This document shows positions 1 to 64,000 of a stretch of 64,000 nucleotides of DNA, in pieces. Position 1 is the stretch's first letter. The number at the start of each line of letters is the position of its first letter. A program made the position numbers and the translations under genes. This DNA comes from Vreelandella massiliensis (GTDB lineage: Bacteria > Pseudomonadota > Gammaproteobacteria > Pseudomonadales > Halomonadaceae): positions 329,562 through 393,561 of the forward strand of contig NZ_LT699744.1 in NCBI RefSeq assembly GCF_900155385.1, read 5' to 3'. The notes beneath the pieces are model-generated. The model did no database searches. It was not told the origin of the DNA and saw only the letters and a program-made list of their open reading frames with translations.

Positions 1-322
1 AAGTCTTCGCGGTACTTCTCCACCATCGCTTTGGCATCGTCCTCGCTGACGACACCATCTTTTATCAGGCGTTCAACAAAGAGGGTGCGCGATGAAGGGT
101 GCTGCTTGATTTTGGAGTACATCATCGGCTGGGTGCCGGAGGGCTCATCCGCTTCGTTATGGCCACGACGACGGTAGCACACCAGGTCAATCACCACGTC
201 TTTCTTAAACTGCTGGCGGTAATCCAGGGCCACTTGGGTCGCATGCAGAACCGCGTCGGGGTCGTCGCCATTAACGTGGAAAATCGGCGCCTGAACCATC
301 TTAGCGATATCGGTGCAGTACC
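1..322 (-). CDS. sucA: 2-oxoglutarate dehydrogenase E1, internal fragment
   Basis: The minus strand, read from about 323 leftward, translates to a piece typical of the thiamine-diphosphate E1 subunit of 2-oxoglutarate dehydrogenase: RYCTDIAKMVQAPIFHVN, then VCYRRRGHNEADEPSGTQP and MYSKIKQHPSSRTLF. E1 decarboxylates 2-oxoglutarate in the TCA cycle, and this part lies around the middle of a protein of about 930 residues. The 3' part continues beyond base 1. The 5' half is absent: upstream of about 325 the DNA is the end of a GNAT/nitrilase gene in another frame. As written this cannot make a working E1. Either the assembly joins two loci here or the genome carries a broken copy. Identification is secure; the junction is not explained. 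Confidence 0.8.
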
Positions 323-1780
323 GGTCAAGCGCGTCAGATCAAGGTCAGAGAACAGCACCATCTCGGTATTGGGCGTGGTTTCGGCCAGCACCGCGTCGTG
401 GGGGAAGGCAAAATCCGATGGCGAGAACACCGCTGACTGAGCGTACTGGATATCCAGGTTCTCGATCGACGGCAGGTTCCCTACGCTGCCGCACAGCACC
501 ACGTAGCACTCGTTCTCGATGGCGCGGGCCTGGGCGCAGTGGCGCACGCGCAGGTAGCCGTTTTTGGTGTCGGTCCAAAACGGCACGAAAAGCATGTCCA
601 TGTCCTGGTCGGCCAGCAGGCGGCTAAGCTCGGGGAACTCGACGTCATAACAGATCAGCACCCCGATGCGCCCGGCGTCGGTGTCGAATACACGCAAATT
701 ATCGCCCCCCTCGATCACCCAGTCGCGGCGCTCCTGCGGGGTAATGTGCAGTTTGGCCTGGTGCTCGACGCTGCCGTCGCGGTGAAACACATACGCGACA
801 TTGTAGAGCCGGTCATCTTCCCCCACTTCAATCATCGACCCGCCGACGATGTTGATGTTGTAGGAGACCGCCATGCGCGAAAGCTCGGTTTTGAACTTAT
901 CGGTAAAGCCGGCCAGAAAGCGAATCGCGCTCATTTGATCCTGCTGGGCGGCGCGGTCCTGCAGGCCCATCAGCGGCGCGTTGAACAGCTCCGGGAAGAC
1001 CGCGAAGTCGCTTTGGTAATCGGAGAGCGCATCAACGAAGTACTCAATCTGCTGAAGCGCGGCTTCCACCGAATCAAACTCGCGCATTTGCCACTGCACG
1101 GCGCCAACGCGCACCTGGGTGGGGCGCGTGTCGAGCACGTTCTCCGCCGGCTCGAAGAGGATGTTGTTCCACTCAAGCAGCGTGGCGTAACCCTTGGACT
1201 GCTCGTCTTCGGGCAGGTATTTGCGCAGCAGGCGCTTGACCTGAAAGTCATTGGCGAGCTGGAAGGAGAGGATCGGGTCGTGAATCTCCTTGCGCGCGAC
1301 TTTCTCGATGTACTCGGTGGGGCTTAGCTCGTTGGCGTGCTGGTAATACTCGGGAATACGGCCACCGGCCAGGATGGCGCGCATATTAAGCGAGCGGCAC
1401 AGCTCCTTGCGCGCCTCGTAAAGTCGCCGGCCGAGGCGGTAGCCACGGTAGTCCGGGTGTATCAGTACGTCGAGCCCGTACATGGCATCGCCATCGGCAT
1501 CGTTGCGAATGATCTCGCGATGGCCGATCAAGTCGTCGTACTTGTGCGGGTTGGAGAACTCGTCGTAATCCACCCGCACGGTGAGCGCGACGCCCACAAT
1601 GATACCGTCGTCCTCGATGGCGATCTGCCCATCGGGAAACTCCTGGATCAGTTTGTCGATGGTGTGCTTCGGCCAGGCACCGCCAATGTCGTGGTAGACG
1701 GCATCCATCAGCATTTTAAGCTGAGGGTAGTCCTCAGTGTTTAAGTTGCGCAGGTTTAAATGCAGGTCTTCTAAAGACAT
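191..1780 (-). CDS. GNAT acetyltransferase / carbon-nitrogen hydrolase fusion, 3' end replaced
   Basis: Open frame of 529 codons. Residues 1-200 are a GNAT fold with the acetyl-CoA loop (HPDYRGYRLGRRLYEARK). Residues 220-480 are a nitrilase-superfamily domain with Glu in FPELF, Lys in AKLHI and Cys in LICYDVEFPE, the usual catalytic triad. The two-domain architecture is a known family in proteobacteria, but the substrate is unknown. The convincing coding part is about 326-1780. After LDLTRL the frame runs into sucA-derived DNA and adds 44 residues (TGTAPISLRW onward) that are merely the wrong frame of sucA. About the last 30 native residues of the hydrolase are therefore missing. No strong ribosome binding site is visible before the ATG at 1780. 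Confidence 0.8.
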   Translation of the reverse strand: MSLEDLHLNLRNLNTEDYPQLKMLMDAVYHDIGGAWPKHTIDKLIQEFPDGQIAIEDDGIIVGVALTVRVDYDEFSNPHKYDDLIGHREIIRNDADGDAMYGLDVLIHPDYRGYRLGRRLYEARKELCRSLNMRAILAGGRIPEYYQHANELSPTEYIEKVARKEIHDPILSFQLANDFQVKRLLRKYLPEDEQSKGYATLLEWNNILFEPAENVLDTRPTQVRVGAVQWQMREFDSVEAALQQIEYFVDALSDYQSDFAVFPELFNAPLMGLQDRAAQQDQMSAIRFLAGFTDKFKTELSRMAVSYNINIVGGSMIEVGEDDRLYNVAYVFHRDGSVEHQAKLHITPQERRDWVIEGGDNLRVFDTDAGRIGVLICYDVEFPELSRLLADQDMDMLFVPFWTDTKNGYLRVRHCAQARAIENECYVVLCGSVGNLPSIENLDIQYAQSAVFSPSDFAFPHDAVLAETTPNTEMVLFSDLDLTRLTGTAPISLRWFRRRFSTLMATTPTRFCMRPKWPWITASSLRKTW

Positions 1781-1835
1781 ATCAGCGGGTCCCGTTGCTC
1801 AATAACATTGCCACCATCGTAACACCGGTGAGCGT

Positions 1836-2753
1836 TCACTGCTGAGCGCGCTTGACACCGCGCGCCGCGAGCGTCTGCTTGAACGGCTGGGTGAGCCGTT
1901 GCGCCATGATGACGCCGGCCAAAATCAAAAAGCCGCCGATGAGGTGGAAAGCCGCTAACCGCTCGGCCAGAAACACCATCGCGATCACCGCGCTGAAAAG
2001 CGGCATCAGGTTAATGAAAATGCTCGCTTGGCTCGCTCCGATCTGGCGCACCGCGCGCATCCATAAGAACGTGGTAATGATGGAGGCGGGAATGCCGGCA
2101 TACACAATCAGCCCGATATTGTGGCTATCTACCGGCGTCATCGGCCCGATGAGATAGGGCGGTAGCAGAAACAGCACGGCAAAACAGACCTGGGCGTAAA
2201 GCATCACCCACGGCGGCAGTCCCATCTGCCAGCGTTTGAGCATCACGCCATAAAGCGCGTAGCAGGTCGCCGCGACGACCATCAGCGCATCCCCGGGGGA
2301 GACCTCAAGGCGCAGCAGCGAAAGCGGGTTGCCCTGCCCAAGAAGCACGGTGACGCCGAAAAACGCCAGCACCCCGCCCATGACACCGCCTATCGTGGGT
2401 GCTTCACGCAGGATCAGTGCGCTGAGCAGCACGGTTAACAGCGGCACCATGGCGGCGAGAATGCCCATGTTGGTCGCCGAGGTGGTTTGCGCGGCGACAT
2501 AGGCAAGCCCTTGCCAAAGCCCCATGCCTAGCAAGCCGAGCAGCGCAAGCTTGGGCCATTCGCGGCGAATCTCAGCGCGATGGCGCCACGCGGCGGGCAG
2601 CACAAAGGGCGTTAACACCAAAAGCGCGAGCAGCCAGCGCAAAAACGCGATACTGCTGGGGGCGATCGCCCCCACGGTGAGCTGGTTGATGGTCATGTTG
2701 CCCGACCAGATCAGCACCGTGGCCAGCGGGGGTAAAAAATAGATCAGCGGCAT
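1836..2753 (-). CDS. EamA-family (DMT) drug/metabolite transporter
   Basis: A 305-residue, almost wholly hydrophobic protein with about ten membrane segments arranged as two EamA repeats (residues 1-140 and 150-285). It starts MPLIYFLPPLATVLIWSGN, as is typical of RhaT/YdcZ-type permeases of the inner membrane, and ends in a basic tail. The ATG at 2753 is preceded by AAGGAA. Such proteins export amino acids, nucleosides or drugs; the substrate cannot be read from sequence. It is divergent from fadH, with about 150 bases between the two starts that must hold both promoters. Family assignment is firm, substrate unknown. Confidence 0.85.
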   Translation of the reverse strand: MPLIYFLPPLATVLIWSGNMTINQLTVGAIAPSSIAFLRWLLALLVLTPFVLPAAWRHRAEIRREWPKLALLGLLGMGLWQGLAYVAAQTTSATNMGILAAMVPLLTVLLSALILREAPTIGGVMGGVLAFFGVTVLLGQGNPLSLLRLEVSPGDALMVVAATCYALYGVMLKRWQMGLPPWVMLYAQVCFAVLFLLPPYLIGPMTPVDSHNIGLIVYAGIPASIITTFLWMRAVRQIGASQASIFINLMPLFSAVIAMVFLAERLAAFHLIGGFLILAGVIMAQRLTQPFKQTLAARGVKRAQQ

Positions 2754-2905
2754 GGTGTTCCTTATGAGGGTGTCACCTATTTCGTTAGCCGGTTAATGTG
2801 ACCTGTCTTGCTTCCAACAGCAAGGGGTGTACGCCGCGCGCTGGATGTCATACGCTTGTTTGAAATTGGGTTCGAATAATAACCACTTCCTGTCAGGAGA
2901 CCGTA

Positions 2906-4918
2906 ATGACCGCTTACCCGCACCTGTTCCAACCGCTTACGCTTGGCCCGCTTAGGCTTTCCAACCGTGTGCTGATGGGCTCGATGCACACCAACCTCGA
3001 AGAGGCGCCGGACGGGTTTGCGCGCCTGGCGGCGTTTTATGCCGAGCGGGTGCGGGCGGGTGTGGGGATGATCGTGACCGGCGGCATCGCGCCCAATGCC
3101 GAAGGCGCGGTGTTTCAGGGAGCGAATGCCCTCACCGATGAGGCGCAGCTAGCGGAGCACCGTCAGGTGGTGGATGCCGTTCACCGCGAAGGCGGATATC
3201 TGTGCATGCAGATTTTGCACGCCGGGCGCTATGCGTACTCGCCGGAGCTGGTCGCCCCCTCGGCGATTCAGGCGCCGATTAACCCCTTTACCCCGCGTGC
3301 GCTCAGCACTGAGGAGGTCGAACAGCAAATTAACGACTACGTGCGCTGCGCGCGGCTGGCCCAGGCGGCGGGGTACGACGGCGTTGAGATCATGGGCTCG
3401 GAGGGGTATCTGATCAACCAGTTTATTTGCCGGCGCACCAACCATCGCGACGACCAATGGGGGGGCAGCTTCGACAACCGCTGCCGCTTTGCCCTTGAAA
3501 TCGTGCGCCAGGTACGCGATGCGGTAGGGCCTAATTTCGCGCTGATTTTTCGCCTCTCGATGATCGATCTGGTCGATGAGGGCAGCAGTTGGGAGGAGGT
3601 GGTCACGCTGGCGAAAGCCATCGAAGCCGCCGGTGCGGATGCGCTCAATACCGGCATCGGCTGGCACGAGGCGCGCGTGCCCACCATCGTGACGAGCGTG
3701 CCCCGGGCGGCGTTCACCCAGGTGACGCAAAAGCTGCGCGCCGAGGTGAAGATCCCGCTGATCACCACCAACCGTATCAACATGCCCGAGGTGGCGGAGC
3801 GCGTGCTGGCCGAGGGCCACGCCGACATGGTCTCGATGGCGCGGCCGTTTCTGGCCGACCCCGAGTGGGTGGCCAAGGCCCGCGGCGGTAAGGCAGACGA
3901 GATCAACACCTGCATCGCCTGCAATCAGGCGTGCTTGGATCACACCTTCGCTGGCAAGCTCACCTCCTGTTTGGTTAATCCGCGCGCGTGCCACGAAACC
4001 GAATTTGCCCTTGAAGCCGCCGCAACGCCCAAGCGTATCGCGGTGGTTGGCGGCGGACCGGCGGGTCTTGCCACGGCGGTGAGCGCGGCCCAATGCGGCC
4101 ACCGAGTGACCCTGTTTGAGCGTAATGCCGAACTTGGCGGGCAGTTTAACTTCGCGCGTAACATTCCCGGCAAAGAGGAGTTCAACGAGACGCTGCGCTA
4201 CTTTCGTGTGATGCTCGAAAAGCACGCGGTGGAGGTGCGCCTCAATACATCGGCAAGCGCCGAGCAACTGGCCGATTTTGACGAGGTCGTGCTCGCCACC
4301 GGCGTTCGCCCGCGCGAGCTTTCGCTGCCCGGCGCGGACCACCCGAAGGTGCTCTCCTACGCGGAAGCGATTATCCAGCCCGAACGCGTGGGCCATAAGG
4401 TCGCGATTATCGGCGCGGGGGGTATTGGTTTCGACGTGGCCGAACGGCTCGTGACCCAAGAGGCAACGGCGCTGGATCTCGCCGCCTGGTGCGATGAGTG
4501 GGGCGTGGATTTAAGCGTCAGCCAGCGTGGTGGGCTGAAAACACCCACGCCGCCCAAGGTGCCCCGCGAGGTCACGTTGCTGCAGCGTAAAACCTCCAAG
4601 CCAGGTAAGCACCTGGGCAAAACCACCGGTTGGGTGCATCGCGCCTCGCTCAAGCAGCACGGCGTGGCGATGCTTGCCGGGTGCGAGTACGTCAAGATCG
4701 ACGATGAGGGGCTGCATATCCTCCATCAAGACGTGCCACAGACACTGTCGGTCGATACGGTGGTGGTGTGCGCGGGGCAGGAGTCGGTGCGCGAACTATT
4801 AGGGCCACTTGAGCGGCGTGGCGTGCGAGCTCATGTGATCGGCGGGGCTTTTGAGGCGGCGGAGCTGGATGCCAAGCGCGCGATCGATCAGGGCATGCGT
4901 CTGGCGGCTTCCTTATAA
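2906..4918 (+). CDS. fadH: NADPH-dependent 2,4-dienoyl-CoA reductase
   Basis: 670 residues, the usual FadH length. It is an old-yellow-enzyme FMN barrel (residues 1-340), then a cluster of Cys residues (CIACNQACLDHTF and a later SCLVNP) that ligate a 4Fe-4S centre, then an FAD domain (IAVVGGGPAGLATA) and an NADPH domain (VAIIGAGGIGFDVAE). The enzyme reduces 2,4-dienoyl-CoA during beta-oxidation of unsaturated fatty acids in the cytoplasm. The ATG at 2906 has TCAGGAGA just upstream. It stands alone, divergent from the EamA exporter. Related flavoenzymes (TMA dehydrogenase, enoate reductases) share the fold, but length and domain order favour FadH. Confidence 0.88.
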   Translation: MTAYPHLFQPLTLGPLRLSNRVLMGSMHTNLEEAPDGFARLAAFYAERVRAGVGMIVTGGIAPNAEGAVFQGANALTDEAQLAEHRQVVDAVHREGGYLCMQILHAGRYAYSPELVAPSAIQAPINPFTPRALSTEEVEQQINDYVRCARLAQAAGYDGVEIMGSEGYLINQFICRRTNHRDDQWGGSFDNRCRFALEIVRQVRDAVGPNFALIFRLSMIDLVDEGSSWEEVVTLAKAIEAAGADALNTGIGWHEARVPTIVTSVPRAAFTQVTQKLRAEVKIPLITTNRINMPEVAERVLAEGHADMVSMARPFLADPEWVAKARGGKADEINTCIACNQACLDHTFAGKLTSCLVNPRACHETEFALEAAATPKRIAVVGGGPAGLATAVSAAQCGHRVTLFERNAELGGQFNFARNIPGKEEFNETLRYFRVMLEKHAVEVRLNTSASAEQLADFDEVVLATGVRPRELSLPGADHPKVLSYAEAIIQPERVGHKVAIIGAGGIGFDVAERLVTQEATALDLAAWCDEWGVDLSVSQRGGLKTPTPPKVPREVTLLQRKTSKPGKHLGKTTGWVHRASLKQHGVAMLAGCEYVKIDDEGLHILHQDVPQTLSVDTVVVCAGQESVRELLGPLERRGVRAHVIGGAFEAAELDAKRAIDQGMRLAASL

Positions 4919-5033
4919 CGTTCAAATGGCGCTAGACTGATTCGCCCATGCGTTAGCCAACCCTAACGCGTGACGACGGCGCGAGTGGCACCCGGCCCGC
5001 GTCGGTTTATTGCCAGATAAAAGGACAATCGTC

Positions 5034-6080
5034 ATGACCTCGGCGTGTACCCCGCGATTTTTAGCCAGTGATAATACCTCCGGCATGTGCCCGGAGGCGA
5101 TGGAGATGCTGCAGCAGGCCAACGACGCGGACGACTTGGCGTACGGCAACGATCGCTGGACGGCCCGAGCGGCGGATCGCTTTCGTGAAATGTTCGACTA
5201 CGACTGCGAGGTGTTCTTCGTCTTCAACGGTACGGCGGCCAATTCGCTGGCGCTTTCGGCGATGGGGCGCAGCTACCACAGCGTGATCTGCCATGAGCTC
5301 GCGCATATCGAAACCGATGAGTGCGGCGGGCCGGAATTTTTCTCCAACGGGGCAAAACTGCTGACCTCCGCCGGGGCCGACGGCAAGCTCACGCCGGAGG
5401 GCATCGAGGCGCTGGTGACCAAGCGCAGCGATATTCACTATCCCAAGCCCAAGGTTATCTCGCTCACGCAGGCGACTGAGGTCGGCACGCTGTATACGCG
5501 CGAGGAGCTTCTTGCGATCCGCGCGATGGCGGATAAATACGATTTGCGCTTGCATATGGACGGTGCCCGCTTTGCCAATGCCTGCGTCGGGTTAAACGCC
5601 TCTCCCGCCGAGTTGACCTGGCAAGTGGGGATCGACGCGCTCTGTTTTTCCGGCACTAAAAACGGGCTGGCGTTTGGCGAAGCCATTCTGTTTTTCAACC
5701 GTGACCTGGCCGAGGATTTCGCTTACCGCTGCAAACAGGCCGGGCAGCTGGCATCCAAAATGCGCTTTATCGCCGCGCCATGGCTGGGGCTTTTGGAAAA
5801 TGACGTGTGGTGGCATAACGCGGCACACGCCAATGCCATGGCGCGTTATCTCGCCGATGGGCTGGCCGATTTGCCCGGTGCCTCGCTGATGTTTCCCGTT
5901 GAAGCCAATAGCGTTTTCGTTGAGCTGCCGCCAAGCGCTATTGAAGCGTTGAAAGCCAAGGGTTGGACCTTCTACACCTTTATCGGCGCGGGCGGCGCCC
6001 GCTTTGTGTGCGCGTGGAATACCTCGACCGCCTTGCTAGATCAGCTACTTAGCGATATCCGCGCGACCTTAAACGCTTGA
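5034..6080 (+). CDS. ltaE: Low-specificity L-threonine aldolase family
   Basis: 348 residues from the ATG at 5034, which is preceded by AAAAGGA; a TTG 24 bases earlier is also in frame but has no better signal. It is a PLP enzyme of the beta-eliminating lyase/threonine aldolase family: DNTSGMCPEAM near the start, the pyridoxal-binding Lys in SGTKNG (about residue 207), and HMDGARFANA before it. It cleaves L-threonine or allo-threonine to glycine and acetaldehyde in the cytoplasm. Single gene with its own upstream region; a weak terminator follows. The exact stereospecificity is not readable. Confidence 0.85.
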   Translation: MTSACTPRFLASDNTSGMCPEAMEMLQQANDADDLAYGNDRWTARAADRFREMFDYDCEVFFVFNGTAANSLALSAMGRSYHSVICHELAHIETDECGGPEFFSNGAKLLTSAGADGKLTPEGIEALVTKRSDIHYPKPKVISLTQATEVGTLYTREELLAIRAMADKYDLRLHMDGARFANACVGLNASPAELTWQVGIDALCFSGTKNGLAFGEAILFFNRDLAEDFAYRCKQAGQLASKMRFIAAPWLGLLENDVWWHNAAHANAMARYLADGLADLPGASLMFPVEANSVFVELPPSAIEALKAKGWTFYTFIGAGGARFVCAWNTSTALLDQLLSDIRATLNA

Positions 6081-6395
6081 TACTGTCGCCTCTTATTTGG
6101 CTAGTTTTACTTTTCTTTATCGCCTTGCGAACTCTCCTATCTTACGTCGTTTGCCGCTTCGTCGCTTGGATGAGGCGGGCCTGCGTTCAATGGGCGTTGC
6201 CATATTCAACGCAACTTATTTTTTAGTTGGGTTCTCTTAGCTAGTAGCGACCGCATCAGCAAACGGCTAACGCGTCTGCGTTGAAGGGAATGCCATCACG
6301 TTTCGCTAATGCTGACTAAGCTGATAAAGCGACACTTGGGAGCGAATCAGCCCGCTGGTTTTGTAACTTCCGAGTCTGGGCTATAGGAGAGTTCC
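6081..6395. other. Intergenic region ltaE-prkA
   Basis: A 315-base stretch without a supportable gene. It holds a weak terminator after ltaE (6194-6224) and the ribosome binding site of prkA (AGGAGA at 6385-6390). The prkA promoter must lie here. In enteric bacteria the yeaGH operon depends on sigma-54 and sigma-S, but I could not find a convincing -24/-12 pair (GG and GC ten bases apart in context). A minus-strand open frame that starts in prkA and runs into this stretch has no recognisable product. Confidence 0.6.
6194..6224 (+). terminator. Weak hairpin and T-run after ltaE
   Basis: GCGTTG (6194-6199) pairs with CAACGC (6207-6212) across a seven-base loop, followed after a few bases by a run of T (6219-6224). 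It is placed 114 bases after the ltaE stop. The short stem makes it a modest candidate. Confidence 0.35.
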
Positions 6396-8318
6396 ATGAG
6401 CATCTTTGATCACGTTCAAGACCGTTTCGCCCGTGTTCAGCAAGAAGACATGAGCCTGGAGGAGTACCTAGCGCTGTGTAAGCGCGACCCGTCCGCGTAC
6501 GCCAGCGCGGCGGAGCGAATGTTGGAAGCGATTGGCGAGCCCGAGGTGATTGATACGGCCAAAGATCCCCGGCTTTCGCGGATTTTTTCCAACAAGGTGA
6601 TCCGCCGCTACCCGGCCTTTGCTGAGTTTCACGGCATGGAGGAGGCCATTGAGCAGATTGTCTCTTACTTCCGCCACGCCGCGCAGGGGCTAGAGGAGCG
6701 TAAACAGATTCTTTACCTGTTGGGGCCAGTGGGTGGGGGTAAATCATCGCTTGCCGAGCGCTTGAAGCTGCTCATGGAGCGGATTCCCTTTTATGCCATT
6801 AAAGGCTCGCCGGTATACGAATCCCCCTTGGGCCTCTTTTCGCCGGAGGAGGATGGCGAGCTTCTGGAGCAAGAGTTCGGTATTCCGCAGCGCTACTTGA
6901 AGAGCGTGATGTCGCCCTGGGCGGCCAAACGCTTGAAAGAGTACGGCGGCGATATTTCCCAGTTTCGCGTGGTGCGCCTCTATCCTTCGCGGCTTAATCA
7001 AATCGCCATCTCCAAAACCGAGCCGGGCGATGAGAATAACCAAGATATCTCCTCGCTGGTGGGCAAGGTGGATATCCGCCAGCTAGAGCTTTACTCCCAG
7101 GACGACCCGGATGCCTACAGCTTCTCCGGCGGGCTTTGCCGCGCCAACCAGGGGTTGATGGAGTTCGTCGAGATGTTCAAGGCGCCCATCAAGGTCCTGC
7201 ATCCGCTGCTCACGGCGACTCAGGAGGGCAATTACAACCCCACCGAAGGCATGGGCGCGATTCCGTTCGACGGCGTTATTCTCGCCCACTCTAACGAGAG
7301 CGAGTGGCAGGCCTTTCGCAATAACCGCAATAACGAGGCGTTTCTCGACCGGGTTTACATCGTTAAAGTGCCGTACTGTTTGCGCGTCTCCGAAGAGATC
7401 AAGATCTATCAGAAACTGCTAGAGGACTCTTCGCTTAGCCATGCCCCTTGCGCGCCGGATACGCTGCGTATGCTGGCACAGTTCTCGGTGCTGTCGCGCT
7501 TGAAGGTGCCGGAAAACTCCAGCATCTACTCCAAGATGCGGGTCTACGACGGCGAGAACCTGAAGGATACCGACCCGAGAGCAAAGTCAATCCAGGAGTA
7601 TCGCGATGCGGCCGGCGTCGACGAAGGCATGGAGGGGCTCTCGACCCGCTTTGCGTTCAAGATTCTCTCTAAGGTGTTCAACTTCGATAGCACCGAGGTC
7701 GCGGCCAACCCCGTCCATCTTTTGTATGTGTTGGAGCAGGCGCTTGAGCGCGAGCAGCTACCCTCCGAGGTGTTCGAGCGCTACCTGGGCTTTATCAAGG
7801 AGTTCCTGGCCCCGCGCTACGTCGACTTTATCGGTAAAGAGATTCAAACCGCGTATTTGGAGTCGTATAGCGAGTATGGCCAGAACATCTTTGATCGCTA
7901 CGTGATCTACGCTGACTTCTGGATTCAGGATCAGGAGTACCGGGACCCGGAAACCGGCGAGCTTCTGGATCGTCAGGCGCTCAACGAGGAGCTGGAGAAG
8001 ATCGAGAAGCCGGCGGGTATTTCCAACCCCAAGGACTTCCGCCACGAAGTGGTCAATTTTGTGCTGCGGGCGCGGGCGCAAAACAACGGCATGAACCCGA
8101 GCTGGCAGTCGTATGAAAAGCTCAAGGGGGTGATCGAACACAAGATGTTCGCCAACACCGAAGAGCTTCTGCCGGTGATTTCGTTCAACGCCAAAGCCTC
8201 GAAGTCCGACCAGAAAAAGCATGAAGATTTTGTCGAGCGCATGAAGGAGCGCGGCTATACCGAAAAGCAGGTGCGCCTGCTTTCCGAGTGGTATCTGCGC
8301 GTGCGCAAGTCGCAATAG
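6396..8318 (+). CDS. prkA: PrkA-type serine protein kinase
   Basis: 640 residues, the standard length of PrkA/YeaG. An AAA+ module carries a Walker A loop GPVGGGKSS at about residue 110, followed by the long kinase-like C-terminal region of the family. In Enterobacteria YeaG is a cytoplasmic protein made in stationary phase and nitrogen starvation. Known targets are few, and some members may act as AAA+ ATPases/proteases rather than classical kinases. TATAGGAGAGTTCC precedes the ATG. It is first gene of the three-gene unit prkA-yeaH-spoVR, whose co-occurrence strongly supports the call. Confidence 0.93.
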   Translation: MSIFDHVQDRFARVQQEDMSLEEYLALCKRDPSAYASAAERMLEAIGEPEVIDTAKDPRLSRIFSNKVIRRYPAFAEFHGMEEAIEQIVSYFRHAAQGLEERKQILYLLGPVGGGKSSLAERLKLLMERIPFYAIKGSPVYESPLGLFSPEEDGELLEQEFGIPQRYLKSVMSPWAAKRLKEYGGDISQFRVVRLYPSRLNQIAISKTEPGDENNQDISSLVGKVDIRQLELYSQDDPDAYSFSGGLCRANQGLMEFVEMFKAPIKVLHPLLTATQEGNYNPTEGMGAIPFDGVILAHSNESEWQAFRNNRNNEAFLDRVYIVKVPYCLRVSEEIKIYQKLLEDSSLSHAPCAPDTLRMLAQFSVLSRLKVPENSSIYSKMRVYDGENLKDTDPRAKSIQEYRDAAGVDEGMEGLSTRFAFKILSKVFNFDSTEVAANPVHLLYVLEQALEREQLPSEVFERYLGFIKEFLAPRYVDFIGKEIQTAYLESYSEYGQNIFDRYVIYADFWIQDQEYRDPETGELLDRQALNEELEKIEKPAGISNPKDFRHEVVNFVLRARAQNNGMNPSWQSYEKLKGVIEHKMFANTEELLPVISFNAKASKSDQKKHEDFVERMKERGYTEKQVRLLSEWYLRVRKSQ

Positions 8319-8348
8319 CGCCCTTTCTAGCGTGTTCAAGGAGGTCGT

Positions 8349-9638
8349 ATGACCTACTTTATCGATCGGCGGCCCAATGCCAAGCACAAGAGCGCGGTCA
8401 ACCGGCAGCGCTTTCTGGAACGCTACCGCAAGCATATCAAGCGCTCGGTGGAGGAGGCGGTCAACCGTCGTTCCATCACTGATATGGAGCGCGGCGAAAA
8501 AGTCTCGATCCCGACTAAGGATATCTCCGAGCCCGTTTTTCAGCACGGGCAGGGCGGGGAGAGAAGCATTGTCGCACCGGGTAATAAGGAGTTCGTTGAG
8601 GGTGACAAAATTCGCCGCCCCGATGGCCAGGGGGGCGGCGGTGGCGCAGGCGAGGGCGGTGCCTCTAATCAGGGCGATGGGATGGACGAGTTCGCCTTTA
8701 CCCTAAGCCGGGAGGAGTTTTTGGAGTTTGTGTTCGATGGTTTGGAGTTGCCGCACCTTCAGCGTAAACCGTTGAAATCATTAGATGAAGTCAAAATGGT
8801 GCGGGCGGGGCTGGCGCGAGACGGTGTGCCATCGCGCATCAGTATTAGCCGTTCGATGCGCGAGGCTTACGCCCGCCGCATCGCCATGCGCGCGCCGATC
8901 AAGCGCGCCCTCAGAGAAGCTGAGGCGGCGCTTACGGCGGAAGAACGCAAAGACCCGGTGTTACGCAATCCTGCGCGTATCAGCGAGCTGAAAGCGGAGA
9001 TCGAGCGGCTGCAAAAGCGCATCGAAGCCGTGCCGTTCATCGATACCTACGACCTGCGCTACCATCAGTTGCAGGCCCAGCCGCAACCTTCCAGCAAAGC
9101 GGTGATGTTCTGTGTGATGGACGTTTCCGGTTCAATGACGCAACACCATAAGGACATCGCCAAGCGCTTTTTTCTGCTGCTCTATCTGTTTTTAGAGAAG
9201 CACTACGAAAAGGTCGAACTGGTGTTTGTGCGCCACCACACCACGGCCCGAGAAGTGGGCGAGGAGGAGTTTTTCTACTCCCGCGAAACCGGGGGGACCA
9301 TCGTATCGAGCGCGTTAACGCTGGTGAAAAAGATCATCGATAAGCGCTACCCGCCGAGTCAGTGGAACTTGTACGTGGCGCAGGCCAGCGACGGCGATAA
9401 CTGGGACGACGATTCCGATACCTGCCGTGAGCTGCTGGTCAAAGAGCTGATGCCGCAACTGCAGTATTACGCCTACGTGGAAATTACCCCTCACGACCAT
9501 CAATCGCTATGGCACGAGTATGAGGGCGTGGCGGAGCAGTTTCCCGAGCGCTTTGCCATGCGCCAAATCGTCGAGGCGGGCGAAATCTACCCGGTATTCC
9601 GCGAGCTGTTCAAGCGCCGTTTAAGCCAAGCCGGGTGA
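8349..9638 (+). CDS. yeaH: YeaH/DUF444 von Willebrand-like protein
   Basis: 429 residues starting 30 bases after prkA with GGAGG upstream. Basic N-terminus, a glycine-rich low-complexity stretch at about residues 95-110 ([12 protein letters not shown]), a coiled region near 190-225, and a C-terminal vWA-like domain beginning [11 protein letters not shown] (DxSxS metal-ion site, about residue 258). DUF444 proteins accompany PrkA and SpoVR in many proteobacteria and are induced with them in stress or sporulation-like programmes. Biochemical role not established. Confidence 0.9.
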
Positions 9639-9648
9639 GGAGGTGTTG

Positions 9649-11211
9649 ATGAGTGCCACTGGGAAAAAACGCCAGCCTATCGCGACTGGCTCCGACTGGA
9701 ATTTCGACGTACTGGCACGATTTGATACGGAGCTTGCCAGGCTCGCCGACGAGTACCGCTTGGATACCTACCCTAATCAGATGGAGATCATCACCACCGA
9801 GCAGATGATGGATGCTTACGCCAGCGTGGGCATGCCGGTGGGATATCACCACTGGTCCTTCGGTAAGCAGTTTCTGGCCGTGGAGCAGGCGTACAAGCGC
9901 GGCCAGATGGGGTTGGCCTATGAGTTGGTGATCAATTCCAACCCCTGTATCGCCTATCTCATGGAAGAGAATACGCTCATGATGCAGGTGCTGGTAATGG
10001 CGCACGCCTGCTACGGTCACAACTCATTTTTCAAAGGCAACTACCTGTTTCGTACCTGGACGGACGCCGATTCGATCGTCGATTACCTGGTTTTTGCACG
10101 CAAATACATCGCCAAGTGTGAAGAGCGCCACGGGGTCGCGGCGGTGGAGCAGTTGCTGGATGCGTGTCACGCGTTGCAGAACTATGGCGTTGACCGCTAT
10201 AAGCGTCCCTCCCCGATCTCCGCCGAAGAAGAGGTCAAGCGCCAGGAAGAGCGCGAGGCGTATTTGCAAACCCAGGTGAACCTTTTGTGGCGCACGATTC
10301 CGGACGTTCCCGAAGGCAGTGAGCCGCTGCCTGGGACGCTTTCCCTGGAGGATGACCCGCTCGGGCTGCATGCGGGCGCGGTCTACCCGCCGGAGCCACA
10401 GGAGAACTTGCTCTACTTCATCGAAAAAAACGCGCCGCTGCTCGCGCCCTGGCAGCGTGAAATTGTGCGCATCGTGCGCAAATTAGCGCAGTATTTCTAC
10501 CCTCAGCGGCAAACGCAGGTGATGAACGAGGGCTGGGCGTGCTTCTGGCACTATACCTTGATGAATCGGCTGTACGACGACGGCCAGGTCGATGAAGGCT
10601 TAATGCTGGAGTTTTTGCAGTCCCATGCGGCGGTGATCAACCAGCCCGATTTTGACAGCCCCTACTACAGCGGCATCAATCCCTATGCGCTGGGGTTTGC
10701 GATTTTTATGGATATCAAGCGTATCTGCGAAGCGCCCACGCAGGAGGATCACGAGTGGTTTCCAGACATGGCGGGCAGTCCGTGGCGGGAGACGCTGGAA
10801 TTCGCCATGCGCAACTTCAAGGATGAGTCGTTTATTCTGCAGTTCTTATCGCCCAAGGTGATGCGCGACCTCAAGCTTTTCATGGTGGTGGATAATGACC
10901 AAGAGGAGATGCTGAATGTGGCGGCCATTCATAACGAGCGCGGTTATCGCCGGGTGCGCGAGGCATTAGCGACCCAGTACGCGCTATCGGTGCGTGAGCC
11001 TAATATCCAGGTGGTCGAAGCCGCGATCCGCGGCGACCGCTCGCTCACCCTGCACCATGTTCAAGACAGTCGCCGGCCGCTTTCGCGTAGCGTTTACCCG
11101 GTGGTGCGCTACTTGCACCAGTTGTGGGGGTTTCCGGTGCAGCTCGTGTCGCTTCAAGAGGGGCGCGTGATGCGCCGCTACCACTGGCCGGTGGAAGACG
11201 AATCGGGATAA
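9649..11211 (+). CDS. spoVR: SpoVR family protein
   Basis: 520 residues from the ATG at 9649, preceded by GAGGAGG that overlaps the yeaH stop; GTG and TTG codons immediately upstream are in or near frame but too close to the Shine-Dalgarno. The N-terminal motif WNFDVLARFDTELARLADEY and HHWSFGKQF, then NEGWACFWHYT around residue 290, are family hallmarks. The His and Glu pattern suggests a metalloprotein, but function is unknown; the Bacillus homologue affects spore cortex formation. It closes the prkA-yeaH-spoVR operon and is followed by a strong terminator. Confidence 0.92.
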   Translation: MSATGKKRQPIATGSDWNFDVLARFDTELARLADEYRLDTYPNQMEIITTEQMMDAYASVGMPVGYHHWSFGKQFLAVEQAYKRGQMGLAYELVINSNPCIAYLMEENTLMMQVLVMAHACYGHNSFFKGNYLFRTWTDADSIVDYLVFARKYIAKCEERHGVAAVEQLLDACHALQNYGVDRYKRPSPISAEEEVKRQEEREAYLQTQVNLLWRTIPDVPEGSEPLPGTLSLEDDPLGLHAGAVYPPEPQENLLYFIEKNAPLLAPWQREIVRIVRKLAQYFYPQRQTQVMNEGWACFWHYTLMNRLYDDGQVDEGLMLEFLQSHAAVINQPDFDSPYYSGINPYALGFAIFMDIKRICEAPTQEDHEWFPDMAGSPWRETLEFAMRNFKDESFILQFLSPKVMRDLKLFMVVDNDQEEMLNVAAIHNERGYRRVREALATQYALSVREPNIQVVEAAIRGDRSLTLHHVQDSRRPLSRSVYPVVRYLHQLWGFPVQLVSLQEGRVMRRYHWPVEDESG

Positions 11212-11236
11212 AGTGGGCGCATGATGCTTCGCCTAA

Positions 11237-11272
11237 ACGCAACGAAGCCCGCATTAGCGGGCTTCGTTGCGT
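11237..11272. terminator. Bidirectional hairpin terminator between spoVR and hip
   Basis: Perfect 16-base-pair stem (11237-11252 with 11257-11272) around an ATTA loop, 25 bases past the spoVR stop and 26 bases from the stop of the convergent HiPIP gene. The T-tract is poor, but the position between convergent genes and the stem strength support a terminator used from both sides. Confidence 0.8.
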
Positions 11273-11298
11273 CTTAGCGTCAGTTTATAACGCGACGT

Positions 11299-11613
11299 TT
11301 AGCCTGCTGCAACCCAAGACTGGCACCAGCCGCCTGGCGCAACGCTGTTCTGCGGGAAGAGCTGACAACCTTGGTTTTCAGCCGTGTAGAACATGCAGTT
11401 GTCGCAGCGCTCGCCTTCTTCGTAAGCCGGGTGATCGCTGGCTTCGCTCGCTTCTTCGACATAGTTTAGCGCTTTAGCGTTGGCAGCCGAAGGGTCCAAG
11501 GGCGGCAGGTCTTGAGCAAAGGCTGTCTTTGACAGGATGCCGACACCTAGCGGCAAGGCGGCAAGGCCGAGCACGCTGTTACGCATAAAGTCACGACGAC
11601 TTTGATTAGCCAT
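11299..11613 (-). CDS. hip: High-potential iron-sulfur protein (HiPIP), Tat-exported
   Basis: 104 residues. N-terminal twin-arginine signal (SRRDFMRNSVLG, then a hydrophobic stretch ending KTAFAQ), so it is exported folded to the periplasm. The mature part has the four-Cys HiPIP pattern: CDNC, then Cys in QGCQLF and Cys in GGWCQSW, ligating a 4Fe-4S cluster. HiPIPs shuttle electrons to terminal oxidases or reaction centres in halophilic and purple bacteria. Start ATG at 11613 with AAGGAG upstream (read on the minus strand). Monocistronic. Confidence 0.92.
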   Translation of the reverse strand: MANQSRRDFMRNSVLGLAALPLGVGILSKTAFAQDLPPLDPSAANAKALNYVEEASEASDHPAYEEGERCDNCMFYTAENQGCQLFPQNSVAPGGWCQSWVAAG

Positions 11614-11891
11614 GATGTCTCCTTAATCGTCACGGTCTGACGTTTGGTCACGGTGATCGGGTGGTTTTCCACCTCTTCAAAGCTCCGACAGGACCTGCTT
11701 AGCGGAGTTCATCCTATAGTAGCGGAAGGTATTGCGAAGTGCTAATAACCTTAGCGCGATAGCGACAATTCGCCACGCGGGTTCACTCAGTAGGCCAGGC
11801 TTGTGCAGGCTACGCGGCTTAGCGGGGCGCTGTTATACTGCTGGCCTGGTACTTTCTGGGTTATGTTTCCGTAGACAAGCGAGGCCGTGAA

Positions 11892-12167
11892 ATGCAAAAC
11901 GCTGTGATTTTAATCAACACCGAGAAGGGGCAGGTAAAAGCCGTGGCGGAGCGCCTAGCCGACGTTGAAGGCATTAGTGAAGTCTATTCGACCTGTGGCC
12001 GCTACGATTTGGTCGCCATTGCGCGCACGCGCGATTTTGAAAGCCTCGCGGATCTCGTCACCGAGCGCTTGAATGCCGTCGAGGGCATCAGCGATACCGA
12101 AACGCTAAACGCGATGCAGGTTCACTCCCGTCACGACTTGGAAAAGATGTTTTCCCTCGGCTGGTGA
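11892..12167 (+). CDS. Stand-alone Lrp/AsnC ligand-binding (RAM) domain protein
   Basis: 91 residues that cover only the RAM alpha/beta ligand-binding domain of Lrp/AsnC regulators: VILINTEKGQ, VAERLADVEGISEVYSTCGRYDLVA, then AVEGISDTET. The DNA-binding helix-turn-helix is absent. Such single-domain proteins bind amino acids and may modulate full-length Lrp proteins by mixed oligomers. A TATACT -10-like element lies at 11834-11839 without a good -35 partner. Family secure, role inferred. Confidence 0.85.
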   Translation: MQNAVILINTEKGQVKAVAERLADVEGISEVYSTCGRYDLVAIARTRDFESLADLVTERLNAVEGISDTETLNAMQVHSRHDLEKMFSLGW

Positions 12168-12280
12168 TGCCGCTCGGTTAGGAAAAGCGATAGTGACTTG
12201 AGTCGCTACGTCAGCGGCGTAACCGCTAGCCGTAGATAGGGTCAACGATAGAGGTATGGTCAGTTTAGGAGTGTCACCGT

Positions 12281-13141
12281 TTGGGGATTTCGTTTTCGCG
12301 CTGGCGCCGCCAAGCGCGCCGCTTCGCCATTTCGTTGTTGTTCGTGCTGTTGGCCACCGTGCTTTGGCAGTATCAGGAGCGCCAACATCGGGATGATTAT
12401 ACCTGGATGGGCGTGCCGAGTTGGGAGGAGGTCACCCTCACGTCGCTACACCGTGTATTGCGTAACGACGGCTATTTAGTCGGCTGGTCGGATGTGCGTG
12501 CGGGAGCGCTATGGGTCAGCTACCAAGTAGAAGCGGTGGAGGATACCCGCATTGGCTCTCGCCCCGGCTTCGAGGCCGATTGGCGCACGCTTTGGCCGAT
12601 TGGTACCGATAGCTATTCAGGCAGTGGGTACGACCGCGGTCATCTAGCGCCCAACTACGCCATTGCCGCTGTGCATGGTCGTGATGCTCAAATCGATACG
12701 TTTCTCATGAGCAACATGTTACCGCAAAAGCCCAACCTGAATCGGCAGCTTTGGCAGCGCCTGGAAGAGGCGGTGATGGACCATTTCGCGCCGCGTTATG
12801 AGCGTCTGCAGGTGGTAACGGGGCCGATTTATCCCGAAAACTTCATGGATAACGTCTTTAATCGTGTGGGGGTTGTCGAAGTGCCCGAGGCGTTCTACAA
12901 GATTATTGTCTCACCGCACCCCGAGTCACCGCGGGCACTGGCCTTTATCATGCCGCAAAACGTGAGCGGCAATGAGCCGTTAGACGACTACTTGGTCTCC
13001 ATCGACGAGGTGGAAGCTCGCACCGGGCTGGATTTCTTCCATGAGCTTTCCGCACCGCTTGAATCAGCGCTAGAGGGAGCGGTTCAAACGCAGGGATGGG
13101 CGATCGAGCAAGTGGCGAATCGGCCGGGAAGATATCAATAA
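12281..13141 (+). CDS. Membrane-anchored DNA/RNA non-specific endonuclease
   Basis: 286 residues from a TTG at 12281, which has TAGGAG nine bases upstream; no ATG in frame fits. Residues 14-33 form a hydrophobic anchor or uncleaved signal after a basic N-terminus, so the nuclease should face the periplasm. The beta-beta-alpha-metal catalytic motif is clear: YDRGHLAPNYA (His general base) around residue 120 and MSNMLPQKPNLN with the metal-binding Asn. Members of the NucA/EndA family degrade nucleic acid non-specifically, for nutrition or defence. Single gene next to a tRNA cluster. Confidence 0.85.
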   Translation: MGISFSRWRRQARRFAISLLFVLLATVLWQYQERQHRDDYTWMGVPSWEEVTLTSLHRVLRNDGYLVGWSDVRAGALWVSYQVEAVEDTRIGSRPGFEADWRTLWPIGTDSYSGSGYDRGHLAPNYAIAAVHGRDAQIDTFLMSNMLPQKPNLNRQLWQRLEEAVMDHFAPRYERLQVVTGPIYPENFMDNVFNRVGVVEVPEAFYKIIVSPHPESPRALAFIMPQNVSGNEPLDDYLVSIDEVEARTGLDFFHELSAPLESALEGAVQTQGWAIEQVANRPGRYQ

Positions 13142-13262
13142 AAAGGGAGAGAGAAGTGCTCGTCTTTAGGCGGGCGCTGAGAAGCTCAATAGCGGTGGAA
13201 TTCGTTATATAGGGGATGGGGAAAAGACAAACGAAAGATAGGAGGGCGTGTTACGAACGACT

Positions 13263-13349
13263 TGGTGCCCAGGAGAGGACTTGAACCTCCACGACCATGC
13301 GGTCACTAGCACCTGAAGCTAGCGCGTCTACCAATTCCGCCACCTGGGC
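13263..13349 (-). tRNA. tRNA-Leu (CAG), copy 3 in transcription order
   Basis: 87 bases including encoded CCA. Read on the minus strand it has acceptor GCCCAGG, D-loop GGTAGACGCG, anticodon CAG inside GCTTCAGGTG, a long class II variable arm and TTCAAGTC in the T-loop. Last of three near-identical genes in a minus-strand transcript. Confidence 0.95.
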
Positions 13350-13382
13350 CTTTCGTCTTTTGTACGGCTGTTTGTGTTCGCG

Positions 13383-13469
13383 TGGTGCCCAGGAGAGGAC
13401 TTGAACCTCCACGACCATACGGTCACTAGCACCTGAAGCTAGCGCGTCTACCAATTCCGCCACCTGGGC
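13383..13469 (-). tRNA. tRNA-Leu (CAG), copy 2
   Basis: 87 bases with encoded CCA, anticodon CAG. It differs from the 13263-13349 copy by a single base in the variable arm. The spacer to that copy is 33 bases. Confidence 0.95.
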
Positions 13470-13546
13470 GAACACAACTCTTGCCTGAATGCCTTGCCTG
13501 CACCAATGAAACATGCGGCTGAATACTCTGCGGTATTGCCAATCAT

Positions 13547-13633
13547 TGGTGCCCAGAAGAGGACTTGAACCTCCACGTCCGAAAGGACACTAGCACCTGA
13601 AGCTAGCGCGTCTACCAATTCCGCCATCTGGGC
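13547..13633 (-). tRNA. tRNA-Leu (CAG), copy 1
   Basis: 87 bases with encoded CCA, anticodon CAG. More diverged than the other two: acceptor GCCCAGA and a variable arm with the loop TTTC. It is closest to the promoter at 13645-13672. Confidence 0.95.
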
Positions 13634-13644
13634 AAGTGGCGCGT

Positions 13645-13672
13645 ATGATACCGGGGCGGCGATGAAATGCAA
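13645..13672 (-). promoter_or_regulatory. Promoter of the tRNA-Leu cluster
   Basis: On the minus strand TTGCAT (13672-13667), a 16-base spacer, then TATCAT (13650-13645), followed by a G+C-rich discriminator. The -10 lies about 11 bases from the first tRNA base, as in stringently controlled stable-RNA promoters. Confidence 0.65.
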
Positions 13673-13772
13673 GACTTTTTGCGGCCTTTTGCGAGGCGGA
13701 ATGTGCATCGCCAAGCGATGCGTTATGCGCCCTAATTCAAAGAATTGACGAGGGTTTTCGCGCCTTAGACGG

Positions 13773-13801
13773 TTGGGTGATTGACCTGGCGGCGCTATAC
13801 T
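13773..13801 (+). promoter_or_regulatory. Candidate sigma-70 promoter of rnr
   Basis: TTGGGT (13773-13778), 17-base spacer, TATACT (13796-13801), about 125 bases before the rnr ATG. The TTGACC at 13781 is nearer but only nine bases from the -10, so it is not its partner. Confidence 0.4.
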
Positions 13802-13926
13802 GCGGGCATGACCAAACAAAACCACGCATTTTTTGGCGCCTATCGCGCTGAACCCACTCGCTCGCGGTGTACGGCACCCGCGATGTCTCACTGTCTGTCC
13901 ATAACGCCATCAAGGATGTTGACTCT

Positions 13927-16290
13927 ATGAAGCACTGGTCGTTAAGTGATGATCCGCACGCCAGCCGTGAAGCGCATAAATACGATAATCCCGCACCCAG
14001 CCGGGAATATTTGCTAGAAGCCCTAGAAGCTTACGGCAAACCGATGACACATGAAAACATGAGTCGCATGCTCGGTCTTGACGATGAAGACCTGCAAGAA
14101 GCGGTGCGCCGTCGTCTTGCCGCTATGGAGCGCGATGGCCAGGTATTGCGCGATCGTCGCGGTGCCTACGCCCTGATTGATAAGCTCGACTTGATCAAAG
14201 GGAAAGTGCTGGGCCATCGCGATGGCTTTGGCTTTGTGCTGCGCGATGATGGCAAAAAGCCCGATCTTGTTTTACCCCCGCGGCAGATGCGGCGCGTCTT
14301 TCACGGCGACCATGTGCTGGTGAGGGTCAGCGGCCGCGATCGCCGGGGTCGCGATGAGGCCACGATTGTCGAGGTGCTGGCGCGCAATACGCAAACCATG
14401 GTCGGCGTTTACCGCAGTAACACCCCCGAATTTGGCGTTTTGATTCCGGAGAATCCGCGCATTACCCAAGAAGTCATCATTCCGCACAGTGCTAATGGCG
14501 GGGCAAAAGATGGCCAGGTGATTTCCGCGACCATTACGCAGCAGCCGGAGACGCGCGTTCAGCCGGTGGGCGAGGTCGTGGAAGTGCTGGGTGAACGCAT
14601 GGACCCCGGCATGGAAATTGACATTGCCATCCGCAGCTACGACATCCCCGCCGAGTTTCCGCCGGAGGTGATGGATCAAATCGCCACGATCTCCGCGGAA
14701 GTGGCCGAGCATGACAAGCAGAATCGCGTTGACCTGCGCGATGTGCCCCTGGTCACCATCGATGACGAATCCGCCAAAGACTTTGACGACGCTGTCTGCG
14801 CCTGGAAAACCAAATCCGGTAGCTGGAAGCTACTGGTGGCGATTGCCGATGTCTCCCATTACGTGCGTCCGGGTGCGCCGCTGGATGACGAGGGGCGCAC
14901 GCGCGGCAACTCGGTCTATTTCCCCGGCCAAGTGGTTCCCATGCTGCCGGAGTTGCTCTCCAACGGGCTGTGTTCGCTTAACCCGCAAGTCGACCGTCTG
15001 GTGATGGTCTGCGAGATGAATATCTCCAAGACCGGGGCGATTAGCCGTTACCGCTTCTATGAAGCGGTGATGAACTCGCATGCGCGCCTGACGTACAACA
15101 AGGTCGCGGCCATCTTGGATCAAGAGAGTGACGAGGGCGCCACACTGCGCGAGGAGTATCGCGACCTCGTGACGCCGCTGCATAATCTTCACGAGCTCTA
15201 TACGTTACTGCGCGAGGCGCGGGAAGCGCGGGGGGCGATCGATTTTGACACCACCGAAACGGCGATCATCTTTAACGAAGAGCGCAAGATCGAGAAAATC
15301 GTGCCGCGCAGCCGCAACGAGGCACACAAGATCATCGAAGAGTGCATGCTCGCGGCCAACGTAGCAACGGCACGCTTTTTGGATAAGCACGACCTACCGG
15401 CGCTCTACCGCATCCACGAAAAGCCAACCCCCGAGCGACTGGATAAACTGCGCCTGTTCTTGAACGAGCTGGGACTGACCCTGCCGGGGGGCGACGATCC
15501 CACCCCGCAAGATTTCCAGACGCTACGCGAAACCATCGCCGACCGCCCCGATGCCGACATCATTCAGACGGTGATGCTGCGCTCGATGAACCAGGCGGTC
15601 TACTCACCGCAAAACGAGGGCCACTTTGGCTTGGCGTATCAGGCCTATGCGCACTTTACTTCGCCGATTCGCCGCTACCCGGATCTGCTGGTGCACCGTG
15701 CGATTCGCTCGGTGCTGCGTGGCCCACGGCAAACCAATACCGTATTGCGCGTAGAGGGCGCGCCGGTCGAGCCGCCGAGTAAGTGGTGCCCTTATACCTT
15801 TGAGCAAATGGTCGAGCTCGGCGAGCACTGCTCCATGACCGAGCGCCGCGCGGATGACGCGACCCGCGACGTTGAGAGCTGGCTGAAGTGCGAGTTTATG
15901 TCCGATAAGCTCGGCGAAACCTTTGAAGGCACGGTGGCGTCCGTGACGCAATTTGGCCTCTTCGTGCGCCTCGATGAGTTCTTTGTCGAAGGGCTGGTGC
16001 ATGTGACATCGCTACCGTCCGATTACTACCACTACGAAGCGGAAAAGCACCGTCTTAAGGGCGAGCGTACCGGCACCTCGTATCGCTTGGGTGACGGGGT
16101 CACGGTTCAGGTGGCGCGTGTGGATATGGATGAGCGCAAAATCGACTTCAGCCTCACTGACGACAAACCACGCCCACGCCGTCAGCCACGTAAGCGTCGG
16201 GCGGCAAGTGAAAAAAGCGCCTCCGAGGATAAGTCCAAGAAGGGGCGTCATTCGGGCCGTTCGCGTCGTGGTCCGCGGAGGTCAGGGTGA
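13927..16290 (+). CDS. rnr: Ribonuclease R
   Basis: 787 residues from ATG 13927 (MKHWSLSDDPHASREA, the usual start in related bacteria; an upstream GTG at 13867 is open but adds unconserved sequence). Order: N-terminal winged helix (about 25-90), cold-shock domains, RNB catalytic domain with DDESAKDFDDAV (metal-binding Asp residues, about 278-289) and HFTSPIRRYPDLLVHRAI, S1 domain (about 650-740), and a Lys/Arg-rich tail. It is a 3'-5' exoribonuclease able to degrade structured RNA, in the cytoplasm. It overlaps rlmB by four bases, the conserved gammaproteobacterial pair. Confidence 0.95.
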   Translation: MKHWSLSDDPHASREAHKYDNPAPSREYLLEALEAYGKPMTHENMSRMLGLDDEDLQEAVRRRLAAMERDGQVLRDRRGAYALIDKLDLIKGKVLGHRDGFGFVLRDDGKKPDLVLPPRQMRRVFHGDHVLVRVSGRDRRGRDEATIVEVLARNTQTMVGVYRSNTPEFGVLIPENPRITQEVIIPHSANGGAKDGQVISATITQQPETRVQPVGEVVEVLGERMDPGMEIDIAIRSYDIPAEFPPEVMDQIATISAEVAEHDKQNRVDLRDVPLVTIDDESAKDFDDAVCAWKTKSGSWKLLVAIADVSHYVRPGAPLDDEGRTRGNSVYFPGQVVPMLPELLSNGLCSLNPQVDRLVMVCEMNISKTGAISRYRFYEAVMNSHARLTYNKVAAILDQESDEGATLREEYRDLVTPLHNLHELYTLLREAREARGAIDFDTTETAIIFNEERKIEKIVPRSRNEAHKIIEECMLAANVATARFLDKHDLPALYRIHEKPTPERLDKLRLFLNELGLTLPGGDDPTPQDFQTLRETIADRPDADIIQTVMLRSMNQAVYSPQNEGHFGLAYQAYAHFTSPIRRYPDLLVHRAIRSVLRGPRQTNTVLRVEGAPVEPPSKWCPYTFEQMVELGEHCSMTERRADDATRDVESWLKCEFMSDKLGETFEGTVASVTQFGLFVRLDEFFVEGLVHVTSLPSDYYHYEAEKHRLKGERTGTSYRLGDGVTVQVARVDMDERKIDFSLTDDKPRPRRQPRKRRAASEKSASEDKSKKGRHSGRSRRGPRRSG

Positions 16291-17072
16291 AAGCATCTTC
16301 TTCGCGTCGCGGGCCACGCCCGCCTGAGGGCTTAGAGCAGGTGTTTGGCGTCCATGCGTTGGAAAGCCTGCTAGAGCGCGGTGAGTCGCCGAAGGTGCTA
16401 TGGGTGCAGCAGGGCGCGGGCAAGCGCCTGCACACCATTGTCGCGCGTGCCGAGTCCGCCGGTGCCAGCGTGAAAGAGCAGCCGCGCGAGGCGCTGGATC
16501 AGCTTACCCAAGGGGCCGCGCATCAGGGCGTCGTGGCTTTTTGTCCGCCGCTGACGCCAGAGGGGGAGGAGTCGTTACTGTTGAAGCTACGCGCTTGGCA
16601 GCCGGCGACGCCGCCGCTCTTTCTGGTGCTTGATGGCGTCACCGACGTACACAACTTCGGCGCCTGCCTGCGCAGCGCCGATGCCGCTGGGGCGCACGGC
16701 GTGATCGTGGCGAAGGATAAGGCCGCACCGCTCAACGCGACGGTGCGTAAAGTGGCGTGCGGCGCGGCGGAGACCGTGCCGGTTTACCAGGTCACCAACC
16801 TCGCGCGCACGCTGGGCAAGCTCAAGGACGCCGGGGTGTGGATCACCGGCACGGCGGGGGAGGCCAGCGCGAGCGTCTACGAGATCGACTTCACCGGCCC
16901 CGTTGCCCTAGTGATGGGGGCCGAAGGGAAGGGCATGCGGCGCTTAACCCGTGAAGCGTGTGATCATCTCGCTAAGTTGCCGATGGCAGGCCAAGTCTCC
17001 AGTCTTAATGTGTCTGTTGCCACCGGCATTTGCCTGTTTGAAGCGGTGCGCCAACGCCAGCTTGCAAGTTAA
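16287..17072 (+). CDS. rlmB: 23S rRNA (guanosine-2251-2'-O)-methyltransferase
   Basis: 261 residues. It starts GTG at 16287 within the GTGA overlap with the rnr stop, so translation is coupled. An N-terminal L30e-like RNA-binding domain begins GLEQVFGVHALESLLERG; a SpoU trefoil-knot methylase domain follows with VTDVHNFGACLRSADAAGAHG, MGAEGKGMRRL and the C-terminal SLNVSVATGICLFEAVR (SAM-binding knot). It methylates the ribose of G2251 in the peptidyl-transferase loop. Length and gene pair with rnr match. Confidence 0.95.
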   Translation: MKASSSRRGPRPPEGLEQVFGVHALESLLERGESPKVLWVQQGAGKRLHTIVARAESAGASVKEQPREALDQLTQGAAHQGVVAFCPPLTPEGEESLLLKLRAWQPATPPLFLVLDGVTDVHNFGACLRSADAAGAHGVIVAKDKAAPLNATVRKVACGAAETVPVYQVTNLARTLGKLKDAGVWITGTAGEASASVYEIDFTGPVALVMGAEGKGMRRLTREACDHLAKLPMAGQVSSLNVSVATGICLFEAVRQRQLAS

Positions 17073-17093
17073 CCCATGCCCCACTAAAATGCT

Positions 17094-17197
17094 TGCGCCT
17101 GTTTGCCTTGTAAACAGGCGCAGGCTGTTATACCGGCTGGTTCACGACCAGCACTGCTTGATGCCTTAGCACGACTGCTTAAGCGTTGGCGCTTAAG
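17094..17197 (+). promoter_or_regulatory. Two hairpins in the rlmB-rpsF intergenic region
   Basis: Hairpin 1 is a perfect 11-base-pair stem (17094-17104 with 17112-17122) just after rlmB; no T-run follows, so it is a poor intrinsic terminator. Hairpin 2 is an 8-base-pair stem (17178-17185 with 17190-17197) with a TTGG loop. The rpsF leader in gammaproteobacteria can carry an S6:S18-binding autoregulatory structure with a CCG bulge. The CCGCCAACGG around 17250 would be a place to look, but I cannot fold it by hand. Confidence 0.4.
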
Positions 17198-17299
17198 TGA
17201 GTGGTGCAAATTGCATTTCAGTTAACTCCTTGCTTCCTTGTGTGCGTGCCGCCAACGGTTAACGTCTCAATGGAAGCTGCCAAACCGCAAGGAGATTCC

Positions 17300-17668
17300 A
17301 TGCGTCATTACGAAATCGTGTTTATGGTCCATCCGGATCAGAGCGAGCAAGTGCCGGCTATGGTCGAGCGCTACACCAGCATCGTGACCGAAAACGGTGG
17401 CACTGTGCATCGCTTAGAAGATTGGGGCCGCCGTCACCTGGCTTACCCGATCAACAAGATCCACAAAGCCCACTACGTGCTGATGAACGTTGAGTGCACC
17501 GGCGAGACGCTCGAAGAGATCGAGAACATCTTCCGCTTCAACGACGCCATCATCCGCAGCTTGGTTGTGCGCTGCAAAGAAGCGATCACCGAAGCCTCAC
17601 CGATGATGAAGCCGGCTGAAGAGAAGCGTCCGCGTCGCGAAGAGAAGCCGCGCGAAGAAACCGCTTAA
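17300..17668 (+). CDS. rpsF: 30S ribosomal protein S6
   Basis: 122 residues from ATG 17300, with AAGGAG at 17289-17294; the frame is open further upstream but that extension is leader. It starts [18 protein letters not shown] and contains [16 protein letters not shown], both diagnostic, and ends in an acidic/basic tail ([14 protein letters not shown]). S6 pairs with S18 on the platform of the small subunit. First gene of rpsF-rpsR-DUF2232-rplI. Confidence 0.97.
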
Positions 17669-17702
17669 TTCACCCTCACCGCACGTATAAAGGAGCTTAT
17701 CC

Positions 17703-17930
17703 ATGGCACGTTTTTTCCGTCGCCGTAAGTTTTGCCGCTTCACCGCTGAAGGCGTCAAGCAGATCGACTACAAAGATCTGGACACGCTAAAGGCTTACAT
17801 CACCGAAACCGGCAAGATCGTTCCGAGCCGTATCACCGGCACCAAAGCACGCTATCAGCGCCAGCTGGCAAGCGCCGTTAAGCGCGCGCGCTACCTAGCA
17901 CTGCTGCCCTATACCGATAGCCACCAGTAA
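17703..17930 (+). CDS. rpsR: 30S ribosomal protein S18
   Basis: 75 residues, [44 protein letters not shown] and [18 protein letters not shown]; complete and of standard length. It binds 16S rRNA together with S6. AAGGAGC lies 7 bases before the ATG. Located 34 bases after rpsF. Confidence 0.97.
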
Positions 17931-17942
17931 GTTGTTAATGTG

Positions 17943-18794
17943 ATGCTGGCACTCGCCCGTTGGTTGATGCAGGCGACGCCTTACGCTGTAGGCGGCGCGG
18001 CCCTTGCGTCATTAATCCCTTGGCTTTTTTGGCTGGGGGCGGCGATTGCTGGGCTTGTCACGTTACGTAAAGGGTTTGCACCTGCGCTACCCGTGATTAT
18101 CGCTGCCGCGCTTCCCGCCGGATGGTGGTGGATGCAAGGCGATGTGATACCGCTGGCCAGTGTTCTGCTGGTGACCTTAATGGCGGTGGTGCTACGCGAG
18201 CGTATGCGCTGGAGCGAGGCGCTCATCGCCGGCGCTATCGCCGCCGCTGTAATGGTGCAGATAGGTATTTTTACCCCGCCAGGCAGCACCGAGGCTATGC
18301 TGACTCAGCTGCGCGAGAGTTCGCAAGAGGTCAATAGCGTGCTCAGTGAGCTGTCCCAGCAAGGCTATGATACGCAAACCCTGGCCGAGCTTGTGGTGGG
18401 TGGCGTCACGGGGTTAGTGGTTCTGATTGCGGCTACTGTTTGCTTGGTATTAGCGCGCAGTTGGCAAGCGGGCCTCTACAACCCGGGCGGCTTTCGCGAG
18501 GAGTTTCATGCGCTGCGGCTGGCGCCAAAAGAGCTAGCGGTTCTTGCGGTGGTGGGTGTGGTGAGTGTGCTCTTCGGACTACCCGCCTTTTCGATGCTTA
18601 TCTGGGTGCCACTGCTGGTCGCGGGTATCGCGCTGGTGCATGGTGTTATTGGATTAAAGGGGATGAACGGGCTGTGGCTGGTGGCTTTTTATATACTGCT
18701 CATCACCACGTGGCCCACGATTCTCATTGTGCTGCTGTTAGGGTTAATTGATACATTCGCGAACGTTCGCGCACGCCTTGCCCGCAGCAATTGA
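17943..18794 (+). CDS. DUF2232-like polytopic membrane protein
   Basis: 283 residues from ATG 17943 (GTG directly before it at 17940 is equally possible; no clear ribosome binding site, so coupling to rpsR is likely). About eight hydrophobic segments are visible, including MLALARWLMQATPYAVGGAA and the C-terminal GLWLVAFYILLITTWPTIL. A membrane protein of this type sits between rpsR and rplI in Pseudomonas and Halomonas relatives and resembles the YybS/DUF2232 group. Function unknown; it lies in the inner membrane. Confidence 0.7.
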   Translation: MLALARWLMQATPYAVGGAALASLIPWLFWLGAAIAGLVTLRKGFAPALPVIIAAALPAGWWWMQGDVIPLASVLLVTLMAVVLRERMRWSEALIAGAIAAAVMVQIGIFTPPGSTEAMLTQLRESSQEVNSVLSELSQQGYDTQTLAELVVGGVTGLVVLIAATVCLVLARSWQAGLYNPGGFREEFHALRLAPKELAVLAVVGVVSVLFGLPAFSMLIWVPLLVAGIALVHGVIGLKGMNGLWLVAFYILLITTWPTILIVLLLGLIDTFANVRARLARSN

Positions 18795-18809
18795 CAAGAG
18801 GTTTACGAG

Positions 18810-19256
18810 ATGGAAGTCATTCTGCTCGATAAAATTGGTAAGCTGGGCGGCCTGGGTGACAAAGTCACCGTTAAGCCCGGTTACGGTCGTAACTACTTGG
18901 TACCTTACGGCTTAGCCGTTCCGGCCACCAAGGATAACATTGCCGCCTTCGAAGCCCAGCGTGCTGAGCTTGAAGCCCAGGCTGCAGAGCGTAAGGCAGA
19001 AGCCGAAGCGCGCGCTGAGCAGCTTAACGACATCGAGCTTTCGCTGGTATCGAAAGCCGGTGAAGAAGGCAAACTGTTTGGCTCAATCGGCCCGCGCGAC
19101 CTGGCGGACGCTATCTCTTCCGCCGGTATCGAAGTGGCGAAGAGCGAAGTGCGTATGCCGCAAGGCCCGATTCGCCAGACTGGCGAATATGACATCGACC
19201 TCCACCTGCACGCTGAAGTGGATGCCGTTGTTCGCGTGGTCGTTGTCGCAGAGTAA
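18810..19256 (+). CDS. rplI: 50S ribosomal protein L9
   Basis: 148 residues: [31 protein letters not shown], a long connecting helix ([21 protein letters not shown]) and the C-terminal rRNA-binding domain ([15 protein letters not shown]). L9 links the base of the L1 stalk to neighbouring ribosomes. Last gene of the S6 operon, followed by a strong intrinsic terminator. Confidence 0.97.
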
Positions 19257-19280
19257 ACGCTCTCGCCAACGCTGACGCCT

Positions 19281-19315
19281 CAAAGGGCGCGGGAATTCCC
19301 GCGCCCTTTGTTTTT
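19281..19315 (+). terminator. Rho-independent terminator of the rpsF-rplI operon
   Basis: A 30-base perfect palindrome (19281-19310, arms CAAAGGGCGCGGGAA) followed directly by five T's, 25 bases past the rplI stop. It separates ribosomal genes from dnaB. Confidence 0.93.
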
Positions 19316-19450
19316 GTCTTAAAAAGAAACCCTATCCTTTTTGACGGTACATTTGTCCTTGGAAACAGCCCGTCACGCTAGTGATAGCATGCTCCCCCCG
19401 TTAGGATATTCCCTCTGTTTGGCCATGGCGATTGAGCGAAGGAGATCGTG

Positions 19451-22400
19451 ATGCAAGACCCCGCTGATCAAGAAACGGCAGCGCTGAAACTGCCTCCACA
19501 CTCCCTGGAAGCCGAGCAATCGGTACTGGGCGGGTTAATGCTTGATAATCAGGCGTGGGACAACATTTCGGATCGCCTCGTCGCCGATGACTTTTATCGC
19601 TACGAACACCGCTTGGTCTTCAACGTGATGAGCCATCTTGCCGAAGCAGGGCAGCCGCTTGACGTGGTCACACTGTCCGAAGCCCTCGAAGGGCGCGATC
19701 AGCTGGATACCGTCGGAGGGTTGGCCTTTCTTGCCGAGCTGGCGCGCAATACCCCCTCTGCAAGCAATATTCGTGCATACGCCGATATTGTCCGCGAGCG
19801 TGCGACACTGCGTAAGCTGATTCGGGCAGCGAACCAAATCGCCGAAGGGGCTTTTGCACCGCAAGGGCGCCCCGCCGATGAGCTGTTAAACGAAGCCGAG
19901 CGGCTCGTGTTTCAAATTGCCGAGGAGCGACCCAAAACCGGCGGTCCTATCGGCATGAGTGACCTTCTGACCAAAGCAGTTGACCGTATTGATGAGCTTT
20001 TCAATCTCAAAGGCGAGATGACCGGCCTCTCCTCCGGCTTCCGCGACTTGGACGAAATGACCTCCGGGTTGCAGCCCTCCGATATGGTCATCATTGCCGG
20101 ACGGCCCTCGATGGGGAAATGCTTGATGAGTGGCTCGCGGCTGGTCGACCCGGAAAGTGGTGCGCTGGTCACCATTGATGAGCTAGTGGCTCGTCAACAA
20201 GCGCCGCTGCTGACGTTAACTGATGATTTTAAGCTGAGACGCTCACATGCATCGGCGTTTGTCGATGATGGTGAAAAGCCGGTTTTCCGTGTGCGTACCG
20301 CGACAGGCAGAGAAGTGGCGACAACGCTAACGCACCCGTTTTTAACCGGCGATGGTTGGCAGCCGCTGCAAAAAATAGCCGTTGGCGAGCGCATCGCGGT
20401 ACCCCGCGAAATACCGGTATTTGGCCACGAGGCAATGCCTGAGCACCAAGTAAAAATCTTGGCCTATATGCTGGCCGACGGCGGCACAACGCAAACCTGC
20501 CCCATGTTCACCAACGCCAGCGCCGAGCTACGTGCTGACTTTGCGCAAGCGGTGAGCCATTTTCCTGGGGTAACGTGCCGTTTGGTAGAAAATACCCAAA
20601 AAAGCGTTGATCGAACACCTACTTTGCGGGTGAGCCGCGATGCGGCACGCTTAAAGCCATTGCGAGCGCAGTTTTCACAAACCTTACGTGAGAAGCTCCA
20701 GGCGCAGAGCATGACAGGGGAGGCGCTAGCTGCGTTGCTAAATGTGAGTAAAGCGGCGGTGAGTGCCTGGTGCAGTGGTAAGGCCGTTCCCATTGAGCCA
20801 ACGTTTATGCGTCTTTGCGAGACGCTGAATATACCTTTAACGGTTGACGACTCTGCGTCTGACTATACCGCCATGGCCAAAAATGCCCCTAACCCCGTGA
20901 GGCACTTCCTTGAAGTGCATGGTGTATGGGCAAAAAAGGCATTAGATAAGCGGATGCCGGAGTGCATATTTCGTTTGCCCAAACAGCAGTTGGCACTATT
21001 TCTCAACCGACTCTTTGCCTGTGATGGCAGCGCCTTTGTCCAAGCAAACGGCCAAGGGCGCATCAGCTACGCATCGTCAAGCCGTGAGTTGATCCGCGAT
21101 GTGCAACATCTGCTACTGCGCTTTGGTATTTTGAGCAAAATTCGTGAGAAAAAGAGCCGCGATGCCAATCTGTGCCAATCTCCTTGGGAGCTTGAAATCC
21201 TTGATCAGACTAGTCAAAAACGTTTTATCCGGGAAGTGGAGATCTTCAGCAAAGAGGGGGCATTAGAAGCGCTTAGCGCCTGTATTGACACTAAGCGCAT
21301 ACATAGCAACCGCGATAGCTTGCCTCCATCGGTTAATCGTTATGTGCTGGCTAAAAAAGGCGAGCGTTCTTGGCGCGAGCTGTTCGAGCAAACGCAGGCA
21401 CCCTTACCGGTAGGGTATAACCCGCACTTATCAGGCCGTAGTGAGCGCTGTTTATCACGTCACCGAGCGGCTGAGTTTGCCCGGTTGTTAGGGGGGGATG
21501 CTTACCTCGAAAATTTAGCGGCTTCCGATATTTATTGGGATGAGGTTGTCTCCATTGAGCCGCTTGGCATGCAGCAAGTCTTTGATTTAACGGTGGATGA
21601 GACGCATAACTTCATCGCCGAAGATATTTGTGTTCACAACACGACGTTCGCCATGAATATCGTCGAACATGCCGTGATTTCCAGCGATAAGCCGGTCATG
21701 GTGTTCTCCATGGAGATGCCGGCGGAATCGTTGATGTTGCGGATGCTCTCTTCGCTGGGACGGATTGATCAAACGCGTGTGCGTACCGGTCAGTTAGAAG
21801 ACGAGGATTGGCCGCGTCTAACGTCTGCGGTTAATCTGCTCAAGGATAAACAGCTCTTTATCGATGATACCGCGGCCCTTTCGCCCAACGAAATGCGCTC
21901 GCGGATTCGCCGGGTGGTGCGCGAGCACGGCAACATGGCGTTGATCATGATCGACTATCTGCAGCTGATGCAGATCCCCGGTTTTTCGGAAAATCGCACC
22001 GGTGAAATTTCCGAAATTTCTCGCTCACTGAAAGGGTTAGCCAAAGAGTTTAACTGCCCGGTGGTGGCACTGTCGCAGCTTAACCGCTCCCTTGAGCAGC
22101 GCCCCAACAAACGCCCGGTGATGTCGGATCTTCGTGAGTGTGTCACAGGCGATACGCGGGTGATGTTGGCAGATGGGCAAAGAGTACCCATTGCGGAGCT
22201 GGTAGGTAAAACACCGGCGGTTTTGTCTGTTAATGAGCAGGGAAGTATCCAGCCAGCTTATAGTGATTTAGTTTGGTCTGTTGGAAAAAAACCGGTTTTT
22301 GAAGTCAAGCTGGCGAGTGGTCGACAGATACGTTGTACCGCTGAGCACCGTTTAAAGGGGCTGTTTGATTGGAAGCGGATTAATGAGCTTAAGGTAGGCG

Positions 22401-23602
22401 ATCGCCTTGCTGTTGCACGAAAGGTCAGTGAGCCTACTTCCCCCAAAGTTTGGAGAGAGGAGGCCATTATATTACTGGCCCATTTACTCGGTGATGGCAG
22501 CTACATTAAGCACCAGCCTCTGCGTTACACGACCGCATGTGAAGCCAATAGCCAAGCCGTGACTGATGCAGCTGAAGCGTTTGGCTCAACGGTGACGCGG
22601 CACGCCGGGCGTGGCAATTGGCATCAATTGGTCATTGCCGGGAACGGAAACCGTTGGCATCCCGCTGGAGTTGGCAGGTGGTTGAAAGACCTGGGAATAT
22701 TTGGGCAGCGTTCGGCTGAAAAGCATATCCCTAATGAAGTATTTCAGCTCTCTGATGATCAGCTTGCTCTATTTTTGCGGCATATCTGGGCGACTGACGG
22801 AAGCATCACGCAAGATAAAAACCACCGTGTACGCCTCTACTTCACCACAGTTAGCCGCAAGTTGATCGATGATATCGCAGCACTCTTACTGAGATTTGGT
22901 ATCGTCGGGCGTATCCGGAATGTGATCTCGGGTAATGGACAAGGTTGGTTTACCCTTGATGTATCAGGTGCAGAGCAGCAGCGTCGCTACATGTCTTTTG
23001 TAGGCGCATTTGGGCATCAGGCACCCATTGTGGAACGGCTTTTGAAAGAAGAGCTGAAGAGCAATACGAATCTGGATACGCTGCCGCGAGACGTCTTTAG
23101 TTATGTGAAAAATCAGATGCAGGCTCAAGGTATTAGCCAGCGCAAGATGGCTTCTTTACGAGGAACCTCTTACGGAGGTACTGCGCACTTTAATTTTGAT
23201 CCCTCCCGGGAGACGCTTGAAAGTTATGCCAATCTTCTGCAAAACGACACGCTAAAACAGCTTGCCAGTAGTGATATGTTTTGGGATCGAGTGGTGGATA
23301 TTCGGGCCTGTGGTGAGGAGGAGGTCTTTGACCTCACCGTGCCCGGTAATGCGTGTTGGTTAGCCGATGGCATTGTCAGTCATAACTCCGGCGCGATTGA
23401 ACAGGATGCAGATGTTATCGCCTTTGTGTATCGCGATGAGGTGTACAACCCAGACAACCCGGATAACCAGGGGCTGGCGGAGCTGATTATCGGCAAGCAG
23501 CGTAACGGCCCAATTGGGACGGTTCACATGGCGTTTATCGGTAAATACACGCGCTTTGAGGACTTGGCGCCGGATAGCTACGGTGAGGCATTTGGCGACT
23601 GA
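19451..23602 (+). CDS. dnaB: Replicative DNA helicase DnaB with two in-frame inteins
   Basis: 1383 residues from ATG 19451 (AGGAG seven bases upstream; the GTG at 19448 is too close). Exteins are residues 1-223, 731-896 and 1313-1383, together 460 residues, the normal size of bacterial DnaB. The N-terminal domain starts LPPHSLEAEQSVLGGLM. The RecA-like domain has Walker A GRPSMGK+TTFAMN, split by intein 1, and Walker B LIMIDYLQLM. The SDLRE+SGAIEQDADVI segment near the DNA-binding/arginine-finger region is split by intein 2. DnaB unwinds the replication fork as a hexamer, so both inteins must splice out for a working helicase. The extein joins reconstruct a continuous canonical sequence, and no frame breaks occur. 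Confidence 0.96.
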   Translation: MQDPADQETAALKLPPHSLEAEQSVLGGLMLDNQAWDNISDRLVADDFYRYEHRLVFNVMSHLAEAGQPLDVVTLSEALEGRDQLDTVGGLAFLAELARNTPSASNIRAYADIVRERATLRKLIRAANQIAEGAFAPQGRPADELLNEAERLVFQIAEERPKTGGPIGMSDLLTKAVDRIDELFNLKGEMTGLSSGFRDLDEMTSGLQPSDMVIIAGRPSMGKCLMSGSRLVDPESGALVTIDELVARQQAPLLTLTDDFKLRRSHASAFVDDGEKPVFRVRTATGREVATTLTHPFLTGDGWQPLQKIAVGERIAVPREIPVFGHEAMPEHQVKILAYMLADGGTTQTCPMFTNASAELRADFAQAVSHFPGVTCRLVENTQKSVDRTPTLRVSRDAARLKPLRAQFSQTLREKLQAQSMTGEALAALLNVSKAAVSAWCSGKAVPIEPTFMRLCETLNIPLTVDDSASDYTAMAKNAPNPVRHFLEVHGVWAKKALDKRMPECIFRLPKQQLALFLNRLFACDGSAFVQANGQGRISYASSSRELIRDVQHLLLRFGILSKIREKKSRDANLCQSPWELEILDQTSQKRFIREVEIFSKEGALEALSACIDTKRIHSNRDSLPPSVNRYVLAKKGERSWRELFEQTQAPLPVGYNPHLSGRSERCLSRHRAAEFARLLGGDAYLENLAASDIYWDEVVSIEPLGMQQVFDLTVDETHNFIAEDICVHNTTFAMNIVEHAVISSDKPVMVFSMEMPAESLMLRMLSSLGRIDQTRVRTGQLEDEDWPRLTSAVNLLKDKQLFIDDTAALSPNEMRSRIRRVVREHGNMALIMIDYLQLMQIPGFSENRTGEISEISRSLKGLAKEFNCPVVALSQLNRSLEQRPNKRPVMSDLRECVTGDTRVMLADGQRVPIAELVGKTPAVLSVNEQGSIQPAYSDLVWSVGKKPVFEVKLASGRQIRCTAEHRLKGLFDWKRINELKVGDRLAVARKVSEPTSPKVWREEAIILLAHLLGDGSYIKHQPLRYTTACEANSQAVTDAAEAFGSTVTRHAGRGNWHQLVIAGNGNRWHPAGVGRWLKDLGIFGQRSAEKHIPNEVFQLSDDQLALFLRHIWATDGSITQDKNHRVRLYFTTVSRKLIDDIAALLLRFGIVGRIRNVISGNGQGWFTLDVSGAEQQRRYMSFVGAFGHQAPIVERLLKEELKSNTNLDTLPRDVFSYVKNQMQAQGISQRKMASLRGTSYGGTAHFNFDPSRETLESYANLLQNDTLKQLASSDMFWDRVVDIRACGEEEVFDLTVPGNACWLADGIVSHNSGAIEQDADVIAFVYRDEVYNPDNPDNQGLAELIIGKQRNGPIGTVHMAFIGKYTRFEDLAPDSYGEAFGD
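20120..21640 (+). mobile_element. Intein 1 of DnaB (P-loop), LAGLIDADG type with HTH
   Basis: 507 residues inserted exactly between Lys and Thr of the Walker A loop (SMGK | TTFAM). It starts with Cys (CLMSGSRL), has block B TTLTHPFL (TxxH), block F beginning SDIYWDEVVSI, and ends FIAEDICVHN followed by Thr+1, so splicing residues are all present. Two LAGLIDADG-type motifs are seen: LAYMLADGG (about intein residue 115) and LFLNRLFACDGSA (about 293). Between them, at about 195-240, is a Cro/CI-like helix-turn-helix (TGEALAALLNVSKAAVSAW). Residues near the motifs include the expected acidic Asp. The element is probably a recent or still active homing endonuclease since it is intact. Base use appears less G+C-rich than the exteins. 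Confidence 0.93.
22139..23386 (+). mobile_element. Intein 2 of DnaB (LRE|SG site), LAGLIDADG type
   Basis: 416 residues between Glu and Ser of SDLRE | SGAIEQDAD. Starts CVTGDTRVML, block B RCTAEHRL, ends ADGIVSHN followed by Ser+1; all splice residues are present. Endonuclease motifs are LLAHLLGDGSY (about intein residue 113) and LFLRHIWATDGS (about 212). A short region near residues 325-345 (GISQRKMASLRG) resembles a helix-turn-helix half. Bases 22201-22260 contain 29 G+C of 60, against 36 of 60 in the adjoining extein at 22081-22140, consistent with foreign origin. Confidence 0.93.
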
Positions 23603-23603
23603 C

Positions 23604-23631
23604 TTGAGCCTTAGCGGCGAGCCCGTATAAT
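23604..23631 (+). promoter_or_regulatory. Sigma-70-like promoter after dnaB
   Basis: TTGAGC (23604-23609), 16-base spacer, perfect TATAAT (23626-23631), starting two bases past the dnaB stop and 54 bases before the next ATG. It should drive the small gene at 23685. Confidence 0.6.
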
Positions 23632-23684
23632 GCGCAGCCCTTTACGCTTATTTATCCATGATTTCATACCAGAGGGGATTAGCG

Positions 23685-23978
23685 ATGGCAGGTGGTTTTC
23701 GACGCGGTAATCGGCAGCGTACACCCAAACTTCAAGCGCGGGGCGAACTGCAAGCAATGGAGCGCGAAGGGCCGTTTAAAGAGTGGTTGGGTATGCCGGA
23801 TCTCTACCGCTACTTTCTCACCGTCGATGGCGAGAAGTACAGCTATCAGACCGAAGATGCTGAGTTGCCGGTCGCGATTGGCGACCAAGTGGTCTTTCGC
23901 TATAAAGAGACCAAAGCGGGTAATTGGATTGACCGCAACTCGCTGGGCAAAGCGATCGACCCTTCGGAGTATCAGTAG
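23685..23978 (+). CDS. Small hypothetical protein (97 aa)
   Basis: Starts MAGGFRRGNRQ at ATG 23685 with AGAGGGG upstream; an ATG 27 bases earlier is in frame but has no binding site. Basic first 30 residues, then a mixed region with YRYFLTVDGEKYSYQTED and VAIGDQVVFRYKET, which reads like a small beta-barrel. No signal peptide or membrane segment. I do not recognise the family. A good promoter lies just upstream, so the gene is probably expressed on its own. Confidence 0.6.
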   Translation: MAGGFRRGNRQRTPKLQARGELQAMEREGPFKEWLGMPDLYRYFLTVDGEKYSYQTEDAELPVAIGDQVVFRYKETKAGNWIDRNSLGKAIDPSEYQ

Positions 23979-24197
23979 TCGAAAGACGCGATGCAGCGCC
24001 CTGACGTGTGCTTTAACCCTGACCTAGTGTGAATAAGTGGGGAACTCTCCTATATTGTGATCGTCATAAGGTTGAAATGAAAACGCCATGGGAGTGTCAC
24101 TAGGTCGCGTCATGCTAAACCCTACTAATGCAGACACCCAGTGGCACACCCAGCGATATGACATCAATAACTATAAGGTTCATAACAGGAGGGATCC

Positions 24198-24500
24198 ATG
24201 GAACTCAAAGCGCTTAAGGCATTTGTCGAAAAGCACGATAACTTCGAAATTCGCGTTATTACGCATGCGGGCAGCCGTTTCTATCAAGCTGAGCTAGAAG
24301 ACGTAGAGGGCAAGCGGCACATGTTGACCCAGCGGGGCAAGCCGATGCTGTTTCGCTCACTCGATGACGTTTACAACGAGTTAAAACGGGCCGGCATCCA
24401 TCGCGCGTATCTGGTACAGCATGTGCCCCATGACGAGGTGATTGGCCGCGACGCTCACTACAGTGAGCCCCTAACCTCACGTATGCCGTTGGTTTTTTAA
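24198..24500 (+). CDS. Small conserved protein, DUF6482-like (100 aa)
   Basis: 100 residues from ATG 24198 with an excellent AGGAGGGA seven bases upstream. Starts MELKALKAFVEKHDNFEIRVITHAGSRFYQAELED, continues with GKRHMLTQRGKPMLFRSLDDVYNEL and ends RMPLVF. I associate this pattern with a small uncharacterised family (DUF6482) in Pseudomonas and Halomonas, from memory. Cytosolic by composition. The final 24 bases overlap the tail of the convergent DCC gene. Confidence 0.65.
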   Translation: MELKALKAFVEKHDNFEIRVITHAGSRFYQAELEDVEGKRHMLTQRGKPMLFRSLDDVYNELKRAGIHRAYLVQHVPHDEVIGRDAHYSEPLTSRMPLVF

Positions 24501-24887
24501 CCTGCGTTTTTCCCACCAGCGACCCAGCTTGACCCGGCGTCGCGCAAAAAAGCGGTAGGCCGCGTCCATCACGCCGCGCAAACCGGGTAAGCAAGAGAGC
24601 CACACCAGCCGCCGGTAGCCCAACACAGCATAGAGGGCCCGGCTGGCATCCATTCCGATATACCACTGCCCTTGACTATCCAGCACATGCAGCTTTCCCA
24701 TCATGGTGGCGAAGTCGGTCGCGTGCGCGTCGGCGTGAAAGGAGGGAGCTTGGATATCCACGAGCTTAACGTGCTCGCGGTGGCGGTGCTTGCCAAGCCA
24801 GGCAACCTCAACGCGACAAAAGGGGCAGTGACCGTCGTGAAATAGGGTGACGGGCGCCTTGGCGTTCAACGGATAAAAACGGCTCAT
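24477..24887 (-). CDS. DCC-family (DUF393) thiol-disulfide oxidoreductase-like protein
   Basis: 136 residues from the ATG at 24887, which has GAGAGGAGC upstream; the frame is open to 24953 but that would run into the photolyase gene. The N-terminus carries the defining DGHCPFCRVEVAWL (D-x-x-C-x-x-C) motif on a thioredoxin-like fold. It starts 22 bases after the photolyase stop, so both probably share a transcript. DCC proteins often neighbour photolyases in proteobacteria; their substrate is not known. Confidence 0.85.
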   Translation of the reverse strand: MSRFYPLNAKAPVTLFHDGHCPFCRVEVAWLGKHRHREHVKLVDIQAPSFHADAHATDFATMMGKLHVLDSQGQWYIGMDASRALYAVLGYRRLVWLSCLPGLRGVMDAAYRFFARRRVKLGRWWEKRRLKNQRHT

Positions 24888-24909
24888 TTCGCTCCTCTCG
24901 GGGTAGGGG

Positions 24910-26499
24910 TTAGTCGTTGCGTCCATCGTCGGATGAGTAGTAGCCCTTGACATGGAAGGGTTTTCCGTAACTTGATTCTGTCTCGAGTTGGGTCAGGAAT
25001 GCTTCAGCCTGTTGCCGCATGGCGTCGCGTTTTTCCTCTTTCATTTTGTCGAGTGCGCCATATATCAGCTTCATACGCGGGTTGGCACGTAGTTCGCCTT
25101 CATGGGTGGCCAGAAAGTGCCAATAGAGGCTATTCAACGGGCACGCCTTGGGTCCGGTGACCTGTTTTGGTGTGTAGCGACAGTGTTGGCAGTGATCGGA
25201 CATCTTGTCGATATACTTACCTGAGGCGCAGTAAGGTTTTGAGCCCATCAAGCCGCCATCCGCGTGGAGCACCATGCCGAGCGTATTGGGCAGTTCGACC
25301 CACTCACAGGCGTCGGCATAGACCGCCAAGTACCAATCACACAGTGCCTCAGGCTTCACGCCACACAGCAGCGCGAAGTTGCCGGTTACCATCAGGCGCT
25401 GAATATGGTGGGCGTAGCTGTTGTCGATGGTCATCTCGATCGCGCGCTGCAGGCAGCGCATATCGGTGTTGCCGTCCCAGTAAAAGGCCGGCAAATCACG
25501 GGAAAAACCCAGCCGGTTTTCGCGCTTGTAACCGGGCATTTGCGTCCAGTACAGGCCGCGCACGTACTCCCGCCAGCCAAGAATCTGCCGAATAAAGCCC
25601 TCCACTGCGTTAATCGGTGCGCGGCCTTTTTCGTACTGCTTCTCGGCGGCGGCGCATACCTCGCGCGGTGAGAGAAGGCCTATATTCATCGCGACCGCTA
25701 AACGCGAGTGAAACAGAAAAGGGTCGGTATCGCTGATGGCGTCTTGATAGCGGCCAAAATCGGGCAGGCTGTGATCAATAAAGTGGCGCAGATCCGCGAG
25801 CGCCTGTCGCCGCGTGACCGGCCAGTTGAACGTCTCAAGCGTCCCCATGTGATGGCCAAAATGCTGCTGGGCCACCGCTAGCGCCTCGCGGGTGAGGGCA
25901 TCTTGACGGTGCTGCGGCGGGCGAGGGGGCTCTACGTTCTCGGATAGCGGCTCGCGGTTGTCGTGATCAAAGTTCCACTGTCCGCCTGCCGGCTCACCGT
26001 CTTTCATCAGAAGGCCGGTGTGCCTGCGCTGCTCGCGATAAAAATACTCCAGGCGCAGCTGCTTGCGCCCCTTGGCCCACTGGGCAAAATCCTCAGGCGT
26101 GGTGAAAAAGCGGTCGTCTTCGATCAACCGCCAAGGACGCTCGGCGGTTTCGCGTTTTTTCATGGCGTGCCAAAGCCGCCACTCGCCGGGTCGGACCGCT
26201 TCAATATGGTCACAGTCGTAAGCGGTCGCTAAGCGTTCGGCTTCGCTGATGATAGCGTGCGTGTTATCAGGATCGTCCAGGGCGGTGTAATGAACGGTGA
26301 AGCCCTTTTCGCGCAGGGCCTGGGCAAAGTGTCGCATTGCCGCCAAAAAGAGGCCGATTTTGTGAATATGGTGGGGGACGTAGTGCGCCTCATCCGCTAC
26401 TTCGCACAGGGCGACTACAGCGTTTTCAGGCGCATGGCGTAGCGTAGGCAGTGAGAGCGATAGCTGATCACCCAACACAAGAATCAACGGCTTGGACAT
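24910..26499 (-). CDS. Iron-sulfur cryptochrome/photolyase, (6-4) PhrB type
   Basis: 529 residues. Starts MSKPLILVLGDQLSLSLPTL, typical of the bacterial iron-sulfur photolyase (FeS-BCP) group rather than class I CPD photolyases. The C-terminal half has the FAD-binding region (FIRQILGWREYVRGLYW) and cysteines in LLCGVKPEALC, HCQHCRY and GPKAC that match the 4Fe-4S ligands. Known members repair (6-4) photoproducts with FAD and a 6,7-dimethyl-8-ribityllumazine antenna. It precedes the DCC gene, and an inverted repeat that may be a light-responsive operator lies 13 bases upstream of the start. Confidence 0.9.
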   Translation of the reverse strand: MSKPLILVLGDQLSLSLPTLRHAPENAVVALCEVADEAHYVPHHIHKIGLFLAAMRHFAQALREKGFTVHYTALDDPDNTHAIISEAERLATAYDCDHIEAVRPGEWRLWHAMKKRETAERPWRLIEDDRFFTTPEDFAQWAKGRKQLRLEYFYREQRRHTGLLMKDGEPAGGQWNFDHDNREPLSENVEPPRPPQHRQDALTREALAVAQQHFGHHMGTLETFNWPVTRRQALADLRHFIDHSLPDFGRYQDAISDTDPFLFHSRLAVAMNIGLLSPREVCAAAEKQYEKGRAPINAVEGFIRQILGWREYVRGLYWTQMPGYKRENRLGFSRDLPAFYWDGNTDMRCLQRAIEMTIDNSYAHHIQRLMVTGNFALLCGVKPEALCDWYLAVYADACEWVELPNTLGMVLHADGGLMGSKPYCASGKYIDKMSDHCQHCRYTPKQVTGPKACPLNSLYWHFLATHEGELRANPRMKLIYGALDKMKEEKRDAMRQQAEAFLTQLETESSYGKPFHVKGYYSSDDGRND

Positions 26500-26511
26500 G
26501 GGTTTGCCTAT

Positions 26512-26541
26512 AGTTATACAAATAATGTTGATAGTATAACT
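26512..26541. promoter_or_regulatory. Inverted repeat, candidate LitR/CarH-type operator (photolyase-hemH)
   Basis: AGTTATAC (26512-26519), 14-base spacer, GTATAACT (26534-26541): a perfect 8-base inverted repeat in the space between the divergent photolyase and hemH genes. Read as TATACA-N12-AGTATA it differs at one of the fixed positions from T(G/A)TACA-N12-TGTA(C/T)A, a motif I recall for B12-dependent light-sensing MerR regulators in Pseudomonas. The match and the gene context are direct; the regulator is inferred and not encoded in this window. Confidence 0.55.
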
Positions 26542-26625
26542 TCATGCCGCCCGTTTGCCGAAAAATGCTAAGCTAAACCCACAAATTACGTGTCCGCCCA
26601 AGTGGCGCTGCGAGAGGAGATTTGC

Positions 26626-27699
26626 ATGACCACCGATGTTGCGATGGATCAGCCCGGTGAAGGCCGTTTGGCCCACGCCCCTAGTGATCACCCCCCTATT
26701 GCTCGAGCAAAAGTGGGGGTGGTGCTGGCAAACCTAGGGACCCCTGATAACACCGACTACTGGTCAATGCGCCGCTATCTCAGTGAATTTCTCTCCGATA
26801 AGCGTGTCGTCGATTATGCCGGCTGGAAGTGGCAGCCGCTCTTGCAGCTGGTGATTTTGACCAAGCGGCCTTTCTCTTCCGGTGAGGCGTACAAGGGGAT
26901 TTGGAACACGGAAAAAAACGAAAGTCCTTTGTTGACCATTACCCGCGCGCAGACGGAAAAAATGACCGAACGCCTCAAGGCGCTTTACGGCGATGATGTC
27001 GAGGTGGATTTCTGCATGCGCTATGGCAACCCGTCCACGGAGAGCGTGCTGAACCGCATGAAAGAGAAGGGCTGCGAGCGGATCGTGTTCTTCCCCCTGT
27101 ATCCGCAGTATGGCTCGCCGACGACGGCCACGGCGAACGATCAGGCCTTTCGCACCTTAATGAAAATGAAGTGGCAGCCGTCTATTCGCACCGTGCCCGC
27201 TTACTACGAGCATCCTGCCTATATTCAAGCACTGGCGAACTCGGTGCAGGAGGCTTACGACGGTTTGGAGGGGCGGCCAAGCAAACTTGTGGCCAGTTAT
27301 CATGGGGTTCCAGAGCGCTACTTGCTGGAAGGCGACCCCTACCACTGCCAATGCCAGAAGACCACACGCTTGCTACGCGAAAAGCTCGGGTTTACCCAAG
27401 AAGAGGTCGACACCGCGTTTCAGTCGCAGTTTGGCCCGGAGAAGTGGGTGGGGCCGCAGACGGTGGATCACGTTGCGGAGTTGGCAAAACAAGGCCACAA
27501 GCATATCGCCGTGGTGTCCCCAGCGTTCTCCTCAGACTGCGTGGAAACCTTGGAGGAGATCCAGGAGGAGATTCACGATAGCTTCATGGAAGCCGGGGGT
27601 GAGACGTTTACCTATATCCCTTGCCTGAACGACCGTGACGACCATATCGAAGCGCTGCTGCAGGTGGTTAATAACGAGTTGGGCGGCTGGCTTGGCTAA
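26626..27699 (+). CDS. hemH: Ferrochelatase
   Basis: 357 residues from ATG 26626 (GAGGAGA upstream; the longer frame from 26590 is unlikely). GVVLANLGTPDNTDYWSMRRYLSEFLSDKRV near the start, then FFPLYPQYGSPTTAT, SYHGVPERYL with the active-site His, and SPAFSSDCVETLEEI. It inserts Fe2+ into protoporphyrin IX, the last step of haem synthesis, at the inner membrane surface. It is divergent from the photolyase gene and followed by a hairpin terminator. Ferrochelatase is light-induced in some pseudomonads, consistent with the operator proposed upstream. Confidence 0.95.
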   Translation: MTTDVAMDQPGEGRLAHAPSDHPPIARAKVGVVLANLGTPDNTDYWSMRRYLSEFLSDKRVVDYAGWKWQPLLQLVILTKRPFSSGEAYKGIWNTEKNESPLLTITRAQTEKMTERLKALYGDDVEVDFCMRYGNPSTESVLNRMKEKGCERIVFFPLYPQYGSPTTATANDQAFRTLMKMKWQPSIRTVPAYYEHPAYIQALANSVQEAYDGLEGRPSKLVASYHGVPERYLLEGDPYHCQCQKTTRLLREKLGFTQEEVDTAFQSQFGPEKWVGPQTVDHVAELAKQGHKHIAVVSPAFSSDCVETLEEIQEEIHDSFMEAGGETFTYIPCLNDRDDHIEALLQVVNNELGGWLG

Positions 27700-27728
27700 T
27701 CGGTGGCTGTGCAAAAAGCAGTGAACGC

Positions 27729-27753
27729 AACGGCGAGCGTAATGCTCGCCGTT
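27729..27753 (+). terminator. Hairpin terminator after hemH
   Basis: AACGGCGAGC (27729-27738) pairs perfectly with GCTCGCCGTT (27744-27753) around GTAAT, 30 bases past the hemH stop; a short T-rich stretch follows. Confidence 0.8.
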
Positions 27754-27820
27754 TGTACTTCTGCTACGGCTATAATGAGTTACGACTTTTTGTTATAACC
27801 ATTCATGCCTTTTCTCTTGT

Positions 27821-27904
27821 TGCCATGAAGAGGGTCTGCCCATGACGGTATTGCCCATGAGTTTGTTGCCCATGACGATGCAGCCAATAAGGAGAGTCTC
27901 TTGA
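27821..27904 (+). promoter_or_regulatory. Leader with tandem TGCCCATGA units and small ORFs before mnhA
   Basis: TGCCCATGA occurs at 27837, 27852 and 27867, exactly 15 bases apart, with a degenerate copy (TGCCATGAA) at 27821. A 20-codon ORF (ATG 27842; [20 protein letters not shown]) ends in a TGA at 27902 that overlaps the TTG start of mnhA, and a still shorter ORF (MKRVCP) ends on its start. It could be a translationally coupled leader or a slippage-prone repeat without function. Confidence 0.4.
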
Positions 27905-30270
27905 TTCAGGTGGCCGTGTTGCTGGGTTTTGTGTTGGCGGCGACATCACCGCTGCTGCAACGCTGGTTTGCGGAGCGAACCAGCATGGTGCTGGCCCTTT
28001 TTCCGGCGCTTTTGGCGGTGTGGTTGTTCTTGCAGGCACCGACGGTCTTCACCGAGGGGCCTTTGCTGCTAGAGTGGGCGTGGGTGCCGTCTCTGGGAAT
28101 TAGCCTGTCGTTTCTGCTCGATGGGTTATCGCTGCTGTTTGGTCTTTTGATCACTGTCATTGGGACCTGTGTGCTGGTGTATGCCGGTGAGTATTTGAAA
28201 GGCCACCCCGATTTAGCTCGCTTTCACGTTGCCCTCATGGCGTTTATGGCGTCGATGCTGGGGCTGGTGCTGGCCGATGGGTTGCTGACGATTTTTGTAT
28301 TTTGGGAGCTGACCAGCATCACCTCCTACCTTTTGATTGGCTTTAATCACGGCGATCTCGAAGCGCGAAAATCAGCGCGGCAAGGGCTTTTTGTCACCGT
28401 GGCGGGGGGCCTTGCCCTGATGGCGGGCTTGACGCTTTTGGGTGTGGCCAGTGGCAGTTGGTCGCTTCATGAGATTGCCGCTTTAGAGACTGACCTGCGC
28501 GAGCACACGCTCTATACGCCGATGCTCATCTGTTTGATGTTGGGCGCTTTTACCAAGTCGGCGCAGTTTCCCTTTCATTTCTGGCTTCCCAATGCCATGG
28601 CCGCGCCCACGCCGATCTCCGCGTATCTGCATTCGGCGACGATGGTTAAGGCGGGTATCTATTTATTGGCGCGGCTGCAGTCGGAGCTAGGCGGCACGGA
28701 GCTCTGGGTGGGGACACTGACGCTAGTGGGCGGTGTGACCATGTTTACCGGCGCCTTTATGGCCATTCAGTTCACCAATATCAAGAAGCTACTGGCGTAC
28801 TCCACGATTATGGCGCTAGGAACGCTGACCATGTTGCTGGGCATTGGCACGCAAGGTGCCATGGTCGCCTTTGTCGGGTTTCTGCTTGCCCATTCGCTCT
28901 ACAAAGGGGCGCTTTTTATGCTGGCCGGCATTTTGGATCACGAAACGGGCACCAAGGACGTGACGGCGATGGGGGGCTTGCGCCCGCTCATGCCGATTAC
29001 CGCGGGCGTGGCACTGATCGCCGGACTGTCGCTTGCCGGAGTGCCGCCGCTACTGGGCTTTATTGGCAAGGAGTTGATGCTTGAGTCCGTACTGGAGGCG
29101 AGTCGCTTTCGGGGGCTTTTAATCGTGTTGGCTTTTGCCGCGGCGTTTCTGACCATTGCCGTGGCAGCCATTGTTGCGCTGCGTCCGTTTTATGGCAAGC
29201 GCCACCAAACACCGAGCGTACCCCATGAGGCACCGCTGGCCATGCTGATCGGGCCTGCCTTGCTTGCGGGTTTGTCACTGCTGCTTGGCGTGGTGCCATC
29301 ACTTTTGACCGGGATAACGACCGCTGCAGTATCGGCGGTCGCGGGGGAGTCCGTCGAGGCGTATCTCTCGCTCTGGCACGGGGTGAATTTACCCCTTGTG
29401 ATGACGGTGGTGAGCCTGGCCTTGGGCTACTGGCTCTTCAGGCGCTGGGATCGCATTCGCGCACAACTGCTGCTGCTATCCCCGCTCATGCGCTACAGCC
29501 CAGAAGCCGGTTATGAGGCCGTCATGGCGGCCATTGTGCGTTTTTCCGAGTGGCAAACGCGGCTGCTGCAGAACGGCTACATGCGCAACTACATTCTTAT
29601 CATGCTGCTAACACTCTCTACGCTGGTGGGGACGTCGCTGCTGGTGCGCCATTCGCCAATTATCACCTTGGAGTTTGATGTACGTTTCCACGAAGTGGTG
29701 GTGGTGGGCATGATGGCCATGGGCGCGCTATTTGCCGCTATTTCGCGTTCGCGTCTGGGGGCCGTGGTTTCCGTGGGCGTCATGGGCTTTTCGATCGCGC
29801 TGATTTTTATCCTTTTCAGCGCGCCCGACTTAGGCATTACCCAGCTGCTGGTGGAAACCCTGACGGTGATTTTGCTGGTGTTGGTATTGTTCCGGCTACC
29901 ACGTTTCTCCAATCTTTCCAGCAGTCTTGAGCGCATTCGCGATGGGATTGTGGCCGCTATTGTGGGGATACTGATCTGCCTTTTGATCCTTACCGCGTGG
30001 AGCATTCAGCAGTTTGAACCCATCTCCCAGTACATGGTGGAGAATAGCGTGCCCTTGGCCCACGGGCTGAACATCGTCAACGTGATTTTGGTCGATTACC
30101 GCGCCCTGGATACCCTGGGTGAAATGTTTGTCCTCGCGCTCGCCGCGATTGGCGTGATTGCCATGCTCAAACTGCGCCACGGGCACAACATAGCGGGCAA
30201 TGGCCAAGCGGAAGGCAGTAAAGCGCCCGAGAACAAGCCACCGGCGCGCAAGGAGACTTACGATGGTTAA
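27901..30270 (+). CDS. mnhA: Mrp/Mnh Na+/H+ antiporter subunit A
   Basis: 789 residues from TTG 27901 with AAGGAGA five bases upstream. About 20 membrane segments in the NuoL/ND5-like fold: [21 protein letters not shown] with the key Glu (about residue 138), [35 protein letters not shown], and a C-terminal MbhE-like part ([29 protein letters not shown]). The multisubunit antiporter exports Na+ for protons and sets cytoplasmic pH and salt tolerance. It overlaps mnhB by eight bases, giving a seven-gene mnhABCDEFG operon. Confidence 0.93.
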
Positions 30271-30694
30271 GTCAGGCACGATTATTCTCAATACCGCGGC
30301 GCGTTTTTTGATGCCGTTGCAGCTGTTGTTCTCGGTGTTTTTGCTGTTGCGGGGTCATGACGAGCCAGGAGGAGGGTTTATCGCCGGATTGGTCGCCGCC
30401 GGTGCGTTCACGCTTTACCTTTTTGCCTTTGGGGTGTCAGCGACCAAAGAGGTGCTGCGCATGGTCGACCCGCGTGACTTGATCGGCGTTGGGCTGCTTT
30501 TGGGCATGGTGTCGGTGTTTCCCGCGTGGTTTCTTGATCAACCCTTTATGACCGCGCAGTGGTGGACGATCCCGGTGATCGAGTTTAAAGCCTCTACCCC
30601 ACTGATATTCGATATGGGGGTGTATCTCGCGGTGCTTGGCTCGGTGACGGGCATGGTGATGACGCTGATGGAGGTGGATAAAGATGAGCCATGA
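30263..30694 (+). CDS. mnhB: Mrp/Mnh antiporter subunit B
   Basis: 143 residues from ATG 30263 (AAGGAGA upstream), overlapping the mnhA stop. Four hydrophobic segments with the family signature [19 protein letters not shown], and [14 protein letters not shown] near the end. Subunit B is separate here rather than fused to A. An inner-membrane part of the Na+/H+ antiporter. A longer frame from 30200 is only an overlap in another frame of mnhA. Confidence 0.93.
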
Positions 30695-30736
30695 GCCACA
30701 GGTCATAACAGGGGCAGCTAAAAAGGGAGGTGACCT

Positions 30737-31084
30737 ATGGAGCCGCTAATGGCGATGGGAATAGGGCTTTTATACGCCACCGCGATCTTTCTCATGCTGC
30801 GTCGCTCGATTGTCAAACTGGTCATTGGTTTGATGCTGCTCTCCAATGCCGCCAACCTGCTGATTTTCACCACAGCGGGTATGACGCGAGGCGCGCCTCC
30901 CTTGATACCCAAGGGCCTGTCCGCGCCGCTAGGCGAAGTCGCCGACCCGCTGCCACAAGCCGTGGTGCTCACCGCGATTGTGATTGCCTTTGGCGTGTTG
31001 GCCTTTGCGGTGGTGCTGATTCGGCGGGCTTACGAAATCGTCAAAGCGGATGATCTGGATAAAATGAAGGATACCGATACGTGA
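30737..31084 (+). CDS. mnhC: Mrp/Mnh antiporter subunit C
   Basis: 115 residues, NuoK-like: three membrane segments with [19 protein letters not shown] and [26 protein letters not shown] is seven bases before the ATG. It ends GTGA overlapping the start of mnhD. Confidence 0.93.
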
Positions 31085-32634
31085 GGCCTGAAGTCGCGCT
31101 CCCTATCTTATTGCCCTTGCTCTCCGGGGCGATCTCGTTGCTGTTTTGGCGTTCGCGTCCGATGCAGCGCTTTATCGCCGTCACCGGCACTATCGCCCTG
31201 TTCGTGGTCAGCCTTTGGCTGTTTATCGTCACCTTGACGGATGGCTATATCACCATGCAGATGGGCGGCTGGCCCGCGCCGTTCGGGATTACACTGATCG
31301 CCGATACCCTAAGTGCTGTGATGGTGTTGATGACGGCCATCATTGGTCTGGCGATTGGGATATATTCGCTCGCCACCACCGGCCGGGGGCACGAAAAATT
31401 TGGCTATTACCCGCTGATGCATCTGCTGCTGGCGGGAGTGGCGGGCGCTTTTCTGACCGGCGATATTTTCAACCTCTACGTGTGGTTTGAAGTGATGCTG
31501 GTGTCGTCTTTCGCGCTGTTAATTCTTGGCGGTGAGCGACCGCAGATGGAAGGAGCGATCAAGTACGTCACCCTGAACCTGCTCGCCTCGGTGATCTTTC
31601 TCACCGCTATCGGCCTGACCTACGGTACCGTCGGCACGCTGAACATGGCTGATATCGCGCTGCGCTTTGATCGTGTGGCGCATCAGGGCATGCTCGAAGT
31701 GCTCGCCGTGATGTACATGATCGCGTTCGGGATTAAGGCAGCGGCCTTTCCGCTGTTTTTCTGGCTGCCGGCCTCTTACCACACACCGCCGGTGGCGGTG
31801 TCGGCACTGTTCGCCGGGCTTTTAACCAAAGTGGGCGTCTATGCGCTGTTTCGCGTCTTTACCCTGCTGTTCGACCAATCCATGGACTATATCCAAACCA
31901 TCCTGCTATGGGGAGCGGGGTTGACCATGGTGACCGGGGTCTTGGGAGCCGCCGCACAGTACGAGTTTCGGCGCATTTTGTCGTTTCATATCGTCAGCCA
32001 GATTGGCTACATGATCTTGGGGCTTGCGCTCTATACGCCGCTGGCGATTGCGGGCGGAGTGTTCGCCGTGGTGCACAACATCGTGGTGAAAACCAACCTG
32101 TTTTTGATCAGCGGCATTACCCACCGGCTGCAAGGCACCTATCAGCTGAAAAAAATGGGCGGCCTTTACCGCGAGCGCCCATGGCTTGCCGTCGCCTTTT
32201 TTATCTCGGCGTTCGCGCTCGCGGGTATTCCGCCACTGTCGGGCTTTTTCGCCAAATTCGTTATCGTGCGTGCCGGCATTGAGGCCGAGGCCTACGTCAT
32301 CACGGCCGTCGCGTTGGCGGTGAGCCTGATGACGCTCTACTCGATGGTGAAGATTTGGCACGAGGTTTTCTGGAAGGCGCTTCCCGATGACAATCGGGTA
32401 CCTAAAGAGAGCACGCCGGCGGGCGATGACGGCCGCCTGGTGAAACCCAGCTTGTGGATGATGTATCTCCCGGTGGTGATTTTAGCGCTCTTGTCGGTCT
32501 TTATTGGCCTATTCGCCGAACCGGTGATGCGGGTGATGAACCTGATCGGCGATCAGCTTTTTCATCCCGCGGGCTATATTGAAGCGGTCTTGGGGGAGTC
32601 GGCTCGCTCTGACAACCAGGAGGTTACACCATGA
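31081..32634 (+). CDS. mnhD: Mrp/Mnh antiporter subunit D
   Basis: 517 residues from GTG 31081 (GTGA overlap with mnhC). NuoM/N-like proton-channel protein: [21 protein letters not shown] with the conserved Glu, [22 protein letters not shown], and a lysine in the LLTKVGVY helix. About 14 membrane segments. It is thought to carry part of the proton path of the antiporter. The stop overlaps mnhE by four bases. Confidence 0.93.
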
Positions 32635-33104
32635 CCGGTGCCATCTGGAATTTGCTGCTGGGGCTCGCTTGGGTGGTGCTGAGCGGGGACTTTTCAGGCC
32701 TGAACCTGCTGGTCGGGATGGTGTTTGGCTATATCACACTGGTGCTGATTGAGCCCCATCTGGATTCGCTCAAAGGCTATCCGGCGCGAATACCGCGTAT
32801 GGTGGGGTTTTTGGGGTTCTTTATGAAGGAGCTGGCGCAAGCGAATTTGCGCGTCGCCTTCGATATCGTGACTCCGCCCTGGCACATGCAGCCGGGGGTG
32901 ATTGCCATGCCGCTATCCGCGCGCACCGAGATGGAAATCACGCTGGTGGCTAACTTAATTTCGCTGACGCCAGGGACGCTGAGCCTGGATGTCTCGGATG
33001 ACCGCAAAGTGCTATATATCCACGCCATGTTTCTCGATGATGAGGAAGAACTAAGGCGTAACCTAAAAGAGATGGAGCACCGGGCACTGGAGCTATTTCG
33101 CTAA
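32631..33104 (+). CDS. mnhE: Mrp/Mnh antiporter subunit E
   Basis: 157 residues: two or three N-terminal membrane segments, then a soluble part with TEMEITLVANLISLTPGTLSLDV, the diagnostic MnhE sequence, and a charged C-terminus. ATGA overlap with mnhD; its stop shares a base with the mnhF start. Confidence 0.93.
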   Translation: MTGAIWNLLLGLAWVVLSGDFSGLNLLVGMVFGYITLVLIEPHLDSLKGYPARIPRMVGFLGFFMKELAQANLRVAFDIVTPPWHMQPGVIAMPLSARTEMEITLVANLISLTPGTLSLDVSDDRKVLYIHAMFLDDEEELRRNLKEMEHRALELFR

Positions 33105-33373
33105 TGGATCATGTCATTCTCATTAGCCAAGTGATTATGAGCTTGGCGCTTATTCTGGTGTTTGTGCGCATCGTGCGCGGTCCGAGCCTTCCCGACCGGG
33201 TAGTGGCGCTGGAGCTTTTTTCCACCACCGTGGTGGGATTAGTCGCGGTTTATACGATCAAAACCGATGTGGCAAGCTTTCTCGACGCGGCGATTGTGAT
33301 TGCCTTGATGGGCTTTCTCGCCACGATCGGTTTTGCACGCTTTCTCGAACGCGGAGGCCCGCGAGATGATTGA
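33104..33373 (+). CDS. mnhF: Mrp/Mnh antiporter subunit F
   Basis: 89 residues, three membrane segments, IVRGPSLPDRVVALELFSTTVVG and FLDAAIVIALMGFLATIGFARFLERG. Translation is coupled to both neighbours (TAATG upstream; an eight-base overlap with mnhG). Confidence 0.92.
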   Translation: MDHVILISQVIMSLALILVFVRIVRGPSLPDRVVALELFSTTVVGLVAVYTIKTDVASFLDAAIVIALMGFLATIGFARFLERGGPRDD

Positions 33374-33770
33374 TTTTATTAAGGGGACGTTAATCATCCT
33401 GGGGGCGCTTTTGATTCTGCTCGCGGCGGTTGGCCTGCTGCGTCTGCCGGATCTGCTCACGCGCATGCACGCGACCACCAAAGCCGCCGCGCTGGGTGTG
33501 ACGTTCATGATGTTGGCGGTGGCCATGCACTTTGCCGAGGTGGCGGTGGCGGCTCGCGCTCTGGCCATCATCATCTTTATTATTTTGACAGCACCGGTGG
33601 CCGCGCACGTGATCGGGCGTGCCGGCTATTTTGTCGGCTCCAAGCTTTGGAGCGGCACGGTCAAAGATGAGCTGCGGCCCAACTACGACCCGCTAACGCA
33701 CGAGCTCAAAAGCGGCATGGAGACCCAGGAGAACGCCAAACGCCAACCGAATGACGCCGATCCTGATTAA
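33366..33770 (+). CDS. mnhG: Mrp/Mnh antiporter subunit G
   Basis: 134 residues from ATG 33366 inside the end of mnhF; the longer frame from 33333 has no binding site. Three membrane segments with LLRLPDLLTRMHATTKAAALG, the MnhG signature, then a hydrophilic tail of about 40 residues. The last subunit of the antiporter. The next gene is convergent and only three bases away. Confidence 0.92.
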   Translation: MIDFIKGTLIILGALLILLAAVGLLRLPDLLTRMHATTKAAALGVTFMMLAVAMHFAEVAVAARALAIIIFIILTAPVAAHVIGRAGYFVGSKLWSGTVKDELRPNYDPLTHELKSGMETQENAKRQPNDADPD

Positions 33771-33773
33771 TCG

Positions 33774-34898
33774 CTAGCGCGCTTTCTCAATGGCCCGCTC
33801 TAGGCTCTCGACGCTGCGCTTTGTGTGGTGCAGTTTATCCAGGCCGAATAGTCCGATGCGGAAGGTCTGGAAGTTCTCGCCTTCATCGCACATCAGCGGC
33901 ACGCCGCCCGCGACTTGCACCCCCGCCTGGGCGAGTTTGCCCATGATACCGCTGTCGTCGGTGTAGCACACCACGACGCCGGGCGCTTCAAACCCTTCGG
34001 CGGCGACACTCACAAAGCCCTGGCGTTTGAGCATGGCGCGGACTTCACGGCCAATCGCTTGCTGCTCCGCTTTCACCTTGGCGAAACCGTATTCGCGGGT
34101 CTCCTGCATGATGTCGCGAAGGCGGCGCAGGCTATCGGTGGGCATGGTGGCGTGATAGGCGTGGCCGCCGTTCTCGTAGGCCTGCATGATGCTGTGCCAC
34201 TTGCCTAAATCGCAGGCGAAGCTGTTACTTTGGGTCTCCTTGAGCCATTCGGTGGCGCGTTCGGAGAGCATCACCATGGCGCAGCAGGGCGAGCCGCTCC
34301 AGCCTTTCTGCGGCGCGCTTACCAGTACGTCCACGCCCAAATCCTGCATATCCACCCACAGCGTGCCGGCGGCGATGGCGTCGAGCACGAACAGCCCGCC
34401 CACTTCACGGGTGGCCTGGGCCACGGTACGAATGTAGTCATCCGGCAGCAGAATGCCCGCCGAGGTCTCTACCTGGGGGGCGAACACTACCGCGGGTTTC
34501 TCGGCGCGAATGCGCTCGGCCGCTTCTTCAGCGGGAACGGGCTGGAAGGGCGACTGCGGGTTATCCGCGTCAAGGCGGCGCGCTTTTAGTACCGTATGCT
34601 GGTCGGTGAGCCGGCCCATTTCGATGATCTGCGTCCAGCGGTAGCTAAACCAGCCGTTGCGAATCACGAGGGTCTTCTGCGCCACGGCAAATTGACGCGC
34701 GACGGCTTCCATCCCGAAGGTGCCGCTGCCGGGAACGATCACGGCGCTATGGGCGTTGTACACCTCTTTTAGCGTCGCGGAAATGTCGCGCATGACACCC
34801 TGAAACTGCTGCGACATGTGGTTGAGCGAGCGGTCGGTGTAGACCACGGAATATTCCAGTAAGCCGTCGGGGTCGACGTTTTGCAGCAGGCCGGCCAT
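33774..34898 (-). CDS. Class V PLP-dependent aminotransferase (alanine/serine-glyoxylate type)
   Basis: 374 residues from ATG 34898, preceded by CAGGAGAG. Fold type I aminotransferase: VIVPGSGTFGMEAVARQFA, VVFAPQVETSAG, FVLDAIAAGT and the PLP lysine in SAPQKGWSG (about residue 191). It resembles alanine-glyoxylate/serine-pyruvate aminotransferases; the true amino donor is uncertain. It follows cdd on the same strand, separated by a strong hairpin, so it may be the distal part of the deo transcript or a separate unit. Confidence 0.8.
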   Translation of the reverse strand: MAGLLQNVDPDGLLEYSVVYTDRSLNHMSQQFQGVMRDISATLKEVYNAHSAVIVPGSGTFGMEAVARQFAVAQKTLVIRNGWFSYRWTQIIEMGRLTDQHTVLKARRLDADNPQSPFQPVPAEEAAERIRAEKPAVVFAPQVETSAGILLPDDYIRTVAQATREVGGLFVLDAIAAGTLWVDMQDLGVDVLVSAPQKGWSGSPCCAMVMLSERATEWLKETQSNSFACDLGKWHSIMQAYENGGHAYHATMPTDSLRRLRDIMQETREYGFAKVKAEQQAIGREVRAMLKRQGFVSVAAEGFEAPGVVVCYTDDSGIMGKLAQAGVQVAGGVPLMCDEGENFQTFRIGLFGLDKLHHTKRSVESLERAIEKAR

Positions 34899-34925
34899 GG
34901 CACTCTCCTGATCGTGATTAAGTCC

Positions 34926-34956
34926 GCGAGACAGCGCCAAGTTGGCGCTGTCTCGC
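34926..34956. repeat. Strong hairpin between cdd and the aminotransferase
   Basis: A 15-base arm (34926-34940) and its exact complement (34942-34956), nearly a perfect palindrome. Six A's follow on the plus strand, so on the minus strand, where the flanking genes are read, the T's come before the stem rather than after. That is wrong for an intrinsic terminator of cdd. It may be an mRNA stability or attenuation element. Confidence 0.5.
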
Positions 34957-35031
34957 AAAAAACGGCGCAGTAAAAACGTCGTGTAAGAATACGAATATTA
35001 GGACGGTTAGGCCACCCTGACCACATGCTGT

Positions 35032-35442
35032 TTAGCGCGGCGGCAAGTTCTCTGGGCCAAAGGCATCGGGCAGCAGCGCTTCCATGGTGTACGTCTTGAG
35101 GGTCTCCCCCTGATGGGAGAGCACAATGATGCGTGTACCGGGTGTGGCAAACTCACGAATGCGCTGGCGACAGTCGCCGCAGGGCGTGCATAGGTGCTCG
35201 CCGGGACCCATCACGTAGACACTCTTAAGCGCGCGCTGTCCGGCGTTCACCATGGCGGCAATCGCCGAGGCTTCGGCGCAAATTCCTTTGTAATGGGCCA
35301 CCTCGACGTTGCAGCCGGCGAAGCGCTGGCCGTCCGGGCTCTCCATCACCGCCGCAACGGGGTGGTGGGAGTAGGGGGCGTAGGCATTGCCCAGCGTTTT
35401 CAGCAGTGTTTCGACCAGTACCGGATCGACGGGGTGCGTCAT
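35032..35442 (-). CDS. cdd: Cytidine deaminase
   Basis: 136 residues, the short homotetrameric form. NVEVAHYKGICAEASAI holds the first zinc-binding Cys and catalytic Glu (CAE); CTPCGDCRQ holds the other two Cys ligands. It deaminates cytidine and deoxycytidine to uridines. GAGGAA precedes the ATG. Last of the nupC-deoC-deoA-deoB-deoD-cdd salvage operon. Confidence 0.95.
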   Translation of the reverse strand: MTHPVDPVLVETLLKTLGNAYAPYSHHPVAAVMESPDGQRFAGCNVEVAHYKGICAEASAIAAMVNAGQRALKSVYVMGPGEHLCTPCGDCRQRIREFATPGTRIIVLSHQGETLKTYTMEALLPDAFGPENLPPR

Positions 35443-35465
35443 ATTCTTTCCTCGCTGTTGGCCAC

Positions 35466-36191
35466 TCAGGCGGAAGCGGCGTCGTCGCGCAGCACCGTAT
35501 CCAGCGCGATGGTCATCATGTCATTGAAGGTGGTTTGGCGCTCAGCGCTTGAAAGCGAGTCGCCTTTTAAAATGTGGTCGGAGACGGTGCAGAGAGTCAG
35601 CGCGCGGGCGCCAAACTCCGCCGCCACGCCGTAGAGACCTGCCGCTTCCATTTCCACGCCAACAATGCCATAGCGCTTGAGCAACTCGGCCATCTCGGTT
35701 TGCGGGTTGTAGAACAGGTCCGCCGAGAAGATGTTGCCGACTTTCACCGGGACGTTTTGCGCGTCGGCCGCCGCCACCGCGTGCTGGGTCAGGTCAAAAT
35801 CGGCAATGGCGGCGAAGTCATGGTCGTTAAAGCGCATGCGGTTGACTTTGGAGTCGGTGCAGGCCCCCATGCCAATCACCACGTCGCGCACGTTGACGTC
35901 GTCGCGCACCGCGCCACAGGAGCCCACGCGAATGATCGATTTAACGCCGTAATCGGTAATCAACTCCTTGGCGTAGATCGACACCGACGGAATCCCCATG
36001 CCGTGGCCCATCACCGAAATCTTACGGCCCTGATAGCGTCCGGTGTAGCCCAGCATGCTGCGCACATCGTTGACCTGGCGAACGTCTTCCAGGTAGGTCT
36101 CGGCGATGTACTGAGCGCGTAGCGGGTCGCCTGGCATCAGCACGGTATCGGCAAAATCGCCTTTTGCAGCGTTAATGTGGGGGGTGGCCAT
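35466..36191 (-). CDS. deoD: Purine-nucleoside phosphorylase, DeoD type
   Basis: 241 residues: [26 protein letters not shown], then [19 protein letters not shown] and [10 protein letters not shown], all standard for hexameric DeoD. It phosphorolyses purine (deoxy)ribonucleosides. AGAGGAGA upstream of the ATG. Confidence 0.96.
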
Positions 36192-36231
36192 CTAAAGTCT
36201 CCTCTACGCGATTAGTGGACAGTGGCGCGGT

Positions 36232-37476
36232 TTATGCGGCATGCGATAAAAAGCTGTCGCCATCGGCCATGGCGGAAAGCGCGAAGAAATCGGCGAGCGT
36301 TTGGCCAATATCGGCAAAGGTAGCGCGCTCGCCCAAGGGGCCGGGCGCGAAACCGGCGCCAGATACCAGCACGGGCACGTATTCGCGGGTGTGTTCGGTG
36401 CCTTCCCAGCTCGGGTCGCAGCCGTGGTCGGCGGTGAGCAGTAACAGATCGTCATCGTCGAGCGCGGCGAGAAGCTCCGGCAGGCGGGCGTCGAAGTGCT
36501 CAAGGGCGGCGGCGTAGCCCGGCACGTCCCGGCGGTGGCCGTAGAGCGAATCGAAATCGACAAAATTGGTCATGATCATGGTCGCACGATTATGAGCGTC
36601 AGGGGCGGTGCGCGCCACCTCGGAGAGCGTGGCCTCCATCAACGCGTCGTGGCCGCTGGCTTTCACCTTGTGGGTGATACCGCAGTGGGCGTAGATATCG
36701 GCGATTTTGCCGATCGATACCACTTCGCCCCCGGCCTCGGCGAGCTTTTGCAGCACCGTGGGAGAGGGCGGCTCGATGCTGAAATCGCGGCGGTTGCCGG
36801 TGCGGGCGAACTCGTCTCTGTGTTCCCCCATAAAGGGGCGGGCAATGACGCGGCCGATGTTGTAGGGCTCAAGGAGCTCGCGCACGGTCTCGCACAGGGC
36901 GTAAAGCCGCTCAAGGCCGAAGTGCTCCTCGTGAGCGGCAATCTGAAACACTGAATCCGCCGAGGTGTACACAATCGGCTTGCCGGTGGCAATGTGCTCT
37001 TCGCCCAGGCGGGCAATGATCTCGGTGCCGGAAGCGTGACAGTTGCCGATCACGCCGGGGAGGTTTGCCTCAGTGACAATCTTGTCGAGCAAATCCGCCG
37101 GGAAACTCTCGGTTTTGTCGAGAAAGTAGCCCCAGTCAAAGCGCACCGGAACCCCCGCGATTTCCCAATGGCCGGAGGGCGTGTCCTTACCGCTGGAGAT
37201 CTCTTTGGCGTGGGCGTACGCGCCTGTCAACGTATCCGGCAGCGTCACCCCGTCCGCGACGCTCCCTGTCGCATCGCGGTGGGCGTGAAAAAGTCCCAGT
37301 GCCGCCATGTTGGGCAGCTTCAGGGGGCCTGAGCGCTCGGCGTTGTCGGCCTCACCGCGGGCGCAGGCGGCGGCGATATGGCCCAAGGTGTCGGCACCCT
37401 GATCGCCAAACTTCGCGGCGTCCGGGGCGCTGCCGATACCAAACGAATCCAGGACTACAACAATCGCGCGGCGCAT
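36232..37476 (-). CDS. deoB: Phosphopentomutase
   Basis: 414 residues, alkaline phosphatase superfamily: [15 protein letters not shown] at the N-terminus, [12 protein letters not shown] with the phosphorylated Thr, [13 protein letters not shown] and [19 protein letters not shown] for the two Mn2+ sites. It converts (deoxy)ribose-1-phosphate to the 5-phosphate, linking deoA/deoD with deoC. TAATG overlap with deoA. Confidence 0.96.
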
Positions 37477-38804
37477 TAGGCGTCTCCTCGGAAGGTGTCT
37501 TGCAGCAGCGTGTCGGCGGTCGCGGGCGCCTCGCCCAGGGTAACCGCCGCGCGTAGCTGGGCGGCGGCGCGGGCGGCGGCGTCTTCGCTTTGTGCGTGAA
37601 CACGCGCTAGCGGTCGCTGGCTATCGACATGTGCGCCAATTTCGGCAATGTCGCTAAAGCCCACGCGATGATCGACACGGGCGTCGTTGCGCAGGCGGCC
37701 GCCGCCGAGTTCCACCACGCTCATGCCCACCGCGCGGGTATCGATGCGCTGGACAGTGCCGCTCTGCTCGGGATACACGGCGTGAATCACCGGGGCGGTG
37801 GCCAGGTAATGCGCCGGGCGTTCGATAAAATCGGCCGGGCCGCCAAGCTCGCGCACCATGCGGGCGAACACGTCGGCGGCGGCACCTGAGGCCAGCGCGT
37901 ACTCAAGCTTAACGAGCGCCTCTTCGCGACCCGCAACCAGCTTGCCGGCGATCAGCATTTCCACCGCCAGCTCGCGGGTCACCTGCATCACGCGGCTGTC
38001 GGAACGCTCACCGCGCAGCAGCGCCAGAGTCTCGACGATCTCCACCGCGTTGCCGGCGCAGGGGGCGAGCGGCTGGCTCATGTCGGTAAGAAGCGCCGTG
38101 GTCGGGGTGCCGGCCTGAGTGGCGACATTGGCAATGCTCTTGGCAAGCTCACGGGATTTTTCCGGCGTGGGCATAAAGGCACCGCTGCCGACTTTGACAT
38201 CCATCACCAGAGCATCCAGGCCCGAGGCCAGTTTTTTGCCCAGAATCGAGGCGGTGATCAGCGGGATCGACTCCACCGTGGCGGTCACATCGCGTACCCC
38301 GTAGAGGCGTTTATCCGCCGGGGCGAGGTTGCCGGTTTGACCGATGATCGCCACGCCGGTGGATTTGACCACCTCGCCAAAACGCGCAGGCGAGGGGTAG
38401 GGATTGTAGCCGGGGATCGATTCAAGTTTATCCAGCGTGCCGCCGGTGTGCCCCAGGCCACGACCGGAAATCATCGGCACGAACGCGCCGCAGGCCGCGA
38501 CCCAGGGGCCAAGCACCAGCGATACCAGATCCCCCACGCCGCCGGTGGAGTGCTTGTCCACGATCGGGCCGGGGAGATCCCACTGCATTACCTGCCCAGA
38601 GTCGCGGGTGGCGGTGGTGAGCGCCACCACCTCTTCGCGGCTCATGCCGTTTAAAAACACCGCCATGGTGAAGGCGCCAATCTGGGCATCGCTGATGCGC
38701 TCATCGGCAATGCCCTGCACAAAGGCGGTCATCTCCTCGGCGCTGATCTCCCCGCCATCGCGCTTTAAGCGAATCAGCTCTTGAGGGAGCAGTGTGTGTG
38801 CCAT
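37476..38804 (-). CDS. deoA: Thymidine phosphorylase
   Basis: 442 residues from ATG 38804 (AAGGAGGG upstream; the frame is open to 38909 inside deoC). Family motif [23 protein letters not shown] and [10 protein letters not shown] are present. It splits thymidine and deoxyuridine into base and deoxyribose-1-phosphate. It overlaps deoC and deoB by one base each. Confidence 0.96.
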
Positions 38805-39589
38805 TAGTACCCTCCTTGCGGGGATGCCATGGGGCTGCCGCTGAGTGTGGCGAGCAGGTCGTCCAGCAGGCTTGAGGCGCCAAAGCGGAAATGCTTCGGC
38901 GTGATCCATTGCTCGCCCATGATGTCGCTTGCCAGGGTCAGATAAGCGGCGGCCTCGACGGTCGTGCGCACGCCGCCGGCGGCTTTAAAGCCGACCTCTT
39001 TGCCACTCGCTTTAATCGCGTTGAGCATGATCTCGGCGGCTTCGAGCGTGGCATTCACCTCGACCTTGCCGGTGGAGGTTTTGATGAAGTCAGCGCCGCC
39101 CTCGATCGCTAACTCGCTGGCGCGTTGGATCAGCGCGGGCGCTTTGAGTTCGCCCGATTCGATGATGACTTTCAAAAGCGCTTGGCCTCCGCAGGCGGCG
39201 TGGCACATCTCGACCAGCTCCAGGCCGGTCTCCTCGTCGCCCGCCATTAGGCTGCGGTAGGGAAACACCACGTCGACTTCATCGGCGCCCGAGGCGACGG
39301 CCTCGCGGGTGGCGCGGGCAGCCGCCATAATGTCGTCACCGCCATCGGGGAAGTTCGTCACGGTGGCGATTTTGACCTCGCCGCTGAGCTTGTGGGCGAT
39401 CAGGGCGCGCCGCGCGGTCACGATAAATTGCGGGTAGACGCATACCGCGGCGGGGTGGCCGAAGGGCGTTTTCACTTTTTGGCACAGTGACTCAATGGTC
39501 CCGTCGGTGTCGTCAGCGTTAAGGCTGGTGAGATCCATCAGCGAAAGCGCTTGGCGCGCGGCTTGGGGAAGATTAATCGAAGCGGTCAT
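38804..39589 (-). CDS. deoC: Deoxyribose-phosphate aldolase
   Basis: 261 residues, the E. coli-like class I form. [21 protein letters not shown] with the first active-site Lys, DFIKTSTGK with the Schiff-base Lys and [10 protein letters not shown] are present. It cleaves deoxyribose-5-phosphate to acetaldehyde and glyceraldehyde-3-phosphate. Confidence 0.96.
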
Positions 39590-39637
39590 GGGGTATCTCT
39601 GTATGGTGTAAACCTAACAATCAAAACGTCACGCCCG

Positions 39638-40915
39638 TTAAGCGATGGCGCCGCCTAGGGCGAGGAAAAAGCCGGCCATGGTGGCCGACATCAAATTCGA
39701 GAGCGTTCCGGCCAGCACGGCCTTGAGGCCAAAACGGGCGATTTCATGGCGGCGGGAAGGCGCGATGCTCCCCAAGCCGCCGAGCAGAATGGCAATCGAC
39801 GACAGGTTGGCGAAACCGCATAGCGCGAAGGACAAAATGGCCATGGTGTGGGGCGTCATGACCTGCCCGGTGGCCGCCACCACCTGCTCGCCATCCAGGT
39901 AAGGGGCAAGGTTGATATAGGCGACAAACTCGTTGATCACGAGTTTTTGGCCGATAAACGAACCGGCAAGCGTGGCTTCTTCCCACGGCACGCCGAGCAA
40001 AAACGCCAAGGGCGCAAAGAGCCAGCCTAGAATCAGCTCAAGGCTTAATGACGCCATGCCAAACCAGCCGCCGATGCCGCCGAGCATGCCGTTGAGCAGC
40101 GCGATCAGGCCGATAAAGGCGAGCAGCATGGCCCCGACGTTGGCGGCTAGTTTAAGCCCTGAGGTGGCGCCGTTGGCCGCCGCATCGAGCACGTTGCTGG
40201 GTTTGTCCGCGCTCTGCTCCTGCTCCTCCTCGATCCGGGAGACACTATCGGCAGGCTCCTGGGTCTCCGGCATGATCAGCTTGGCGAACAGAAGCCCACC
40301 CGGGGCCGCCATGAACGAAGCGGCGACCAAATACTCCATGGGGATACCCAGTGCTGCGTAACCCGCCAACACGGAGCCCGCCACGGACGCCAAGCCGCCG
40401 CACATCACCGCGAAGAGCTGCGAGGGGGTCATGCGGGCGATAAAGGGGCGCACCACCAGAGGCGCTTCGGTTTGGCCAACAAAGATATTCGCCGTGGCCG
40501 AGAGCGACTCGGTGCGCGAGGTGCCGAGTGCCTTCTGCAGCGCGCCGCCGAGGAGGCGAATCACCCACTGCATAATGCCGATGTAGTAAAGCACGGCGAT
40601 CAGTGAAGAGAAGAAAATAATCACCGGCAGGACTTTGATCGCGAACACAAAGCCCACCTCCTCGACGTTGGCCAAGCCGCCGAACAGAAACTCGATGCCG
40701 TCGTTGGCGTATAGCACCACTTGGCTGACGCCGCTAGAGATCGCTTGCAGCACGCTCTGCCCGATGGGCACGTAGAGCACAAAGGCGCCGATGCCCGCTT
40801 GAATCGCGAAAGCGCCGATTACGGTGCGTAGCCGAATGGCGCGGCGGTCGTAGGAAAACAGCAGCGCAATGGCAATCAGCGTCACCATGCCGACCAGGCT
40901 CATTAGCAGTGTCAT
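39638..40915 (-). CDS. nupC: Concentrative nucleoside transporter NupC family
   Basis: 425 residues, about ten membrane segments; [27 protein letters not shown], the [13 protein letters not shown] motif and [13 protein letters not shown] near the C-terminus are CNT signatures. It imports nucleosides with Na+ or H+, which fits its place at the head of the deo salvage operon. AAGGA is upstream of the ATG. Confidence 0.93.
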
Positions 40916-40965
40916 GGGAAATATCCTTCGCTGTATCGAATTGTTGTTGTGATTACCGTAGCTGT

Positions 40966-43170
40966 CTAGGCGCGCTGCTGCGAAGACTGAATCGCGGTAA
41001 GCGCGATGGTGTAGACAATATCGTCCACCAGGGCGCCGCGGGATAAGTCGTTCACCGGCTTGTTCAAGCCTTGCAGCATGGGGCCGACACTGACCACCCG
41101 CGCACTGCGCTGCACTGCTTTGTAGGTGGTGTTGCCGGTATTGAGGTCGGGGAACACAAACACGGTGGCGCGACCCGCCACGGGTGAATCAGGCGCTTTT
41201 TGTTGGCCCACGCTCTCAATGGCGGCGGCGTCGTACTGCAGCGGGCCGTCGATCGCCAAGTGAGGGGCGCGCGCTTTGGCGATGCGTGTCGCCTCGCGCA
41301 CTTTCTCCACGTCCGCGCCGCTGCCCGACTCACCCGTCGAGTAGCTGATCATCGCCACCCGGGGCTCGATGCCAAACGCCTCGGCGGAGCGAGCGCTTTG
41401 CAGCGCAATTTCGGCCAGCGTTTCGGCGTCCGGGTCGGGGTTGACCGCACAATCGCCGTACACCACGACCTGCTCGGGCAGCAGCATGAAAAAGATCGAC
41501 GACACCTGGCGGTATTCGGGAGCGGTCTTGATCAGCTGAAACGCCGGGCGCACGGTATTGGCAGTGGTGTGAACGGCGCCGGAGACCAGGCCATCCACCT
41601 CGTCGAGCTGCAGCATCATGGTGCCCAGCACCACGTTGTCATGCAGCTGGGCATCCGCGGTAATGTCGTTGAGCTTGCCACGGCGCAGCGCCACCATCGG
41701 TTCGATGTAGCTTGCTCGGGTGCTTTCGGGGTCGATGATCGTGAGTTCATCGGGCAGCGTCAGGCCGCGGTGGTGGGCAATGTTCTCGATCTCTTCGCGG
41801 TTACCCAATAGCACACAGTGAGCGATGCCGCGGCGCTGGCAGATAATCGCCGCTTCGATGGTGCGCGGCTCGTTGCCTTCCGGCAGGACGATGCGTTTGT
41901 GGCCCTGCTGAGCGAGCTTCACCAACTGGTGGCGAAATGCCGACGGCGACAGGCGGCGGGTATAGCCGCGGTTAAGGTGATCTTTGAGGGTGTCTTTGAG
42001 CCAGTCTAAATCGATATGCGCGGCGACAAACTGCGCCACGCGCTCGGCGCGCTCGAAATCATCCACGGGGATTTCCGCGCTGAGCTGACTCAGGTGGGTC
42101 GCCGTGTCCAAGCTATTGGTCTCTACCGAGAGCACCGGCAGGCCCGTGCGCAGGGCCGGGCGGCACATCTCGATCATATCGGCGTTGGGCGTATAGCCGT
42201 TGGCGAGCAAGACACCGGCCAAACGCGTGCCGTTCATGGTGGCGAGCGCGGCGGCCAGCACCACGTCATCGCGATCGCCAGAGGTCACCACCAGACTGCC
42301 GGGCTTGAAGACATGCAGTGCGTTGGCAACGCTGCGGGCACACAGGCTGGTTGACAACACCCGCCGCTGTGCCGCTTCGCCTTCATTGAGCAGGGTGGCA
42401 TTGAGCGCCCGGGCCACATCCATGGTACGCGGGGCGCTAAGCGCTCTGCTGTAGGGCACCACGCCAATTAGGTGGAAGCGCTCGGTGGCAAGCGCCGGCG
42501 AGTGGCGGCGAAGCTCCTCAAGCACCGGCGCCTCTAGTTGTGGTTTGATGGCACCCGGGGCGGCGGTCGCATCACCCAGCTGGGTATCGTCTTGCGCATA
42601 GGGGAGGTTACGCATGCGCATCAGCATGCAGCCCAAGGTGCGCGAGGAGCTGATGCCGCCGAAGTTTCTGGCGTGCATATCCAGCTCTTCAGCAAGCCGC
42701 TGCGGCGCTTCAAGGTCGCCGGTGCCGACCAGGATAATGCGCGCATTGAGTGCGTGCGCCAGTTGGGTGTTGGTCTGGGTGGCGTAGGTGGTGCGCGTCG
42801 TGGGCACGACCCCTTCCACCACGACCAAATCGAGCGCGGTGCCGTCACGTTCGGCCTGATGGGTCACCTGGTCGTAAAGCTCGATGACGCTTTCCATCAA
42901 GTCATCGATATGGTCATCGCGCAGCAAACGCTCCAGGCGCGCTTGGGAAATCGGTGACGGCGGGCGTTGGTGGAGCGTGCGCGACACCAGCGCGGTCGAG
43001 CGGTCTGGTCCCGGGCCGTTAAGCTCATCCTGCATGAACGGCTTTAAAAAACCCGCCTTTAAACCGATGGTGTCTAGCGCTTGAATCAGCCCCAGGCAGG
43101 CGGACGTTAAGCCCGCGCCTTCGCTGGTGGGCACCAGAAGAATCGTTTGTGGCTCACTCTGCGTCATCAT
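40966..43170 (-). CDS. pta: Phosphate acetyltransferase (long form)
   Basis: 734 residues from ATG 43170 (the following codon is also ATG; the frame stays open to 43242 without support). Domain order: BioD-like P-loop domain ([19 protein letters not shown]), DRTGG domain (about 235-345) and the C-terminal PTA domain ([52 protein letters not shown]). It interconverts acetyl-CoA and acetyl phosphate. ackA is not adjacent. It lies upstream of nupC on the same strand with 50 bases between, so possible co-transcription links acetaldehyde/acetyl-CoA from deoxyribose to acetate metabolism. Confidence 0.95.
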
Positions 43171-43423
43171 GCGTGGGACTCTCAGCCTAAAGTTCGACCT
43201 TAGGTTAACATGCCTGCCTCGTAGGAAGCAGTGTCGAGCCACGCGGATTGATGCACTTCTTTGGTGCGAAAGAGGGCTCTTGTGGGGTGCGCCGCGTGTG
43301 CAGGGGTGCCTCTATCAGCGCCATGGCTTCTTCAAAACACGAGGGCAGCTTTGATTGGCACGAACTATGCATTGGCTTGTTAACGCTTTCGCAATGCGCT
43401 CCCTCTCTGCTGCAGGTGCTGCT

Positions 43424-44347
43424 ATGCCTTCTATGAAAACGCCCACTACCGCCGCGAGTGCCTCGCCGCCCGCGCGCCTACTGTTTACCGATTTAGATGG
43501 CTCGCTTCTGGATCATCACAGCTACGACTGGTCGCCGGCGATTCCTTGGCTTTCGCGGCTTAAAGCACAGAGCGTGCCAGTGATTCCGGTGACGAGCAAA
43601 ACTCGCAGCGAGATCTTGCCGCTGCGCGTGGCGCTGGGGTTGGAAAGCGCGCCTTTTATCGCTGAAAACGGCGCGGTGGTGGGGCTGCCTAGCGACTGGT
43701 GCCACGCGCGACTAGATCGCCAGCTCGGTCGCGACGGGCTCGCGATTCAAACGTTGGGAGTGGATATCGGCTTTATTCGTCAGCGGCTCAACGTCTGGCG
43801 CGGGCGCCTGGCGGATACGCCGGGGATGGCGTTCACCACCATGAGCGAGATGACCCTGGAGGCACTCTGCACTTTCACCGGCCTCCCCGAGCTCGAGGCG
43901 CGGCTGGCGCGCTTGCGTGAGGGCAGCGAGCCGCTGGTGTGGGAAGGCAGTGACGCGGGGCTCGACGCGCTGCGCCAGGGTCTCGATGGCGATGGGTTAC
44001 AGCTTGTGCGCGGAGGGCGTTTTTGGCACGTGACCGGCCACTCGCACAAAGGCAGCGCGGTGCAGTGGCTGATCGAGCGCTTTGCGTCGCTTAGAGGGGT
44101 AGCGCCGCAAACGCTGGCGCTAGGCGACGGGCCCAACGATGTCGCCATGCTCGAAGCGGTGGATCAAGCGGTGGTGATTCGTGGTTTTCATGGGTTTGAA
44201 GTGGCGCCACAGCAAGCGGCGCTTTACCGCACCGAGGCCACAGGGCCAAGCGGTTGGGCCGAGGGGGTGGCCCACTGGTGGGGGCGAGCCGAGTGCCGGG
44301 TAATGCCAGCGGCGCTGAGTCAATCGGCGGCGGAGGTGACGCGATGA
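43424..44347 (+). CDS. Glucosyl/mannosyl-3-phosphoglycerate phosphatase (HAD IIB)
   Basis: 307 residues if the ATG at 43424 is used. The start is uncertain: TTG 43355 and ATGs at 43367, 43394 and 43433 are all in frame and none has a strong binding site. HAD motifs: LLFTDLDGSLLD (nucleophile Asp), PVTSKTRSE, HSHKGSAVQWL (Lys) and LALGDGPNDVAMLEA. It belongs to the MpgP family that dephosphorylates mannosyl- or glucosyl-3-phosphoglycerate. The ATGA overlap with the next gene, a GpgS-like synthase, favours the glucosyl form. Confidence 0.8.
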   Translation: MPSMKTPTTAASASPPARLLFTDLDGSLLDHHSYDWSPAIPWLSRLKAQSVPVIPVTSKTRSEILPLRVALGLESAPFIAENGAVVGLPSDWCHARLDRQLGRDGLAIQTLGVDIGFIRQRLNVWRGRLADTPGMAFTTMSEMTLEALCTFTGLPELEARLARLREGSEPLVWEGSDAGLDALRQGLDGDGLQLVRGGRFWHVTGHSHKGSAVQWLIERFASLRGVAPQTLALGDGPNDVAMLEAVDQAVVIRGFHGFEVAPQQAALYRTEATGPSGWAEGVAHWWGRAECRVMPAALSQSAAEVTR

Positions 44348-45564
44348 GCGACTTCCATCAAAACGGCATTATCACCGATTTTCATAACCTCACCCGGCGC
44401 CCGGTAGAAACGTTGGAAGAGGAGTTGCTCGGGTTTAGCCAGCGCCGCCCGATGAGTCTGATTCTGCCCTCGCTCTACTCAGAGCTAGAAGGTCCGGCGC
44501 TCAACGCGATCGTCAACGACATTGCCCAAGTGCCCTATTTGTCCGAGGTGGTGATTGGGCTCGACCGCGCCGACCGCAAGCAGTTCTTGCACGCGCGCGA
44601 CTTCTTTTCGCGCCTACCGCAGCGCCACCGGATTTTGTGGAACGACGGTCCCCGGCTGCGCGCCCTGGATAAGGAGCTGGAAGCCCAGGGGCTCTCGCCG
44701 GGCGAGCCGGGCAAAGGGCGTAATGTCTGGTTTTGCGCCGGGTTTGTTCAGGCCTCGGGGCGGGGCGAAGTCGTGGGGCTGCATGACTGCGATATCTTGA
44801 CCTACGACCGCGGTTTGCTGGCGCGCCTTTTCTATCCAGTCGCGCATCCGCACTTTAACTACGAGTTCTGCAAGGGCTACTATCCGCGCATCGCGAAGGG
44901 CAAGCTCAACGGTCGCGTCTCCCGTCTGATGGTCACGCCGCTGCTGCGTGCGCTAAAAAAGATCCATGGTCCGCTGCCTTATCTTGAGTACCTCGACAGC
45001 TACCGCTATGCGCTCTCGGGTGAGTTCTCGATGCGCGCGGAGGTGCTCGACGGTATCCGCATTCCCGCCGATTGGGGGCTTGAGATTGGGGTGCTCTCGG
45101 AGGTGCATCGCAACTACTCGACCAAACGGCTGTGCCAGGTTGACCTCGCCGATGCCTACGATCACAAGCATCAACCGGTATCGGAAGAGGATGCCACCAC
45201 CGGCCTCAACCGCATGAGCCTGGATATCGCCAAGGCGCTCTACCGCAAGCTGGCCACCCAAGGCGTCACCTTTAGCGCGGAGGGGTTTCGCACCCTGAAA
45301 GCCACCTACTACCGCCTGGCGCTGGACTTGATCGAAGCGTATGACCACGATGCGGTGATGAACGGGCTGAGTCTGGATCGCCACGCCGAGGAGCGCGCCG
45401 TGGAGCTTTTCGCCGCCAACCTTCTGGAGGCGGGCAGCGCCTTTCTCGACAACCCCGGCGAGCGCCCGTTTATCCCCAGCTGGAACCGCGTGCGCGCGGC
45501 GATCCCCGGCATCCTGCCGCGCCTGCACGCGGCGGTAGAAGCGGATAACCAAGGCGATGTTTAA
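44344..45564 (+). CDS. Glucosyl-3-phosphoglycerate synthase-like glycosyltransferase
   Basis: 406 residues. GT-A fold similar to GpgS/GT81: MSLILPSLYSELEGPALNAIV, EVVIGLDRAD, a DxD-like HDCDILTYDRG (about residue 154) and WGLEIGVLSEVHRNYS. It should join NDP-glucose to 3-phosphoglycerate; the phosphatase encoded just upstream then yields glucosylglycerate, a compatible solute made under salt stress and nitrogen limitation. A mannosyl donor cannot be excluded from sequence. Confidence 0.78.
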   Translation: MSDFHQNGIITDFHNLTRRPVETLEEELLGFSQRRPMSLILPSLYSELEGPALNAIVNDIAQVPYLSEVVIGLDRADRKQFLHARDFFSRLPQRHRILWNDGPRLRALDKELEAQGLSPGEPGKGRNVWFCAGFVQASGRGEVVGLHDCDILTYDRGLLARLFYPVAHPHFNYEFCKGYYPRIAKGKLNGRVSRLMVTPLLRALKKIHGPLPYLEYLDSYRYALSGEFSMRAEVLDGIRIPADWGLEIGVLSEVHRNYSTKRLCQVDLADAYDHKHQPVSEEDATTGLNRMSLDIAKALYRKLATQGVTFSAEGFRTLKATYYRLALDLIEAYDHDAVMNGLSLDRHAEERAVELFAANLLEAGSAFLDNPGERPFIPSWNRVRAAIPGILPRLHAAVEADNQGDV

Positions 45565-45596
45565 CCGCTCACCCTGAGCTTGTCTAAGGGTGGCGG
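45565..45596. terminator. REP-like palindrome between convergent genes
   Basis: CACCCT (45570-45575) pairs with AGGGTG (45587-45592), extended by CCGC/GCGG on the outside; the core GAGCTTGTCTA resembles the widespread proteobacterial repeat ending in GAGCTTGTCGAAGGG. It sits between convergent stops and probably ends transcription both ways. Confidence 0.55.
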
Positions 45597-45604
45597 GCCT
45601 GGCG

Positions 45605-47356
45605 TCAACTGCCCACCAACCACAGCCCCGCATAGGGCGGCAGGGTATCCGTCGCCACCCAAGTGTCATGGCTTGCGATATCCTCCCAGCGCTTGTCATT
45701 GAATACGCCGGCCAGGGCATCGAGCGGCTGCGGGGTATCGGTCACGTTGTGAATCGCCAGCAGGCGGCGGCCATCGGTTAGCGGGCCGCGCTCAAAGGCC
45801 AGAAGCGTCGCGGGCGTCTCCAGCACACGCTGGGCGGCATCGGGGTGAAAGCAAGGCTCCCGCCGGCGTACGTCCAGTAGACGCTTGAGCGCAAAAAAGA
45901 CGTCGTGGGTGGTGGTGCTGGGCGTGGCCAAAAGCCTCTCTAGTTCATCGCGCTGCCAACGGCGACGGTTGATCGAGCGCAGCCGCCCGCTGCGCTCCAC
46001 GCCTTCTAGGTCGTTCAGCGTGCCAGTAAGGGTATGCAGGTAGACGGCGGGAATGCCTTGCAGCCCCAGCATTAACTGCTGGCCGCAGAGAAAGCGCGGC
46101 ACTTGCCAGTGGTCCACGCCCCGCCGCGTGCCCTTCATGGCGTCAAACCAGGTGATATTGATTTCATAAGGCGTGTCGCTGCCATCAGGCTGGCGGCGCA
46201 TGCTGACAAAGCCCCCAAAACGGTGCATCAACTCGGTCAGTGCTTCAATATCGTGCGGCGCGAGCATGCCCTCCAGCGGGCGCACGCCGATGCCGTCGTG
46301 GCTGGCGGTAAAGTTAAGAAAGCGACACCCCGGTGGCAACTCGGGCAGGCGTGAAAGCCAAGTGGCCAGGGTGCCCGCCTCGCCGCTGGTCAGCGTGTGC
46401 AGCAGAAGCGGGGGCAGCGGGAATTGATACACCAAATGGGCTTTGTCGGCGCCGAAATAGCTGATGTTCTCTTCATGGGGCACGTTGGTTTCGGTCAGCA
46501 GCAGCGTGCCAGGGGCGACGTGGTCCACCACCGCGCGCAGCAGGCGCACGATTTCGTGGGTTTGTGGCAGGTGAATGCTCGGCGTGCCGACTTCTTTCCA
46601 CAGATAGGCGATCGCGTCCAGGCGAATCACCCGGGCGCCCTGCTGCAAATAGAACAGCAGAATACCGACAAACTCCAGCAGCACGTCGGGGTTGGCGAAG
46701 TTGAGATCAATCTGGTCCTCGGAAAACGTCGCCCAGACGTAGCGGGTGCCGCGCCGCGTGGCGATGGGCGCCAGAAGCGGCGTGCTTCGCGGGCGCACCA
46801 CGGCGGAAAGGTCGGTCGCCGGGTCCATTTCGATGAAGTAGTCGCGCCCGGGCAGGCTGCCCGAGAGGTAATCGACAAACCAGAGCGACTCCCGCGAGAC
46901 GTGGTTCAGCACCAGATCGACCGCCAGATCGCCATAGCGGGAAAGCGCACGCACGTCCTGCCAGCCGCCGAGCGCTGGGTCGACCTCGCGGTAATGAATC
47001 ACCGAGAAGCCGTCGTCGCTGCTCCAGGGGAAAAACGGCAGCAAGTGTACGCCACTGAAGGTGTCGCGCAAGTGCGTGGAGAGACAGTCCGCGAGCACGG
47101 CAAGGGGTGGGGTATCGCCATCAAGCACGCTGTTGGCGTAGGTGATCAGCCACTGGTCGCGCTCGCTCCAAAGCGGTGCGTCGGGTTGGGTCTCCGCTGG
47201 TGGCGCCTGGTGCTCAAGAAGCACCATCAAGCGGCGCAGGACTTCATCGGCGCGCTCGCCGTAGAGCCGGCGTAAGTGACGGTGAGCGCGGGCCTGGAAG
47301 GCGTGCGCGTCAAGTGCGGTGGTAGGGGACGGGATAACAGGCAGAGGCTGCGGCAT
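45605..47356 (-). CDS. GH13 sugar phosphorylase, probably glucosylglycerate phosphorylase
   Basis: 583 residues. TIM-barrel glucosidase of the sucrose phosphorylase type (GH13_18): VIRLDAIAYLW with the nucleophile Asp (about 243), LLTETNVPHEENISYFG with the acid/base Glu, and NFTASHDGIGVRPLEG with the third carboxylate. It is longer than sucrose phosphorylases (about 490-510). Its position facing the glucosylglycerate synthase and phosphatase suggests it reclaims glucosylglycerate with phosphate to glucose-1-phosphate and glycerate; sucrose phosphorylase is the alternative. GGAGAG precedes the ATG. Confidence 0.75.
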   Translation of the reverse strand: MPQPLPVIPSPTTALDAHAFQARAHRHLRRLYGERADEVLRRLMVLLEHQAPPAETQPDAPLWSERDQWLITYANSVLDGDTPPLAVLADCLSTHLRDTFSGVHLLPFFPWSSDDGFSVIHYREVDPALGGWQDVRALSRYGDLAVDLVLNHVSRESLWFVDYLSGSLPGRDYFIEMDPATDLSAVVRPRSTPLLAPIATRRGTRYVWATFSEDQIDLNFANPDVLLEFVGILLFYLQQGARVIRLDAIAYLWKEVGTPSIHLPQTHEIVRLLRAVVDHVAPGTLLLTETNVPHEENISYFGADKAHLVYQFPLPPLLLHTLTSGEAGTLATWLSRLPELPPGCRFLNFTASHDGIGVRPLEGMLAPHDIEALTELMHRFGGFVSMRRQPDGSDTPYEINITWFDAMKGTRRGVDHWQVPRFLCGQQLMLGLQGIPAVYLHTLTGTLNDLEGVERSGRLRSINRRRWQRDELERLLATPSTTTHDVFFALKRLLDVRRREPCFHPDAAQRVLETPATLLAFERGPLTDGRRLLAIHNVTDTPQPLDALAGVFNDKRWEDIASHDTWVATDTLPPYAGLWLVGS

Positions 47357-47436
47357 GGTCTCTCCGATAACGCGAGGCGGGCGTTCGCTGTAGGGAAGTA
47401 GCGGTAGAGCGCTATGCAGAGAGCGTGCCAGCCGCG

Positions 47437-48165
47437 CTAAGAGAGGCGCCTAAGATAGAGCCAGCGCACATCCACCGCGAAGGAGTAAACCAGCGTGAAG
47501 AGCGCGCTAAGCGCCAGTATCGCCGCCGTCTCACTGGAGGTGATCGGCGTTAGCGCCAGCAGCAGGGCGCTGACTTGCCAAACGCACACCGCTTTGCGCC
47601 GCCGGCTGGCAAAAAGCGGTGCTTTCAGCCACGGATAGACCCCGCCTGCCACCACAAAGGCGTAGCGTATGGCACCAATCGGCAGCACCCACGGGCCAAG
47701 CCCTGAGTGGGAAATCAGCGCAAGGCTAAGCAGCAGAATCAACAGCGCGTCCATCTCCATGTCAAAGCGGGCGCCGAAGGCGGATTGGCAGTGGGCTTTG
47801 CGCGCGATAAAGCCATCCACCCCGTCGAGCAGCAGGGCGGCAGTGGCGATACCCAGCCACTGCCATTGCGCCAGCGTCGTGGCTTCGGCCGAGAGCCCGC
47901 CGGCGACCAGGGCTACCAGCACGCCGCGCAGTAGCGTCACCCGGTTGGCCCACCCGAGCGCCCCGAGCGGCCAGAAGCGCACGATGCCTACCCCGATCAC
48001 GCTATAGATCAAGAGCGCGAGCGCGCGCTGCTCCGCGCCTTCAATGACGCGAGGGAACGCGTAACTTAACAGCAGCAAGACCAGGCCGCCTACGACGACC
48101 TCCGCCAAGGTAGAGAGACGCTTGGAGAGCGTTAAGGTGGAGGGAGTAGGGCGGTACAGGAACAT
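47437..48165 (-). CDS. CDP-alcohol phosphatidyltransferase family protein
   Basis: 242 residues with six or more membrane segments and the full CAP catalytic motif DGVDGFIARK...GARFDMEMD (D-x2-DG-x2-AR-x8-G-x3-D-x3-D). Such enzymes transfer a phosphoalcohol from a CDP-alcohol to an acceptor alcohol, usually in phospholipid synthesis. It is not PgsA or PssA by length and surroundings. Divergent from the BchC-like dehydrogenase with 143 bases between starts, and it belongs by context to the pterin/flavin-like cluster. GGGAGCG upstream. Confidence 0.85.
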   Translation of the reverse strand: MFLYRPTPSTLTLSKRLSTLAEVVVGGLVLLLLSYAFPRVIEGAEQRALALLIYSVIGVGIVRFWPLGALGWANRVTLLRGVLVALVAGGLSAEATTLAQWQWLGIATAALLLDGVDGFIARKAHCQSAFGARFDMEMDALLILLLSLALISHSGLGPWVLPIGAIRYAFVVAGGVYPWLKAPLFASRRRKAVCVWQVSALLLALTPITSSETAAILALSALFTLVYSFAVDVRWLYLRRLS

Positions 48166-48308
48166 CGGGTCGCTCCCGGCGATAAAATGATAAAAGCTGT
48201 TGCAATACTGCTGCTATGTACCATTCTTGTAGAAGATGGTGCTGTTGTCGAGTAGAGTGATAGGTATTGAAGAGACCTTTAAATCCGCAGATACAGTAAG
48301 GATGACGC

Positions 48309-49286
48309 ATGGCAAATCAAGATGCCACGGCTTTCTGGCTGAGCGCGCCCGGTAAAGGGGAGCTGCGCCAGACGCCGCTGCAACGGGCCGATATCGAAGC
48401 GCCGGTGGAAGTGCTAACGCGCTATAGCGGCATCAGTCGTGGGACCGAAGCGCTGGTGTTTCACGGACGCGTGCCGGTCTCCGAACAGAGGCGCATGCGC
48501 GCCCCGTTTCAGGAGGGCGACTTCCCCGCCCCGGTAAAATACGGCTACAGCAGCGTGGGCGAGGTAGTCGCCGGCCCGGCGGCACTCAAAGGGAAGACGG
48601 TCTTTTGTCTCTATCCGCACCAGGACCGCTATGTCGTCCCCGCCAGTGCCGTGCATGTGCTGCCCGAGGGCACGCCGGCCGAGCGCGCCATTCTCGCCGC
48701 CAACATGGAGACTGCTATCAACGGCGTATGGGATGCAAGCCCGCTGCCAGGCGAGCGCATCACGGTGATCGGCGCCGGGGTGGTCGGGGCACTGACGGCG
48801 TATCTCTGTCGGCGCATCATCGGCACCGAGGTGCAGCTGGTGGATATCGACCCTAAGCGCCAGGCGCTAGCCGACGCCCTCGAACTCCCCTTTGCGCTGC
48901 CGGCCAACGCGCACGCCGACCGGGACCTCGTCATTCACGCCAGCGGCCACAGCGAAGGGCTGAACACGGCGCTTGCGCTGGCCGGGACGGAGGCGCGCAT
49001 TATCGAAATGAGCTGGTATGGCGAAGGCAGCGTGCCCGTATCGCTTGGCGGTGCGTTTCATTCGCAGCGATTGACCCTACGCGCCAGCCAAGTCGGGCGG
49101 CTGCCCACGCATCAACAGCCAAGGTGGAGTTTTGAAAGGCGCCTTACCTTAGCACTACGCTTATTAGCAGACCCTGCGTTGGATGCGCTCATCAGCGGTG
49201 AGTCAAGCTTTGCGGCACTGCCCAACGTTGCCGCCGATATTTTTGCCCCCGACAGCGGCGTGCTCTGCCATCGGATACGTTATTGA
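48309..49286 (+). CDS. Zinc-less MDR dehydrogenase (BchC-like)
   Basis: 325 residues of the medium-chain dehydrogenase/reductase fold. The loop SGISRGTEALVFHGRVP, where alcohol dehydrogenases have the catalytic-zinc Cys, has Ser instead, and the four-Cys structural zinc loop is missing; the same GIS-GTE pattern occurs in BchC. A Rossmann NAD(P) site is present: VIGAGVVGALTAYL with Asp in LVDID (NAD preference). Substrate unknown. GTAAGGATG upstream; it heads a co-directional run into the PTPS-like, GT/MT and flippase-like genes. Confidence 0.8.
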   Translation: MANQDATAFWLSAPGKGELRQTPLQRADIEAPVEVLTRYSGISRGTEALVFHGRVPVSEQRRMRAPFQEGDFPAPVKYGYSSVGEVVAGPAALKGKTVFCLYPHQDRYVVPASAVHVLPEGTPAERAILAANMETAINGVWDASPLPGERITVIGAGVVGALTAYLCRRIIGTEVQLVDIDPKRQALADALELPFALPANAHADRDLVIHASGHSEGLNTALALAGTEARIIEMSWYGEGSVPVSLGGAFHSQRLTLRASQVGRLPTHQQPRWSFERRLTLALRLLADPALDALISGESSFAALPNVAADIFAPDSGVLCHRIRY

Positions 49287-49334
49287 GCCGTCATAAAAAG
49301 CGACGCGCTCGCTCGATCGAGACAAGGAGTTTTC

Positions 49335-49733
49335 ATGTACCGTCTTTGCGTTCGTGACCACCTGATGATTGCCCATAGCTTCAAGGGTGAAACCTTCGGC
49401 CCCGCGCAGCAGATGCACGGCGCTACCTACGTGGTCGACGTGGCCTTCCAGCGCCCCACGCTCGATAGCGACGGCCTAGTGATCGATATTGGCCTGGCGG
49501 GTGACGCGTTGAAAGCCATCTTGGCCGACTACAACTACCGCAACCTGGACGAAGTCGACGAGTTTAAAGGGCACAACACCACCACCGAGTTCATGGCCAA
49601 GGTGATTTTTGACCGTATTGCCGCGGCGATTAAGCAGGGGGCGCTGGGCGAGACGGCCACCGGCATCGAGCGCTTAGAGGTTAAACTCCATGAGTCGCAT
49701 ATCGCCTGGGCAAGCTTCGAGGGCGCGCTGTGA
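49335..49733 (+). CDS. 6-pyruvoyl-tetrahydropterin synthase/QueD homologue with altered active site
   Basis: 132 residues, the length of a T-fold PTPS subunit, with AHSF, MHGATYVVDV, NTTTEFMAK and the C-terminal EVKLHES. Compared with the canonical C-x3-HGH and DHH motifs, the Cys nucleophile position is Ala24, the third zinc His is Ala30 (HGA rather than HGH), and the catalytic DHH region reads DYN (65-67); the C-terminal substrate-anchor Glu is retained. It probably does not perform the standard PTPS or QueD reaction. Stop overlaps the next start (GTGA). Confidence 0.78.
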   Translation: MYRLCVRDHLMIAHSFKGETFGPAQQMHGATYVVDVAFQRPTLDSDGLVIDIGLAGDALKAILADYNYRNLDEVDEFKGHNTTTEFMAKVIFDRIAAAIKQGALGETATGIERLEVKLHESHIAWASFEGAL

Positions 49734-51643
49734 GCGAGCGCCTGTGCGTGATAGTGGCCGGTGACCCGAACCAGCGCACCGGCGGCTATCTCTACGATGC
49801 GCATATCGCTCAGGCGCTACGCGAGGCCGGCTGGCAGGTGGACGTGGTCGGGCTTGAGGGGCGCTTCCCCGACGCCGACACGACCGCCCGCCAAGCACTG
49901 AACGCCGCCTTGGCTGCTCAGCCAGACGATAGCCGCGTGGTGATCGACGGCCTGGCCATGGGCGCACTGCCCGAGGTGGTGGCACAACATCATCAGCGGC
50001 TGGATATCACCGCGTTAGTACACCACCCGCTAGGCGACGAGCAGGGGCTTTCGCCCGCCCGGCAGCGCCAGTTCCACTACAGTGAAGTGGCCGCGCTCGC
50101 GACGGTTGCGCGCATTATCGTGACCAGCCCCTTCACGAAGCGCCGCCTGGCCACACTCGCCGTGGATCGCGCGGTGACGTTGCCGGAAATCGGTGTGGTG
50201 GAGCCCGGCGTGGCACCCGCACCCTTGAGTGAGCCCAATGATGGCGCAACGGTGCGTTTTCTTTGTGTGGCCACCCTGGTGCCGCGTAAAGGGCAGGATC
50301 TCTTGGCGCAAGCGCTGGCGCCGCTGTCGCATCTTGAGTGGCGGTGCGACTGCTACGGCAGCACCGAGCGCGACCCGGCGTTTGCTCAGCGTGTGACGAT
50401 GCTGATAGGCGAACAGGGGCTTGAGGGCAGGCTTAACCTACACGGCGAGTGCGACGACGCCGCGCTTGAAGCCGCCTACCAACGCGCCGATGCCCTGGTG
50501 CTGCCCGCCTGGTACGAGGGCTACGGTATGGTGATCACCGAGGCGCTTGCAAGGGGCCTGCCGGTCATCACCACCACCGGCGGCGCGCTGAACGATACCC
50601 TCCCCGACGCCGCCGGGATGAAAGTGCCACCGGGGGACGTTAATGCCCTGTCCGCCGCGCTAGAGCGCTTTTTAACCGACCCCGCGCTGCGCGGCAAGCT
50701 TCGCCAAGGGGCGAGTACCGCGCGCGAACACCTCAACGACTGGCAATCGGCGGGCGAGCAGTTTGCCCGTCTGCTGGGCGTTGCCGCACCCGGTAGCCAC
50801 TTCACCGCCGACTGGCTCACCCTGCGCGAGCCGGTAGACGCCGAGGCGCGTAGCCAGCACTTAGTGGAGGCAGCGGCAGCATGGCTTTCCACCAAGCAGA
50901 CACCGCTTGAACTGGTGGATCTGGGCTGCGGCCGGGGCAGCAACGTCTGTTTTCTCGCGCCGCACTTTCCCGGGCCGCAGCACTGGCAACTGCTGGACCA
51001 CGACCCCATGCTGTTGCGACAAGCACGTCAGCGCAGCCAGCGGTTATGCGATCGCGACGGCCAGTCGGTCACGCTGGAGACATCGGCCCGCTCGCTCACC
51101 GAGCTGCCCTTGAACTGGCCCGCGCAGGCGGATGTGATCAGCGCCTCGGCGCTTTTGGATCTGGTCTCTGCCGAGTGGCTCGACGTGCTGGTAGAGCACT
51201 GTGCGACACACCGGCAGGCGCTTTTTTTCACGCTAAGCGTGACCGGCGACTGGCACCTGACCGACGCGCGTGGCACGCCGCATAACGACGCCGAGGATGC
51301 AACTATCCAGGCGCTTTTTAACGCTCACCAGCAGCGCGATAAAGGCTTCGGTGCCGCACTCGGCGGCCGGGCGCATGCGGCGCTGGTAAAGCGCCTCGAT
51401 GCCGCGGGTTTTTATGTGGAAGAGGCGGCTTCACCCTGGCGGCTAAAGGCGGGCCAGGATGAGCACATAACCCTTCTGTATCCGCTGATCAATGGCTGGG
51501 CGGAGGCGGCGCTTGAGCAGGCACCGCAGCAGCACGAGTGGATCAAGGCGTGGCGCGCAGCGCGCCTAGCCCAGGTAGACGCCGGTGAAATCGGCGCCTT
51601 CGTCGATCATCGCGACCTGTGGGCGAGGCCCGCGCATGGGTAG
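49730..51643 (+). CDS. GT4 glycosyltransferase fused to SAM-dependent methyltransferase
   Basis: 637 residues from GTG 49730. Residues 1-345 are a GT-B glycosyltransferase of family 4: GDPNQRTGGYLYDAHIA, LCVATLVPRKGQDLLAQAL and the donor-binding EGYGMVITEALARGLPVI (E-x7-E). Residues about 370-600 are a class I methyltransferase: LVDLGCGRGSNVCFLAPH is the SAM motif I. One polypeptide therefore glycosylates and probably methylates the same product. Soluble. It overlaps the flippase-like gene by eight bases. Confidence 0.85.
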   Translation: MSERLCVIVAGDPNQRTGGYLYDAHIAQALREAGWQVDVVGLEGRFPDADTTARQALNAALAAQPDDSRVVIDGLAMGALPEVVAQHHQRLDITALVHHPLGDEQGLSPARQRQFHYSEVAALATVARIIVTSPFTKRRLATLAVDRAVTLPEIGVVEPGVAPAPLSEPNDGATVRFLCVATLVPRKGQDLLAQALAPLSHLEWRCDCYGSTERDPAFAQRVTMLIGEQGLEGRLNLHGECDDAALEAAYQRADALVLPAWYEGYGMVITEALARGLPVITTTGGALNDTLPDAAGMKVPPGDVNALSAALERFLTDPALRGKLRQGASTAREHLNDWQSAGEQFARLLGVAAPGSHFTADWLTLREPVDAEARSQHLVEAAAAWLSTKQTPLELVDLGCGRGSNVCFLAPHFPGPQHWQLLDHDPMLLRQARQRSQRLCDRDGQSVTLETSARSLTELPLNWPAQADVISASALLDLVSAEWLDVLVEHCATHRQALFFTLSVTGDWHLTDARGTPHNDAEDATIQALFNAHQQRDKGFGAALGGRAHAALVKRLDAAGFYVEEAASPWRLKAGQDEHITLLYPLINGWAEAALEQAPQQHEWIKAWRAARLAQVDAGEIGAFVDHRDLWARPAHG

Positions 51644-53447
51644 CGGCATGATGAGTCGCGCGCTACCAACCGCCGCCGTGAAGCGGCTGGCGATCAGCGC
51701 CTTCGTGCTGATCGCCGTGGCGCTGCTGCTTGACCCCAGCGCGATAATGGCCGAAGTACAGGCGTTTTCGCTGCCCTGGCTGCTGGCGGGGCTGGCCCTC
51801 AGCGTTCTCCAGGTACTCTTGTGCGCGTGGCGCTGGCGGCTAACCGCAGGGCTGATTGGCGTGCCGCTGCGTTACCGTTACGCGGTGGCCGAGTACTACT
51901 TGGCGCTTTTCATCAATCAAGTGCTGCCCGGCGGCGTGCTTGGCGATGCCGGGCGGGCGCTGCGTCACGCGCAGCAGACAGCCCAGCAGGGTAGCGCCTG
52001 GCGCGCGGTGATTATCGAGCGCGCCTCGGGGCAGCTAGCCGTGGGGCTGTTAACGCTGCTGGCGCTAGTCAGCTCGCCGCTATGGCACGCGGCATTAGGG
52101 CCAAGCGGCTACCTTTGGCTCTTGGTTGGCGTGGGGAGTGTAGCGCTCTGCGTGGGGCTAACCGCCGCTTTCATACCCGAACGGCTGCGCTTGCCCGGCT
52201 GGGTGCGCGCGCTCTGGGCGGATATTCAGCGCGGGCTCTGGCAGGGCCGTGTGTGGGCCTGGCAGCTAGCGTCGTCGCTGATGATCGTGTTCAGCTACGC
52301 CCTGGTGATGCTCTGCGCGACCCGGGCGATCGGCGTCGAGCTGCCGGCGAGCATGCTCTTGGCGCTGGCGCCGCCGCTGCTGCTCTCGATGCTGATTCCG
52401 CTCTCCGTGGCGGGCTGGGGGCTACGAGAAGGCACTGCCGCCAGCGTCTGGGCGTGGGTCGGGTTGGCCCCCAGCCAAGGCGTGGCGGTGTCGCTGGCGT
52501 ACGGGGTGATCGTGCTGCTGGCGACGCTGCCGGGGCTTTGGGTCGCGCTGATTCGGCGTCGCCGGGCAACGCCGGTGGAGTCTGGGGCGAGCGGGGCGTT
52601 GACGCGTCCTTCAACGGCTTTTCAGGCAGAGGTCAAACAGGGTGTCATCCCCACAGGCGAAGCGTCGCGCACGCGGGCGCAGGGCAGAGGCCAGGGTATC
52701 GATCGGTGTCATGGCAAGGCCGGGGCGGCCCGAACCAATCAGCAGCGGTGCCACCAGCAGGTGCAAGCGCTCCACCACGCCGGCCTCAATGAAGCGGGAG
52801 ACGGTCACCCCGCCGCCTTCCACCAGTATGCGCGCATAGCCTTGGGCTTGCAGGTGGGCGATCACCGCCGCCGGCGGAAACTGCCCGTCAGCCATCAGGG
52901 GCAACGACTGGCGTTGAACATGCGGGGCCGGCGCGGGAAGCGAGACGTCAGGCCCCACCAGGTGCAGCGTGGGGGCCGCGTCGTCCTGAAAAAGTGTCAG
53001 TGTTGGCGGCACGCGCCCGCGCGGGTCGAGAATCACCCGCAGCGGATGCGCCCCTTGAACGTGGCGCACGGTCAGCTGCGGGTTATCCGCGCTGGCGGTG
53101 CCCGCGCCCACGACGACCGCATCGCAGAGGGCGCGCAAACGGTGCAGATGCACCAGGCTTTCGTGGCCGTTGATGTAGTGCGAGTGGCCGCTTTCGGTGG
53201 CGATGCGCCCATCCAGGCTCTGCCCCAGTTGAGCGATGACCCACTCCGGGTGCGACATCAGCGGGGCCAAGCAGTCAAGCTGATCGGTGGCGGGCGTCGG
53301 GGTGTCTTTGAGCGTAGCGTTAGGGTCGGTCATGGCGCCTCCGTGCGGTGCGAGATGGCCTCATCATGCGTGTCTACCAGCGGCCGTGCAAGCCGCACGA
53401 TTACCAGCACGGCGCTTGTGAAGTGCTCATTTGAAGTGCTCTCTTGA
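51636..53447 (+). CDS. UPF0104/LPG-synthase-TM flippase-like protein, frame overruns
   Basis: From ATG 51636 the frame stays open for 603 codons, but only about the first 322 residues look real: eight or more membrane segments and the family loop LFINQVLPGGVLGDAGRALRHA, ending near RRRRATPVE as these proteins (about 310-330 residues) normally do. From about 52600 the frame is exactly antisense to the RibD-type reductase gene and encodes an Arg/Gln/His-rich tail. A TGA one base out of frame at 52600 hints at a missing or extra base. Members flip or hold lipid-linked molecules in the inner membrane. Confidence 0.65.
   Translation: MGSGMMSRALPTAAVKRLAISAFVLIAVALLLDPSAIMAEVQAFSLPWLLAGLALSVLQVLLCAWRWRLTAGLIGVPLRYRYAVAEYYLALFINQVLPGGVLGDAGRALRHAQQTAQQGSAWRAVIIERASGQLAVGLLTLLALVSSPLWHAALGPSGYLWLLVGVGSVALCVGLTAAFIPERLRLPGWVRALWADIQRGLWQGRVWAWQLASSLMIVFSYALVMLCATRAIGVELPASMLLALAPPLLLSMLIPLSVAGWGLREGTAASVWAWVGLAPSQGVAVSLAYGVIVLLATLPGLWVALIRRRRATPVESGASGALTRPSTAFQAEVKQGVIPTGEASRTRAQGRGQGIDRCHGKAGAARTNQQRCHQQVQALHHAGLNEAGDGHPAAFHQYARIALGLQVGDHRRRRKLPVSHQGQRLALNMRGRRGKRDVRPHQVQRGGRVVLKKCQCWRHAPARVENHPQRMRPLNVAHGQLRVIRAGGARAHDDRIAEGAQTVQMHQAFVAVDVVRVAAFGGDAPIQALPQLSDDPLRVRHQRGQAVKLIGGGRRGVFERSVRVGHGASVRCEMASSCVSTSGRASRTITSTALVKCSFEVLS
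52611..53333 (-). CDS. RibD C-terminal-type reductase, no deaminase domain
   Basis: 240 residues with the dihydrofolate-reductase-like fold of RibD/Rib7: QLGQSLDGRIATESGHSHYING, the NADPH-binding VVVGAGTASADNPQLTVR and LVEGGGVTVSRF. The N-terminal deaminase half of bacterial RibD is absent, so it looks like fungal Rib7 or archaeal ArfC, which reduce ribosyl- to ribityl-aminopyrimidine before deamination. GGAGG precedes the ATG. Divergent from the RibA-like gene, with about 150 bases between starts. Confidence 0.82.
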   Translation of the reverse strand: MTDPNATLKDTPTPATDQLDCLAPLMSHPEWVIAQLGQSLDGRIATESGHSHYINGHESLVHLHRLRALCDAVVVGAGTASADNPQLTVRHVQGAHPLRVILDPRGRVPPTLTLFQDDAAPTLHLVGPDVSLPAPAPHVQRQSLPLMADGQFPPAAVIAHLQAQGYARILVEGGGVTVSRFIEAGVVERLHLLVAPLLIGSGRPGLAMTPIDTLASALRPRARRFACGDDTLFDLCLKSR

Positions 53448-53485
53448 ACAGAAGGCGAGTCCGAATAAAAAGCGAGGAAGCTTCT

Positions 53486-54651
53486 ATGTACCACATTGAA
53501 CGCGCCATTTTTGATATTCGTCGTGGGCTGCCGGTGGTGATCCACGCCGGTTCAACGCCGCTTTTGGTGCAAGCCTTGGAGGGCAGCGATTCGGTGGCAA
53601 CACTGGCTGAGCTATCGGGCTCGCGCCCGGCGCTGGTCTTAACGCGCCACCGCTTAGCGGCCATGGGGCATTCGCTCAGCGCCGAGGCGGCGCGGCTTCC
53701 CCTGGCAGCCGAAATGAGTTCGGCCCAGTTGCATACCCTGGCTGTCGCTGAGCCAAAAGGCGAAAAACAGCGCCTAAGCGGGCTCTCCGCGGCGGGGCCG
53801 GCCGAGCCTCACTATACCCAGCACCGCCAACACCATCTCTCTTTTTTTTTTTAATGATACGGCGACCACCGAGATCTACACTCTTTCCCTACACGACGCT
53901 CTTCCGATCTACAGGGCCGCCGGCAGCAGCAGCGGCTATCGATGCCAAAGTGGCGCGGGGCGAGCTTCTACGCTTGGATGCCGACGACGCTTTAAAGGCG
54001 TTGCATGGGGCGCCGGGAATGCTCAAGCGCGTCAGCGAAGCGGATATCCCGCTGGAGAACGCCCAAGCGTCGCGATTTGTGCTCTTTCGCGAGCCCGATG
54101 GGCTGCGCGAGCACGTGGCCGTGGTGATCGGCGCGGTGGAGAATGCAGACACGCCGGTACCGATCCGTCTGCATTCGGCCTGCTTGACCGGCGATCTGTT
54201 CGGGAGCCTGCGCTGCGACTGCGGCGATCAGCTGCGCAACGCCGTGGCGGAAATCAACGCCATGGGCGGCGGGGTGCTGCTCTATCTGGCGCAGGAGGGG
54301 CGCGGTATCGGGCTTGCCAACAAACTACGCGCCTACACGCTGCAGGATACGGGCCTGGATACCGTGGATGCCGATCAGGTATTGGGGTTTGGCGACGATG
54401 AGCGCCGCTACGGCGTCGCGGTGGATATGCTCAATGCCCTAGGCATTACCCAGGTGCAGCTGTTGACCAATAATCCGCTGAAAATGGCCGCGCTGCGCGA
54501 CGGCGGTATTGAGGTGGTCGCCCGGCAAGCGCTTTACGGCAGCGTGACCGACCAGAACCAGCGCTATCTCACCGCCAAAGCGAACCGTTCGGGGCACTAT
54601 CTTCACGATGCCCTGCGCGATGTCATCCATGGCGCCCGACCCAATGGGTAA
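53486..54651 (+). pseudogene. ribA: GTP cyclohydrolase II with degenerate RibB domain, interrupted by adapter
   Basis: Two halves of one gene. The left frame starts ATG 53486 (GAGGA upstream, MYHIERAIFDIRRGLPVVI) and stops at 53854 in foreign sequence. The right frame resumes near 53911 (GPPAAAAAIDAKVARGE) and runs to 54651. The right part has a complete GTP cyclohydrolase II core: zinc ligands CLTGDLFGSLRCDCGDQL, QEGRGIGL and NKLRAYTLQD. The left part aligns with RibB, but the acidic EDExxxEGD motif of DHBP synthase is replaced by IHAGSTPLLVQALEG, so that activity should be lost. The break is an assembly artefact (next entry), so the gene may be intact in the organism. Confidence 0.85.
53842..53910. 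other. Illumina P5 adapter with poly-T run (sequencing artefact)
   Basis: Bases 53853-53910 equal the 58-base Illumina universal P5 adapter, from AATGATACGGCGACC to CTTCCGATCT, preceded by eleven T's (53842-53852). Reversed, this is a read that passes through its insert into the adapter and then into poly-A, the usual read-through pattern. Its plus-strand translation MIRRPPRSTLFPYTTLFRS is a familiar contaminant sequence in protein databases. It is not genomic. Confidence 0.99.
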
Positions 54652-54661
54652 GCGGGCGGCG

Positions 54662-55432
54662 TCAAGCCAGCGGCGGAAGCCGCGCGGTCTCTTCCACCAC
54701 TTGGGCGAGCAAGCCGCCGTAGTGGCGCACCAACCGCTCGCCCAATGCCGGGGTGGCCTTAGTGGCATTGCCGGCAATGCCGCTGGGCGAGAGATCCTCG
54801 GCGAGCCAGGCAAAGGGTGCTATCCCCTCGGGGCCAACCAAGGCGCCAGGCGTCGGCGGCTGGGTTAACGCGTTCACCGTGTGCTGCATCTTGACCTGCT
54901 TAGGGGCTAGGTGAAGCATCATCGCCGTTTCCAGCGTCCCGCCGTGCAGGCCACGGCGCAACTCATCGCTATCGAGCGCGCCCTGCAGCGGCGGCAAGCG
55001 GGTATACGTGGCCTTGACCACGCGCATGCCGTGGCGGCGGCGCAGCGTTAGCGCGGCAAGGTCCATCACGGCTTTGTTGCCGCCGTGGCTATTGATCAGT
55101 ACCCACCGTTTGATGCCCGCCCGGGCGATGCCCTCGCCGTAGGCCTCAAGCGTTGCGATGGCAAGCGAGGCGGGCAGGCTCAGCGTGCCGGGAAAGCTTG
55201 TGTGCTCGTCGCTGGCGCCAATGGCCATAGCGGGCAGGCATATCGCCGTGACCTCACTCGCGAGGGCGTCGCACATGGCGTGCTGCAGGCCAAGACCAAT
55301 CGTGGTATCCGTGTTTAACGGCAGGTGGGCACCGTGCTGCTCCGTGGCGCCGAGCACCAAGACGGCCACCGGGTCGCGGTCAACAAGGGCGGTGAGTTCG
55401 GGGGCGGTAAGGTGTTGCCAATCAACGTGCAT
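54662..55432 (-). CDS. Creatininase-family amidohydrolase (ArfB/MftE-like)
   Basis: 256 residues with the metal-binding motifs of the family: VLGATEQHGAHLPLNTD, LINSHGGNKAVMDL and HGGTLETAMMLHL. Members include creatininase, the mycofactocin peptidase MftE and archaeal ArfB, which removes the formyl group from the GTP-cyclohydrolase product. Convergent with ribA (10 bases between stops), next to a RibD-type reductase, so an ArfB-like role on a ring-opened pyrimidine is the best guess. No strong ribosome binding site is seen. It is followed by the FkbM gene on the same strand, 9 bases from the stop of that gene. Confidence 0.8.
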   Translation of the reverse strand: MHVDWQHLTAPELTALVDRDPVAVLVLGATEQHGAHLPLNTDTTIGLGLQHAMCDALASEVTAICLPAMAIGASDEHTSFPGTLSLPASLAIATLEAYGEGIARAGIKRWVLINSHGGNKAVMDLAALTLRRRHGMRVVKATYTRLPPLQGALDSDELRRGLHGGTLETAMMLHLAPKQVKMQHTVNALTQPPTPGALVGPEGIAPFAWLAEDLSPSGIAGNATKATPALGERLVRHYGGLLAQVVEETARLPPLA

Positions 55433-55441
55433 ACGTGGGCC

Positions 55442-56233
55442 TTAAACGGATGAAATGGATGAGTGTTTGAGTAAAGCATGATCGACGCGACAGGCGTAGA
55501 TATCCCCCGACGCGAGCCCGTCGGCCCCATTTTTTAGCCATGCGTGGATCTCGGCGGCGCTTTTCCACTGTGCCCACTGAAAGTGGCGCTGTTCGCCGGC
55601 GACGCAGTTGTAGCGGTAGTCACCCAGAATGCTTAAACGCTCGACAGAGGCGTGGCTAACGTCCAACGCGCCGGCGACAAACTCCACCGAGAGGGCCGCC
55701 ACTGCTCGGCTCAGCCCGGCCAGCACGTCGGCTTCAAACCCTTCCACGTCGATCTTGATAAACGCCGGCTCGCCATACTCACTGATCAGCGCATCGAGGG
55801 TGGTGACCGCCACGCGCTCGCTTGCGGCCCAGTTGAGGTGGGCAAACCCTGGGTTATGCTGGCCAATCTGCTCGCGCCACTGATCCGCCAGTGTTGAGAC
55901 GGTCAGGTTGGCCGGGCTGACGGCGAGCTCGGCATAACCGGGCGCTGCCCCGGCCGCCAAGGGGAGCAGCGTGATGTGGCGACCCACCATCCGCCGGCAC
56001 CAATGCGCGAGCAGCGGCTGTGGCTCCAGTGCCACCACCCGGGCGCCAAGGGCGTGAAACGCCGCGCTGCGATCCCCCAGGTGAGCGCCAATATCAAAGG
56101 CGAGCGAGCCCGGCGGCACAAAAGGCCGATAGAGGGCTTTAAGCCCGCTTTGGCGGCCGGGGCGCCAGTAAATGATCAGCGAGCGCGCGATGCCTACGGT
56201 CCTTAAGCCGCGCTGTTTTAGGAACGCGAGCAT
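55442..56233 (-). CDS. FkbM-family methyltransferase
   Basis: 263 residues from ATG 56233, with AAAGGAG upstream; the longer open frame to 56491 is antisense filler inside opgH. SAM-binding motif LAFDIGAHLGDRSAAFHALGARVVALEPQP and the FkbM hallmark FIKIDVEGFEADVLAGL. It O-methylates a sugar or polyketide, target unknown. The start shares one base with the opgH stop, so translation is coupled to opgH, and a glucan substrate is plausible. Confidence 0.83.
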   Translation of the reverse strand: MLAFLKQRGLRTVGIARSLIIYWRPGRQSGLKALYRPFVPPGSLAFDIGAHLGDRSAAFHALGARVVALEPQPLLAHWCRRMVGRHITLLPLAAGAAPGYAELAVSPANLTVSTLADQWREQIGQHNPGFAHLNWAASERVAVTTLDALISEYGEPAFIKIDVEGFEADVLAGLSRAVAALSVEFVAGALDVSHASVERLSILGDYRYNCVAGEQRHFQWAQWKSAAEIHAWLKNGADGLASGDIYACRVDHALLKHSSISSV

Positions 56234-58212
56234 CAATACGGCTCCTTTAGTGGTGAAGCGGGCGTGCGCTGTGCTGGACGGGTAAAACGCACAAAGGACT
56301 GGATAGGCATCTCGCCCGGCTGCTCCGGCGGGGGAGTGCGGGGGGAGCAAGCCGGCGGTTGGGGGCGCGCATGGGCGGCTTTCAAGTGCCGCGCATAGGC
56401 GTCGAGTACCGGCACACCGCCTTGACCGTGTTTTTGAAAACGGGGTTGTGGAAGGTAGGGCGTCGCGAGTAGCTGCCGGCGCGCGAACCACTCGCCGAGG
56501 CGCACGCTACTGGTCGCCTTGACCAGCGGCAGTGAGGCGATAAGCCCAAGCCACACCGGCGCGAACCACGTCAGAGCCGTCGGTGAAAAAATGCCTAAAA
56601 CGAGCATCCAGCCGCCGCCGGCCAAGGTGACACCCCGGGTGTGCCGCCACGCTTCACGCCAGCTCAGCGAGCGCTCGCTTCGCGGTTGGGTGTGCCACTC
56701 AATCGCCCGCCCGCGCAAAATAGCGAGGATAAACAGGCTATGCCACGCCATCATCAGCGGGGCGAGCAGGGCAGCAAAGCCGATCTCCAGCAGCGCACTC
56801 ACTATTAACCGGGCTCGGCCGCCAAAGGCGTTAGGCGCTTGGCGCAGCGCAAGTGCCAATCCCATGAGCTTGGGGGCGATCAGCATGGCCAGCGTCGTGC
56901 CGAGCAGACCCAGCGACAGAGGCGTGGCGTAAAGTGCTGCGGCGTCGGTCATGGCGACATAAGCGATCAATACGCTGGTGCAGACGAGCAGTGCCAACCA
57001 GACGGGAGAGGCCAGGTAGGCGAAAGCGCCGAAAAAGAAGTGCCATCGGCTTAGGGGGTGTAGCCCGGCGCCGTTTAATAGCCGCAAGTGCTGCAGGTTG
57101 CCCTGAAGCCAGCGCCGATCGCGCTTGGCGAAATCGAGTAAATTGCTGGGCATCGCCTCAAAGCTTTGCGCTATTTCAGATTGAGCGGTCGCGACACTTA
57201 CCTGCGTATCCAGCAAGACCTTCCAGCCATGGCGGCGCATAAGCGCTGCCTCGACAAAATCGTGGCTTAACAGCTCGCCACCAAGCGGTGGTTTTCCAGG
57301 CAGTGTGGGGAGGCCGCTACTCGCCATAAAGGCGCGCGTGCGCACGATGGCGTTGTGGCCCCAATAATTGGCCGTGTCGCCCTGCCAGAAACTCTGCCCG
57401 GCGGCCAACATCGGGCTGTAAAGGGCGGACGCGAACTGCACCAAGCGCCCAAACAGGGTGACTTGCCCCACTGGAATCGGCACGCTCTGGATAAGCCCCA
57501 CCTCGGGCTGATGCTGCATCCGCCTGACCAGCCGCAAGAGGGTCGCGCCGCCCATGATGCTATCGGCATCCAGCACGACAAAATAGTCATAGCGCCGCCC
57601 CCAACGGCGGCAAAAATCGGCGATGTTGCCCGCCTTGCGCCCATGGTTGTTGGGCCTGCGGCGGTAATGGAGAGAGAGCTGGCCTTTTAGACGACGTTGG
57701 AGCGCGGCGACATGCGCGGCTTCGCGGGTAGCGGCGTGCTTGTCTTGGGTATCGCTTAACACAAACACCTCGAAGCGCTCGGCGATCGACGTGTGGTTGC
57801 CAGCCGGCTGCGCGAGCAGGGAGCGGCAGCTCGCTTCGAGTCCGGCCAGGGTGGCCTCCGGGGGCTCCTGAAAAATCGGCATGATGAGCGCTGTGCGGCA
57901 AAAGGGCGTCGCTGCCAGGGTTTCGGGCACGCCTTCGTTCGGCGCAAGCGTTAGCGGGTCGCGGCGCGTCAGGCAGAGGATAAAGCCGCACAGCGCGCTC
58001 CAGAAGGCGAGCGCGACCCAGGTGAACGTCAGCACGAACAGCGTCATCAATACGGCCTTAAACCCCCATGCGAGGCCACTGGTAACGCCTAACATAGCCC
58101 AAAAGCCCAATGCACCGGTCGTCAGCACCAGCGCTGCCAGGCCCCAGCAGCGCAGGCGAGGCCACGGTGGGCGCTGCTCCGATAGGCATCGTGCGGCGGG
58201 CGCGCTAGGCAT
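56233..58212 (-). CDS. opgH: Glucans biosynthesis glucosyltransferase H
   Basis: 659 residues, family GT2. Membrane segments at the N-terminus, a cytoplasmic GT domain (ALIMPIFQEPPEATLAGLEASC, VVLDADSIMGGATLLRLV as the DxD, and RDRRWLQGNLQH as the QxxRW-like motif), then a further five or so membrane segments. It builds the beta-1,2-linked backbone of osmoregulated periplasmic glucans from UDP-glucose. It overlaps opgG by eight bases. Shorter than the E. coli protein (about 850) at both ends. Confidence 0.9.
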   Translation of the reverse strand: MPSAPAARCLSEQRPPWPRLRCWGLAALVLTTGALGFWAMLGVTSGLAWGFKAVLMTLFVLTFTWVALAFWSALCGFILCLTRRDPLTLAPNEGVPETLAATPFCRTALIMPIFQEPPEATLAGLEASCRSLLAQPAGNHTSIAERFEVFVLSDTQDKHAATREAAHVAALQRRLKGQLSLHYRRRPNNHGRKAGNIADFCRRWGRRYDYFVVLDADSIMGGATLLRLVRRMQHQPEVGLIQSVPIPVGQVTLFGRLVQFASALYSPMLAAGQSFWQGDTANYWGHNAIVRTRAFMASSGLPTLPGKPPLGGELLSHDFVEAALMRRHGWKVLLDTQVSVATAQSEIAQSFEAMPSNLLDFAKRDRRWLQGNLQHLRLLNGAGLHPLSRWHFFFGAFAYLASPVWLALLVCTSVLIAYVAMTDAAALYATPLSLGLLGTTLAMLIAPKLMGLALALRQAPNAFGGRARLIVSALLEIGFAALLAPLMMAWHSLFILAILRGRAIEWHTQPRSERSLSWREAWRHTRGVTLAGGGWMLVLGIFSPTALTWFAPVWLGLIASLPLVKATSSVRLGEWFARRQLLATPYLPQPRFQKHGQGGVPVLDAYARHLKAAHARPQPPACSPRTPPPEQPGEMPIQSFVRFTRPAQRTPASPLKEPY

Positions 58213-59788
58213 CCTCGGCTCCTGCTTTGGGCGGCGGGTCGATCACGTAGCTCCAGGTTTCGCTGATGGTTTCTCCGTTTAACGTCAAGGCAAGGCGCAC
58301 ATCAATCGGCAGCGCGATGGGATTAACGCGAAAAGTGGCGCGCCAGCGGTGGTCGGGTAGGGCTTTGACCTGCACCCATGGGATGACATCATCGTGTTGT
58401 TCAGGAGAGAGCGTTTCAGGGACTAGCGTTTCGAGTCGCACGTCGACGGCTTGATCGGCGCTGAGGTTCGCGAGCTCACCCCCGGCAAAATCGACCACCC
58501 ACTGGCGCTGATCGGCGCTTGGGGAGTTGGCCTCACCGGGCACTGCGGCGCTACCTTGGCGCGTGCGAATCACCTTCGCTAGCAGTGGGTCGCTCGGGGG
58601 GAGCGTGCGTGTGTGGGTTTGGTAGCGAAAATGGCGGGTTTCGCCCGCTTTAAGCGGCGTCGCACCGACCCAGTACGCCACAATGTTATCGTGCGTCTCA
58701 TCTGGGGAGGGTAGCTCTACGAGCTCCACATGTCCCGGACCCCAATCCCCTTCGGGGATGACCCACTGGCTCGGGCGGCGATGGTACTGGGCCTCTGCGT
58801 CCAGATAGCGGTCAAAATCACGCTCGCGCTGCATTAGCCCAAAGCCCCTAGGGTGATCGTCCAAAAACGCCGACACTCGAACGCGGTGCGGGTTATTCAG
58901 CGGCCGCCAGATCCACTCACCTTGTCCGGTGTGGGTTAAAAGCCCTTCGGAGTCGTGCACGCGGGGGCGCACATCATCCGGGCGATGGCGGCTAATATCG
59001 CCGTAGGCAAACATGCTGGTCAGTGGGGCGATACCCAGCTTTTCCACGTTGGCGCGGGCATAAAGGGTGGCATCCACATCAACACGGGTTTGGTGGCCGG
59101 GCGCGAGGCGAAAGTGATACGCACCGCTGAGCGATGGGCTATCCAGCAGCGCCATGATATGCACGGCGGTGTCGTCGGGGTCGGGCTTGAAGAGCCAGAA
59201 CTGACGAAACGCGGGAAACTCTTCGCCGCCAGAAAGGGCGGTATCGATGGCAAGCCCACGGGTGGAGAGGCCGTAAACTTGATCGCGACCGACGAGGCGA
59301 AAATAGCTGGCGCCTAGAAACACCGCGAACTCATCGCGATAGTCGGGCGTATTGAGCGGGTAGTGCAGGCGAAAGCCCGCATGCCCCGCGTCCCGTAAGT
59401 CGGCTGTTTCAAGCGCTGCGGCCTTGCCTTCGTAAATAAAATCGTCCGGATCAAAGGCAAGCGGGGTGGCGTTTGCGTTCTCTATGATATGTAACGTGAC
59501 AGGGTCGGGAAACAGAAAGCCGCGATGAAAGAGCTGCAAAGAGAAGCGGCTATCATCGCGCCAGTAGGCGCGCGTGGGGTCAAAGCGAATCTGGCGGTAG
59601 GTGTCGTAATCGAGTGTCCGGAGCGCCTCGGGCAGTGCGTTCTTGGGTGGGGCGTAGGGCTGTGCGGCCAGCGTCTCGGCGCGTTGACGCACGCTATCCA
59701 GCCAGCGATTCAGTTCGCTAGCGCTGGGCTCGGCCAGTGCGCTTGCGCTCACCATCAGCCATCCTAACGTCAGTAAGCGTTTTAGCAC
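58205..59788 (-). CDS. opgG: Glucans biosynthesis protein G (periplasmic)
   Basis: 527 residues from GTG 59788, which has AAGGAG upstream; the frame is open to 59854. Signal peptide MLKRLLTLGWLMVSASALA. The OpgG/OpgD family body begins LRTLDYDTYRQIRFDPTRAYWR, with FLGASYFRLVGRDQVYGLSTRGLAIDTA and FWLFKPDPDD. It shapes or branches the glucan chain in the periplasm. First gene of opgG-opgH-FkbM. An inverted repeat at 59829-59854 lies within its promoter region. Confidence 0.92.
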   Translation of the reverse strand: MLKRLLTLGWLMVSASALAEPSASELNRWLDSVRQRAETLAAQPYAPPKNALPEALRTLDYDTYRQIRFDPTRAYWRDDSRFSLQLFHRGFLFPDPVTLHIIENANATPLAFDPDDFIYEGKAAALETADLRDAGHAGFRLHYPLNTPDYRDEFAVFLGASYFRLVGRDQVYGLSTRGLAIDTALSGGEEFPAFRQFWLFKPDPDDTAVHIMALLDSPSLSGAYHFRLAPGHQTRVDVDATLYARANVEKLGIAPLTSMFAYGDISRHRPDDVRPRVHDSEGLLTHTGQGEWIWRPLNNPHRVRVSAFLDDHPRGFGLMQRERDFDRYLDAEAQYHRRPSQWVIPEGDWGPGHVELVELPSPDETHDNIVAYWVGATPLKAGETRHFRYQTHTRTLPPSDPLLAKVIRTRQGSAAVPGEANSPSADQRQWVVDFAGGELANLSADQAVDVRLETLVPETLSPEQHDDVIPWVQVKALPDHRWRATFRVNPIALPIDVRLALTLNGETISETWSYVIDPPPKAGAEDA

Positions 59789-59828
59789 GGGCGCTCCTTG
59801 AAAGGGCAGGAAGTAAATTAAACAATAC

Positions 59829-59854
59829 TTGTACGAATATTTATTACAGTACAC
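59829..59854. promoter_or_regulatory. Inverted repeat upstream of opgG, LitR/CarH-like
   Basis: TGTAC (59830-59834), 14-base spacer, GTACA (59849-59853). The core TAC-N14-GTA and spacing match the repeat at 26512-26541. As TGTACG-N12-AGTACA it fits 10 of 12 positions of the light-regulator motif recalled for Pseudomonas. It lies 42 bases before the opgG start and 84 before the divergent sulfatase-like gene. Confidence 0.4.
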
Positions 59855-59937
59855 GATGGACGCGTTTTCCAGTGCCGTTTTTGATCAGATAGGACGCTTT
59901 TTATGCCCGTTTGGGATTCATTCAGGTTCACAGTGCC

Positions 59938-61545
59938 ATGCGACGGCTAGTTATAAGCATCGCTGTACTCAACGTGCTGCTGGTGGCGCCGCTCTGGTGG
60001 CGGTTTAACGACATCGACGCTCGGCTGATTGCCTGGGAGCCTTGGCTTGCCGTGCCGGTGCTGCTCCTGCTGCCGCGCGGCCTTTGGCGTCGCTTGGCCG
60101 TGGGGGCGTGGCTTGCGTGGCTGGCGCTGGTGAGCGTGGCCAATATCGGCGACGCGGCGACTTACACTGCCTTTGGCCGCTCTTTCAACCTTTACCTTGA
60201 TCTGCCGCTTTTGCGCTCGGTGTTTCATCTGCTTGAGGGTAATGTAGGCCAACTGGCGGCACTGGGTCTAATGGGCGCGGCGATTCTGCTCTTTATGGGC
60301 GTTTTGGTGATAGCGGGACGCTGGCTGCTGCCTAGGCGGGCTTTTTCACTGCGGGAAACACGCGGCAAAGTGGCACTGGGGTGCGCGGGGCTTGCGGCGC
60401 TTTTGATCGTGCTGGAACTCAACGGGCAGCGTCTCGTGCCGTTTGCCCGGGTGCCGATGATCAACACCACGATGTTCCAGTGGCAGCAAGTGACGCAGAC
60501 CCACGCCGCCCGCCAGGATTTCGCCCAGACGCTGGCGCAATCGCCGCTGCCGGTCAGGCCGCTACCCGGCCTTTTAGGGCGCAATGTGCTGCTTACCTTC
60601 GTCGAGTCCTACGGCGTGACGGCAATCGAAAATCCGCGTTATCGCGATGCGCTGCGCCCGACGCTTGAAAAGTGGCAGACAAGGCTTACCGCGCAGGGTA
60701 TCCATGTCGCCTCCGGGCTTTTAAGCGCGCCCATTCGCGGCGGGCAATCGTGGCTTGCTCACGCAACGGCGCTCAGCGGGCGGGAAGTGGACAATCAAAT
60801 GTGGTATCGGCTGTTGCTGGAGAGCGAGCACGGCACCCTGGTGGATGATTTCAACGCCACCGGGCATCGCACCTTGAGCGTGATGCCGGCGATTACCCGC
60901 GCTTGGCCGGAGGGGGAGGCCTACGGTTTTGATGCGATTTACGCCGCCAAGGATCTTCCCTACGCCGGGCCGCCGCTGCACTGGGTGACCATGCCGGATC
61001 AATACACGCTTGATTACACCGCACGCCATTTGCTGGATGACAGCCCGCACTTCGCGCAGATCGCGCTGATTTCAAGCCATGCCCCCTGGACGCCGATTCT
61101 CCCCGTGCTCGATGACTGGTCACTGGTGGGCGACGGCAGGGTTTTTGCACCGTGGGAAAATGCCGGCGATCCGCCCGATGTGCTGTGGCAAGACCTGGAA
61201 CGCATCCGCGACCACTACGCTTGGTCAGTCGACTACGCGGTGAACGTGGCCGGGCGCTTTGCTGAACGCGTGGCGGATGAGCAGACGCTTTTGATCATCA
61301 TGGGCGATCATCAGCCCGCGCCTTTAATCACTGGCGAAAACGCCAGCGCCGCCGTGCCGGTACATGTGATCAGCGCCGACCCTGCGCTAGTGGAGCCTTT
61401 TATCGAACGGGGCTTCGTGCCGGGTACGCGGCCGCCATCGGTGAATTCAGAGGACGAGATTGCCGGTATGGACGCACTTCGTCGCTGGCTGCACGCTGAT
61501 TTTGCTGTCCCCGTTTCTGCCCCCAGACGAGAGAGTCCACCATGA
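59938..61545 (+). CDS. Sulfatase/phosphoglycerol transferase-like membrane protein
   Basis: 535 residues from ATG 59938 (a TTG at 59911 is open too; only a weak CAGG precedes). Four membrane segments in the first 150 residues, then a periplasmic alkaline phosphatase-superfamily domain: VLLTFVESYGV (first metal site), the GGQSWLAHATALSG region with a possible Ser/Thr nucleophile, and LIIMGDHQPAPLI (second metal site). The architecture resembles LTA-synthase/OpgB enzymes that transfer phosphoglycerol to glucans. It is divergent from opgG, so OPG decoration is a reasonable guess. Confidence 0.75.
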   Translation: MRRLVISIAVLNVLLVAPLWWRFNDIDARLIAWEPWLAVPVLLLLPRGLWRRLAVGAWLAWLALVSVANIGDAATYTAFGRSFNLYLDLPLLRSVFHLLEGNVGQLAALGLMGAAILLFMGVLVIAGRWLLPRRAFSLRETRGKVALGCAGLAALLIVLELNGQRLVPFARVPMINTTMFQWQQVTQTHAARQDFAQTLAQSPLPVRPLPGLLGRNVLLTFVESYGVTAIENPRYRDALRPTLEKWQTRLTAQGIHVASGLLSAPIRGGQSWLAHATALSGREVDNQMWYRLLLESEHGTLVDDFNATGHRTLSVMPAITRAWPEGEAYGFDAIYAAKDLPYAGPPLHWVTMPDQYTLDYTARHLLDDSPHFAQIALISSHAPWTPILPVLDDWSLVGDGRVFAPWENAGDPPDVLWQDLERIRDHYAWSVDYAVNVAGRFAERVADEQTLLIIMGDHQPAPLITGENASAAVPVHVISADPALVEPFIERGFVPGTRPPSVNSEDEIAGMDALRRWLHADFAVPVSAPRRESPP

Positions 61546-62945
61546 TACAGCCGGTGATTTTAAGCGGCGGCAGCGGTACCCGCCTTTGGCCGCTATCGCG
61601 CGAGCAGATGCCCAAGCAGTTTCTGTCGTTGCTCGGAGACACTAGCCTGTTGCAACAAACGCTTAAGCGGCTGGAGGGGGTAAGCGTGGCGACGCCAATG
61701 ATCGTTGGCGGCCATGCGCAGCGCTTTTTGCTCGCTGAGCAGGTGCGCGAGCACCACGTCACGTTGGTGTTGGAGCCGGAGGGGCGCAATACCGCGCCAG
61801 CGACGGCCAGCGCGGCGCTGTTGGCGCAGCAAAACGGCGACGACCCGCTGCTTTTGGTGATGCCCGCCGACCATGTCATCGAAGATCTCTCTGCGTTTCA
61901 AGGTAGTGTGGCGAAGGCCGAAGCGCTCGCCGAGGCCGGTTATCTGGTGACGCTGGGTGTTGTCCCCACCCATCCGGAAACGGGCTATGGCTATATTTGC
62001 CGGGGTGAAACGCTGGAAGGTGGCTATCGCGTTGCGGCATTCCGCGAGAAACCCGATGCCGAGCGCGCCAGCGAATTGATCGCGCAGGGAGCGCTTTGGA
62101 ATAGCGGCATGTTTCTGTTCAAGGCGTCACGCTACCTGGCCGAGCTTGCCGCTTATGAGCCGCACGTGGTCTCAGCGTGCGAAGCGGCGGTGGCGGGCGC
62201 CCACCGTGACCTGGACTTTCTGCGCTTGGGCGAGGCCGCGTTTAAGGCAGCCGCTTCCGTGTCCATCGATGTTGCCGTGATGGAGCGCTGCCGAAAGGCC
62301 GCCGTGGTAGCGCTGAACGCGGGCTGGCGCGATATCGGCAGCTTCGACGCTTTATGGGCCGCAGGCGAACAAGACGCCGAGGGCAATGTCGCTCAGGGTG
62401 ATGCGCAGCTTCATGACACGCATCGCTCGCTGGTGGTGGCGCAGCAGCGCTTGGTCGCCACCCTGGGCGTGGACGATCTGGTGGTGGTAGAGACCAACGA
62501 CGCCGTATTGGTGGCGCACCGTGAGCGTGCCCAGGAGGTGAAGACTTTGGTCGCTTCGCTTTCTCACGCCGGGCGCGTGGAGGCGCAGCAGTCGGCGCGG
62601 GTGCATCGCCCTTGGGGGCATTTTCAGACGGTCGAGCGTGGCGAGCGCTATCAAGTGAAGCACATTAGCGTGAAGCCCGGCGGGCGTTTGTCACTCCAGC
62701 GCCACTACCACCGCGCCGAACACTGGGTGGTGGTGAGCGGCACGGCCTTGGTGACGCTTGACGATCAGGTCTTTTGGGTGAGCGAAAATCAGTCTACCTA
62801 TATCCCTATCGGCGCCGTTCACCGGCTAGAGAACCCCGGCAAGATCGCGTTAGAGCTGATCGAGGTGCAGTCCGGGGCGTATCTAGGAGAGGACGATATC
62901 GAGCGCTTGGACGATGTGTACGCCCGCCCGGATGGCGAGGTGTGA
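61542..62945 (+). CDS. manC: Mannose-1-phosphate guanylyltransferase / mannose-6-phosphate isomerase
   Basis: 467 residues, ATGA overlap with the upstream gene. N-terminal nucleotidyltransferase: VILSGGSGTRLWPLSREQMPKQFL and AFREKPDAERA. C-terminal type II phosphomannose isomerase cupin: PWGHFQTVERGERY, VKPGGRLSLQRHYHRAEHWVVVSG. It makes GDP-mannose for polysaccharide or glycolipid. AGAGAG is near the ATG. The partner manB/algC is not in the window. Confidence 0.94.
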   Translation: MIQPVILSGGSGTRLWPLSREQMPKQFLSLLGDTSLLQQTLKRLEGVSVATPMIVGGHAQRFLLAEQVREHHVTLVLEPEGRNTAPATASAALLAQQNGDDPLLLVMPADHVIEDLSAFQGSVAKAEALAEAGYLVTLGVVPTHPETGYGYICRGETLEGGYRVAAFREKPDAERASELIAQGALWNSGMFLFKASRYLAELAAYEPHVVSACEAAVAGAHRDLDFLRLGEAAFKAAASVSIDVAVMERCRKAAVVALNAGWRDIGSFDALWAAGEQDAEGNVAQGDAQLHDTHRSLVVAQQRLVATLGVDDLVVVETNDAVLVAHRERAQEVKTLVASLSHAGRVEAQQSARVHRPWGHFQTVERGERYQVKHISVKPGGRLSLQRHYHRAEHWVVVSGTALVTLDDQVFWVSENQSTYIPIGAVHRLENPGKIALELIEVQSGAYLGEDDIERLDDVYARPDGEV

Positions 62946-62979
62946 TTCAACAAGGCGTGATCCGTGCGGGCAAAAGGCG

Positions 62980-63345
62980 CTACCACAGCCAACTGCCGGG
63001 GCGTGCCGGTGGTTCGTTTTTGCGCAGGGCGAGCCAGCCGGTCACACAGCGCACGCCTAGCCAGATAGCCAGCAAAGGCCATATCAGTGCTCCTATCAGT
63101 AACACGCTCAAGGTAAAAGCGAGACAGAAATAGAGCGCGCCTATCCAGAACGTGCGGATCAGGTAGCGATAGTGCTCGGCCAGCCAGGGGGCAGCCTCTT
63201 TGCGGTAGACGTAAGCGAACACCACGCCAATGATCGGGGTAATGTTGGCGGTGACGATTCCCGCCAGATAGAGCGCATACAGGATTTGCGCCGTGCGGGT
63301 GGATGCGCGTGCGCCATCGGTGTTGGACACATCATTGTTCGACAT
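62980..63345 (-). CDS. DUF4870-like small membrane protein
   Basis: 121 residues with three to four hydrophobic segments: LYALYLAGIVTANITPIIGVVFAYVYR, HYRYLIRTFWIGALYFCL and ALIWPLLAIWLGVRC. HYRYLIRTFW is typical of DUF4870-related proteins. Function unknown, inner membrane. It lies 12 bases downstream of the acyltransferase stop on the same strand and convergent with manC. Confidence 0.72.
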   Translation of the reverse strand: MSNNDVSNTDGARASTRTAQILYALYLAGIVTANITPIIGVVFAYVYRKEAAPWLAEHYRYLIRTFWIGALYFCLAFTLSVLLIGALIWPLLAIWLGVRCVTGWLALRKNEPPARPGSWLW

Positions 63346-63357
63346 AGAGGACTCGCA

Positions 63358-64000
63358 TTAATAAAGGCGATAATCGCGATAATCGGGACGCTTTTGCTGC
63401 TCCTCGACGACTTTGCGATAGCGCTTGTACTCCCACTGGTACTGCGCCGGGTCAAGGGCGATCGCCGCTTCGACACAGGCGTTGACGCCGGTGGCAGAGG
63501 TTGCATCGTCGGCGCTATAGACGCGCGCGTCGGCATCGAGAAAATGGATCTCAAAGCCCTGGCCAGGAACGCGCTTGGCCACTCCGGTGACCACCCGTGC
63601 CTGGGTGCGCGCAACCAGCTTGGGCAGAAGGGTGCCGGTGTAGGCGTCGCGATGAAAAAACGGCGCAAACACGCCGCTGCCCCAGCTAGGCTCCTGGTCG
63701 GGCAGAATACCGATGGCCTCGGAGCGTTTGAGCGCTTTGAGCAGTGCCGCGACACCCCGAGAGTTCGTCGGTACTAACGTTGCGCCCATGCGCTCGCGGC
63801 CCTCGCGAATCACCGGGTCTAGCGCGGCAATTTTGGGCGGCTCGTACATGGCGGTAAAAGGGAAGTGGCTTGAGAGCCAGAAGTTGAGTACCTCCCAGTT
63901 ACCAAAGTGCGGCGCCAGCACGATCACCCCGCGGCCCTCGGCGCGGGCGCTGTCGAGCTTGTCGCGGCCGTGCACGGCGAGAATACTCGCCTCGACGCGC
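63358..64000 (-). CDS. Lipid A biosynthesis acyltransferase (LpxL/HtrB family), 5' end outside window
   Basis: C-terminal about 213 residues; the frame continues past base 64000 (RVEASILAVHGRDKLDSAR). The catalytic HX4(D/E) motif is HFGNWE; further conserved blocks are GILPDQEPSWGSGVFAPFF and QYQWEYKRYRK. It adds a secondary acyl chain to lipid A at the inner membrane. LpxL versus LpxM cannot be decided from this part. Confidence 0.9.
   Translation of the reverse strand, partial: RVEASILAVHGRDKLDSARAEGRGVIVLAPHFGNWEVLNFWLSSHFPFTAMYEPPKIAALDPVIREGRERMGATLVPTNSRGVAALLKALKRSEAIGILPDQEPSWGSGVFAPFFHRDAYTGTLLPKLVARTQARVVTGVAKRVPGQGFEIHFLDADARVYSADDATSATGVNACVEAAIALDPAQYQWEYKRYRKVVEEQQKRPDYRDYRLY

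Follow-up and report, generated by a model that had tools for sequence, protein, structure and literature searches.

The window analysed here, a 64,000-nucleotide stretch of the Vreelandella massiliensis genome (contig NZ_LT699744.1), contains eight adjacent genes whose products resemble enzymes of riboflavin, pterin and lipid metabolism, raising the question of whether they define a pathway of their own and what its product might be. The initial annotation had proposed an undescribed pathway in which a GTP-derived molecule is glycosylated, methylated and coupled to a membrane carrier. Pfam and NCBIfam searches confirmed the coordinates and domains it assigned to the eight genes, which are arranged as follows:

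47437-48165, minus strand: CDP-alcohol phosphatidyltransferase (Pfam PF01066, E 1.9e-13)
48309-49286, plus strand: MDR-type dehydrogenase lacking the customary zinc site (best NCBIfam match bchC)
49335-49733, plus strand: PTPS homolog of the SCO6650 type (Pfam; alignment to 3d7j and 2g64)
49730-51643, plus strand: fusion of a GT4 glycosyltransferase and a class I SAM methyltransferase (Pfam; relative loci)
51648-53447 (open frame, start approximate), plus strand: UPF0104/LPG_synthase_TM flippase-like membrane protein (Pfam PF03706, E 1.1e-33)
52611-53333, minus strand: RibD C-terminal reductase, no deaminase (Pfam PF01872, E 5.3e-38)
53486-53852, plus strand: N-terminal, degenerate RibB-like part of GTP cyclohydrolase II (PRK08815-like), cut by adapter
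53853-53910, plus strand: Illumina adapter, assembly artefact (exact 58-nt match)
53911-54651, plus strand: cluster RibA, GTP cyclohydrolase II portion (Pfam PF00925, E 3.5e-56)
54662-55432, minus strand: creatininase-family amidohydrolase, candidate BrbF/ArfB-like deformylase (Pfam PF02633, E 1.1e-61)
55442-56491 (open frame extent), minus strand: FkbM methyltransferase (Pfam PF05050), a recurrent neighbor outside the core

The GTG codon at 49730 starts the glycosyltransferase-methyltransferase gene and overlaps the PTPS stop codon (49731-49733), and the conserved UPF0104 domain ends at about 52535, its open frame continuing antisense to the ribD-like gene. The split of the cyclohydrolase gene is treated as an assembly artefact: the interrupting sequence is a verbatim adapter, matched in none of 100 shuffles, and a 31-nt part of it matches five places in the genome, the cluster copy included. 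The window protein scores 189.8 bits against the Pfam GTP cyclohydrolase II model and keeps the Zn cysteines (C...C-x-C). The notion of a dead RibB domain at its N-terminus fits the Proteobacteria, in which intact relatives have no DDEDRENEGD loop in this part and align weakly there with RibB (hhalign probability 57%, E 1e-4), but a RibB-like part was not seen by eye in Streptomyces frames. Pfam returned no RibB match in the one full-length cluster RibA scanned (L036).

The eight genes constitute a real conserved cluster. Taken as markers, the HGA-type PTPS homolog and the zinc-less dehydrogenase were found in the same genomes: 17 of the 369 sampled from the class and 27 of the 398 sampled from the phylum. 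The cluster genes co-occur across phyla: overall, the markers accompany each other in 41 of 41 genomes and in 40 lie on one contig and at most 128 bp apart, the exception (G163) having the dehydrogenase and CDP-alcohol transferase genes on one contig and the PTPS, glycosyltransferase and methyltransferase genes on another. Among 80 named loci chosen by dehydrogenase match, which include Proteobacteria, Streptomyces, other actinomycetes and one Acidobacteria bin, 76 encode the PTPS homolog, 73 the glycosyltransferase, 68 the methyltransferase, 62 the CDP-alcohol transferase, 47 RibD, 46 RibA, 44 UPF0104 and 43 the creatininase. RibD shows the weakest correlation with other cluster genes (Spearman 0.32-0.60, computed among cluster genes only), which counts against the pathway proposed below. 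The glycosyltransferase and methyltransferase, fused in the window, are separate genes in many other taxa.

Closer to the window, all eight genes are present in seven of ten relative loci (L036, L037, L039, L040, L041, L042 and L043), seven in L038, which begins at a contig end, six in L034 and four in L035. Some frames are broken in L040. A strong match to the glycosyltransferase-methyltransferase fusion and the cluster PTPS occur together in 55 of 61 genus genomes; the same six genomes lack both, and two of these are only 66% and 71% complete. The cluster PTPS is also kept in a family of genomes of about 1 Mb (18 of 25 members, and 11 of the 11 near-complete ones), whose compact clusters have the CDP-alcohol transferase and UPF0104 genes and lack those for RibA and the creatininase. 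Regarding neighbors, 16 of 103 loci have a YceI gene no more than 15 bp from a core gene. Where the stretch extends far enough, and with L034 and L035 set aside, 9 of 10 relative loci carry the FkbM gene, as do 6 of the 80 named loci.

Concerning the product, we lean, with slightly better than even confidence, towards a dedicated GTP-derived pathway leading to a membrane-directed, glycosylated and methylated molecule with a 2-amino-4-oxopyrimidine (pterin-like) head group. In its first step, RibA would open GTP, and actinobacterial forms in which Met (perhaps His) occupies the E. coli Tyr105 site would go no further than a formylated intermediate; in its second, the creatininase-family enzyme would remove the formyl group. 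Met at this site is taken here to mark SCO6655-type cyclohydrolases, and SCO6655 reportedly stops at the formylated intermediate. Across 53 cluster RibAs the site holds Met in 28 (27 from Streptomyces and one from Amycolatopsis), His in 4 and Tyr in 21. The window RibA, having Tyr, was rejected as an SCO6655-type cyclohydrolase. A creatininase-family gene is found nearby in all 32 loci with a Met or His RibA (28 and 4) and in 15 of 21 with Tyr, an association (Fisher P 0.0024) that is not independent evidence because the split tracks phylum, with one locus (L108) excepted. Two observations count against the proposed pathway here: the window creatininase is unexplained by the Met rule, since its RibA has Tyr, and many clusters, those of the 1 Mb genomes among them, lack RibA and creatininase. 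The compact clusters would need diaminopyrimidine from a housekeeping RibA, because the cluster RibA is missing there.

The window creatininase, compared with BrbF at the level of the family, has the creatininase domain (Pfam, 208.8 bits) and the conserved metal-ligand pattern expected of a BrbF/ArfB deformylase: across 51 sequences, E31, H33, D42, H116 and E168 are each conserved to at least 97%. It reaches none of the named NCBIfam equivalog cut-offs for ArfB (22.9 against 180), creatininase (85.1 against 235) or MftE (111.8 against 172). The creatininase-family protein BrbF deformylates AFRPP (PMC9478397), and the window protein is a candidate deformylase by analogy.

In the third step, with no deamination beforehand, the stand-alone RibD reductase would turn the ribosyl group into a ribityl chain and leave the 2-amino group in place. 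In agreement with its initial description as deaminase-less, Pfam identified the RibD_C domain alone in this protein, and no deaminase, lumazine synthase or riboflavin synthase domain in the window cluster. At the RibG Lys151 site, the window reductase has Gln35, and 57 cluster RibD-like proteins present Gln (31), His (22) or Ser (4) and never Lys; Gln or His also occupies this site in ten of ten further loci. According to PMC3631187, Lys at this site marks reductases that take the deaminated substrate, with Asn found in archaea and Thr in fungi. The absence of Lys151 and of a deaminase matches the archaeal and fungal type of pyrimidine reductase (ArfC/RIB7), although the residue itself differs from Asn or Thr; with 96.3 bits against a TIGR01508 cut-off of 186.45, the protein resembles that equivalog and is not a member. 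As the reductase lacks the Lys expected for a deaminated intermediate, a pterin-like ring is favored and a modified flavin, the other product initially envisaged, is disfavored. Also counting against the proposed pathway, the RibD-like proteins encoded in L077, L090, L108 and L118 seem to belong to another subfamily. The first three reactions have experimental precedent in homologs, for the first in part only reportedly, and are candidate activities of the cluster proteins; the later steps and the product are predicted from protein families.

The side chain or ring may then be reworked by the non-zinc PTPS homolog and the NAD-type zinc-less dehydrogenase (step 4). The window PTPS aligns with SCO6650 (PDB 3d7j) over residues 1-132 (E 1.7e-48), and can be regarded as its ortholog on this similarity. 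True QueD/PTPS enzymes present three Zn histidines, a catalytic Cys and an Asp-His pair. With this family (COG0720) the cluster protein has in common a PTPS domain spanning the protein, the T-x-E region and the residues His14 and Glu120. It differs in carrying HGA for HGH, Ala24 in place of the catalytic Cys and, in the window, Asn67-Tyr68 at the Asp-His pair (alignment frame 2g64). Both HGA and A24 are found in 86 of 86 sequences, and the Asp-His site holds Asn in 77, Tyr or Phe in 78 and His in none; HGT replaces HGA in one copy from a 1 Mb genome (L167). The altered active site noted initially is thus borne out, and appears to be repurposed rather than decaying. Because it is similar over the full length and has lost the catalytic Cys, the Asp-His pair and one Zn His, the protein is placed in the SCO6650 type; SCO6650 itself reportedly lacks PTPS activity. 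Identity as QueD or a true PTPS was rejected on the lost residues and on an NCBIfam QueD score of 44.6 bits (cut-off 89.25). In the dehydrogenase, S43-R44-G45-T46-E47, which presumably replaces the catalytic Cys region, is present in 90 of 90 sequences, and D179, in 89 of 90, suggests NAD as the cofactor. Its usual zinc site is absent, as first proposed, and bchC is its best NCBIfam match; BchC identity was discarded at 42.7 bits, far under the cut-off of 291.25.

Glycosylation by the GT4 enzyme and methylation by the SAM enzyme would follow (step 5). Six PDB sequences match the cluster glycosyltransferase with E values of 1e-8 or lower, led by Tll1590, with an inositol-phosphate glycosyltransferase and PimA next. 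Finally, the CDP-alcohol phosphotransferase would attach a lipid or polyol phosphate to the product, which UPF0104 would carry across the membrane, with a YceI lipocalin gene following in some Gram-negatives (step 6). The signature of the former family, D-x2-DG-x2-AR-x8-G-x3-D-x3-D, is intact at residues 114-139, and across 70 sequences conservation is 97% or more at D114, D117, G118, A121, R122, G131, D135 and D139. The sugar, methyl and membrane-coupling steps, all part of the initial proposal, are predictions from family membership. Two families, CDP-alcohol transferase and UPF0104, underlie the predicted lipid attachment, and some clusters (e.g. L035, L044-L051) have neither, which weakens the proposed pathway at this point.

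Vicine is a plant pyrimidine glucoside that branches from the riboflavin path. A glycosylated pyrimidine or pterin that is soluble and secreted, a secondary metabolite similar to vicine (named in PMC12202586) or limipterin, with the CDP-alcohol enzyme and UPF0104 serving another role or export, is an unlikely product, despite this precedent and the 10 of 80 named loci comprising only dehydrogenase, PTPS, glycosyltransferase, methyltransferase and RibD genes (contig ends can cut loci). The CDP-alcohol transferase shares the locus in 62 of 80 cases and persists with UPF0104 in the compact 1 Mb genomes, where retention of PTPS would be unusual for a dispensable metabolite. Quite improbable is a start from dihydroneopterin triphosphate (GTP cyclohydrolase I) towards a tetrahydropterin cofactor glycoside, with RibA and creatininase as accessories. 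The PTPS fold, its conserved Glu120 and the many clusters without RibA and creatininase speak for it; against it stand the 46 and 47 of 80 named loci with RibA and RibD reductase, the absence of FolE among the eight window genes (Pfam), the PTPS residue losses and the reported lack of PTPS activity in SCO6650.

A separate queD, which the initial annotation expected elsewhere, was not found: the cluster PTPS is the only one found in the window's genome, where QueC is also present. That this protein is QueD for queuosine, with unrelated neighbors, is nonetheless very hard to sustain, given the missing metal and catalytic residues, the additional PTPS matches in 52 of the 55 genus genomes carrying the cluster PTPS, its complete co-occurrence with the dehydrogenase and its presence in Streptomyces, which are not known to make queuosine de novo. 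That these are ordinary riboflavin genes, as their RibA and RibD domains might imply, is practically untenable, since a full housekeeping ribD, RibBA and another RibA lie elsewhere in the genome (ribH and nusB recognized by eye), as initially presumed, and these copies, the cross-phylum linkage, the missing deaminase and the absent Lys151 support GTP opening apart from riboflavin.

Within the preferred reading of a membrane-directed product, we tentatively suggest, and hold doubtful, a new class of membrane cofactor: a widely distributed, phospholipid-anchored, glycosylated and methylated GTP-derived pterin/pyrimidine head group, flipped outward, bound by YceI in Gram-negatives and perhaps acting as a periplasmic redox carrier or antioxidant. 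It would be retained even in 1 Mb genomes, and a product that survives such genome reduction is unlikely to be a minor secondary metabolite. Some second copies of RibA or RibD that annotations assign to riboflavin synthesis are probably members of this cluster type.

The literature search found no description of this pathway, as the initial annotation had held, but the PTPS ortholog SCO6650 has been solved and S. coelicolor cyclohydrolases have been studied. Spoonamore et al. 2006 reportedly examined GTP cyclohydrolase II proteins of S. coelicolor, SCO6655 among them, and besides SCO6650 no other members of its cluster are known to have been studied. In 20 Streptomyces loci (S. coelicolor itself lying outside the fetched loci), the order is PTPS, glycosyltransferase, methyltransferase, UPF0104, creatininase and RibA, without RibD. 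This order suggests that the cluster RibA of S. coelicolor is SCO6655, listed as GTP cyclohydrolase II in PMC2853524. The window thus resembles this system in its full-length PTPS match and the placement of RibA, and differs in having Tyr where Streptomyces cluster RibAs have Met and in adding a degenerate RibB domain. The pathway would give a cyclohydrolase and a repurposed PTPS, both long orphaned in Streptomyces, a place in one system of up to nine genes.

The archaeal ArfA/ArfB/ArfC and bacterial BrbF branch, as outlined in PMC9478397 and PMC3631187, likewise involves a formylated intermediate, a separate deformylase (creatininase-family in BrbF) and reduction before deamination. In contrast, the cluster opens GTP with a GCHII-type enzyme, adds PTPS, dehydrogenase, glycosyltransferase, methyltransferase and CDP-alcohol genes, and in the window lacks the deaminase and the lumazine and riboflavin synthases of that riboflavin branch. 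The toxoflavin and vicine pathways divert the GCHII product from riboflavin to a methylated or glycosylated metabolite, as proposed for the cluster; they are narrowly distributed and are not known to involve a PTPS homolog, CDP-alcohol transferase or UPF0104 protein. Lastly, phosphatidylinositol mannoside synthesis also pairs a CDP-alcohol transferase (PgsA-like) with a GT4 enzyme, PimA being among the solved relatives of the cluster glycosyltransferase, but the head group of the cluster product would be a GTP-derived heterocycle instead of inositol.

Domain scans recovered in the window all eight genes named in the initial annotation: a CDP-alcohol phosphatidyltransferase (CDP-OH), a dehydrogenase, a PTPS homologue, a GT4 glycosyltransferase (GT) fused to a class I SAM methyltransferase (MT), a UPF0104 protein, a RibD-like reductase, a GTP cyclohydrolase II (RibA) and a creatininase. 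The features of this region are:

47437-55432, the eight-gene cluster
49730, GTG start of the GT-MT frame, overlapping the PTPS stop, which ends at 49733
51648-53447, UPF0104 frame, open past its conserved domain and running antisense across the entire ribD-like gene
52611-53333, ribD-like gene
53853-53910, exact 58-nt Illumina adapter, splitting the cyclohydrolase gene
55442-59854, FkbM methyltransferase and OpgH/OpgG glucan genes, which adjoin the cluster in Halomonas relatives

A 31-nt part of the adapter has five matches in the genome, the one in the window and others at C2:1941648, 2011410, 2069513 and 612268 (one mismatch; C2 denotes contig coordinates of the same genome). Nine Halomonas-type loci (L036-L039, L041-L043, L068 and L111) present an unbroken cyclohydrolase frame of 374-421 codons from stop to stop, and the interruption was therefore treated as an assembly artefact. 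The antisense run-through of the UPF0104 frame recurs in L036-L039, L041-L043, L068, L111 and L096, and the frame is likewise open beyond its domain in L005, L006, L007 and L009; this run-on may be either a genuine C-terminal extension or an antisense accident. OpgH also adjoins the cluster in Betaproteobacteria.

The cluster is conserved well beyond this genome. Of the 61 genomes sampled in the genus, 55 carry a strong GT-MT match together with a cluster-type PTPS; the other six lack both, and two of them are 66% and 71% complete. Two families, the dehydrogenase (profile E 1e-60) and PTPS (profile E 1e-25), were searched genome-wide as markers. At these thresholds each sampled genome had both or neither: both occur in 17 of 369 in the class sample and 27 of 398 in the phylum sample, 41 distinct genomes together. 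In 40 of the 41 a single contig carries both genes, separated by no more than 128 bp; in the exception (G163), the dehydrogenase and CDP-OH are on one contig and PTPS, GT and MT on another.

When the dehydrogenase was used to scan named genomes, at least 577 confirmed stretches were returned, from which the best 80 by dehydrogenase similarity, not a random sample, were kept. These 80 loci come from Beta-, Gamma- and Alphaproteobacteria, Streptomyces, further actinomycetes (Actinomadura, Actinokineospora, Amycolatopsis, Kutzneria, Saccharothrix and others) and one Acidobacteria bin. PTPS was present in 76 of them, GT in 73, MT in 68, CDP-OH in 62, RibD in 47, RibA in 46, UPF0104 in 44 and creatininase in 43, with loci truncated by contig ends retained and their missing genes scored as absent. 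L040, with broken frames, was excluded from alignments and locus tables, and L003 had no usable RibA frame for residue comparison. A GT-MT fusion occurs in L034, the genus loci and L111, the remaining loci of the same comparison encoding the two in separate frames. Pairwise identities of PTPS, GT, MT, CDP-OH and creatininase correlate with each other (Spearman 0.75-0.91) and with those of the dehydrogenase (0.54-0.85), RibD being the outlier (0.32-0.60), all in a comparison confined to cluster genes.

The residues of the PTPS homologue bear on a rival reading, a role as QueD in queuosine synthesis. The positions H14, A24, Q25 and the HGA motif are conserved in 86 of 86 sequences, and E85 and E120 in 85 (one gap), so that, as judged from the alignment, the site is not decaying. 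At the Asp-His position of true PTPS, placed by alignment with PDB entry 2g64, 77 of 86 sequences have Asn and 78 have Tyr or Phe, and none has the Asp-His pair. The window protein has Asn-Tyr there, four residues before a conserved LD-x motif; this motif was ruled out as the catalytic LDH of PTPS, since the alignment puts the Asp-His pair four residues earlier. Only two PDB sequences match the family, the strong one being 3d7j, 'Uncharacterized protein SCO6650' (E 1.7e-48, all 132 residues). The SCO6650 study reportedly described a protein without zinc, catalytic triad or PTPS activity. Further PTPS matches were found in 52 of the 55 genus genomes with a cluster PTPS, among the matches listed mostly in frames of 277-290 codons, and on these grounds, together with the residue alignment, the queuosine reading was set aside. 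For the window's own genome it is not fully closed: a separate queD, one of the genes that the initial annotation proposed to look for, was not found, the cluster PTPS being the sole match despite the presence of QueC (C2:1657010-1657621).

Separate riboflavin genes, likewise proposed as a check, were located elsewhere in the genome. A full ribD (377 aa) and RibBA lie together at C2:1806000-1819000, with ribH and nusB identified by eye, and a further stand-alone RibA lies at C2:548202; RibD_C occurs twice in the genome. The cyclohydrolase part of the housekeeping RibBA (C2:1811280-1811741) is divergent, scoring 112.6 bits versus 223.1 for the stand-alone RibA, which is therefore probably the working GTP cyclohydrolase II. 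At the site of RibG Lys151, the cluster RibD-like reductases have Gln, His or Ser, with Lys in none of 57 sequences; all 10 further loci examined have Gln or His, the His of L178 being placed by alignment. The housekeeping RibD has Lys, by eye. With copies elsewhere and no Lys at this site, identity of the cluster with the riboflavin genes was set aside. According to PMC3631187, Lys introduced at this site of yeast RIB7 moves the preference to the deaminated substrate. Retention of the 2-amino group is therefore expected of the cluster reductase, and a PTPS fold that binds pterins would need that group. This line of reasoning speaks against a flavin product. In L077, L090, L108 and L118 the RibD-like proteins score low against the profile and carry Ser at the site; the cluster has probably recruited them from a different subfamily.

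The pathway reading in the initial annotation, a GTP-derived flavin- or pterin-like molecule that is glycosylated, methylated and attached to a membrane carrier, is right in outline, with 'flavin' probably wrong and the adapter requiring correction. The chemistry of the dehydrogenase, PTPS, GT, MT and CDP-OH on the head group, and the order of steps, we infer. SRGTE is present in all 90 dehydrogenase sequences; the protein matches only generic MDR enzymes in the PDB and gave a poor structure model from 8 sequences (mean pLDDT 64.4); its BchC identity was set aside after a curated family scan. The best PDB match of GT is Tll1590, alongside an inositol-phosphate glycosyltransferase, PimA and PimB-like enzymes. 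The MT domain model is good (96.4), and its PDB matches, generic class I SAM enzymes (best TM 0.62-0.63), gave no hint of substrate. The CDP-OH motif is intact, and the sequence had no PDB match at E 0.01.

Four neighbour families were chosen from a partial survey, noisy with shadow frames, and from locus reading. As raw counts, uncorrected for background and with distances from stop-to-stop frames that are lower bounds, 16 of 103 loci have a YceI lipocalin, and 10 a sulfatase-like membrane protein, encoded no more than 15 bp from a core gene; MoaA (4/103) and cytochrome b561 (7/103) were judged weak as conserved neighbours. OpgH and FkbM occur in 13 and 6, respectively, of the best 80 of at least 577 loci. 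According to PMC9113575, isoprenoids or ubiquinone-8 have been found with lipocalins of the YceI type, which curb lipid peroxidation in Burkholderia together with cytochrome b561. The YceI, sulfatase-like, OpgH and FkbM neighbours and this literature circumstantially support a membrane or periplasmic destination for the Gram-negative product. Several Proteobacteria and two actinomycetes have the sulfatase-superfamily protein (L081:17594-19420 and homologues) next to their cluster; none of these envelope neighbours was found in the Streptomyces loci examined.

Three genomes of about 1 Mb (L166, L167 and L168) retain seven genes nearly gap-free (CDP-OH, dehydrogenase, PTPS, GT, MT, UPF0104 and RibD), with YceI adjoining CDP-OH and with neither RibA nor creatininase in the 15-18 kb examined around the cluster. 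In their family, PTPS is present in 18 of 25 genomes, including all 11 with completeness of 90% or more and contamination of 5% or less. This retention in small genomes argues for an important product.

The first steps can be compared with characterized enzymes. A 2006 study of the Streptomyces coelicolor protein SCO6655 reportedly attributed release of a formylated pyrimidine to Met120 in place of Tyr. Twenty Streptomyces loci share the order PTPS, GT, MT, UPF0104, creatininase, RibA, without RibD (present in 7 other Streptomyces loci), and if PTPS is SCO6650 and S. coelicolor shares this order, the cluster RibA would therefore be SCO6655, entered as a GTP cyclohydrolase II in PMC2853524. Cluster RibAs were compared at the site matching E. 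coli RibA Tyr105: 28 have Met and 4 His, all from actinomycete loci in which a creatininase is close by, while the 21 with Tyr come from proteobacterial loci except L108, and a creatininase is close by in 15 of these and absent from 6 (Fisher P 0.0024, a single between-lineage contrast, not 53 independent cases). The constant pairing of Met/His-type RibA with the creatininase-family enzyme fits a role for the latter as deformylase, by analogy with BrbF of Sinorhizobium and Brucella, shown to be one in PMC9478397. The window RibA carries Tyr at this position; its creatininase may accordingly provide back-up deformylation or have a role elsewhere. No description of this gene set or pathway was found in the literature searched, whose partial coverage makes this weak evidence of absence, and credit is due to two S. 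coelicolor proteins, SCO6650 and SCO6655.
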